A stretch of 37,117 nucleotides of DNA from contig JAUYHD010000033.1 of assembly GCA_030690215.1 (NCBI GenBank), positions 1 to 37,117 on the forward strand, given 5' to 3'. The DNA comes from a bacterium (GTDB taxonomy: Bacteria > Patescibacteriota > Minisyncoccia > 1-14-0-10-42-19). The translations under genes and the position numbers were made by a program. The notes under the pieces are model-generated. The model ran no database searches. It was not told the DNA's origin and saw nothing but the letters and a program-made list of their open reading frames with translations. Shown here in pieces: positions 1-37,117 of this stretch; within the stretch, counting starts at the first letter, position 1, and each line of letters starts with the position of its first letter.

Positions 1-135
1 GAGGATTTACGATACTATCTTAGATTATGGAATATGTACTACAATGACCTTGAACATTGCGGATTGAATGGGAAAACTCCAAATGAATTTCTCGCGAATT
101 ATCAACTAATCAATCCGCCAAATGTGCCTGCCTAA
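1..135 (+). mobile_element. 3' end of an IS transposase (integrase-core, DDE type), truncated by the contig edge
   Basis: Frame 1 reads EDLRYYLRLWNMYYNDLEHCGLNGKTPNEFLANYQLINPPNVPA*, with the YYN..H.GLNGKTPNEFL pattern typical of rve-type transposase C-termini. The same sequence occurs inverted at the other contig end. Confidence 0.85.
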
Positions 136-141
136 AACATA
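4..141 (+). repeat. 138 bp terminal inverted repeat of the contig (left copy)
   Basis: Base-by-base identical to the reverse complement of 36980-37117; the copies diverge directly after CCTAAAACATA. Confidence 0.95.
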
Positions 142-202
142 TGCTTAAATTCAGCGTTGGAGTGCCTCTGAATGTTTATTTCAAATTTGCTACTATATAT
201 GT

Positions 203-1687
203 ATGAGACGAATTATTATACGCGCTTTCCCCTTATTTTTGTTACTGCTCTTGCTTACGCCTACAAGCACTATCGCGGCGGTGCGGTCGCTCTCGTTCGG
301 GATTTCGGGAGACGATGTTGTATCCGCGCAAAAACAACTTATTTCGCTGGGGTATCTTGCGAAAGGCAAAGCAACGGGCTACTTTGGACCGCTCACCGAT
401 GCTGGGGTAAAAAAATTCCAATGCGACCGAAAGATTATCTGCTCGGGCTCGTCTGCAACTACTGGCTATGGCCTTGTAGGTCCCAAAACACGAGCCGCAC
501 TCACATCCGCAAGCGCCGCTTCCGACAATCCTGCAAATCTCAACCCGACTACCGCAACTCCGCGCGCCGTTGGTTCATTTGAATTTTCAGGATGGATTCC
601 TTACTGGAGATCCGCAACCGGCACTCAAGATGTCCTCCCTCATCTTTCACAGCTTACAAGCGTCATGCCCTTCGGCTACACGGTAAAAAGCGACGGCACG
701 CTTGCCGATACTGCGCGCCTCACGGAAGAACCATGGGCGAGTTTCATCAAAACAGCAAAAGAAAATAAAGTCAGAGTAATACCCACGGTGATGTGGGGCA
801 ATGGTGCCTCAATACATACAATATTAAGCGATACAAAAAAACGGATAGCTCTTGAGGACGAAATAGCAAACCTAGTAAAACAAAACGGCTTTGACGGCAT
901 TGATATAGACTTTGAAGCAAAACAGCACCAGACAATAACATATTTTTCAACGTTTCTCAAAGGACTTTATCAGCGCATGGGCAACAAGTGGGTCTATTGC
1001 ACGGTTGAGGCGCGCATGCCGCTCGAAAATCGCTACAGCCCCGGCGCTATTATTCCTCCCGATGCTACCGACTACGCAAATGATTATGTGGAAATGAATA
1101 AGTACTGCGACCGTGTAGAAATAATGGCCTACGACCAAGGCACAATAGACATAGAATTAAACGCTGTTCGTGGCGCGCCCTACGCGCCGGTTGCCGACCT
1201 AAAGTGGGTAGAAAATCTGGTGACACTCGCCTCACAAACTATTTCAAAAAATAAATTGGTGATAGGCATTCCTACATACGGCTACGAATATACTATTACA
1301 CCAACCCCAGGCGACAGTTACCAATACAAAGTACTCTGGCCGTTTAATCCCGGCTACGCGCTTGATATCGCAAAACAGTTAGGCATTACCCCGATCCGCA
1401 ATAATGCGGGCGAAATGGGATTTACATATGATCCAAAAATTCTTGCGGCAATTGCCCCAACCGGTAGTGAATCAACCCAAACGCAACAATCAGTCTCATC
1501 TTCTTCTATTGCCCAAAACGCGGACGGACAGACAACCGTCGGAATGCCTTTTAACTATCTTTCGTGGAGCGACGCACAAGCAATCGCCGACAAAGTAGCA
1601 CTCGCGCGTAAACTTGGGGTGCGCGGAGTTGCCGTCTTTAAATTTGATGGCGGCGAAGACCCCGGTATGTGGAACGCGCTGAAATAA
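203..1687 (+). CDS. Secreted peptidoglycan-binding (PG_binding_1) plus glycoside hydrolase family 18-like protein
   Basis: Signal peptide; GYFGPLTDAGVKKFQ PG-binding motif; GH18 catalytic motif DGIDIDFE; PYWR start of TIM barrel. Confidence 0.88.
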   Translation: MRRIIIRAFPLFLLLLLLTPTSTIAAVRSLSFGISGDDVVSAQKQLISLGYLAKGKATGYFGPLTDAGVKKFQCDRKIICSGSSATTGYGLVGPKTRAALTSASAASDNPANLNPTTATPRAVGSFEFSGWIPYWRSATGTQDVLPHLSQLTSVMPFGYTVKSDGTLADTARLTEEPWASFIKTAKENKVRVIPTVMWGNGASIHTILSDTKKRIALEDEIANLVKQNGFDGIDIDFEAKQHQTITYFSTFLKGLYQRMGNKWVYCTVEARMPLENRYSPGAIIPPDATDYANDYVEMNKYCDRVEIMAYDQGTIDIELNAVRGAPYAPVADLKWVENLVTLASQTISKNKLVIGIPTYGYEYTITPTPGDSYQYKVLWPFNPGYALDIAKQLGITPIRNNAGEMGFTYDPKILAAIAPTGSESTQTQQSVSSSSIAQNADGQTTVGMPFNYLSWSDAQAIADKVALARKLGVRGVAVFKFDGGEDPGMWNALK

Positions 1688-1721
1688 GACCACGCAAAAT
1701 ATCTCGTTTCTCAAATAATAA

Positions 1722-1795
1722 AAACTATTCGCCTATTTCTGCCGGAGGCAGACAGGCGCGCCTGTCCTCCTTCGGAGGAAATTAGAGAAGGTAAA
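1722..1795. repeat. Hairpin repeat family copy 1 (AACTATTCGCCTATT ... AATTAGAGAAGG)
   Basis: Shares flanks with 2970-3046 and 5037-5069; the interior contains TCCTCCTTCGGAGGA and CAGGCGCGCCTG palindromes. Confidence 0.7.
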
Positions 1796-1846
1796 GAGGT
1801 GCGAGGGAGTAACGATGTGGGAAAAATGAAAATAAAAAGCGGCGTA

Positions 1847-2827
1847 TTATAAAAACTTGGGCCAGCGGGAGCGGATGTATGATTCCATTTCGCTCAAGGT
1901 AAGAGTGGATGTTATATTCCCCGTGCGTATATAAAAATTTTCGCTGTTATTTGACCGGAAATATACCGGTCGATAGCTCGGGAGAACTTCTACCAGACAA
2001 AGGTCATGCTCGCCCATTTCGGCGAATTTGAGCTTTACCAAGTCACGAAATTCGGGCCCGATTGCCGCATTGAATGCCTGGGTAAAATGATTTTCAAAAC
2101 CGTCTTTGTCTTTTCTTTGGAGCGATTCAAAATCACGCTCTAACCCGAGGGATACACGCGCGTCATCCACGCCGACAACCAAATATCCGCCCTTTGAGTT
2201 TAAGAAAGCGGCAACTGTTTTGAGCGCCGCTTTTTCCAACTCACGGTTGACATTCCCCGCTTTGTAGTCGTAGCGGAGGGATGACTTAAATTCCAGGCGG
2301 TCGTTCTCTTCGGATGCAAGCAATTTATGGATATCATGGCCGTCCGCAAACGAGGCCGCCATCGGACCTTCGTAAATAGCTTTCACAATATACTCGGGGC
2401 GTGATACGGTCTTGAGCCTAAGAAAAGAATCTCCTGAACGCACTTCAACATTTCCGTAATGGAATATCCTTCCGATTAGACCTGAACGCACGGTGACTGT
2501 TCCGGCCGCGCTAAGCGGGATTGATTTTTTCGTTGTTTGGAAGATACCGCCCACATGAAGCACGGAATCTTTGCGTATCTTATATTCTTCGTGATACCAC
2601 AAAATAAAAACGTAGGCGGTTAGCGCAAATTGCACGCCGAAAAGAACAATAATCTTTGCGGTTTCGTATGGAAGAATGCTCGTAAGAGAAAGCTGGGTAT
2701 AAAATGCGGACTTTGCGCTCCCGAAAAGCGTTGCAATAAAATACAAAAAAAGCGCCCCTGCCTCGATCATGGCAAATTTCCACATAAGAACTACAGGGCT
2801 TCTTTTTATGGTAATCTCTGTTTGCAT
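1847..2827 (-). CDS. Membrane protein with bacterial PH-like (YdbS/bPH2-like) domain fused to a Schlafen/AlbA_2-like domain
   Basis: Start reassigned to MQTEITIKRSP. Two TM segments, then a PH-like stretch (SIPLSAAGTVTVRSGLIGRIFHYGNVEVRSG), then NDRLEFKSSLRYD...AFLNSKGGYLVVGVDD, the AlbA_2 signature. Confidence 0.75.
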   Translation of the reverse strand: MQTEITIKRSPVVLMWKFAMIEAGALFLYFIATLFGSAKSAFYTQLSLTSILPYETAKIIVLFGVQFALTAYVFILWYHEEYKIRKDSVLHVGGIFQTTKKSIPLSAAGTVTVRSGLIGRIFHYGNVEVRSGDSFLRLKTVSRPEYIVKAIYEGPMAASFADGHDIHKLLASEENDRLEFKSSLRYDYKAGNVNRELEKAALKTVAAFLNSKGGYLVVGVDDARVSLGLERDFESLQRKDKDGFENHFTQAFNAAIGPEFRDLVKLKFAEMGEHDLCLVEVLPSYRPVYFRSNNSENFYIRTGNITSTLTLSEMESYIRSRWPKFL

Positions 2828-2969
2828 ATGGCATCCGCCTTCGCATCCTCCTTCGTCAAAGACTTCGGACGGACACAGTAAAGCTACGACGAGACAAGTC
2901 CACCTTAGGGGACAAGGGTATTGTAGCAAAATTACGAGAAAAATTAAGAGGAAGCCACGCACCTTAGAA

Positions 2970-3046
2970 CCATTCGCCTATTCCCTCCTTCGTCCCGCTT
3001 ACAGCAGAACTTCGGACGGGCAAAGCGCGCGAATTAGAGAAGGTAA
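2970..3046. repeat. Hairpin repeat family copy 2
   Basis: ATTCGCCTATTCC...GCGCGCGAATTAGAGAAGGTAA. Confidence 0.65.
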
Positions 3047-3074
3047 GAAAAATAAAAACTGGGGTGGAGAGATA

Positions 3075-3281
3075 CTACCCAATAATGTTTTGGACCCGGC
3101 CGACTTGGCCGTTTTCAAGACGCACCTTAATACCGTGCGGATGAAAATTGGAATTCGTTAAAATTTCGGCAACAATTCCGCGGGTAAGCGCGCCTGTGCT
3201 TTGATCTTCTTTGAGAATAATTTCAACCTCTGCACCTATTTTTATGTCATCCCGATTTTGACCGCTCATAACAAGTATCAT
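3075..3281 (-). CDS. YwbE-like conserved protein (DUF2196)
   Basis: MSGQNRDDIKIGAEVEIILKEDQSTGALTRGIVAEILTNSNFHPHGIKVRLENGQVGRVQ matches the YwbE pattern. Confidence 0.85.
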   Translation of the reverse strand: MILVMSGQNRDDIKIGAEVEIILKEDQSTGALTRGIVAEILTNSNFHPHGIKVRLENGQVGRVQNIIG

Positions 3282-3322
3282 ATCAAAAATAAACTGAACA
3301 GACGACGTATGGACGGTTTATA

Positions 3323-3360
3323 AAACTATTCTACCATTCGCGCGAATGGTGGAATAGTTT
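3323..3360. repeat. Near-perfect 20 bp stem palindrome, repeat family copy 3
   Basis: AAACTATTCTACCATTCGCG / CGCGAATGGTGGAATAGTTT, one mismatch. Confidence 0.85.
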
Positions 3361-3368
3361 AGGGGGGA

Positions 3369-3872
3369 TTATTTTTTATTAAGAGTCGGGGCTAAATACT
3401 TTTCTACCAATACATCAAACTTCTCGAGAAGCTCTAGTGTGATGCCAAAAGATTTTAAATTTTGTACCGGCTCCATCTTGTTAAAAGGATTCTTAGAAAA
3501 TCTAAAATAAGATTTTTCGGAGCAATTCACATAAAATATAAAACATTCTTTCCAAGAATCTTTAATCCGTTCTAATCTTTTTATGTCATTTTTGTGACCG
3601 GCCGGATTCCACCTAAACTTAACTTCGACTAAATACGGGTTCCCTGATTTATCGATCACAAAAAAATCTGGGATTGATCTTATTTTTTCGCCCACTGCAC
3701 TATTACGTTTAAACGACTCTTCGATGCGAGCAAGGCCTGGCAGTATTGCCTCATACCCAATTCTAAATATTTCGTTTCCAGATTCTTTTAACAAATCGTA
3801 AACCAGCGATTCCGCCATCCGTCCCTTCAAAGCCGTTTCTCTCCACTCTTGTTTTTCGTGTTTATTATTCAT
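3369..3872 (-). CDS. PD-(D/E)XK nuclease-like protein
   Basis: IPDFFVIDKSGNPYLVEVKFRWN has the D...ExK core; start reassigned to MNNKHEKQEW. Confidence 0.55.
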   Translation of the reverse strand: MNNKHEKQEWRETALKGRMAESLVYDLLKESGNEIFRIGYEAILPGLARIEESFKRNSAVGEKIRSIPDFFVIDKSGNPYLVEVKFRWNPAGHKNDIKRLERIKDSWKECFIFYVNCSEKSYFRFSKNPFNKMEPVQNLKSFGITLELLEKFDVLVEKYLAPTLNKK

Positions 3873-3876
3873 AAAT

Positions 3877-4308
3877 TTATTTTTTATAAATAACAAAATG
3901 AGGTAATATATCCAACCCGACATAGTTAAACATCCAATAGTTCGCCCGCCTTGCGTGAGCCGGAAGCTTATATTTTTTAAGATTCTTTTTTGTCACAAAT
4001 GGATAAAATCTTATCTCTTGGTGCGTACCCGTCTTATCTTTCCATTTGAAATTCGTAATAAGCGGGGGTGTAATAAATCCGGATTTTAAGACCTTTTCCA
4101 TTATTTGCCATCCGGCTCCAAATATTTCTTTTTTTGGTTTTGATTTATTTGTTTTTACTTGCGCCCGAAATGAACACCCTGTGCATTGCACATCAAATAA
4201 AGGGTAGTCCGGTGGCAAAAGCATAAGCTTTTTATCACAATTGGGACATAAGATAAGTTTAATAACTTCTTTTTCTCCCTCATCCCCTGATTGTCTATTA
4301 CTAACCAT
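3877..4308 (-). CDS. DpnI/Dam-replacing-like restriction endonuclease domain protein
   Basis: CPNCDKKL...DYPLFDVQCTGCSFRAQVKTNKSK resembles the DpnI-type zinc-ribbon PD-(D/E)XK arrangement (D...QxK variant). Confidence 0.55.
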   Translation of the reverse strand: MVSNRQSGDEGEKEVIKLILCPNCDKKLMLLPPDYPLFDVQCTGCSFRAQVKTNKSKPKKEIFGAGWQIMEKVLKSGFITPPLITNFKWKDKTGTHQEIRFYPFVTKKNLKKYKLPAHARRANYWMFNYVGLDILPHFVIYKK

Positions 4309-4390
4309 AAAACCATTAGATCACGGGGGATCTCCAAAAACAATAACCCAAAATCAACCCTACAAATCCCAACGAATTTCTACCCGCATA

Positions 4391-4428
4391 AAACCAAAAA
4401 TCCCTATCAGCATAGGAATTTTTGGTTT
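4391..4428. terminator. 17 bp stem palindrome (terminator-like or repeat)
   Basis: AAACCAAAAATCCCTAT CAGC ATAGGAATTTTTGGTTT, one mismatch, T-rich arm. Confidence 0.55.
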
Positions 4429-4457
4429 GTATCTATTTCGATAAAAACTCGGTTTAT

Positions 4458-4591
4458 CCCGCACCAGAAAGCCCCGAGCGTAAATTTGAGGGGATGGATG
4501 GTATAAAACGAGCTTTCGGTGCGGGATTCCGCGCAACAAAATCTCGAAAGAGTTGACGCCTCGAGCGTAAGATTGGGAAGCGCTTCACATT
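4458..4591 (-). repeat. ~134 bp structured dispersed repeat, copy A (IS200/IS605-end-like)
   Basis: Aligns along its length with 17283-17415, from CCCGCACCAGAAAGCCCCGAGCGTAA through GCTTTCGGTGCGGGATT to GCGCTTCACATT. Confidence 0.85.
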
Positions 4592-4929
4592 CCTGGCAAT
4601 GGCATTGATTCGTGTACTTCTACCTCGCAGGAATCCATCCATTTCAAGTGGGGATGATCTTTGAGCATTGCCACCGCCTGATCCATGTTTTCGGCTTGCA
4701 AAATAGAATAGCCGACTACGCCCCGGGTGCTTGGCGATACCCCTTCGCGCGTTACCTTTTGGCCGTTGCCGAGAGGCGTCCCTAAATCAACAAGGCCTGT
4801 TCCGATTTTTTTTGCCCATTCCATCCATTCCTCCATACCCTTTTTTGCTTCTTCGGAATTAGGGTTTACTTCGGCCATTTTTTCTACAGCTCCTTTCGGA
4901 GCGTGATATAACACAATAAATTTTTTCAT
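4585..4929 (-). CDS. YCII-related domain protein
   Basis: MKKFIVLYHAPKGAVEKM...GYSILQAENMDQAVAMLKDHPHL...CEVEVHESM, typical of the YCII/DGPF fold. Confidence 0.8.
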   Translation of the reverse strand: MKKFIVLYHAPKGAVEKMAEVNPNSEEAKKGMEEWMEWAKKIGTGLVDLGTPLGNGQKVTREGVSPSTRGVVGYSILQAENMDQAVAMLKDHPHLKWMDSCEVEVHESMPLPGM

Positions 4930-5036
4930 AGAATTATTTTGTTTGTTAATAATAATTATATGGTACAAGGATGATAGCATGCCCTGCCCGCACTACAATG
5001 CGCGAGAAACAACATCTATAGCAATTCGTCTTTCCC

Positions 5037-5069
5037 AAACTATTCGCCTATTCGCGCGAATTAGAGAAA
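5037..5069. repeat. Hairpin repeat family copy 4
   Basis: AAACTATTCGCCTATTCGCGCGAATTAGAGAAA. Confidence 0.65.
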
Positions 5070-5131
5070 TGAATACTCGCACTTATACCTCGACCGTTTC
5101 GCAAAGCGCCCTGCATTATGACTAAGGCAAA

Positions 5132-5172
5132 ATAAAAAGCCCCCTCCCGTGCAAAGCACTAAGGAGAGGGAC
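5132..5172 (-). terminator. Rho-independent terminator-like hairpin
   Basis: On minus strand CCCTCTCCTTAGTGCTTTGCACGGGAGGGGGCTTTTTATTTT, just downstream of the 5192..5464 gene. Confidence 0.6.
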
Positions 5173-5191
5173 TGGTAAGCCCTTGAAGTTA

Positions 5192-5464
5192 TCAGATATC
5201 TACCCGATACTTTTCTTTACGAATCCACTTCCCGTCCACCTGTTCGTATATTTCAAACAATTGGGATAAGGTCTCGTTTATTGCTTCGGGTGTCTCGTTA
5301 TTGGGCCACCCAAAGAAACCACCGCTAAGAAAATGACCCGCCATTGAACCGAAATGATCCAATGACATTTCGTGTTCGCCAATCTGCACCCCCTCGATAG
5401 GCAAAGCGCCGATGAATCTTGTCTCAACTTCTGTGCCATCCATCTTTTGAACTATCAAAGCCAT
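5192..5464 (-). CDS. Hypothetical protein
   Basis: Intact 90 aa ORF with AGGAGGT-like RBS upstream. Confidence 0.6.
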   Translation of the reverse strand: MALIVQKMDGTEVETRFIGALPIEGVQIGEHEMSLDHFGSMAGHFLSGGFFGWPNNETPEAINETLSQLFEIYEQVDGKWIRKEKYRVDI

Positions 5465-5537
5465 AGCTCTACCTCCTTTCTTTTGTTAATTCAAATGTTA
5501 ATTCAAAACAAGAATAGCACTAAAAGTACTATTCATC

Positions 5538-5621
5538 AACCGCAAGCTCGGGATCCGCAGAGTTGCCGTCTTTAAATTTGACGGCAGAGAGTGCCCCGGC
5601 ATGCGGGAGGCGTTGAAGTAA
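5538..5621 (+). pseudogene. C-terminal fragment of a GH18-like protein
   Basis: Frame reads NRKLGIRRVAVFKFDGRECPGMREALK*, homologous to the C-terminus of 203..1687 (ARKLGVRGVAVFKFDGGEDPGMWNALK*). No upstream ORF. Confidence 0.8.
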
Positions 5622-5631
5622 AAAAATTCTA

Positions 5632-6867
5632 TTAAAAACGCCTCTTATGCTGATACCCGGACGATCGATGCGGACGGAAATTTCTTTTCGGCCGGGGCGC
5701 GTTAGGACCTACGGAAGGAGGAACAACATCCATGGGAGATCCGCCCGGAGGAATGGAAATGAGAATTGTTTTTCGGATAAGCTGTTCAACGGCGCGGATT
5801 TCCTGGTGCTCCTCGGGCAGAGCAAAAGTTATTGCACGCCCCTCCGCCCCGGCTCTGCCGGTGCGTCCGATGCGGTGGACATAGTCATCCGATTGCGACG
5901 GAAAATCAAAATTTATTACAAGTTCAATCCCGCGGACATCAATCCCGCGGGAAGCTATGTCGGTCGCAACAAGCACGCGGTACTTTCCCGATTTAAATCC
6001 CGAAAGCGCGTCCCGGCGCTGTCCTTGCGAACGGTTACCGTGTATCTCGACAGCGCTATACCTATTCATCCGCAGTACTCCCGCAACTTTTTTTGCTCCG
6101 TATTTGGTCCGCGTAAAGATCAGGGTAGAGCCGGAGTACTTTTGAAGCAGCATTTCGAGCAGTTGCAATTTTTTTTCGCGCCTGACAATAAAAATTTCCT
6201 GTAATACTTTTTCAGGCAACGTACCGGAAGGGGCGGCTTCAATCCTCACGGGAAGCTTCATATACTTTGTGGCTATCGTCATTATCTCGTGCGGCATTGT
6301 CGCCGAAAAAAGCATTGTCTGGCGCTTATCAGGAAGGTTCTGTAAAATTTTTCTGATCTGCGGCTGAAAGCCCATATCCAGCATCCTGTCCGCCTCGTCA
6401 AGAACAAGAATTGTTATAGAATCAAGTGTTACGGTCTTTTGTTCCATGTGGTCAATGAGACGGCCGGGAGTTGCGATTATGATGTGGGGATTTTTGGCGA
6501 GATCCCTAATTTGAGGTTTAATTGAAAGGCCTCCGATCAAGACCGCGGTTTTTAGTCCTAAGGGTTTTCCAATTTTATGAAGTTCCTCATCTACCTGCTC
6601 TGCAAGCTCCCGTGTCGGAAGAAGAATAAGCCCCTTGCCTTTTTCGCGCGCGAGCCTCTGGAGTATGGGGATTCCGAACGCAAGAGTTTTTCCGGTGCCG
6701 GTCTCGGCTATTCCTACGACATCTTTCCCTTCCATGGCGGACGGTATTGTCTGATACTGGATTGGCGTCGGATATTTATAATTAAGGCGCTCCAGAATAT
6801 CCAACAACCCCGGCGCTATGCCGAGTCCTGAAAACAAATGTTGTGGTGTTGGATTTTGTTGTTGCAT
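5632..6867 (-). CDS. rhlE: DEAD-box ATP-dependent RNA helicase, RhlE-like
   Basis: AETGTGKT, PTRELAEQV, DEADRMLDMGF, SAT, HRIGRTGRAG motifs; basic C-terminal tail. Confidence 0.9.
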   Translation of the reverse strand: MQQQNPTPQHLFSGLGIAPGLLDILERLNYKYPTPIQYQTIPSAMEGKDVVGIAETGTGKTLAFGIPILQRLAREKGKGLILLPTRELAEQVDEELHKIGKPLGLKTAVLIGGLSIKPQIRDLAKNPHIIIATPGRLIDHMEQKTVTLDSITILVLDEADRMLDMGFQPQIRKILQNLPDKRQTMLFSATMPHEIMTIATKYMKLPVRIEAAPSGTLPEKVLQEIFIVRREKKLQLLEMLLQKYSGSTLIFTRTKYGAKKVAGVLRMNRYSAVEIHGNRSQGQRRDALSGFKSGKYRVLVATDIASRGIDVRGIELVINFDFPSQSDDYVHRIGRTGRAGAEGRAITFALPEEHQEIRAVEQLIRKTILISIPPGGSPMDVVPPSVGPNAPRPKRNFRPHRSSGYQHKRRF

Positions 6868-6938
6868 TGTATTACGGGACTAGGATCCCCTTCGGTTCCC
6901 TCGGGGCAAGCGAACCAAGATACTTATTTTTTACAGTG

Positions 6939-7010
6939 CTGCGGGGGAAGGAGTCGAACCTTCACATCCTCCTCCAAAGGGAGGCGTCACTACCATTAGA
7001 CGACCCCGCA
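6939..7010 (-). tRNA. tRNA-Gln(TTG)
   Basis: Reverse complement TGCGGGGTCGTCTAATGGTAGTGACGCCTCCCTTTGGAGGAGGATGTGAAGGTTCGACTCCTTCCCCCGCAG folds as a cloverleaf; loop CTTTGGA; U1-A72 and G73 as in tRNA-Gln. Confidence 0.9.
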
Positions 7011-7730
7011 ATAATCACAGACCATATGTGCCCATACCGATATCTTTCTATTGAGCGTGGTACTTCTTTTTACCACGACACGCAACAATCCGAAATAGGC
7101 GGCGTTAGTGTTCCTACGATACGATTTTTTAACTCTATTATTCTTAAAATATACTCTAAATTCTTCCTCGGAGCAACCGACTGCTTTTGACCAATGTCTT
7201 CGCGATTTTCTAATATCTCCCGTCCTATGAATATACAACTCAAAAGAAAAATCGTCTCTCTTTAAGCCGATAATTTTTGTAAGCCACAACAAAAATAATC
7301 TTATCATCCGCGGGTCTGAATTGCTAAAAGCAACTTTTTGGCTGACATTATGCGTTTTTTGTTTTGCTCCTTCCGCCCAGTAGAGCATTACTCCCGCAAA
7401 AAAAAGTTTATTGTTCCGCAATTTCTTAAACTGCTTTTGTGCCTCTATCTCTGCAGCTTTTGTCATTTCAAGGCGCATTCTTCTGCGTTGCTCAGCACCA
7501 CGAAAAGCTGCGGCTAACTTTTTTTCCGTAAGTCGTTGTTTTTGACGCTTTGAAAGTCCGACTACTCTCAGCCATAAAGAAAGTGTCGATTTTGCAACCG
7601 GCACTTGTTCTAAAATCTCGCGATAAGAAAACCCCCTCCTTCTTAATTGTGTTGCTTTTTGTTGTTCTTGCTCTTTTCGAACCACGGTAGTATGTATATT
7701 TATTATACTAATATGGTTCGAGCATATCAA
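6996..7730 (-). CDS. HTH-containing hypothetical protein of a CPR family; possible LAGLIDADG-like endonuclease
   Basis: N-terminal HTH (LRRRGFSYREILEQVPVAKSTLSLWL); FFAGVMLYWAEGAK...VAFSNSDPRMIRLFLLWL stretch; ends inside tRNA-Gln. Confidence 0.55.
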   Translation of the reverse strand: MICSNHISIINIHTTVVRKEQEQQKATQLRRRGFSYREILEQVPVAKSTLSLWLRVVGLSKRQKQRLTEKKLAAAFRGAEQRRRMRLEMTKAAEIEAQKQFKKLRNNKLFFAGVMLYWAEGAKQKTHNVSQKVAFSNSDPRMIRLFLLWLTKIIGLKRDDFSFELYIHRTGDIRKSRRHWSKAVGCSEEEFRVYFKNNRVKKSYRRNTNAAYFGLLRVVVKRSTTLNRKISVWAHMVCDYCGVV

Positions 7731-8905
7731 GCAGTTCTACCAATCACCGACATTATTTTTGATACGGCAAGCTCAAGCGGAAGCGACGGATACGGACTTT
7801 GATAGTGCACATTCGCGGTATACAAGAATGTCGCAAGAATAGTGCGCAGTTCTTCGGATGTTAACGCGCCCTTCTTCCCCATAATATAGTCATATTCAAC
7901 ACTCCCAATCAAGCCCTTCATGTCTTCGGAGAATTTTGGGTCAAGGGTTGCGAGCAAAAGAAAACGAAAGTTTCGGATAAGCTGACGCAAAAAAATATCA
8001 TGCGAAATTGACGTCTGCCCAATGTGAGAAACAGCGCGGGCGGCAGATTCGCTCTGTTTAGAACAAATTGAATCCATAAGACCCTCTATAAGCTCACGCG
8101 CGGGGATTCCAAAAATATCGCGCACCGTATTCGCGGTTATTGCCTTACCCGACACTCCCTGCGCTTGCAACAGCAAATTGAGCGCGTCTCTAAGCGAGCC
8201 CTCGGATAAAAACGACAAAAGTGAAATTGCTTCGTTATCTATAGTAAGCCCTTCTTTTTTTGCAACGTGCGCGAGGGCCTTAGTAACAATAGGTTCGGGC
8301 AACGCATGAAAGCGCAAATGCTGGGTCCGCGAAATAATTGTTTCGGGGATTTTTTCGGGTTCGGTTGTTGCCATAATAAAAATGACATGCGCGGGCGGTT
8401 CTTCCAAAATTTTTAAGAATGCGTTGAACGCAGGCGTGGTCATCATGTGCATCTCATCAATAATGTACACTTTATACGCGCTATGCGAGGGAAGAGTTAG
8501 GGCGCCTTCCCGCAACGCACGGACCTCTTCTATCCCGCGGTTTGAGGCCGCATCAATTTCTATCAGATCAAGCGTCTGCCCCAAAATAAACTCTTTGCAC
8601 ATGTCGCATGCGTTGCATGGAGGGGTTTTTTCGCTTTTGTTTCCGACTTCGCTATTGCTACGGCGAGATGCTCGTTTTGACGAATCGTTCTCAGGGCGAG
8701 TCAAAACGGCACAATTAACAGCGCGCGCAAAGATCCGGGCAATACTTGTTTTGCCCGAACCCCGCGGACCCGAAAAAAGATACGCGTGAGCAATGCGATG
8801 TTGCGAAAGGGCGTTTTCGAGCACATGAATAATATGTTCTTGCCCGAACACATCATCAAAATGCTGGGGCCTGTATTTGCGGTAGAGCACAAACTCATCT
8901 TTCAT
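7727..8905 (-). CDS. dnaX: DNA polymerase III subunit gamma/tau
   Basis: YRKYRPQHFDDVFGQEHI, FSGPRGSGKTSIARIFARAVNC, Zn-binding CNACDMC, EIDAASNRGIEEVR, EEPPAHVIFIMATTEPEKIP. Confidence 0.95.
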   Translation of the reverse strand: MKDEFVLYRKYRPQHFDDVFGQEHIIHVLENALSQHRIAHAYLFSGPRGSGKTSIARIFARAVNCAVLTRPENDSSKRASRRSNSEVGNKSEKTPPCNACDMCKEFILGQTLDLIEIDAASNRGIEEVRALREGALTLPSHSAYKVYIIDEMHMMTTPAFNAFLKILEEPPAHVIFIMATTEPEKIPETIISRTQHLRFHALPEPIVTKALAHVAKKEGLTIDNEAISLLSFLSEGSLRDALNLLLQAQGVSGKAITANTVRDIFGIPARELIEGLMDSICSKQSESAARAVSHIGQTSISHDIFLRQLIRNFRFLLLATLDPKFSEDMKGLIGSVEYDYIMGKKGALTSEELRTILATFLYTANVHYQSPYPSLPLELAVSKIMSVIGRTA

Positions 8906-8941
8906 TCTTACAGATTACCACAAAAAATCGGGAAAGAAAAA

Positions 8942-8966
8942 AACAGGGCAGAATACCCTGTTTTTT
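8942..8966. terminator. Bidirectional Rho-independent terminator
   Basis: AACAGGG CAGAATA CCCTGTT TTTT. Confidence 0.75.
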
Positions 8967-8988
8967 GTCTTCTCATGTCAAAAAGAAT

Positions 8989-9672
8989 CTATTTGAGTGC
9001 CTTAAGAATGAAAGGCTCAATACTTGCAAACGGTACTGCGCCTACGATCTGCTCTCCATTAATAAAGAATGTTGGGGTTCCTGACACATTTACTCTCTGC
9101 CCGAGATCAAAATCGTCTGCAACTTTTTGGGCGTACTTTCCTGACTCAAGGCACGATGTGAATTGTTCCATATTCAATCCAAGATTTTGCGCGAGTGTTA
9201 AAAGAAGTTGGGCGGTAAGAACGGGAGACTCGTATATGCCGTCATGATATTCCCAAAATTTTCCCTGTTCACCCGCGCATTCGGCTGCTTCAGACATAGG
9301 TTCTGCTAACGGATGAATGGATATCAATGGAAAATGCCTCCAGATAACGCGAACTTGCCCGGTGCTTACATATTTTTCCATGAGATCCTTACGCGCTTCT
9401 TGATGAAATTTTGCGCAAAAAGGACATTCAAAATCTCCGAATTCAAAAAATGTTACGGGTGCGTCCGGGTTGCCTAATATATAATCATTATCGCGGACCG
9501 TGAGAAGTTTTTGCGTTTCGCGCGCACTCAATGACTGTTCTTCTCCACTTACGGAGGGCGCTTGCGGGTTTTGATTTGCATACACTACCGCACCCGCGAT
9601 AAATAGCCCCGCAATAATAATCGCAACCGGCGTTGAAAGAGAGAATCCTTCTTTTTTTGTTTCTTCTGTCAT
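8989..9672 (-). CDS. DsbA-family thioredoxin-like protein (membrane-anchored)
   Basis: N-terminal TM, FFEFGDFECPFCAKFH active site, GTPTFFINGE cis-Pro loop. Confidence 0.9.
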   Translation of the reverse strand: MTEETKKEGFSLSTPVAIIIAGLFIAGAVVYANQNPQAPSVSGEEQSLSARETQKLLTVRDNDYILGNPDAPVTFFEFGDFECPFCAKFHQEARKDLMEKYVSTGQVRVIWRHFPLISIHPLAEPMSEAAECAGEQGKFWEYHDGIYESPVLTAQLLLTLAQNLGLNMEQFTSCLESGKYAQKVADDFDLGQRVNVSGTPTFFINGEQIVGAVPFASIEPFILKALK

Positions 9673-9735
9673 GTTTCTAGATAATTAATAGTATATAGAG
9701 GTTACTATAGCGCAAAACCCCCCGTATGCAAATAT

Positions 9736-10932
9736 CTATCGATATGCTTCTTTTGTGTACTTATTTGAGGGGTCCCATGCCATCCAACTGGATAGCCCGG
9801 CATCATATACCGCCTGCTTTTGTTTTCGTATCATGTCTGCATCGTATGTCGCGCCCAAATCAAAATCCTGAATCCATGGACGTAATTTTGACGGTGTGGT
9901 GCTTGCCGCAACCATCCGCTCAACTGCGCGCGACATGGAATAATATATTACTTCATACGGATGCGATGCGGGGTTTGCAAGGCCAATGAATGAAGGCGGA
10001 TAGTGCGATGGATATACCATTGGCGAGACAAAATCAAAATAAGGAATGGCGCGTTCAAGGACTTGCCCGATACCCAAATCGTCATAGTTTGAGGCAGTCA
10101 TTCCGAAAAGATCCGCAGACAAGGGGATGCCTAACGGTTTTATTTCACGCGCAAGATACGCAAAAAATTGCTCAAGCGCTTCCGCTTTTGAAATTTTCGC
10201 TTCGTCATAATAGTCATATGAAATGTCTTTCATGTTCCCGTCAGACGGAAAACGAATATAATCAAAGTTCAATTCATCAAAACCGACTGCGTGCGTCGCC
10301 CGAGAAAGATGCACGATATAATCCCAATACTCTTTCGCGCTCACATCAATCCACGTAATCCCCTTGCGGTCTTTCCATACCCCCCCATTCAATGTTTTTA
10401 CCGCGAGATCCGGACGTATTTTTACAAAGTACGGATCCTGGAACACGCTAATACGCGCAATGGTATAGATGCCCTTGTCATTCAACTCGCGGATAAGCGC
10501 TTGAATGTCGGGGATGCGCTCTTCAATCGCGCCGGATTGTATAATGACTTCGTTGTCCGTATCAAATGCTACGCGCCCCGTGTAATCTTTTACGTCAATC
10601 ACAATGGCATTTGCTTCTGATTCCTCAATAAAGCGCACGAGATCTTTGCGCAAGCTCGGGGTGCCGGCAACCCAGCTTGTCATATATATTGCCTTGAGCG
10701 GTTCGGGGGTAGGCAAATATATCGGCGGCAGTACTGCTTTTTTAAATTCGTTATTCTCCGCTATCGCATCGGCTGCGGCAGCCGATTCACTAAGAACATC
10801 TTCTGTTTGCTGTTGCTTTATATATACCGGGCTACCAGACTTGCTTGGCGCAGAAAATAAAATCACGGCAATAAAGATGCCGCTTGCGATTACAATAATA
10901 CCCGCTTTTGAATATTTTTTTACCATATCCAT
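9736..10932 (-). CDS. Putative glycoside hydrolase (DUF4015-like)
   Basis: KAIYMTSW...NAIVIDVKDYTG...GIYTIARI.VFQDP...WIDVSAKEYWDYIV...GFDELNFDYIRFPSDG. Confidence 0.85.
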   Translation of the reverse strand: MDMVKKYSKAGIIVIASGIFIAVILFSAPSKSGSPVYIKQQQTEDVLSESAAAADAIAENNEFKKAVLPPIYLPTPEPLKAIYMTSWVAGTPSLRKDLVRFIEESEANAIVIDVKDYTGRVAFDTDNEVIIQSGAIEERIPDIQALIRELNDKGIYTIARISVFQDPYFVKIRPDLAVKTLNGGVWKDRKGITWIDVSAKEYWDYIVHLSRATHAVGFDELNFDYIRFPSDGNMKDISYDYYDEAKISKAEALEQFFAYLAREIKPLGIPLSADLFGMTASNYDDLGIGQVLERAIPYFDFVSPMVYPSHYPPSFIGLANPASHPYEVIYYSMSRAVERMVAASTTPSKLRPWIQDFDLGATYDADMIRKQKQAVYDAGLSSWMAWDPSNKYTKEAYR

Positions 10933-10951
10933 TGCCTTTTCATCATACTAT

Positions 10952-10981
10952 ATTTAAAGCCCTTAGTATAAGGGCTTTAAA
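10952..10981. terminator. Rho-independent terminator-like palindrome
   Basis: TTTAAAGCCCTTAGTATAAGGGCTTTAAA. Confidence 0.7.
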
Positions 10982-11000
10982 ACAAGGAGAGATATGGGTG

Positions 11001-11207
11001 TTATTGCTGCTGAGGAAATCGTGGCTCTGAAGGAGGTAAAAAACCCTCATCATGGCCGCGATGAGATGTCGCCGACCAAAAGCCCAGCACCGCTATGGCA
11101 ATACCCGTAACAATAAAAATAGTGCGCATAAGAGTCGCGGGCATCCCTAAAAATGGCATCAAAATGACCCACAACCCCAAAACGCCTAGTATCCAATTTT
11201 TCCACAT
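11001..11207 (-). CDS. Small hypothetical membrane protein
   Basis: 68 aa ORF with two predicted TM segments; terminator directly downstream. Confidence 0.6.
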   Translation of the reverse strand: MWKNWILGVLGLWVILMPFLGMPATLMRTIFIVTGIAIAVLGFWSATSHRGHDEGFLPPSEPRFPQQQ

Positions 11208-11300
11208 AGATTCGTAAAGCTTAAAACGTATACCTTATAGCATAAAGACCTTTTTAACCTCTCCATTTTGCTCAAAACTAATTGTTAATTCCATCAACAA

Positions 11301-11501
11301 TTAACAAAACTCGCACACCCCGTCTTTTGTTTCTTTATGCTCTCCTTTTGCGGGGTCGCCACAACATTCTTTACAGCAGAATGTCGTTCCTTCAAGCACA
11401 AACTTACCCTCGGATTCTTTTTTCTCTTTCCCGCATTTACGGCACGTGAACGCCTTGTCCTCTGTTTCGTTTTTCTTTTTAAAAAAATGTGATAACGCCA
11501 T
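11301..11501 (-). CDS. Small zinc-ribbon-like protein
   Basis: CRKCGKEK...TTFCCKECCGD...CEFC cysteine pattern. Confidence 0.65.
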   Translation of the reverse strand: MALSHFFKKKNETEDKAFTCRKCGKEKKESEGKFVLEGTTFCCKECCGDPAKGEHKETKDGVCEFC

Positions 11502-11550
11502 AGTATGATACATATTTACTTATAATACTCCTGTATAGTATACCAAACGG

Positions 11551-12804
11551 TTATCTATCCACAAAATTATGCGTAATAATAAAATAATCATTTACCGCAA
11601 CGACCCCGATACCGCCGCTGTCAAAATGGGGCGTTAAAATATTCGCGCGATGCCCCGGAGAATCCATCCAGCCTTTTACGATACGCTCCACTAATTCATC
11701 CGGCGTATACCATGAACGGTTCACCCACATAATATCGCGATCGGCATTTCTTGCCGCCGCAAGCGATTCTTCCATAGCGCTTGTATAAAGGGCGATCCGC
11801 TCTTCTTTTGTGCCATCGCCCACAGGAAACGGCGCGATATCGGGGCAAGGAGCAGGCGGACTGTCTTGCGGAAATTGATATACCACATCTTTTACTGAAG
11901 ATAAAATTCCTATATTTTCGCCTCCTCTGCGAAAGGAAAGATTTTTATTTTGAAACCGCTCTTGCAACGAATACCCGAACAAAAAACCTTCATGACGTAT
12001 AAGGGGATAATTGCAGAGTATATCGGGGTCAGTCAGCTCCTCATTGTCGCGCGCCTGATCCGAACTGTGCAAAAACGCAACATGCGCTATCTCCCAATCC
12101 CAGGTAAGCGGATAGAGGCCCGCGCGAATGCGTTCTTGATTTACGCGATCATGAACTTTTTGCGCGAGCGCCGATTCATCATACTCGGGTTTTTGCTCCA
12201 GCGTAAATGAAGATGGCGACGCCGGGAGCGGATTTCCTGAAGCGGTGGTTGTGGGGGTTTTGGTCGGCATCTGCGCGACATCAGAAGATTGCGGCGTATC
12301 TATCCTGGGGACCCCTGCCTGCGGGCTTGGGGCGCCAGAGATATTCTTTTCTCTTTCTGCCTGTACCAATTCATTTAATTTTGAACGCGTACGCGGCCCC
12401 ACCACTCCAAGCTGATCTATACCGTATTTCGCTTGAAAGCGCCTTACCGCGTTTTCGGTAAGCAGGCCAAAATATCCTGTTATTATTTTTTCCGGATACA
12501 CACCGGGAAGTGTTGCTAAAAATTCCTGCAAATATTTTACTTCATCGCTTGTCGCCCCACGTTCAAGATACCTCTGAAACGATCCGATAGTCGGCACTAC
12601 CTCGTTTGGTAGGCCCCCTTCCCCTGAAAGATTTTTGAGCCCCGCAATTTTTGCCTGAAGAGACGCAATCTGTTTTTGCAACAAATCGATACGTGAGAGG
12701 ATATCTATGGCCTGGGCTCCTGCCGATGAAAAAGACAAAAGACCGGCACACAGTATGCCGGCCAGAAAAAGTGGGATGGTTTTTTTAAAAAAAGAAAAAC
12801 GCAT
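11551..12804 (-). CDS. Secreted PG_binding_1 plus CAP (SCP/PR1) domain protein
   Basis: YFGLLTENAVRRFQAKYGI PG-binding motif; CAP motifs ENIGIL, GWMDSPGHRANILTPHFDSGGIG. Confidence 0.88.
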   Translation of the reverse strand: MRFSFFKKTIPLFLAGILCAGLLSFSSAGAQAIDILSRIDLLQKQIASLQAKIAGLKNLSGEGGLPNEVVPTIGSFQRYLERGATSDEVKYLQEFLATLPGVYPEKIITGYFGLLTENAVRRFQAKYGIDQLGVVGPRTRSKLNELVQAEREKNISGAPSPQAGVPRIDTPQSSDVAQMPTKTPTTTASGNPLPASPSSFTLEQKPEYDESALAQKVHDRVNQERIRAGLYPLTWDWEIAHVAFLHSSDQARDNEELTDPDILCNYPLIRHEGFLFGYSLQERFQNKNLSFRRGGENIGILSSVKDVVYQFPQDSPPAPCPDIAPFPVGDGTKEERIALYTSAMEESLAAARNADRDIMWVNRSWYTPDELVERIVKGWMDSPGHRANILTPHFDSGGIGVVAVNDYFIITHNFVDR

Positions 12805-12812
12805 TAAAAAAA

Positions 12813-13238
12813 TTATCTGCCCCGAAGACCATCTATGCCCCACGCTGTACTTTTTTTTGTAGCAATAAAATACAAAAGCACAAGCGAATAGATAATATGC
12901 TCATCAACAATATAGGAATGATCGCCTGCATGCGGGAACTGAAGAATCACAAAATAATATAACATCATTATGATGACCCCGCCGATTGCCGCCCAGCGGA
13001 CAAAAAGTCCCAAAATGAGCGCTGCCCCAAGAATAGTAAGACCCCATTCATTGAGCAGATTGACCCACCCGATGTAGGCGGGAGAGGAAAGCAACTGGAA
13101 AAAAGACGCAAACGTTTTCGCACCCGCCATATACCCCGCAGCGCTCCAATCGGGATTCATTATTTTTGTGATGCCCGAATAAAAGAAAAGACCCCCGAGC
13201 GAAATGCGCAAAAGAAAAATAGTTATTTTCTCAAACAT
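12813..13238 (-). CDS. DoxX family membrane protein
   Basis: LLRISLGGLFFYSGITKIMNPDWS...LLNEWGLTILGAALILGLFVRWAA. Confidence 0.85.
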   Translation of the reverse strand: MFEKITIFLLRISLGGLFFYSGITKIMNPDWSAAGYMAGAKTFASFFQLLSSPAYIGWVNLLNEWGLTILGAALILGLFVRWAAIGGVIIMMLYYFVILQFPHAGDHSYIVDEHIIYSLVLLYFIATKKSTAWGIDGLRGR

Positions 13239-13253
13239 AGTATTAAAAAATAA

Positions 13254-13724
13254 TTATAGAACTGACTGGCCTTTCTTATAGTGTAGCAAAAAGATGCCCA
13301 TTACAAAAAGAATGGTTGAGGTTAGCGCCGAGATCAGACAATAGAGACAAAGCGCCTTAATAACAAACAGTTGAAGAAATATGAGCACAAGCGTTACGGC
13401 AAAGGCAACCCATGTAAGCATGACTGCGGCAACAAGAGCGCCTCGCTTGCCGCCATCCGCGGCAAGAAGAGTAAACAAAAACACCAACAGATAATACGCC
13501 GCGCCAAAAAGCGAAATAGGAATAAAGCCGACAGTGGCGTATGCACTCGTAGTTACTTCTTCACATCCCTCAAGAAGCGAACATCCTGGCGTTTGACCTA
13601 AAAAATGAACAGCAGTAAGGTAGACGGCGTCTATAAATCCTATAAACGCCACCGACATGAATAGGATAAGCAGCCATCTAGGAGGAAGCGTTAAGGGCAT
13701 TGGTGATGTGTGTTCTGAATTCAT
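13254..13724 (-). CDS. Vitamin K epoxide reductase (VKOR) family protein
   Basis: GCSLLEGCEEV...STSAYATVGFIPISLFGAAYY...LCLYCLISALTST with CxxC. Confidence 0.88.
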   Translation of the reverse strand: MNSEHTSPMPLTLPPRWLLILFMSVAFIGFIDAVYLTAVHFLGQTPGCSLLEGCEEVTTSAYATVGFIPISLFGAAYYLLVFLFTLLAADGGKRGALVAAVMLTWVAFAVTLVLIFLQLFVIKALCLYCLISALTSTILFVMGIFLLHYKKGQSVL

Positions 13725-14463
13725 CTATGTTTGCCGGATTAGAAATATAATTCCCGTTAATAAAAAAACTTGGCGTTGAGTTTACCCCCGCCGAAATACC
13801 GCTCGCAAAACCGGCATTTACGGCGTCTTTCACCGCGTCGCTATCCATATCGGATTCAAATCGAGCTACATCAATCCCGATCTCTTGGGCGTATGCCTTA
13901 AATGTGTCTTTCGGGTCTCTTAGCTTTTCCCAATCGCCCTGTCGCTCAAAAAGAAGGTCGTGCATTCCCCAGAACTTGCCCTGAAGGCCCGCGGCCTCCG
14001 CCGCGCGAGATGAAGACTCCGCGTTTGCGTGGATGCTACGCAATGGAAAGTGACGGAGCACAAACGCAACATCAGAGCCGGAAAATTCTTTGCTTAATGA
14101 TTTTACAACCGGATAATACGCTTTGCATGCGGGACACTGAAAATCAGCATACTCAATAATAGTGACGCGCGCGGTGCGCTCTCCCTTCACCCAATCGGTC
14201 TGGGAAACCGCGTCAACCGAAGAGGGTGTCGCCGAATTGCTTCCATTTTTCATAACACCAATAACAATGCCGTACACCACAAGCACAATTACGGCGGCAA
14301 CACCCGCCCACATGAACATTCGTTTGTAGCCGCCTTTTTTTTGCGCGCGCCTTTGTTCGTCTTTACGTTCCTGTCTGCGGAATTCGCGTTTTTCTTTTTT
14401 AGATAATTCGCTTGTGTTGTGCGGGGGAGTGTACCCGCCCATTGAAGATTGTTCTTCAGTCAT
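13678..14463 (-). CDS. DsbA-family disulfide oxidoreductase (membrane-anchored)
   Basis: IIEYADFQCPACKAYYPVVK; NSTPSFFINGNYI; start reassigned to MTEEQSS. Confidence 0.9.
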   Translation of the reverse strand: MTEEQSSMGGYTPPHNTSELSKKEKREFRRQERKDEQRRAQKKGGYKRMFMWAGVAAVIVLVVYGIVIGVMKNGSNSATPSSVDAVSQTDWVKGERTARVTIIEYADFQCPACKAYYPVVKSLSKEFSGSDVAFVLRHFPLRSIHANAESSSRAAEAAGLQGKFWGMHDLLFERQGDWEKLRDPKDTFKAYAQEIGIDVARFESDMDSDAVKDAVNAGFASGISAGVNSTPSFFINGNYISNPANIDEFRTHITNALNASS

Positions 14464-14571
14464 ATATTTATATAAAGGAGACGAATAATAATAGCAGTAT
14501 CCCACCAGTATACTGTAAAAATAAAAATCGCTCAATATATACCGAAACATAAAAAATGATTGCCAAATAGA

Positions 14572-14602
14572 GAAAACGGCCCTTTCAAAAGAGCCGTTTT
14601 TT
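14572..14602. terminator. Bidirectional terminator-like hairpin
   Basis: AAAACGGCCCTTTCAAAAGAGCCGTTTTTT. Confidence 0.7.
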
Positions 14603-14636
14603 GCTTATACATTATATCGTGTTGCTGTTCTTGGTC

Positions 14637-15632
14637 TTAAAAGAAGACGTTTTCTTTTTGGGGGCCGGGTATCGATTTATTTTTGCCGCCCTCAACGCCA
14701 AAGTACGGATCTGCGTACCCTTTTACCTTATTATTCGAAAAAACATTCCCGCTCCCAAGATCAATGATCCCGTAATCCCCATGCAGTTCGCCGAATTCAG
14801 AGTAGACAGAGTCATCGTCAAATACCTTGTTGTTATCAACCAAAGAATTTGTCGTAAAACCATAAATCCCCACATCAGCATTCCCGCGGATATTGTTCTG
14901 ACTTACAATGACGCTATCAACAGAGAACAACAATATGGCAGTTGCGCCAAAATCAGACGCGCCAAGCCATTGGTTGCCCTCGACATAATTGTGTTCAATG
15001 ATGCCTGTAGCGCCAAATCCCATCTGTATGCCGTTTGCCGCAAGATTGAGCTGGGTTGCAGAAGCGCCTACCGCGTTGTGATGGATATCACAATCCACAT
15101 CACCGTTACAGACGATGCCGGTTTTTTGCCAATTCGTGACCTGATTATGCGCTACCTCAACGCTCTGCGTATTCGGATGCGTGCCGTCAAACGGAGCATT
15201 ACGTACTTCAATTGCATTTCCTTCCTGACATCCCGATGCCCCCTTATTAATCCCACCCACTACGTTCTGCGTTATAGAACCAGACGCACCTTCAAACATG
15301 ATACCGCGCAACCTGTCATCCCCACCCTTGCAGGCATTTTGCAGATCCACTGCGCTGACAATGCATTGCCTTACATGCGCAGTTGTTCCGCCGTTTTGTA
15401 TAACAGCTCCCGTAAATGCCCCGACCATAGGATCAACGCCAATAATCTCGTTGCCCCCGCAATCAAGCGTCATGCCGTCGGGAACAAAAATAGTTTCGTC
15501 AGTCATACAGTCACCCGTAAGCGACACAATATCACCCGACGTTGTGAATTGGCATGTCGTTGTAGAAAACGCGCTCCCCGCTACAAAAATCAAGAACAAT
15601 ATAACAACAGAAAAAATAATATTCTTCTGCAT
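14637..15632 (-). CDS. Secreted right-handed parallel beta-helix (NosD/pectate-lyase-like) protein
   Basis: Signal peptide MQKNIIFSVVILFLIFVAGSAFS; repeated N-x-I/V-x-N motifs; RBS AGGAGGT upstream. Confidence 0.75.
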   Translation of the reverse strand: MQKNIIFSVVILFLIFVAGSAFSTTTCQFTTSGDIVSLTGDCMTDETIFVPDGMTLDCGGNEIIGVDPMVGAFTGAVIQNGGTTAHVRQCIVSAVDLQNACKGGDDRLRGIMFEGASGSITQNVVGGINKGASGCQEGNAIEVRNAPFDGTHPNTQSVEVAHNQVTNWQKTGIVCNGDVDCDIHHNAVGASATQLNLAANGIQMGFGATGIIEHNYVEGNQWLGASDFGATAILLFSVDSVIVSQNNIRGNADVGIYGFTTNSLVDNNKVFDDDSVYSEFGELHGDYGIIDLGSGNVFSNNKVKGYADPYFGVEGGKNKSIPGPQKENVFF

Positions 15633-15759
15633 AAAGCAAACACCTCCTTTCAAAGATTTAGACACAAGTGTATCATGCATCCATACAAATATCAAGGCAC
15701 CGCAAAACAGCCCCCGCGGGGCTGTTGTGTTCAAGACGAACTCCTTCTTTCTATAAAAA

Positions 15760-16590
15760 TTATTTCAAATTTCTAATGGCGTTCATCGCAACATCGTGTT
15801 TTGTTTTTAGTACGTTGCTTATCGTTTGGAACAAACGCGCTTGCGCCTGGACAGCATGTTGGAATCGTTCCCCCTCAAGAGACGAAAGGCCCGAATCAAT
15901 GTCGGTCGTAAGAACACTCCCACTCACCGCATCAGGAATACGGTAGAAAAAGCTATACCACGGGAATTTTATTTTCACGCGTCCCTCTGGATCGCGAGCA
16001 CCCGCATTACCCACCGAAATATCTGCTTTAATGTTTTTTTCAAAAATACCAAATAATTTTGCGGGTATGCGATATGTGATCTGCACACCCTCTTCGCCTA
16101 TCGCTACATCTTCCATGTTTTCATCCTCCACCAAAATCCCCTTCGCAAAGTTTTCCAGATCCTGGCCTGATTGAAGTTCCGCGTGCGTCTTTACCGTACC
16201 CAAAAATTCCTCTTTCTTTTCGGGATCCCATCCGCGCACTTCAACCGCTTTTGCGGAAACCGAAGATCCGCCTTTCTTTATAAAATCAAAATCCGATTCA
16301 TTGTTTTGGAATATATAAGAATCTTCCGTTTCGTTTTCCATTGAGCCGGCCCTATCGGTATCCAACATCATGCTGCTCCCGTCTTCAACCTCAAAGATAT
16401 GCATGTCTTCTCCGTCCGCATCTTTATTCACGCCCTTCTGCGTGACTCCGTCATCGGAAGAACGCCCTTCATCCGTAAAAGGAGCCCCAAATACGCTCGG
16501 ATCAACTTCTTCAATTGTCTGAGCGTACACACTGCCGGCAACAAATAAAAACAAAAATGCGAAAATAAAAATGAAAATTTTTGTGTGCAT
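15760..16590 (-). CDS. Secreted hypothetical protein
   Basis: 276 aa with clear signal peptide; acidic N-terminal half. Confidence 0.65.
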   Translation of the reverse strand: MHTKIFIFIFAFLFLFVAGSVYAQTIEEVDPSVFGAPFTDEGRSSDDGVTQKGVNKDADGEDMHIFEVEDGSSMMLDTDRAGSMENETEDSYIFQNNESDFDFIKKGGSSVSAKAVEVRGWDPEKKEEFLGTVKTHAELQSGQDLENFAKGILVEDENMEDVAIGEEGVQITYRIPAKLFGIFEKNIKADISVGNAGARDPEGRVKIKFPWYSFFYRIPDAVSGSVLTTDIDSGLSSLEGERFQHAVQAQARLFQTISNVLKTKHDVAMNAIRNLK

Positions 16591-16636
16591 AGTATGTTAA
16601 AAATTAATAATTATTCTTTTCTTTCATAAAAATCGC

Positions 16637-17227
16637 TTATTCAAACAAAATAGGGATTTCAAGCGCATCGTCAAATTGCGGAAGGCCTGACGGATTGTCT
16701 TTCTGTAAAATAAGCGATCCGCGCTTCATAAAATCAGGAACATTACCGGTGTCATCATATGGTTTTTCAAATTCCAACGCCCCCACAAACGGAACAAAAT
16801 TTTCGGTCATCCATTCATCCTGCGCTTGCGCGTAGTGCTGGGCAATTATCCTGCCGTCCCAATCCACAAGAATAATAGGAAACGATGCTTCAAAATACCA
16901 TGTACCACGCGCTTCTCCGGTAATGGTAAGAGGACTTGTGATAACTTGATTTGGTCGCGGGGAATCTAGACGAATAATATCTACCTTTTCGAGTTCATTG
17001 CCAATATGCTCGCTAAACGTGTTCCCTTTGTCGTCTCTGCATTGACGCGGATAACTTTCCATAACGACAAAGCCGGCATCAACGCAATTTTCAAATGTTT
17101 CTATGCGCGTATCCTTTTTTTCTTCAAAAAGCTTTGTTGCGCGCTCAAAACCAATATCGTAGCCGAAATAATATCCTACGAAAACAGCACCAGCTATAAT
17201 AAGTATGAATATAAAAGCTTTTCTCAT
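16637..17227 (-). CDS. Gmad2-like immunoglobulin domain protein (membrane-anchored)
   Basis: RLDSPRPNQVITSPLTITGEARGTWYFEASFPIILVDWDG, Gmad2 signature; start reassigned to MRKAFIF. Confidence 0.82.
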   Translation of the reverse strand: MRKAFIFILIIAGAVFVGYYFGYDIGFERATKLFEEKKDTRIETFENCVDAGFVVMESYPRQCRDDKGNTFSEHIGNELEKVDIIRLDSPRPNQVITSPLTITGEARGTWYFEASFPIILVDWDGRIIAQHYAQAQDEWMTENFVPFVGALEFEKPYDDTGNVPDFMKRGSLILQKDNPSGLPQFDDALEIPILFE

Positions 17228-17251
17228 ATGGAAAATATAGCACACACATAA

Positions 17252-17281
17252 TAAAAAAACGAGGCGGATACCTCGTTTTTG
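17252..17281. terminator. Bidirectional terminator hairpin
   Basis: AAAAAACGAGGCGGATACCTCGTTTTT. Confidence 0.75.
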
Positions 17282-17282
17282 C

Positions 17283-17415
17283 CCCGCACCAGAAAGCCCC
17301 GAGCGTAAGCTCAAGGGATGAATGGTATAAAACAAGCTTTCGGTGCGGGATTTCGCGCAACGAAAGTTCGAAAGGGCTGATACCCCGAGTGTAAGCTCGG
17401 GGAGCGCTTCACATT
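17283..17415 (-). repeat. ~133 bp structured dispersed repeat, copy B (IS200/IS605-end-like)
   Basis: See 4458-4591. On the minus strand it contains CCCCGAGCTTACACTCGGGG, CCCGCACCGAAAGC...GCTTTCTGGTGCGGG and ATTCATCCCTTGAGCTTACGCTCGGGGCTTTC. Confidence 0.85.
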
Positions 17416-17420
17416 TTTTA

Positions 17421-17708
17421 TTAACCGTCAGAGTCTCCTCCGGTCGCGTCTTCTTCTTGAGAACAGGTGCATTGAGTAGCAGGAAGCGGTTTTTTATGCT
17501 TTTCCAACATGTTGTTGGGCAATGTCCTTATGTAACCGCGGTGGCGCAAGTCATGAATATGCTCAAGAATAATTGGCAGCGCGTATCCTTCGCGTCGCAC
17601 GCGCGCAAGCAATATATCCTTGTCTATGACGCCGTCTTTGGCATCTCCAAACGCGTTCATTATTTCGGTCTCCACTCCTTTAAGCGGGGGTATCGGATGC
17701 TCTGCCAT
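17421..17708 (-). CDS. Hypothetical protein (possible winged-helix)
   Basis: 95 aa ORF with RBS GGAGGG upstream. Confidence 0.55.
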   Translation of the reverse strand: MAEHPIPPLKGVETEIMNAFGDAKDGVIDKDILLARVRREGYALPIILEHIHDLRHRGYIRTLPNNMLEKHKKPLPATQCTCSQEEDATGGDSDG

Positions 17709-17837
17709 ACAGCCCTCCTATTTTTTTAAAATATGGTTCTCAAAATCTATCTTCTAAAAAAGCATATGGGAGCAGGAAAGTCAACCCCGTTAGAAGTCTG
17801 ACATATATAGCCACAAAGAACAAAGAAAGTTTTGTCT

Positions 17838-17978
17838 ATGTATTGTGAAAATTGTCCCTTATGCGTAAAAGAAAAATTTGAACACAAATTTTTCTGTGCA
17901 GGACTTTTAACGGGGTCAATCAAAATTGAAAAAGGGAAATTTTTAGGGTATTGTAATTATACTTGCGGGATCATCTAG
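17838..17978 (+). CDS. Small cysteine-rich protein (46 aa), not in the ORF track
   Basis: MYCENCPLCVKEKFEHKFFCAGLLTGSIKIEKGKFLGYCNYTCGII*; stop lies in the D-arm of tRNA-Gln(CTG). Confidence 0.4.
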   Translation: MYCENCPLCVKEKFEHKFFCAGLLTGSIKIEKGKFLGYCNYTCGII

Positions 17979-18037
17979 TGGTAGGATGCGACTCTCTGGA
18001 AGTCGTCACCTTGGTTCGAATCCAAGTCCCGCAGCCA
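17964..18037 (+). tRNA. tRNA-Gln(CTG), CCA encoded
   Basis: TGCGGGATCATCTAGTGGTAGGATGCGACTCTCTGGAAGTCGTCACCTTGGTTCGAATCCAAGTCCCGCAGCCA; anticodon loop CTCTGGA; U1-A72, G73. Confidence 0.9.
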
Positions 18038-19493
18038 GTAGAAAACTTAAGTCAGTTTTAGAAAAATTTTGGCGTGCGACGCAGAGCGTCGCCCATTGTT
18101 TTACGGGGGATTCTTCAACTTTTTTATTTCGCAAAGTCAGGTTCGAGCCGAAGATTTTTTGGAGGGAGATTTTTTTGGAGGGGAGGTCGTCTGTTTTTGC
18201 TATTTCGTCTAGTAAAGAAGCGTCTTTTATCCACTCTCGCATAGGTTCGAGCCACCGCGTTCCCCCTCTTTGCGACTTGGCGATAACCTCCTCGGCCGAC
18301 TTCTTTTCGGACATCAGCCCTCGCTTCTTGGCGAGGTACGTTTCTCGGTCTATGTCCTGCTCAATGTAGAGGTCGGTAACGACGTCTATCCTGCGTTTGA
18401 TGTCGGCAATTTTCTCTTGCAAACCACGGACGAAAGTATCCCTGGTGCGGGAGATGTTTTTCTCGTCCTCATCTATGCGTCTCGATAAATCTTGTGCCCA
18501 ATCCTCCGGCATTGTGTAATGCGTGAGGATTTCGGAAAGGTCGGCGGCAAGGACTTCCTCGCGGACGTAAGGTTGCGAGCAACCGCCTTTCTTCTTGGTA
18601 CAGCGATAGTAGGTATGACCTTTCTGCTTCTCGGCAGTTATGCCCATACCGCACTCTCCACAACGCAAAAGGCCGCAAAGGGCTTTCGGGTCTCTTCCGT
18701 TCTTGTGCGGGTGTCCGCGTCGGATAATGACGCCCTGCACTTTGTCGAAAAGTTGCTTGTCTACGAGCGGCGTGTGTTTGCCCTCGTACATCTCTTTGGC
18801 GTAGCGGAAGTGTCCGTAGTAAAAAGGATTGGTAAGAATAAACTTCGCTCGGTCTTTGTGTAGCCGATTGCCGTAAATACTCCTAACGCCGTTTTCAAAT
18901 AGATATTGAGAAATGTCTTCGAGGCGAGAGTTTCCCTGTGCGTATAGCTCAAAGGCGGCTCTGATAGTCTTGGACTTCTTCCTATCAACGACGATAGTTT
19001 TAGCTCGCACGTCGTTGAGATAGCCGACGGGAGCAGTACCGGGGAATTGTCCAAGCCGTGCCTTGTGGCGTAGCCCTCGGCTCGTATTGGAGCTTAGGTC
19101 GCGTATGAATTGGTTGGCCATACCGAACTCAACTGACATCATAAGTACGTTATCGTTTGAGAGATGACTTCGGTCGTGGGTTTGGATACGCTGAATTGTC
19201 CCCTGTTGGAGTAGCCAACTGATCTGTCCGCCGTCCACGGGATTGCGAGCCAAGCGATCTAGTTTCCAACAAATAATGCCCTGTGCCTCGCCCTGTTGTA
19301 TGCGATTTATCATTTCATTAAAGACAGGGCGACCGGGCATTTTTGCCGTCCGCTTCTCTATAAATTCGGCCGCAACTTCCAAGCCCTCGCTTTTCGCAAG
19401 CGAACGAAGCTCGCCTAGTTGGCCTTCGATGGAGAGAACTTGTTTGTCCTCGACATCGGTACTTTTTCGGGCGTAAAGAAAGTATTGGTGCAT
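18006..19493 (-). CDS. Large serine recombinase (Resolvase N, Recombinase, zinc ribbon)
   Basis: FLYARKSTDVEDKQVLSIEGQ, GIICWKLDRLARNPVDGG, LTNPFYYGHFRYAKEMYEGKHTPLV, LLRCGECGMGITAEKQKGHTYYRCTKKKGGC. The last residues (GLGFEPR) are encoded antisense to the tRNA. Confidence 0.93.
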   Translation of the reverse strand: MHQYFLYARKSTDVEDKQVLSIEGQLGELRSLAKSEGLEVAAEFIEKRTAKMPGRPVFNEMINRIQQGEAQGIICWKLDRLARNPVDGGQISWLLQQGTIQRIQTHDRSHLSNDNVLMMSVEFGMANQFIRDLSSNTSRGLRHKARLGQFPGTAPVGYLNDVRAKTIVVDRKKSKTIRAAFELYAQGNSRLEDISQYLFENGVRSIYGNRLHKDRAKFILTNPFYYGHFRYAKEMYEGKHTPLVDKQLFDKVQGVIIRRGHPHKNGRDPKALCGLLRCGECGMGITAEKQKGHTYYRCTKKKGGCSQPYVREEVLAADLSEILTHYTMPEDWAQDLSRRIDEDEKNISRTRDTFVRGLQEKIADIKRRIDVVTDLYIEQDIDRETYLAKKRGLMSEKKSAEEVIAKSQRGGTRWLEPMREWIKDASLLDEIAKTDDLPSKKISLQKIFGSNLTLRNKKVEESPVKQWATLCVARQNFSKTDLSFLLAAGLGFEPR

Positions 19494-19551
19494 GGTTGTA
19501 TTGTATCACAATGGATAGCATAAAACACAACGGCACGCTATACTATCAATA

Positions 19552-19758
19552 ATGAAAGACGAAGCACAAAAGTTAGGGAAAAACTTGAAAAGGATTAGAA
19601 CGGAGAAAGGCATTTCGCAGGGTGATATTGTTAAAGCTTCGGGGATAGATAAAGCGATGATTAGCAATATCGAAAACGGCAAGACGAATCCAACGCTTGC
19701 GACAATCACAAAATTGGCGAAAGCGATTGGGGTGTCTACTGACGAATTGTTGAAATAA
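19552..19758 (+). CDS. XRE-family HTH regulator (RM controller-like)
   Basis: LGKNLKRIRTEKGISQGDIVKASGIDKAMISNIENGKTNPTLATITKLAKAIGVSTDELLK. Confidence 0.9.
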   Translation: MKDEAQKLGKNLKRIRTEKGISQGDIVKASGIDKAMISNIENGKTNPTLATITKLAKAIGVSTDELLK

Positions 19759-19761
19759 AAT

Positions 19762-20784
19762 ATGAGAAATTATTTCTATTACAAAGATAAAAAGCAGGTC
19801 GTACCTGTTTTGGACGAGGGAAAAAATAAGCAGGCAAAAAAGAAGCTTGCTCATATCCTTAAGGCCAAAAAGGAATTAATACCCGATCACTTCATCGAGC
19901 GGTGGTCAGAGGTTGCTTTGTATAATCCAAGTGGTGATGTTGAAAAAGCAAATGCGATTTTGATTAATGCGGAAGATGGTGCTTACGATCTGTCTAATCC
20001 GCTTAATGACATGACAGGAAAAGAGTGGGTGAAATTTAGTTGTAGCTGGTTTATTTTTAATGCTTTGCACAAAGATTTGAAAGAAGAGCGAGAAATATCT
20101 CCTAACACTCAGGATCATCCGGCGACATTTTCACCGACGATGATTGAGGGGTTTATAAACTTTTTTACCAAAAAGGGAGAGGCCGTGTTGGACCCGTTCT
20201 GTGGAATTGGAAGCACGATGGTTGCTTGCAAGCGAACCGGTAGAGTTGGGTATGGTATTGAGCTCAACAAAAAATATTACGATCTATCTCTCAAGAGGAC
20301 TCCGGAATTCAAAAAGACTATCTTTAATGAAAATGCGGCCAAAATTAAAAAATTAAATCTACCCAAAATTGCCTTTTCGATATCATCGCCTCCGTATTGG
20401 AATGTATTGAACAGAAGTACTAAAGATTTCAAAAAAGACAGGACTAAGGACGGCTTTGATGTTAATTATTCGGAAGCCGAAGAAGACTTAGGTAACATCG
20501 ATGACTACGATCTCTTTCTAGAGAAATTGGCGAATATATACTTCGATATTTTCGATCTGCTTAAAGACGGAGGCTACCTTGTGGTGATCGTGAAGAATAT
20601 CAAGAAGGAAGGTAAAATGTATCCATTGGCATGGGACTTAGCACAGCTTCTCTCAAAGAAGTACATGCTCAAGGATGAGAAGCTTTGGATACAGGATAAA
20701 GTCGGCCTAGCCCCGTACGGATACCCTTCAGCGTGGGCAAGCAATATTCTGCACCATTACTGCTTGGTTTTTCAAAAGAAATAA
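19762..20784 (+). CDS. DNA methyltransferase, N4-cytosine-type motif (SPPY)
   Basis: VLDPFCGIGSTMVACKRTGRVGYGIELN and AFSISSPPYWNVL. Confidence 0.88.
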   Translation: MRNYFYYKDKKQVVPVLDEGKNKQAKKKLAHILKAKKELIPDHFIERWSEVALYNPSGDVEKANAILINAEDGAYDLSNPLNDMTGKEWVKFSCSWFIFNALHKDLKEEREISPNTQDHPATFSPTMIEGFINFFTKKGEAVLDPFCGIGSTMVACKRTGRVGYGIELNKKYYDLSLKRTPEFKKTIFNENAAKIKKLNLPKIAFSISSPPYWNVLNRSTKDFKKDRTKDGFDVNYSEAEEDLGNIDDYDLFLEKLANIYFDIFDLLKDGGYLVVIVKNIKKEGKMYPLAWDLAQLLSKKYMLKDEKLWIQDKVGLAPYGYPSAWASNILHHYCLVFQKK

Positions 20785-20785
20785 T

Positions 20786-22414
20786 ATGTCTTTAACTATT
20801 TCACAAATTGTAAAAAATCTTGTTGATGTAAACGATATCAAGCATGATCGGCAGTATTCACGCGTCGCAAGACTTCACAAGTATTGGTCGAGAAAACCTT
20901 GGTTTGTTGTTGATCAATACATAGAGAAATACTCCAAAAAGAACCACGTCGTTTTAGACCCGTTTTGTGGTAGTGGGATTATAGGATTGCAGTCAGTCTT
21001 GGCCGATAGAAACTTCATCGGCTACGATCTGAATCCCTTCGCTGTGTTCTTGGCAAAAAACTCTATCGACGTCAGCTATGATCCGGTCTCTTTCGAGAAC
21101 GAATTCTTGGTAATTGAGCAGGCTGTCCGGGGGAAAATAATGCCTCTCTACACGACAAAAGACAAATATATTCTGTACACCATTCTTGGAAAGAAAAACA
21201 GTAAGGATTATAACGCCGTCATCGCCGACAGCAGTTTTCGTAATAAGCAAAAAGTTAGTCTCTCCCAAGAAGAGCTAGAGCCGACCGTAAAGTTTCCTAA
21301 AAGTTTAAAGTATCCGGATATGGACTTTCCGGAGAAATTCTATAAGGATCGTTTTTCTTATAAAGGCGTTAAGCGAGTGTCAGATATGTTCACAAAGAGG
21401 AACCTCTTTGCTTTGGCAACGCTTCATACCGCTATCAACAAACTGCCTCTAAAAAATAGGGATTTATTCATGCTTGCTTTTACGAACACCTTATTACATG
21501 TGAGCAAATTAAAAGCGGAGAATGTTCGTCCTCTCGGTGTAAATAACTTTTGGATTCCGGATGATTTTATTGAGGAGAATGTATGGTGGAGATTTGTTGA
21601 TCGAGTCGATAATGTAAAAATGGCAAAGGTGGTTATCTCAGAGAAAGCTTTACGCAATAAGGTCTCTAAGCCGGTATCAAAAATCTATAATAAGTCATCA
21701 CTGAAAATGACTGAGATAAAACCGTCCAGCGTGGACTACCTAATTACCGACCCTCCATACGGCGACACCATCCAATACTCCGAACTCTCTTATATCTGGA
21801 ATTGCTGGCTCGAAAAAGAGTTTGAGATTGAAAACGAAGTCATTATAAATCCCGTGCAAAAAAAGGGAGTGAACGAATACTACGACCAGCTCACCGCTTT
21901 TATTGGTGAAGCGAAAAGGGTTCTCAAAAAAGGTGCTTACTTCACGCTTGCTTTCCACAATAAAGATTTGAAAATTTGGATCAGTCTTGCGGAATTAATA
22001 AGAGATCACGGGATGGAGTTGGTAGACATATCCTCCTATGACACCTTTGGCAGTCCCTACAACAAAAACTGGGCTAAATTCTCGCCTAAGTCCGACTTCT
22101 ACGTGACCTTTGTAAATTCTCAAAAGAAAGCACCGGCGACGAATAAAAAAGCGATTTACCCCGACGAGATTGCGGATGAGATTGTCAAATGCCTTGGCAA
22201 GAATAATGGGAAACTCTTTAATTTGAATAAAGCGTATGATCTGTTTGTGGGCGTCGTTATAAGCAAGATTTTTGATGGGTCTCAAGTCACCGAGCATGAA
22301 CGATTGAGCATTGAGAACATCACGAATCTTTTTCAGGATATCCCTAAAGAGGAGAAGCGTGATCAGAAAAAGAAAGAAGTTCAGGCAAGTTTATTTAAGT
22401 TACAACACGTTTAA
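20786..22414 (+). CDS. DNA methyltransferase (DPPY-type)
   Basis: VVLDPFCGSGIIGLQSVLADRNFIGYDLNPFA and YLITDPPYGDTIQYSELSYIW. Confidence 0.87.
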   Translation: MSLTISQIVKNLVDVNDIKHDRQYSRVARLHKYWSRKPWFVVDQYIEKYSKKNHVVLDPFCGSGIIGLQSVLADRNFIGYDLNPFAVFLAKNSIDVSYDPVSFENEFLVIEQAVRGKIMPLYTTKDKYILYTILGKKNSKDYNAVIADSSFRNKQKVSLSQEELEPTVKFPKSLKYPDMDFPEKFYKDRFSYKGVKRVSDMFTKRNLFALATLHTAINKLPLKNRDLFMLAFTNTLLHVSKLKAENVRPLGVNNFWIPDDFIEENVWWRFVDRVDNVKMAKVVISEKALRNKVSKPVSKIYNKSSLKMTEIKPSSVDYLITDPPYGDTIQYSELSYIWNCWLEKEFEIENEVIINPVQKKGVNEYYDQLTAFIGEAKRVLKKGAYFTLAFHNKDLKIWISLAELIRDHGMELVDISSYDTFGSPYNKNWAKFSPKSDFYVTFVNSQKKAPATNKKAIYPDEIADEIVKCLGKNNGKLFNLNKAYDLFVGVVISKIFDGSQVTEHERLSIENITNLFQDIPKEEKRDQKKKEVQASLFKLQHV

Positions 22415-22417
22415 TTT

Positions 22418-22642
22418 ATGGAAATATACACTAAAGATTTTTTCAATATATTCAAAGCCAATTTCGATTTTGAGATTGTTGAAACCAAAATGGGACCGGC
22501 TGTCAAAATGCCTGCAAAGGAGGCTTTTATTTATAGCAGTATTACTGGTGCCGGATACTTTGAAAATCCGATCTACCCTTTCACCCCAAAGGGTTTGATG
22601 AAGCTTTTCTACAATGCATTTAACTACAAATTCGTATCTGGT
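22418..22642 (+). pseudogene. Truncated gene downstream of the methyltransferases, candidate restriction endonuclease N-terminus
   Basis: MEIYTKDFFNIFKANFDFEIVETKMGPAVKMPAKEAFIYSSITGAGYFENPIYPFTPKGLMKLFYNAFNYKFVSG starts 3 bp after the MTase stop. Beyond ~22642 the opposite strand carries coherent coding sequence, so the rest of the ORF is probably spurious. Confidence 0.45.
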
Positions 22643-24585
22643 ATTTTTGACAATGGTGTCCTCAAAAACACGCCTTCCCTGATTTACAAAGTCCGAAAAT
22701 GCTTTATAGTGAGCCATTTGTATAATATGGCTTTGCGTTGTTTCAAAGATACCAGCATTAAGATTTATCGGAGTTTTATTTTTCACCCTCGCTTTTATCG
22801 CCGATGGCTTTGTTGATACTTGTCGTGCGGTATCTTGAAGCAGTTGAACATGGGACGGTAAATCAACATCTCTTTGAAGCGGAATATACATATCTTTTAC
22901 TGTTCCGAGCGAAGTTCCGAATTGCCTTTCATATATCGGATCAAGTGCAATATCATCAATCTCGCCCATCCTAAATCTTCCAAAGAAACTGTCCTCGCCC
23001 TCGCTTAAAAATCGGACAAAATCCTTTTCTTTACTTGATAAGGATTTATCCAGCGCGGAAATCATTTCATCCGTCCACTGCATTGTCTCTTTATATGTCG
23101 GCAATACCGCAGGATTTTGCTGTTGTCCCCAATGATACATTGCCTGCGATCCCGTCATCTTTATCTCAAACGATTCCCCCTCCGCATTTTTGAACGTTCC
23201 TATTGCTTTTTTTTCTTCAAGAATTTTCGTAAGCAAGTCCCTGTATGCTTTTGAATCCGCCTCAACTCCGAAATTATCAACTATGCCTTTTTTAATATCG
23301 GCATTTGCCGCATCAACCGCTTTATCCTGAATGTTCCTCGCTTCAAAAACTTGCCGCCACCATTTGTTTAATGAACTTTCCATATATTGAGAAGCGGTAT
23401 CTGCTCGCGCGAGCTTATCCATCAAAAATGTAGTCATCAACGCAGAGTCCTCTGCTGTCGTCCCCAATCTTTTCAGAGATGCGATAAACCCCATCTCCGC
23501 ATTCGGCAATTCCATAGGCGCGATTCCCGTTCCCGGAGCAAGTCCCTTACCTCCTGTTATAGCATCCACAAAAGCATCCTGTATTCGTTCCACTTCCGCA
23601 GTTTGATTTTCTACCTGCAGTATCCGTAATGTTTTTCCGGTTTCTTTTATGCTTTTGATATTCTCTAAAAGCTGTGCCGCTTGATCCGAAGTCATTTCGC
23701 CCCCCGCATATTGAAGAAGCGAAATTCGTTCCGCCAATTCATCCGTAAGATTCAATGTTTCTCCTATTTGAGAAGTTATTGTATCAAACTCATCAAGCGC
23801 AGCTTCTTTCTTCATTGCCAAAACAGATTTAATCTTATCCAATTCTTTTTGTGCTTGTGCGGTAACTTTTCCGATTATCACACCCGAAGCATTCCTGCGC
23901 GTTGTTTTTTCTTTCAATTCTTTTGCGATTTGTCTTTTTATATCGCGTAATTCAACGCGCTCAAGTATATCGCCTATTCTTCTTAAAATGTCTGGGAGTT
24001 CTTTCTGAAACTTCTCCGGAGTATTTATGCGTTCCAACGCGGCAAGAAACGATCCTCGTTCTTCTTTCGGCAAATTCGTTTCAATGATTCCTCGTAATTC
24101 GTTTTGAATTTTTTGTATATTTTCTTTTGTCGCAATAGTCCCTTGCCTTTTCCCTCGTTCAATAAATTGTTGGCGATCAATTATTCTTTGGCGAAGGCGC
24201 GCGAGTTCATTTTTTCTTGCCTGCTTTCCTAATGCTTCCTCTTTTTGTAATTTCGTAATCGCTTCATCAAGTTCTTTTTGCCCTCTTGCACCTTCTCTTG
24301 CTCCTTTTGCGATTGTCCGGATGCGTTCTTTCAAAAGTGTTGACTCTCTGCGTGTTTGTGTTATCATTGGCGATAATGGAGTTTTTATTATTTTTTCTAA
24401 TGCTTGAGGGATTTGTACTTGTTTGGGCGTTATCAACTCACGGTCGCCATCGGTAATAGGTGTTTTTACCTCTTTTCCCGTTATTACAGGGGCTTTCTTC
24501 TTCGGAACGACATCTCCTACCTCTTTCTCCAATTTCGCCCCATCCACCCCCTCCCACTCTGCTTTTAGTTGGGACTCATTTATAA
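22643..24585 (-). pseudogene. Truncated phage/mobile-element polyvalent-type protein
   Basis: Long coiled-coil, Lys/Glu-rich ORF ending with PLQRDVDLPSHVQ...GIFETTQSHIIQMAHYKAFSDFVNQGRRVFEDTIVKN, then an implausible tail; the N-terminal part overlaps another short reading frame. Confidence 0.5.
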
Positions 24586-24683
24586 AGGCGGTTTTTGGCT
24601 TCTTTTTTGGTACGATATCGCCCAAATACGCGCCCCGTTCTCTCGGACAGCACGACATATTCCCCTTTTTCTTTTTTAATCAT
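24576..24683 (-). pseudogene. Short, probably truncated ORF of small CPR protein type (35 aa), not in the ORF track
   Basis: MIKKEKGEYVVLSERTGRVFGRYRTKKEAKNRLYK*, resembling KKEAxxRLxxIExF small proteins but ending abruptly. Confidence 0.4.
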
Positions 24684-24689
24684 GAGGAA

Positions 24690-25598
24690 TCAGATAGTGA
24701 GATGCTTTCGAACCGCGATAATGCTTGAGATAGCGCCGAGCGCAACCCCCACGGCGAGCAATAAAAGAAAAATTTGGAAAAAATTCCCGATAAAGTAGTG
24801 GAACAAGTTCGGTCCGCCAAAAAATCCTTCGGCTTTCGGGCCAAGCCAAAGCGTAAGCGGATAGAAAAATACCATGGTAATAACTGCCGATACTATGCCG
24901 TAAAGAACGCCCACAATAACAAAAGGCCCTCGGATATAATTGTTTTCAGCTCCCACCAGACGCATGATGTGGATTTCTTCACGCGAAGTAAAAATTGCCA
25001 TGCGAATCGTATTGAACGCAACAAGAACAACGATGCCCGCAAGCACAAGCGCTGCCCCCCATCCGATCGCGCGCGCGCTTACAAGTATATTTGAAAGGCG
25101 CTCAATAACCAGCTTGTTCTGAAAATAATTTATCTTGTCAATAACCCCCGAATACGACGATGCGCCTAAGAACTTCGCGATACTCTCATATTGTTCCGGA
25201 TTTTGCGCTTGCACATTCAAACTTGCTCCCAATGGATTTTCTCCTAATTCTTCAAGCGACTGGGTAATGAGCGCGTTGTTGGTATGCCGTAATTTAAAAT
25301 TTTCAAGCGCCTGCTCGCGTGAGATATATTCCACGCTTTCCACTTGAGGGAACTTATTCAGCTCATCTTGTAGCGCCACAATATCCTTTTCGGCGGCATG
25401 AGTCGTAAAATACACGCTAATGTCTACCTTTTTTTCTATTCTATCAATTGAAGAACTCAAAAGGACGGAAGAAAACACCAACGAGCCGGTTACAAAAAGC
25501 ATAAGCACCATCACCATGACAGTCGCAAGCGTTATCCAGCGGTTACGCCAAAAATTAATAATGCCTATTTTAAAAATTCTTTTGAAATATATCATCAT
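24690..25598 (-). CDS. ftsX: Cell division protein FtsX
   Basis: N-terminal TM, extracellular domain, FtsX permease C-terminus (SREEIHIMRLVGAENNYIRGPFVIVGVLYG); adjacent to ftsE. Confidence 0.92.
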   Translation of the reverse strand: MMIYFKRIFKIGIINFWRNRWITLATVMVMVLMLFVTGSLVFSSVLLSSSIDRIEKKVDISVYFTTHAAEKDIVALQDELNKFPQVESVEYISREQALENFKLRHTNNALITQSLEELGENPLGASLNVQAQNPEQYESIAKFLGASSYSGVIDKINYFQNKLVIERLSNILVSARAIGWGAALVLAGIVVLVAFNTIRMAIFTSREEIHIMRLVGAENNYIRGPFVIVGVLYGIVSAVITMVFFYPLTLWLGPKAEGFFGGPNLFHYFIGNFFQIFLLLLAVGVALGAISSIIAVRKHLTI

Positions 25599-25660
25599 AT
25601 ATTATAAAACCATAGCACCTCATGAACATCAAACCATAAATAAATAATACGCGCGGAATG

Positions 25661-26341
25661 TTATAAAATGTATTTTCCTTTTTTGGCGTCTCGCGTTATC
25701 TTTCCGCCTTCAAGCGTAATAACACGGCGTTCAAGCCCATTTACAATATCTTTATTGTGCGTCGCAACGATTACCGTCGTATCAAATGAATTTATCTTTT
25801 TTAATAATTCTATAATCTCATATGTATTTACCGGATCCAAATTTCCTGTCGGTTCGTCAGCGATAATCACATCGGGACGATTTACAATCGCACGCGCGAT
25901 TGATACCCGCTGTTTTTCTCCTCCGGAAAGCTCATGCGGAAAATGATGCGCTTTATCAATAAGGCCGACAAGCTCAAGCACCTGCGGTACATCGGTTTCT
26001 ATATCTTCATCAGTCGCACCAGCCGCCTCCATCGCGAACGCAACATTTTCAAATGCTGTTTTTGAGGGCAGTAACTTAAAATCTTGAAACACTGTCCCGA
26101 TTTTCCGACGCAATACAGCCAAGTCTGCCTTCGGGATAGCGTGGACATCAACATCCTCAAAAAAAACCTTTCCTTCAGAAGGCGTATCTTCGGCAAGCAA
26201 CAGCTTTAAAAGAGTAGATTTGCCGGCTCCCGAATGCCCCACAATAGAAATAAACTCTTTTGATTCTATGCGAAACGTCACGTCTTCAACGGCAGTTGAC
26301 GTCGGCGAATATACCTTGGAAACATGATCAAAAACAATCAT
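25661..26341 (-). CDS. ftsE: Cell division ATP-binding protein FtsE
   Basis: [47 protein letters not shown]. Confidence 0.94.
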
Positions 26342-26453
26342 ATTATTATATCTGCAGAGTCCTTAGAATGACCTGCGGGAACGAATTATGTGATAGTGCC
26401 GCATGAGACATACACTCTTCTTATTTTACACGAAAAAAATAAAAACTCCACCA

Positions 26454-27552
26454 TTACCCCCTTCCCTCCTGCGCCTCCCTTCCTTCTATTTCCGCTTGGA
26501 TAAATTCAGAAATATCACCGCCCAAAACGCCCTCCACATCACTCGTCTCAACACCCGTGCGATGGTCTTTTACCATTTTGTAGGGGTGAAATACATATGA
26601 ACGAATCTGATGACCCCATTCGGCTTCGGCAGACTGTACCGCGCTCAAGTCTTCGAGAGTCTTTTTTTCTTTTTCCTGCATACGCTGAAATAATTTTGCG
26701 CGCAACAGCTCTATCGCCCGATCTTTGTTTGCCGCCTGCGACCGGCCGGTTTCAACATGCACCTGGATACCGGTAGGCAGATGCTTTGCCCGAACCGCCG
26801 TCTCGCGCTTATTTACATTCTGCCCGCCGGGGCCGCTTGAGCGCGCAAAAGTTACTTCTACATCCTCGGGACGCAATTCTATCTCTGCAGACCCGACAAG
26901 CTCGGGGAGAATTTCCACCATAACAAAAGATGTGTGACGCAATTTTTTTGCTGAAAATGGAGAAACGCGCACCAAACGATGGACCCCCGCCTCCCCCTTG
27001 AGATGCCCATAGGCGAACTTCCCCTCTATTTCCATGGTGGCGTTTTTTATTCCTTTTCCTTCACCCGCGTGCGCATGAAGCATATGCGTTTTCCATAGTT
27101 TCTTCTCCGCATACCTGCGAAACATTTCAAGCAAAAGAGAAGCCCAATCCTCCGCATCATCTCCACCCGCGCCCGCGTACACCGAAAGCACCGCATTCCC
27201 CTTGTCATACGGACCAGAAAAAAATAGTTTTTTCCGCTCTTCTTCAAAAGCGCGCGAGATCTCTCCAAACCGCGCTTCAAGCTCTGCGGAATCTTTTGAT
27301 TCCCCTAATAATTCTAAGAGCGCCGTCGCATCGCCTACGAGCACTTCCCAAAAATGAATATGTTCTTTTAATTCGCTTATGTCTGTTGTGATGGCGCGCG
27401 CGGTATGCGCGTCATCCCAAAAACCGGATACGAGCGTTTTTTCTTCAAGTTCTTTGAGTTTTTTCTTTGACCCGGCAAGGTCAAAAACGGTCCGCCATAC
27501 GGCGGATATTATCGTGTAATGCGGTTATTTTTTCTTGCAATGATTCAATCAT
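26454..27552 (-). CDS. prfB: Peptide chain release factor 2, with programmed +1 frameshift at an in-frame UGA (27481-27483)
   Basis: SSGPGGQNVNKRETAVR GGQ motif. Frame 0 reads MIESLQEKITALHDNIRRMADRF* with CGT TTT TGA C; the +1 frame continues DLAGSKKKLKELEEKTLVSGFWDDAHTARAITTDISELKEHIHFWEVLVGDA. Confidence 0.92.
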
Positions 27553-27582
27553 GATATGGTTTACTATACAGCATTTTTTATA

Positions 27583-27612
27583 ATAAAAAAAGGTCCCGAT
27601 ATGTCGAGACCT
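27583..27612 (-). terminator. Rho-independent terminator
   Basis: On minus strand GGTCTCGACATATCGGGACCTTTTTTT, downstream of the SLT gene. Confidence 0.75.
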
Positions 27613-27616
27613 CTCG

Positions 27617-28783
27617 TTATTTGGTATCAAGGTAATGCAAAATGTTCCGCTGTTTAAGCACAAACCATATCGTTTCGTCTCCCCGTGAATGCAGAGCATG
27701 AGCAGCTTTTCCGGTACGCACAGGGAAGTCCTTATTCCAACGCTCTCCGAGCGCCTCAATAACTCGTAATGCCCGTCCTTCACCTCCATTATACGAAATA
27801 GCAATGTAATCTTCCACAGAACGGGGATTCTCCTTGAACGCATCACGTACCTTTTTTGGCAACAGAGACAGCTTGTAATCAAACAGACAAAACGCTGCTT
27901 TTACACTGTTGATATGATCGCTTGTGCCTTCCTCAAAGTCCGGAATAAGTCCCGCCTGATAATACGCCGGCACTATGATCACATACGTACTGCGCATAAA
28001 CTGCATGATGCCGGACGCGCCCGCACTGCTTACGCTATTTCGAAACGCATGCTGATGATTTGCGCCGAAAAGCGCAAATGCTTGTTCTGCTAGCATTTTC
28101 GCATCGGTATGCCGAAACACACTCGGCGTCATATGCTCATTGAGCATAATTGCTTTTGCGATTTGTTTTTGCCGCTCGCTTTGCATACTTCCAACAACTT
28201 CACCAGGAAAAGCAATTGACGGAACTTCCGCCTCCTGGAGAGCGCCCCACGCTGCATCAATGACAGCATTGACATACTCTTCGCCACCGATAATAAACTC
28301 ACCCCGCATAATAAAGTCACTTAACGGGACATAGGTAACACCGCCCCATTTTACAGCAACAACCGGAAGCCGATTGCCCCCATACCGAACACTATAGTGG
28401 GTGTTGATGCCATTTTCAGTAAGCTCTTCAATAACACAGTTTGGAATATCTGAGTACTGTTCTAGCACACGGAACACTCCTCTTGATTCTTTCGCCTGTA
28501 TTATTTTGAGCTCGCCCTCGTGGAGCACCGCAATATAAATGATAGACCGCGATGCGCTTATAGCATCCAGCGTGTGCTTTGCGTCTTCTATGTACGAAAG
28601 TGCTGTTCTTTGTTGGATCACATCTTCCGAAGGGACAGGAACGGGACACAGTCCGTCATCATCACATTCCGAAACAGCAAAACCGGCATGTATTATGCAT
28701 ATAAAAAAGAGAAGACCTGCGAATGCTATGCACCCGAAAAAAAGAAAAAATATTGTTGCGCACCGCTTTGCATATGACCGCAT
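27617..28783 (-). CDS. Lytic transglycosylase-like (SLT) protein, membrane-anchored
   Basis: FRNSVSSAGASGIMQFMRSTY and YIAISYNGGEGRA; start MRSYAKRC after GGGAGGTG RBS. Confidence 0.8.
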   Translation of the reverse strand: MRSYAKRCATIFFLFFGCIAFAGLLFFICIIHAGFAVSECDDDGLCPVPVPSEDVIQQRTALSYIEDAKHTLDAISASRSIIYIAVLHEGELKIIQAKESRGVFRVLEQYSDIPNCVIEELTENGINTHYSVRYGGNRLPVVAVKWGGVTYVPLSDFIMRGEFIIGGEEYVNAVIDAAWGALQEAEVPSIAFPGEVVGSMQSERQKQIAKAIMLNEHMTPSVFRHTDAKMLAEQAFALFGANHQHAFRNSVSSAGASGIMQFMRSTYVIIVPAYYQAGLIPDFEEGTSDHINSVKAAFCLFDYKLSLLPKKVRDAFKENPRSVEDYIAISYNGGEGRALRVIEALGERWNKDFPVRTGKAAHALHSRGDETIWFVLKQRNILHYLDTK

Positions 28784-28963
28784 AGAGCGCACCTCCCTTG
28801 GTAAAGAATTCCCTACCAGTAAAGCAGAAAAATCATCTTTTCTCAAGGGTTGCTCTGGGACATTGCAAAAAAAATCATTCACATCACATCAAAAAATGCC
28901 CCTATTTGGGGCAGGGCGTAGGCTCTCATCCACATGGTATATTGAACACTCGGTGTTTAATCT

Positions 28964-29038
28964 TGGAGCCGGAGGCGAGATTCGAACTCGCGACTTGCTA
29001 TTTACGAAACAGCTACTCTACCACTGAGTTACTCCGGC
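28964..29038 (-). tRNA. tRNA-Thr(CGT), CCA encoded
   Basis: GCCGGAGTAACTCAGTGGTAGAGTAGCTGTTTCGTAAATAGCAAGTCGCGAGTTCGAATCTCGCCTCCGGCTCCA. Confidence 0.92.
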
Positions 29039-29164
29039 TTACTCTGCGTATTAACAAACGACCCTCTTTAGCTCTTTTGCTCTTAACTCTATATTGTCTT
29101 CCATTCCCTCTATTTAGTCCAGCATAGGTGCGAGTAGCGAGGATCAAACTTGCGTCTCTTGCTT

Positions 29165-29299
29165 GCCCCCACACCAATTTTTGCATTGTGCTTAAAATTG
29201 CGGCCAGCGAGAATCGAACTCGCATCTATTGCTTGGGAAGCAATCATTCTACCACTAAACTATGGCCGCACGATTTAATGCTAAAATTGGTGTGGGGGC
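29165..29299. mobile_element. Mini-element with 17 bp perfect inverted repeats enclosing tRNA-Gly
   Basis: GCCCCCACACCAATTTT (29165-29181) and AAAATTGGTGTGGGGGC (29283-29299); flanking direct repeat GCTTG at 29161-29165 and 29298-29302. Confidence 0.65.
29199..29269 (-). tRNA. tRNA-Gly(CCC)
   Basis: GCGGCCATAGTTTAGTGGTAGAATGATTGCTTCCCAAGCAATAGATGCGAGTTCGATTCTCGCTGGCCGCA; all stems pair; loop TTCCCAA. Confidence 0.93.
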
Positions 29300-29346
29300 T
29301 TGGGAAGCAATCATTTTACCACTAAACTAATCTCGCAATGCATCTA

Positions 29347-29736
29347 TTAAAGCCCAAAAAGGTTTTTGAGAAAAGAGGCAAATGATTGGAAGGCGGATGG
29401 CGGAGGCGGTTCTTTTTCATTGCCATCTTTTATAAATATGACAACGCTCTCCCCCTCTTTTTGGACATCAAAGCGTTCACGAATAACCCGCTCTCTGCCT
29501 GCATCGCTTTCCAGAAGCGCCATATTGCCCTCAATATCCGCTATGCGGGACGAAATTTCGTTTTCTTTGCTTTCTAATATTCTATACTCGCGCTCTACCT
29601 CGCGGTAGTTTTGATACGCATAAAATGCGTATTGCCCCGCATACCCTACCACCAAAAAAAGCAACACAATGATAGGCCACGAATACACAATCCGCGCCCC
29701 CCTAGATTCTTTTCGTGTTTGAAAAAATTGCCCCAT
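29347..29736 (-). CDS. Septum formation initiator / DivIC-FtsB-like protein
   Basis: Short N-terminal region, one TM, coiled coil, and ERVIRERFDVQKEGESVVIFI. Confidence 0.82.
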   Translation of the reverse strand: MGQFFQTRKESRGARIVYSWPIIVLLFLVVGYAGQYAFYAYQNYREVEREYRILESKENEISSRIADIEGNMALLESDAGRERVIRERFDVQKEGESVVIFIKDGNEKEPPPPSAFQSFASFLKNLFGL

Positions 29737-29835
29737 ACTTCTATTATAACAAGAGTATAGGAAATGCGCCCCGTTTGGCAAAATCAAGTGTTTTATCTAT
29801 CCGTTTTGCGGAACAATAGAGTATGGGGCATCTTT

Positions 29836-29925
29836 TAATTTTTAATTCTTAGTTTTAAATTTTCAATTAATTTTTAATTGATCTAATTTCTAAACCGTTT
29901 AAAAATTAAAAATTGGAAATTTTAT
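29836..29925. repeat. AT-rich quasi-palindromic intergenic repeat
   Basis: TTTTTAATTTTTAATTCTTAG...TCAATTAATTTTTAATTGATC...AAACCGTTTAAAAATTAAAAATTGG. Confidence 0.5.
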
Positions 29926-29933
29926 TACAAAAT

Positions 29934-30053
29934 ATGGCTCAAACAAAACGCCAAAAAAAACGATTCCAAATAATCTGGATTATCATAAGCGTTCTCGCGA
30001 TTATAGGCATGGTGGGGTTTTTGCTTTTGCCCCTCGCGTCTACGACTTTTTGA
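29934..30053 (+). CDS. Small single-TM protein (39 aa), not in the ORF track
   Basis: MAQTKRQKKRFQIIWIIISVLAIIGMVGFLLLPLASTTF*: basic N-terminus plus one TM. Confidence 0.6.
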   Translation: MAQTKRQKKRFQIIWIIISVLAIIGMVGFLLLPLASTTF

Positions 30054-30146
30054 TTATCCCTGGGTTGCTTATATCCTTCGACTCCCTTCGACTGGTTCGA
30101 CAAGCTCACAGCAAGCAAGCTTAGGGCAAGTCGCTCAGGATCAAAG

Positions 30147-31943
30147 CTATCCTTGAATAGCTTTGATAAAAACATCATGAGGAAGTGCTACTGACCCTGA
30201 TTCCCGCAGGCGCTTTTTTCCTTTCTTCTGTTTTTGCCATAATTTCATTTTACGGGTTCTGTCTCCCCCGTATAAATAACCCGTAACATCCTTTTTTAGG
30301 GCGGTTATGCTTTCGGAAGCAATAATACGACCGCGCGCTTGCGCCTGTATCTTGTATGCAAAAAGTTGGCGCGGAAGAATCTTTTTTAATTTTTCAACGA
30401 GAGCGCGCGCCTCCCGCTCTACGCGCTTTTCGGATACGATCCGCGAAAACGGCTGTTCTATCTCTCCATGTACGAGTACATCAATGCGCACCACATTCGC
30501 ATCGCGCATATCGGAAAGCGCATAATCAAGGGAAGCATACCCGGACGAAACGCTTTTTAGGCGATTGTAAAAATCGCGCATCAATTCGCGTAACGGCATC
30601 TCTCCCTTAATTTCAAGACGCGCCCCGACATTCATCGTATCTCCGATGGTAACTTCGTATTCTTCAAGCAACGATAAAATAGAGCCGAGATAATCGGAGG
30701 GCGTAAGAATAGAAAGAGACGCCCATGGCTCACGGACATGCGATATCTCATGGTCTTCCGGAAATTCACTTGGGGAATGGAAAATCTCTATTCTTCCGTC
30801 TTTCAGCGTAACTTCATACATAACCGTAGGCGATGTAATAACAACATCAATACCAAACTCCCTTCGGATACGTTCAATAATAATTTCTATATGCAAAAGA
30901 CCCAAAAATCCGCATCCAAATCCTCTCCCGAGCGCTCCCGATTCCTCTTCGTATGAAAACGAGCTGTCTTCCAAATGGAGGCGGTCAAGCGCTTTTTTCA
31001 AATCATCAAAATCATCCTGCGCTATGGGATACACATTTGCCCATACCATAGACACCGGTTTTTTATATCCCTCAAGCAACGAGGCAGGCGCGTGAGCGGT
31101 TGTTACCGTATCTCCAACCGTTACCGTTTCGGGTTTTTTTATATTAGTTACCACATATCCTATTTCTCCTGCCTGCAAAGAATCTTTAACGCGCCGTTCG
31201 GGTAAAAAAACCCCGACATCTCCGGCTTCAAATACATGGCCCGCGCCGGCAAGCAATAATTTTATGCCCTTTTTTATTTCTCCGCTCGCAACGCGAATAT
31301 AGGCGATTACTCCCTGGTGGGGAGAATACTCAAAATCAAAAATAAGCGCTTGAAGCGGTCCTGCGCCCGATTGTTTGTTCTCCGAAGTGCTGTAACGCGG
31401 TTCGGGGATCCGCTCAATAATCGCCTCCAAAAGCGCGGAAACGCCTTGCCCTGTTTTCCCCGAGATCTCCAAAATGTCTTCAGGCCGAGTTCCTAAAAGT
31501 GCTGTAATTTCTTCTTTTGTTTCGCGAATCCGCGCATGCGGCAAATCAATTTTATTTACGGCAGGAATAATTGTTTTATTCAAGGAACGCGCAAGTTCAA
31601 CATTGGAAAGTGTTTGGGCCTGAATCCCTTGCGACGCATCTACCAGAAGGATCGCGCCCTCAACAGCCGCAAGCGAACGCGACACTTCATACGAAAAGTC
31701 TATATGCCCGGGGGTATCAATCAAATTCAGCGTATAACTCGCAGCATGTAACGTATAGCTCATAGTGACGGGAGTCATTTTTATAGTAATGCCCCGCTCG
31801 CGTTCAATATCCATTGCATCCAAAAACTGCTCGCGCATTTTCCGCTTTTCTACAGTACCCGTAATCTCAAGAAGCCGATCAGCAAGTGTTGATTTGCCAT
31901 GGTCAATATGAGATATGATGCAAAAATTTCGTATTTCATTCAT
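30147..31943 (-). CDS. lepA: Elongation factor 4 (LepA)
   Basis: MNEIRNFCIISHIDHGKSTLADRLLE; ITIKMTPV; NLIDTPGHIDF; C-terminal YLYGGDRTRKMKLWQKQKKGKKR. Confidence 0.95.
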   Translation of the reverse strand: MNEIRNFCIISHIDHGKSTLADRLLEITGTVEKRKMREQFLDAMDIERERGITIKMTPVTMSYTLHAASYTLNLIDTPGHIDFSYEVSRSLAAVEGAILLVDASQGIQAQTLSNVELARSLNKTIIPAVNKIDLPHARIRETKEEITALLGTRPEDILEISGKTGQGVSALLEAIIERIPEPRYSTSENKQSGAGPLQALIFDFEYSPHQGVIAYIRVASGEIKKGIKLLLAGAGHVFEAGDVGVFLPERRVKDSLQAGEIGYVVTNIKKPETVTVGDTVTTAHAPASLLEGYKKPVSMVWANVYPIAQDDFDDLKKALDRLHLEDSSFSYEEESGALGRGFGCGFLGLLHIEIIIERIRREFGIDVVITSPTVMYEVTLKDGRIEIFHSPSEFPEDHEISHVREPWASLSILTPSDYLGSILSLLEEYEVTIGDTMNVGARLEIKGEMPLRELMRDFYNRLKSVSSGYASLDYALSDMRDANVVRIDVLVHGEIEQPFSRIVSEKRVEREARALVEKLKKILPRQLFAYKIQAQARGRIIASESITALKKDVTGYLYGGDRTRKMKLWQKQKKGKKRLRESGSVALPHDVFIKAIQG

Positions 31944-32068
31944 GTTTTTTTTATTCGGCTTGATTTGATGCTTTTCTAAGACGGACAATGCCCGAGAACG
32001 AAACTTCTCCTTTTGCATTCTTTAAAAAATCCATCTATGAAACAAATCCTCTTTCGCCCACCCCCACC

Positions 32069-33757
32069 CTACAATCCGCTTCCCGAAGACGGCTCTTGAG
32101 ACACAAAAGGCGTTTTCCAAAAACGGCGTACAAGCGCCTTTTTCAGCTCTTCGTACTCACGATTCTTCGCGAAAATAAGGAACAGCACCCCACCCGCAAC
32201 GCCCAAGATGCCCGCGAGACTCCCATGAAGAAAAACCCCCGCGAATGTTTCTAAATTAAACATACCGTCAAATAACCGAAGCGCATAAAATGTAACAACG
32301 CCCATGATAGCAGAACTTATGCTGATGTGCGCGAAGGAATTCCAAAATCGTTTCCCGCCGGCAGACCCAAAATCACGGGAAAAAAATATCGCAAGCAATA
32401 CAAGATTGAGTATACTCCCCAAAGAAAACATAAACGGAAGAATGAGCATTTTATTATGTACAAGATCTGAAACACGAAGAATATCCGCAAACACATACGA
32501 AAAACTGCTTGATGCATCATAGAGCCACGAAAAGAAAAATACGCCGGCAACAATAAATAGTGCCGCGCATATATTAATTGCTACGGGCGTTATTGTCTTT
32601 CCACCCGCGTAAAACGCGCGCACATACAAAAGAATGAGCGCTTGCGCAACAAGAGAAACAGAAAAAAGCGCGAGTGCTGCCGCTGTCAGGCGCGTGTCCA
32701 CCCAGCCGAAATTGCCGGCACCCAGAATAACACGCACAATATGCGCTCGGAGTACAATAAAAAGAATGGTGAACGGGAGCGACCAAAAAATAATATGGCG
32801 TATCGCCAAAGAAACATGTTCAAGAAATTTTTTTCGTTCATCGCGCGCAAACACCCCCGCCAAAAATGGAAACGCGGCAACACTATACGAAAGTCCGATA
32901 ACAGAAAGCGGCACTGTCTCCAAATTATACGCGAGCTGGAAAACAGCGATACTCCCCAATCCGAATACGGAAGCAAATGCGGTCATCGCGATAAAAACAA
33001 GCTGATTTATCGACAACCCAACTGAACGCGGGAAAGACAATAAAAATGCCCGCCGCAAGCCTGGCTCAATCCTTAAAGAAAAAAATGGAAGAAAATGAAG
33101 CCGGATAATTGATGGGATCTGCACCGCAACATGAAGAAACGCCCCGATAACAACCCCAAACGCAATCCCGGAAAGTCCCCACACCGGATACAAAAAAAGA
33201 AGACCTATGATAATACCGACATTATAGAGAATCGGGCTTAGGGCATAAATAAAAAACAAGCGGAATGCCTGTATAATACTCGCTGCAATATTAGAGAGCC
33301 CCAAAAAAAGCGCTTGCAATAAAAGAATTCTTCCTAAAAGAACCGTCGTTTCACGCTGAGAAGCATTAAAACCCGGCGTTACCATATCCGTAAGATAGGG
33401 CATGAAAAAAAAGAGAGCCACTCCAAGTACGCCGATACCAACCAAAAACCAAGACAACACAGAACCAATAAATCGGCTTGCTTCCTCCCTGCCTTTTGAT
33501 TCTCGTTCCAGCAACAGCGGGATAAGAGCGGTAGACGCCGCAATAAAAAGAGAAAGAGTATATACAAAATCAGGAATGCGGAATGACGCATAGTACATAT
33601 CAAGCGCCTCTCCGGCACCGAACGTAGAAGCAAGCATCCGATCGCGAACCAACGCCAACGCTTTTGCAAACACTGTTGTTATCGCCAAAAGAAAGGCGGC
33701 CTGGTGGACGCCTGTAAATTCACGCTCAAAAAAATGAGATAGCTTGGCTATAACCAC
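32069..33757 (-). CDS. murJ: Lipid II flippase MurJ
   Basis: MurJ/MviN pattern KALALVRDRMLASTFGAGEALDMYYASFRIPDF, multi-TM. Confidence 0.88.
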   Translation of the reverse strand: MVIAKLSHFFEREFTGVHQAAFLLAITTVFAKALALVRDRMLASTFGAGEALDMYYASFRIPDFVYTLSLFIAASTALIPLLLERESKGREEASRFIGSVLSWFLVGIGVLGVALFFFMPYLTDMVTPGFNASQRETTVLLGRILLLQALFLGLSNIAASIIQAFRLFFIYALSPILYNVGIIIGLLFLYPVWGLSGIAFGVVIGAFLHVAVQIPSIIRLHFLPFFSLRIEPGLRRAFLLSFPRSVGLSINQLVFIAMTAFASVFGLGSIAVFQLAYNLETVPLSVIGLSYSVAAFPFLAGVFARDERKKFLEHVSLAIRHIIFWSLPFTILFIVLRAHIVRVILGAGNFGWVDTRLTAAALALFSVSLVAQALILLYVRAFYAGGKTITPVAINICAALFIVAGVFFFSWLYDASSSFSYVFADILRVSDLVHNKMLILPFMFSLGSILNLVLLAIFFSRDFGSAGGKRFWNSFAHISISSAIMGVVTFYALRLFDGMFNLETFAGVFLHGSLAGILGVAGGVLFLIFAKNREYEELKKALVRRFWKTPFVSQEPSSGSGL

Positions 33758-33778
33758 AGAAATACTTTTTATTCGCCG

Positions 33779-36169
33779 TTATTCTTCTAGCGGAGATGTT
33801 TCGCGATCTTCCGGAGGAGGAATGCCTTCAAGAGCTTGCTTGCCGCCACGCAAATTGGAAAGAATCTGCTTTACTTCCTGAACGCTGGGGTTTAACTCTT
33901 CAACCCGTTCAAACTGGATCATGGCGGCATCTTTGTCGCCCTGTCGATCATAAATAATCCCTAAGAAATAACGCGCGTTTGAGTAATTGGGATTGAGCTC
34001 AATTGCGCGTTCAAATACCTGACGCGCATTTTCAAATTGGTCGCTTTGATAATATAAAAGGCCGAGCTGGAACAAAACGCCGATATCGTTCGGAAGCAAA
34101 AATTGCGTGTTTCGCGTCTCTTCAATCGCGGAATTAATATCCCCTGTTTGCGCTTTAATTTGGGCAAGTAAAAACCGCGCCGGCGCATAATCCGTCTTGA
34201 TACCTATTGCCTGCTCTAACAAACTTTCGGCGTCATCGAATTCTCCTACCTGGACATTCGCGCGCGCGCGCACAAAAAGCGCTTCCGGGCTTTGTGGGCT
34301 TCGCTCGTGCGCGCGTTCATACATGTCGCTGGCAAATCCGGCCGCACCCTCAATATTAAAAGGAATGACTGACTCATACACCCTGCCCAACGTAATCCAA
34401 TTTAATGTTTCTCCGGGATTTATTTGGGAAGCAAGCTGTCCTGTTTGTACCGCGCCCGCAAGAATTGTCTGGAACTGGCTCCTCGCTTCGTCTATTGAAA
34501 TATCGGTGCGCGTCAAAAGAGCATTCATGCGGATCAAATCAACGTCAACAAGAGAGCGGAGATACCGGTCACGCTGATCAAGATTAATCGCGCGAACAAA
34601 GTCATTGCGCGCGGCTTCTGTGTCGTTTTCTTCATTGATATGCGCGATCCCGTTGCCATAATAAATTGCTGCGACATATTTTTGGCCCAATAAATAAACG
34701 CCGGCGATACTTGCTACCGACAAACACAATAACAGGAGAGCGGCAACAAACCCGACCCCCGCATTTTGGAAAAGGGGAATACGGTAATCAGAAAGAATGC
34801 CCGCACTGCTCATCTGCGCGATAAAAAGTCCGAGAAACAAGAAAAAGAACAGCACGAAAAAATACCCGGGAGTATACAATATGAGCCCCAGCAAAAGATA
34901 CAACACCCCCAAAAACGTAACAACGGAAAATGTATGCCCTCCCTCAAACGCAAAGCGGACAATCGCCCGAATTCCATAAAAAAGAACCGAACCAATAAGA
35001 AGAAGCAAAGAAAGCGCTCCGGCAAGTCCCAGTGTCGCAAAAAGCGTAGATAAAAAACTTACACCGGTAGTAAAACGCGTAGCCCAAAATACGGTTTGGT
35101 TTACTTCAAGTGGCTTGTACAAGAGCCAATCATACAGAAACGTGTTTGGGCCCGATCCAAAAAATAGATTCCCCTCACGAAGCGTCAGTTGTGTGACACT
35201 CCAGCTTGCATCCCACGATGGGCGAACCTCAACAATATCCCCGCCGAAAATGGCGCTCACCGACTGGCCCAATACCGGCGTCACAAGGAAAAAAAGCGCC
35301 ACCAAAAGAAATGCCAGCGGCTCCCAATGAAGCGTGGGCTTAGAACGTTTGAATGAATACAAATAGGCAAACAAAATTACGGTGAAGACGGCGTATAAAA
35401 TCCATGCCATTTTGAAGTTAACCGCAATCATCATGACGAGTGCCGCACAAGAAACGGCATAGTAAAAAAGAGAAACGTACTTGCCCTCGTCATTTTTCGC
35501 AAGAAAAAGAAACAAAAACCCGAGAAAACTCCAATAAAGACCGAATGCATTCCACGAACCGATAGGATTCGCGCTCGGAACGGTAAAGGCGCTCCCCCAA
35601 AAATTAAATCCGCCAAACATGTGAACAAGCTGTAACACAAAAAGAGCCAAAGAAGACGCGCCAAGAACTAAAAAGAGCGTACGGGAATCGTTCTTTCCAC
35701 GAAACAAAAACGACATGATAAATGCCCCCAGCACAAAAAGGACCGATGCGACAACCGTATCAGGCTCATTGCCAAGTCCGATAAATGAAACATGCCTGCT
35801 TACTGAAAATAATCCGGAAATAAGATTTACTACTACATATCCGATGAGTGCGGCCGCAAAAATATGTTTCGGTATTGATAATTCTCCTTGTTGGATGCGC
35901 CCGATAAGCCATGAAATGAACGCAAGCAGTACAAAAACAGAAAACAAGAAAGCTTTATTAAGCACAATCGGAAAAACGGTAAACGGCAACGCCCACATTG
36001 GAAGAAGCCCCACGGCAATATATATAAAAATACGGGCAATTTGATCCCACGAAAACGACCGCAAAAACCGGCCGCGAAACCCGCTTAAGGAATCACTCAT
36101 TCCTTCGGGCGCATCTCCGGAAGACGCGCGATATGATTTTTCTTCAAACGATATATGTGTATCTTCCAT
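33779..36169 (-). CDS. Multi-TM O-antigen ligase (Wzy/WaaL)-like protein with C-terminal TPR repeats
   Basis: About 12 TM segments followed by TPRs (GLLYYQSDQFENARQVFERAIELNPNYSNARYFLGIIYDRQGDKDAAMIQFERVEELNP). Confidence 0.8.
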   Translation of the reverse strand: MEDTHISFEEKSYRASSGDAPEGMSDSLSGFRGRFLRSFSWDQIARIFIYIAVGLLPMWALPFTVFPIVLNKAFLFSVFVLLAFISWLIGRIQQGELSIPKHIFAAALIGYVVVNLISGLFSVSRHVSFIGLGNEPDTVVASVLFVLGAFIMSFLFRGKNDSRTLFLVLGASSLALFVLQLVHMFGGFNFWGSAFTVPSANPIGSWNAFGLYWSFLGFLFLFLAKNDEGKYVSLFYYAVSCAALVMMIAVNFKMAWILYAVFTVILFAYLYSFKRSKPTLHWEPLAFLLVALFFLVTPVLGQSVSAIFGGDIVEVRPSWDASWSVTQLTLREGNLFFGSGPNTFLYDWLLYKPLEVNQTVFWATRFTTGVSFLSTLFATLGLAGALSLLLLIGSVLFYGIRAIVRFAFEGGHTFSVVTFLGVLYLLLGLILYTPGYFFVLFFFLFLGLFIAQMSSAGILSDYRIPLFQNAGVGFVAALLLLCLSVASIAGVYLLGQKYVAAIYYGNGIAHINEENDTEAARNDFVRAINLDQRDRYLRSLVDVDLIRMNALLTRTDISIDEARSQFQTILAGAVQTGQLASQINPGETLNWITLGRVYESVIPFNIEGAAGFASDMYERAHERSPQSPEALFVRARANVQVGEFDDAESLLEQAIGIKTDYAPARFLLAQIKAQTGDINSAIEETRNTQFLLPNDIGVLFQLGLLYYQSDQFENARQVFERAIELNPNYSNARYFLGIIYDRQGDKDAAMIQFERVEELNPSVQEVKQILSNLRGGKQALEGIPPPEDRETSPLEE

Positions 36170-36287
36170 AGTAAAAATTGATTACTAATATGATATGTAT
36201 TCAATACTATCAAAGACACCCCAAGAAAACAACCAATACCCCTTCTTCCTTGTGAACAATATGTTGTGTATACTAATACAATACGAC

Positions 36288-36509
36288 ATGACCCGCCATT
36301 ATCTCACAATCAAGCAAGCAGCTGATTTTATAGGAGTAAGCACCCTTACGCTTCGTAATTGGGATAAAAAAGGCAAACTTGCAGCGTATCGCCACCCCGT
36401 AAACAGCTATCGACTATACCGAGTGGCAGATCTTGAAAAATTTGTAAAAAGCATATCCGGGAGACGCCCGCGAAAGCTCAATATCATTATGCTTGAGGAT
36501 GAGGAATGA
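36288..36509 (+). CDS. MerR/excisionase-type HTH protein
   Basis: MTRHYLTIKQAADFIGVSTLTLRNWDKKGKLAAYRHPVNSYRLYRVADLEKFVKSI. Confidence 0.85.
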   Translation: MTRHYLTIKQAADFIGVSTLTLRNWDKKGKLAAYRHPVNSYRLYRVADLEKFVKSISGRRPRKLNIIMLEDEE

Positions 36510-36639
36510 GCCCAGCACCACTTTTCTAAGAGATATCAGTTGCTCCGCTACATCTTTAAGAATTTCCAACCTCCCCAGACCATGTAACTTATTACAAAGA
36601 ATGGTGCTGGGTGAATAAGCTGTGAGAAACGTGTGAACA

Positions 36640-36960
36640 ATTATCCGCCTTCGGCGGATTCCGCCCCTCTTTCGCTAGAAGCTACGGAGGGCAAACGAAG
36701 AAATAAAAGATACCACGGTCAACCATTCCGACTCGCTTTACTCGAGGCGAGTAAGATCGTGGGGGCTTCATTTTCTGGGACCGCAGAAAAGTGGTTTTTT
36801 GCCAAAACTCCTTCAAAAAAGGTGTTTTTTTGTGAGACGCTTCCGCAAGCGTTACTCGCCTCGCTCAAGCTTTGGCGGAGCGGGCTCGTCTCGCTCGACG
36901 CGAGTCGGAGCGGGCGCTCGGGCTTTCTGATGCGGGGTTAAAACCGGCCTTGCGTTTCAA
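36640..36960. other. Hairpin-dense, probably non-coding region next to the IS end
   Basis: Multiple short palindromes: ATCCGCCTTCGGCGGAT, ACTCGC..GCGAGT, CGCTTCCGCAAGCG, CTCGCTCGACGCGAG. ORF 36633..36941 is low-complexity. Confidence 0.5.
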
Positions 36961-36979
36961 GGCGGGCAAGCACACAAAC

Positions 36980-37117
36980 TATGTTTTAGGCAGGCACATT
37001 TGGCGGATTGATTAGTTGATAATTCGCGAGAAATTCATTTGGAGTTTTCCCATTCAATCCGCAATGTTCAAGGTCATTGTAGTACATATTCCATAATCTA
37101 AGATAGTATCGTAAATC
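36980..37117 (-). repeat. 138 bp terminal inverted repeat of the contig (right copy)
   Basis: See 4-141. Confidence 0.95.
36986..37117 (-). mobile_element. 3' end of the same IS transposase, inverted copy, truncated by the contig edge
   Basis: The reverse complement of 36980-37117 is identical to 4-141. Confidence 0.85.

Follow-up and report, generated by a model that had tools for sequence, protein, structure and literature searches.

A tRNA-Gly(CCC) cassette bounded by inverted repeats inside a decayed tRNA-Gly(CCC) gene of a patescibacterium, and its probable origin as a miniature mobile element

The window, meaning the whole stretch of 37,117 nucleotides that was analysed, contains a tRNA-Gly(CCC) gene on the minus strand whose two halves are separated by a second, complete tRNA-Gly(CCC) gene. 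The 5' half of the outer gene (29299..29336) ends in CAAG, read as CTTG on the plus strand, and the 3' half (29130..29165, also minus) starts with a second copy of CAAG. A preliminary description had recognized both halves and placed the limits of the feature, correctly, at 29129-29336; sequence, repeat analysis and junction joining agree, since ARAGORN calls a tRNA-Gly(CCC) when the halves are joined across the insert. The insert, first estimated at about 130 bp, measures 133 bp (29166..29298), and has terminal inverted repeats (TIRs) and an architecture that are found also in other genomes. The left TIR, CCCCCACACCAATTTT (29166..29181), and the right TIR, AAAATTGGTGTGGGGG (29283..29298), are perfect over 16 bp, giving the element ends of the form CCCCC...GGGGG; the left arm reaches 29187 with one mismatch, and the right arm reaches back to 29277. 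Repeat analysis reports the pair as 29165-29187 / 29277-29299 (23 nt, 96% complementary), confirming the perfect 17-bp inverted repeats noticed earlier, and a scan of the 37-kb window for inverted repeats of at least 14 bp within 700 bp yielded this pair alone. In the predicted transcript fold the repeat forms a long helix (z -5.6).

A copy of CTTG lies flush against the element on each side (left 29162..29165, right 29299..29302), a candidate 4-bp target-site duplication. The direct repeat had been read as 5 bp, GCTTG; its presence on both sides stands, but its length is better given as CTTG, because the longer reading includes an ambiguous G/C. The inner tRNA-Gly(CCC) is intact, as first described, and is found by ARAGORN at 29198..29270 on the minus strand with a score of 73.6 bits to Rfam model RF00005. 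The 133-bp element contains no ORF and has no coding capacity, and a search of the cassette revealed no promoter-like site. Directly upstream is a putative FtsB/DivIC-like ORF on the minus strand (29347..29787), which together with LepA serves as the anchor for synteny (tblastn). A tRNA-Thr(CGT) gene, called by ARAGORN, lies downstream on the same strand (28964..29038).

The search among relatives for an uninterrupted form of the outer tRNA, suggested at the outset, found one in G001, a genome of the same genus. There an uninterrupted tRNA-Gly(CCC), GCGAGAT...ATCTCGC, adjoins LepA and FtsB homologues just as in the window, and represents a syntenic empty site. The joined outer halves of the window show 87% identity to this intact orthologue, with mismatches in three stems (acceptor, anticodon and T), and ARAGORN still recognizes the joined form. 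The loss of stem pairs relative to the orthologue bears out the earlier view that the mismatches reflect decay. The outer tRNA-Gly is the resident gene, split and since decayed; with pairs lost in three stems, it is most likely a pseudogene now. The inner tRNA gives the single tRNA-Gly(CCC) pattern match in the genome that contains the window (G000, a 1.02-Mb assembly, 96% complete). As the sole tRNA-Gly(CCC) found in the assembly it is probably the working gene, although this codon may also be decoded by a different Gly tRNA.

Similar nests recur. A pattern search for a second 3' half, beginning CAAGC, closely behind a tRNA-Gly(CCC) matched 10 of the 388 genomes of the class, against 0 for the control pattern, and one additional nest, in G078, was spotted by eye. 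Five genomes in which the left side is preserved (G000, G622, G564, G661 and G639) share the border CCCAAG/CCCC...GGGG/CAAGC, where the slash marks the edge of the element; the search pattern presupposes the right border, so that this agreement cannot prove exclusive use of one site. Nests with the same insertion point differ in the sequence of the inverted repeat, as with CCCCGTAGTGAAAATTTGATATT in G622. The outer tRNA is still intact in a few nests, G622 among them, and the 5' half is lost or eroded in several others (G001, G526 and G076). Two of the ten genomes, G564 and G661, are doubly nested, with a further 3' half outside, so that in these an earlier cassette was itself replaced. Loci L212 and L210 likewise show second outer tRNA-Gly 3' halves past the first nest, which we read as tRNA-Gly(CCC) having been replaced serially; in L212 the outer repeat, TTGGTGTGAGGG, is similar to the window TIR.

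The nest surveys are pattern searches against assemblies, mostly metagenome-assembled genomes (MAGs), a kind of data in which inverted repeats and near-identical tRNAs might be misassembled into an apparent nest, and the tRNA-Met nest at L144, described below, does start at a contig end. The nest in the window, however, lies in mid-contig, its outer tRNA has an orthologue in synteny, and independent nests occur in many genomes from different projects. We consider an assembly artefact extremely improbable.

The inverted repeat of the window belongs to a real family of miniature elements. An exact search with the 16-mer TIR returned at least 119 stretches. Among the matches listed, many are close inverted pairs, mainly from Patescibacteria and Omnitrophota and also from planctomycetes, and about 140 copies of the family were examined (141 element entries, of which 110 distinct elements entered the flank test). 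About 35 genomes among the matches listed contain close inverted pairs of the sequence CCCCCACACC, which in most of them is far commoner than a reversed control pattern; in G474 it has 28+29 copies, against 1+0 for the control. Elements span 25-605 bp, and their interiors are mostly unrelated between copies. The exact window TIR has one copy in its own genome, where two relatives carry CCCCCACACCTGTTTT instead.

Identical direct 4-bp flanks occur in 23 of the 110 distinct elements, where 4.3 are expected and none of 2000 shuffles reached as many. The flanking words mostly follow YNNR (TTTA, TTCA, CTTG, TACA, TATA). Many members have no perfect flank duplication, and some have inverted flank motifs (TTCA...CAAG); inverted similarity of the flanks is present in the family but weaker than the direct 4-bp matches. 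The asymmetric TTCA...CAAG flanks raised the question of IS200/IS605- or REP-like chemistry, which may apply but was not adopted because the direct matches are stronger. In the Omnitrophota elements L049, L060, L111 and L149 the flanks often read GAATTTA(...)TTCAATTC; the inverted repeat there seems to extend beyond CCCCC after a short mismatch, and may represent a preferred palindromic target. Between TIR pairs 0.4-4 kb apart no transposase was recognizable, the contents being a 605-bp unit with a GIY-YIG gene and unrelated genes that lie between separate elements. On contig C19 of G000, a protein that by eye resembles an IS30-type transposase (L170, 47-1042) is separated by about 1.3 kb from a hairpin element of 48 bp with CCCCCACACCTGTTTT.

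Seven distinct elements of the family contain a tRNA gene: Gly in the window genome, Met in G462 (Giovannonibacteria), Val and Arg in G463, Pro and Leu in G479 (Staskawiczbacteria), and a second Pro at L093. The flanks of each were scored against all seven inner tRNAs, with shuffled flanks as control. In seven of seven the best match to the flanks has the same isotype as the inner tRNA; the match beats shuffled flanks in six cases (p up to 0.018), and is weak for Pro in G479 (p 0.05). Read from the sequences, the insertion points fall in the anticodon loop for Gly, Met and both Pro, in the D-loop for Val and Leu, and in the T-arm for Arg. The Met cassette of G462 lies inside an identical cassette, itself inside a third tRNA-Met-like half (L144 = L197, 1-241), and its middle and inner tRNA-Met differ only at the junction. 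The contig starts within this nest, and the double nesting is to be taken with caution. Separately, a related solo hairpin of 34 bp, CCCCGCAC...GTGCGGGG, with an extra CAAG, lies in the D-loop of a dead outer tRNA-Arg in G463 (L121, about 7220-7260).

Isotype matching could come from the insertion reaction itself rather than from selection, if the tRNA of an excised element paired with the matching gene and so guided the element home. The complete isotype agreement, the single insertion point of the preserved Gly(CCC) nests despite their different inverted repeats, and the self-nesting of the G462 element at the same position all fit such homing. Selection alone, however, yields an identical pattern, and the insertion points vary by tRNA, where pairing at one spot predicts otherwise. 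We regard homing as improbable.

Interruption within the anticodon, D and T arms, mostly in loops, also recalls the tRNA introns of archaea. The preliminary description had offered, as its less likely reading, that the 17-bp helix joins the halves as in a split or intron-containing tRNA, so that the element is removed from the RNA and both tRNAs are made. Beyond the insertion points, the stable folding of the long helix and the few nests that keep an intact outer tRNA agree with this. The stem mismatches of the window's outer tRNA and the lost or eroded 5' halves of other nests do not, and an Rfam search of 29100-29340 gave tRNA-like matches only, and neither a group I intron nor any further kind of spliceable RNA. 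ARAGORN in intron mode returned spurious calls or none on the nests. Elements without a tRNA should be equally spliceable, yet in the set examined with ARAGORN they never lie inside a tRNA gene, and outer halves with repeats but no inner tRNA, an arrangement considered at the outset, were not seen there. This result comes from the 141 element entries, whose flanks were joined with 0-8 bases trimmed: no tRNA-less element restored a tRNA, but the procedure excludes recent insertions only, because it also missed four tRNA-bearing cases with decayed outer tRNAs. A functional split or spliced tRNA is thus disfavoured, and very unlikely.

The sequences of the inner tRNAs bear on where the cassettes came from. 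In Gly nests that keep both outer halves, the inner tRNA is 74-81% identical to its own outer tRNA, and acceptor and T stems differ. Better matches lie elsewhere: the inner tRNA of the window shows 96% identity to the tRNA-Gly of G077, a genome from another family; the outer 3' half in G639 shows 97% identity to the G001 inner tRNA, against 64% to the inner tRNA of its own nest; and between G639 and G564, which belong to different families, the inner tRNAs agree at 93%. Short as the compared sequences are, the inner tRNAs of the Gly nests resemble tRNAs from other genomes more than their own outer tRNAs, and this speaks for replacement by a foreign gene and against local duplication. By local duplication we mean that a hairpin element within a tRNA gene captures the same tRNA, either by template switching or by repair that uses an intact sister, and so rescues the gene. 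It would produce isotype matching in one step, and the near-identity of middle and inner tRNA-Met in G462 is what it predicts. For the Gly nests, in which the inner gene is not a copy of the outer one, the hairpin-mediated duplication included in the preliminary description finds no support, and we judge local duplication unlikely as the general explanation.

The mobilizing protein must, if the element is mobile, lie outside the cassette and act in trans. In G000, at C18:75447-76051 (L169, L284), the 605-bp element has the TIR CCCCCACACCTGTTTT, which shares 14 of 16 bases with the window TIR, flanks TTTG/TTTG, and a small GIY-YIG gene inside. The same genome encodes 17 GIY-YIG genes per approximately 1 Mb (16 besides the C18 locus; L274-L290), mostly of 80-120 amino acids. 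Inverted repeats scoring at least 12 bound 10 of the 17, against 6 of 400 control positions, and the repeats at most of these loci start with CCC(C). Six other genomes show the same arrangement for 11 of 30 GIY-YIG genes at the same score; examples are a 318-bp unit in G564, ACCCCCACGCCAAAAGGCTTA / TAAGCCTTTTGGTGTGGGGGT, and a 276-bp unit in G639, CTTG(CCCCGTTAGAGAAA...TTTCTCTAACGGGG)TGAA. The small bounded genes of G000 are possibly very small autonomous mobile elements. By correlation, the leading candidate for the mobilizer at present is the group of bounded GIY-YIG elements, about 0.3 kb in size, a link that the data support weakly. We suggest, tentatively and at somewhat less than even probability, that Patescibacteria harbour mobile elements of about 0.3 kb, with diverse inverted repeats starting CCC(C) and a GIY-YIG gene, from which both MITEs and serially tRNA-replacing cassettes derive as non-autonomous forms. 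If true, the link names a new kind of very small mobile element, and the class with its tRNA-cassette derivatives gives single tRNA genes a way to turn over horizontally.

Taken together, the locus is explained, with high probability, by a miniature inverted-repeat mobile element that carried a tRNA-Gly(CCC) gene as cargo, disrupted the resident tRNA-Gly(CCC) gene, and supplied a substitute of the same isotype. The empty site in G001, the family copies with duplicated 4-bp flanks and the isotype-matched cases strongly support the MITE-like element with a replacement tRNA that was first proposed. The element would insert after CCCAAG in the anticodon arm of the resident gene, destroying it by the split and later decay now visible, while the intact tRNA of the cassette would take over its function. 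With no promoter-like site inside the cassette, the inner tRNA is presumably transcribed from the transcription unit of the resident gene and trimmed by ordinary tRNA processing. Isotype matching would then require no special guidance and could result from survivorship. Landing in a different single-copy tRNA gene would be lethal, and a cassette that landed elsewhere would be redundant or silent and would be lost from a streamlined genome; because of this, only replacements of the same isotype would persist. The outer halves would erode with time, and a newer cassette may hit the tRNA of an earlier cassette, leaving the nested dolls of G564, G661 and G462.

Vertical inheritance and essentiality are the usual assumptions about tRNA genes. 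In the present case a very small element seems to have exchanged the only detected tRNA of one kind in a streamlined bacterium for a foreign tRNA, with the scar as a record. Recurrence, the isotype rule and nesting make the movement of single tRNA genes between lineages directly testable, and tRNA cassettes could explain the interrupted tRNA remnants which annotation passes over.

The open-licence literature searched contains no account of tRNA-in-tRNA cassettes that we could find, but several known systems share features with them. The split and intron-containing tRNAs of archaea have interruptions in tRNA loops and a helix that joins the halves, as the window nest does, whereas in the window the outer tRNA decays and a whole tRNA lies inside. 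Like MITEs, the family is short, non-coding and probably non-autonomous, with TIRs, multiple dispersed copies and duplicated flanks; unlike MITEs, its interiors are usually unrelated between copies, some copies hold a host-type gene (the tRNA), no parent transposase was identified, and the flank duplication is often imperfect. Integrative elements with tRNA att sites also target a tRNA gene, but rebuild it from a fragment carried in attP, whereas the present element gives up its target and brings a complete gene instead. In the rRNA genes of CPR bacteria, GIY-YIG insertion sequences and short uncharacterized insertions (<200 bp) occur mostly at the tops or bases of stem-loops (PMC11270868). 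Compared by description, these resemble the present family in being small, GIY-YIG-encoding or ORF-less, and placed in structural RNA genes of the same radiation; that work concerns rRNA genes, and its main text contains neither the word tRNA nor the word inverted. In principle the process is known from tRNA-dependent lysogeny, where temperate phages integrate by means of a tyrosine integrase at an attP/attB core about 10 bp long (Guerrero-Bustamante and Hatfull 2024, PMC10865867). Both systems hit a host tRNA gene without rebuilding it, bring a tRNA of the same isotype, and concern a host in which no other such tRNA is found (for the window, no other tRNA-Gly(CCC) in a 96% complete assembly). 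The window element differs in being 133 bp long, with inverted repeats and a tRNA only, no integrase and no phage; it occurs in uncultured Patescibacteria, where the process is repeated as nests. By analogy, it appears to work like tRNA-dependent lysogeny at the scale of a MITE, rather than as a member of the phage system.
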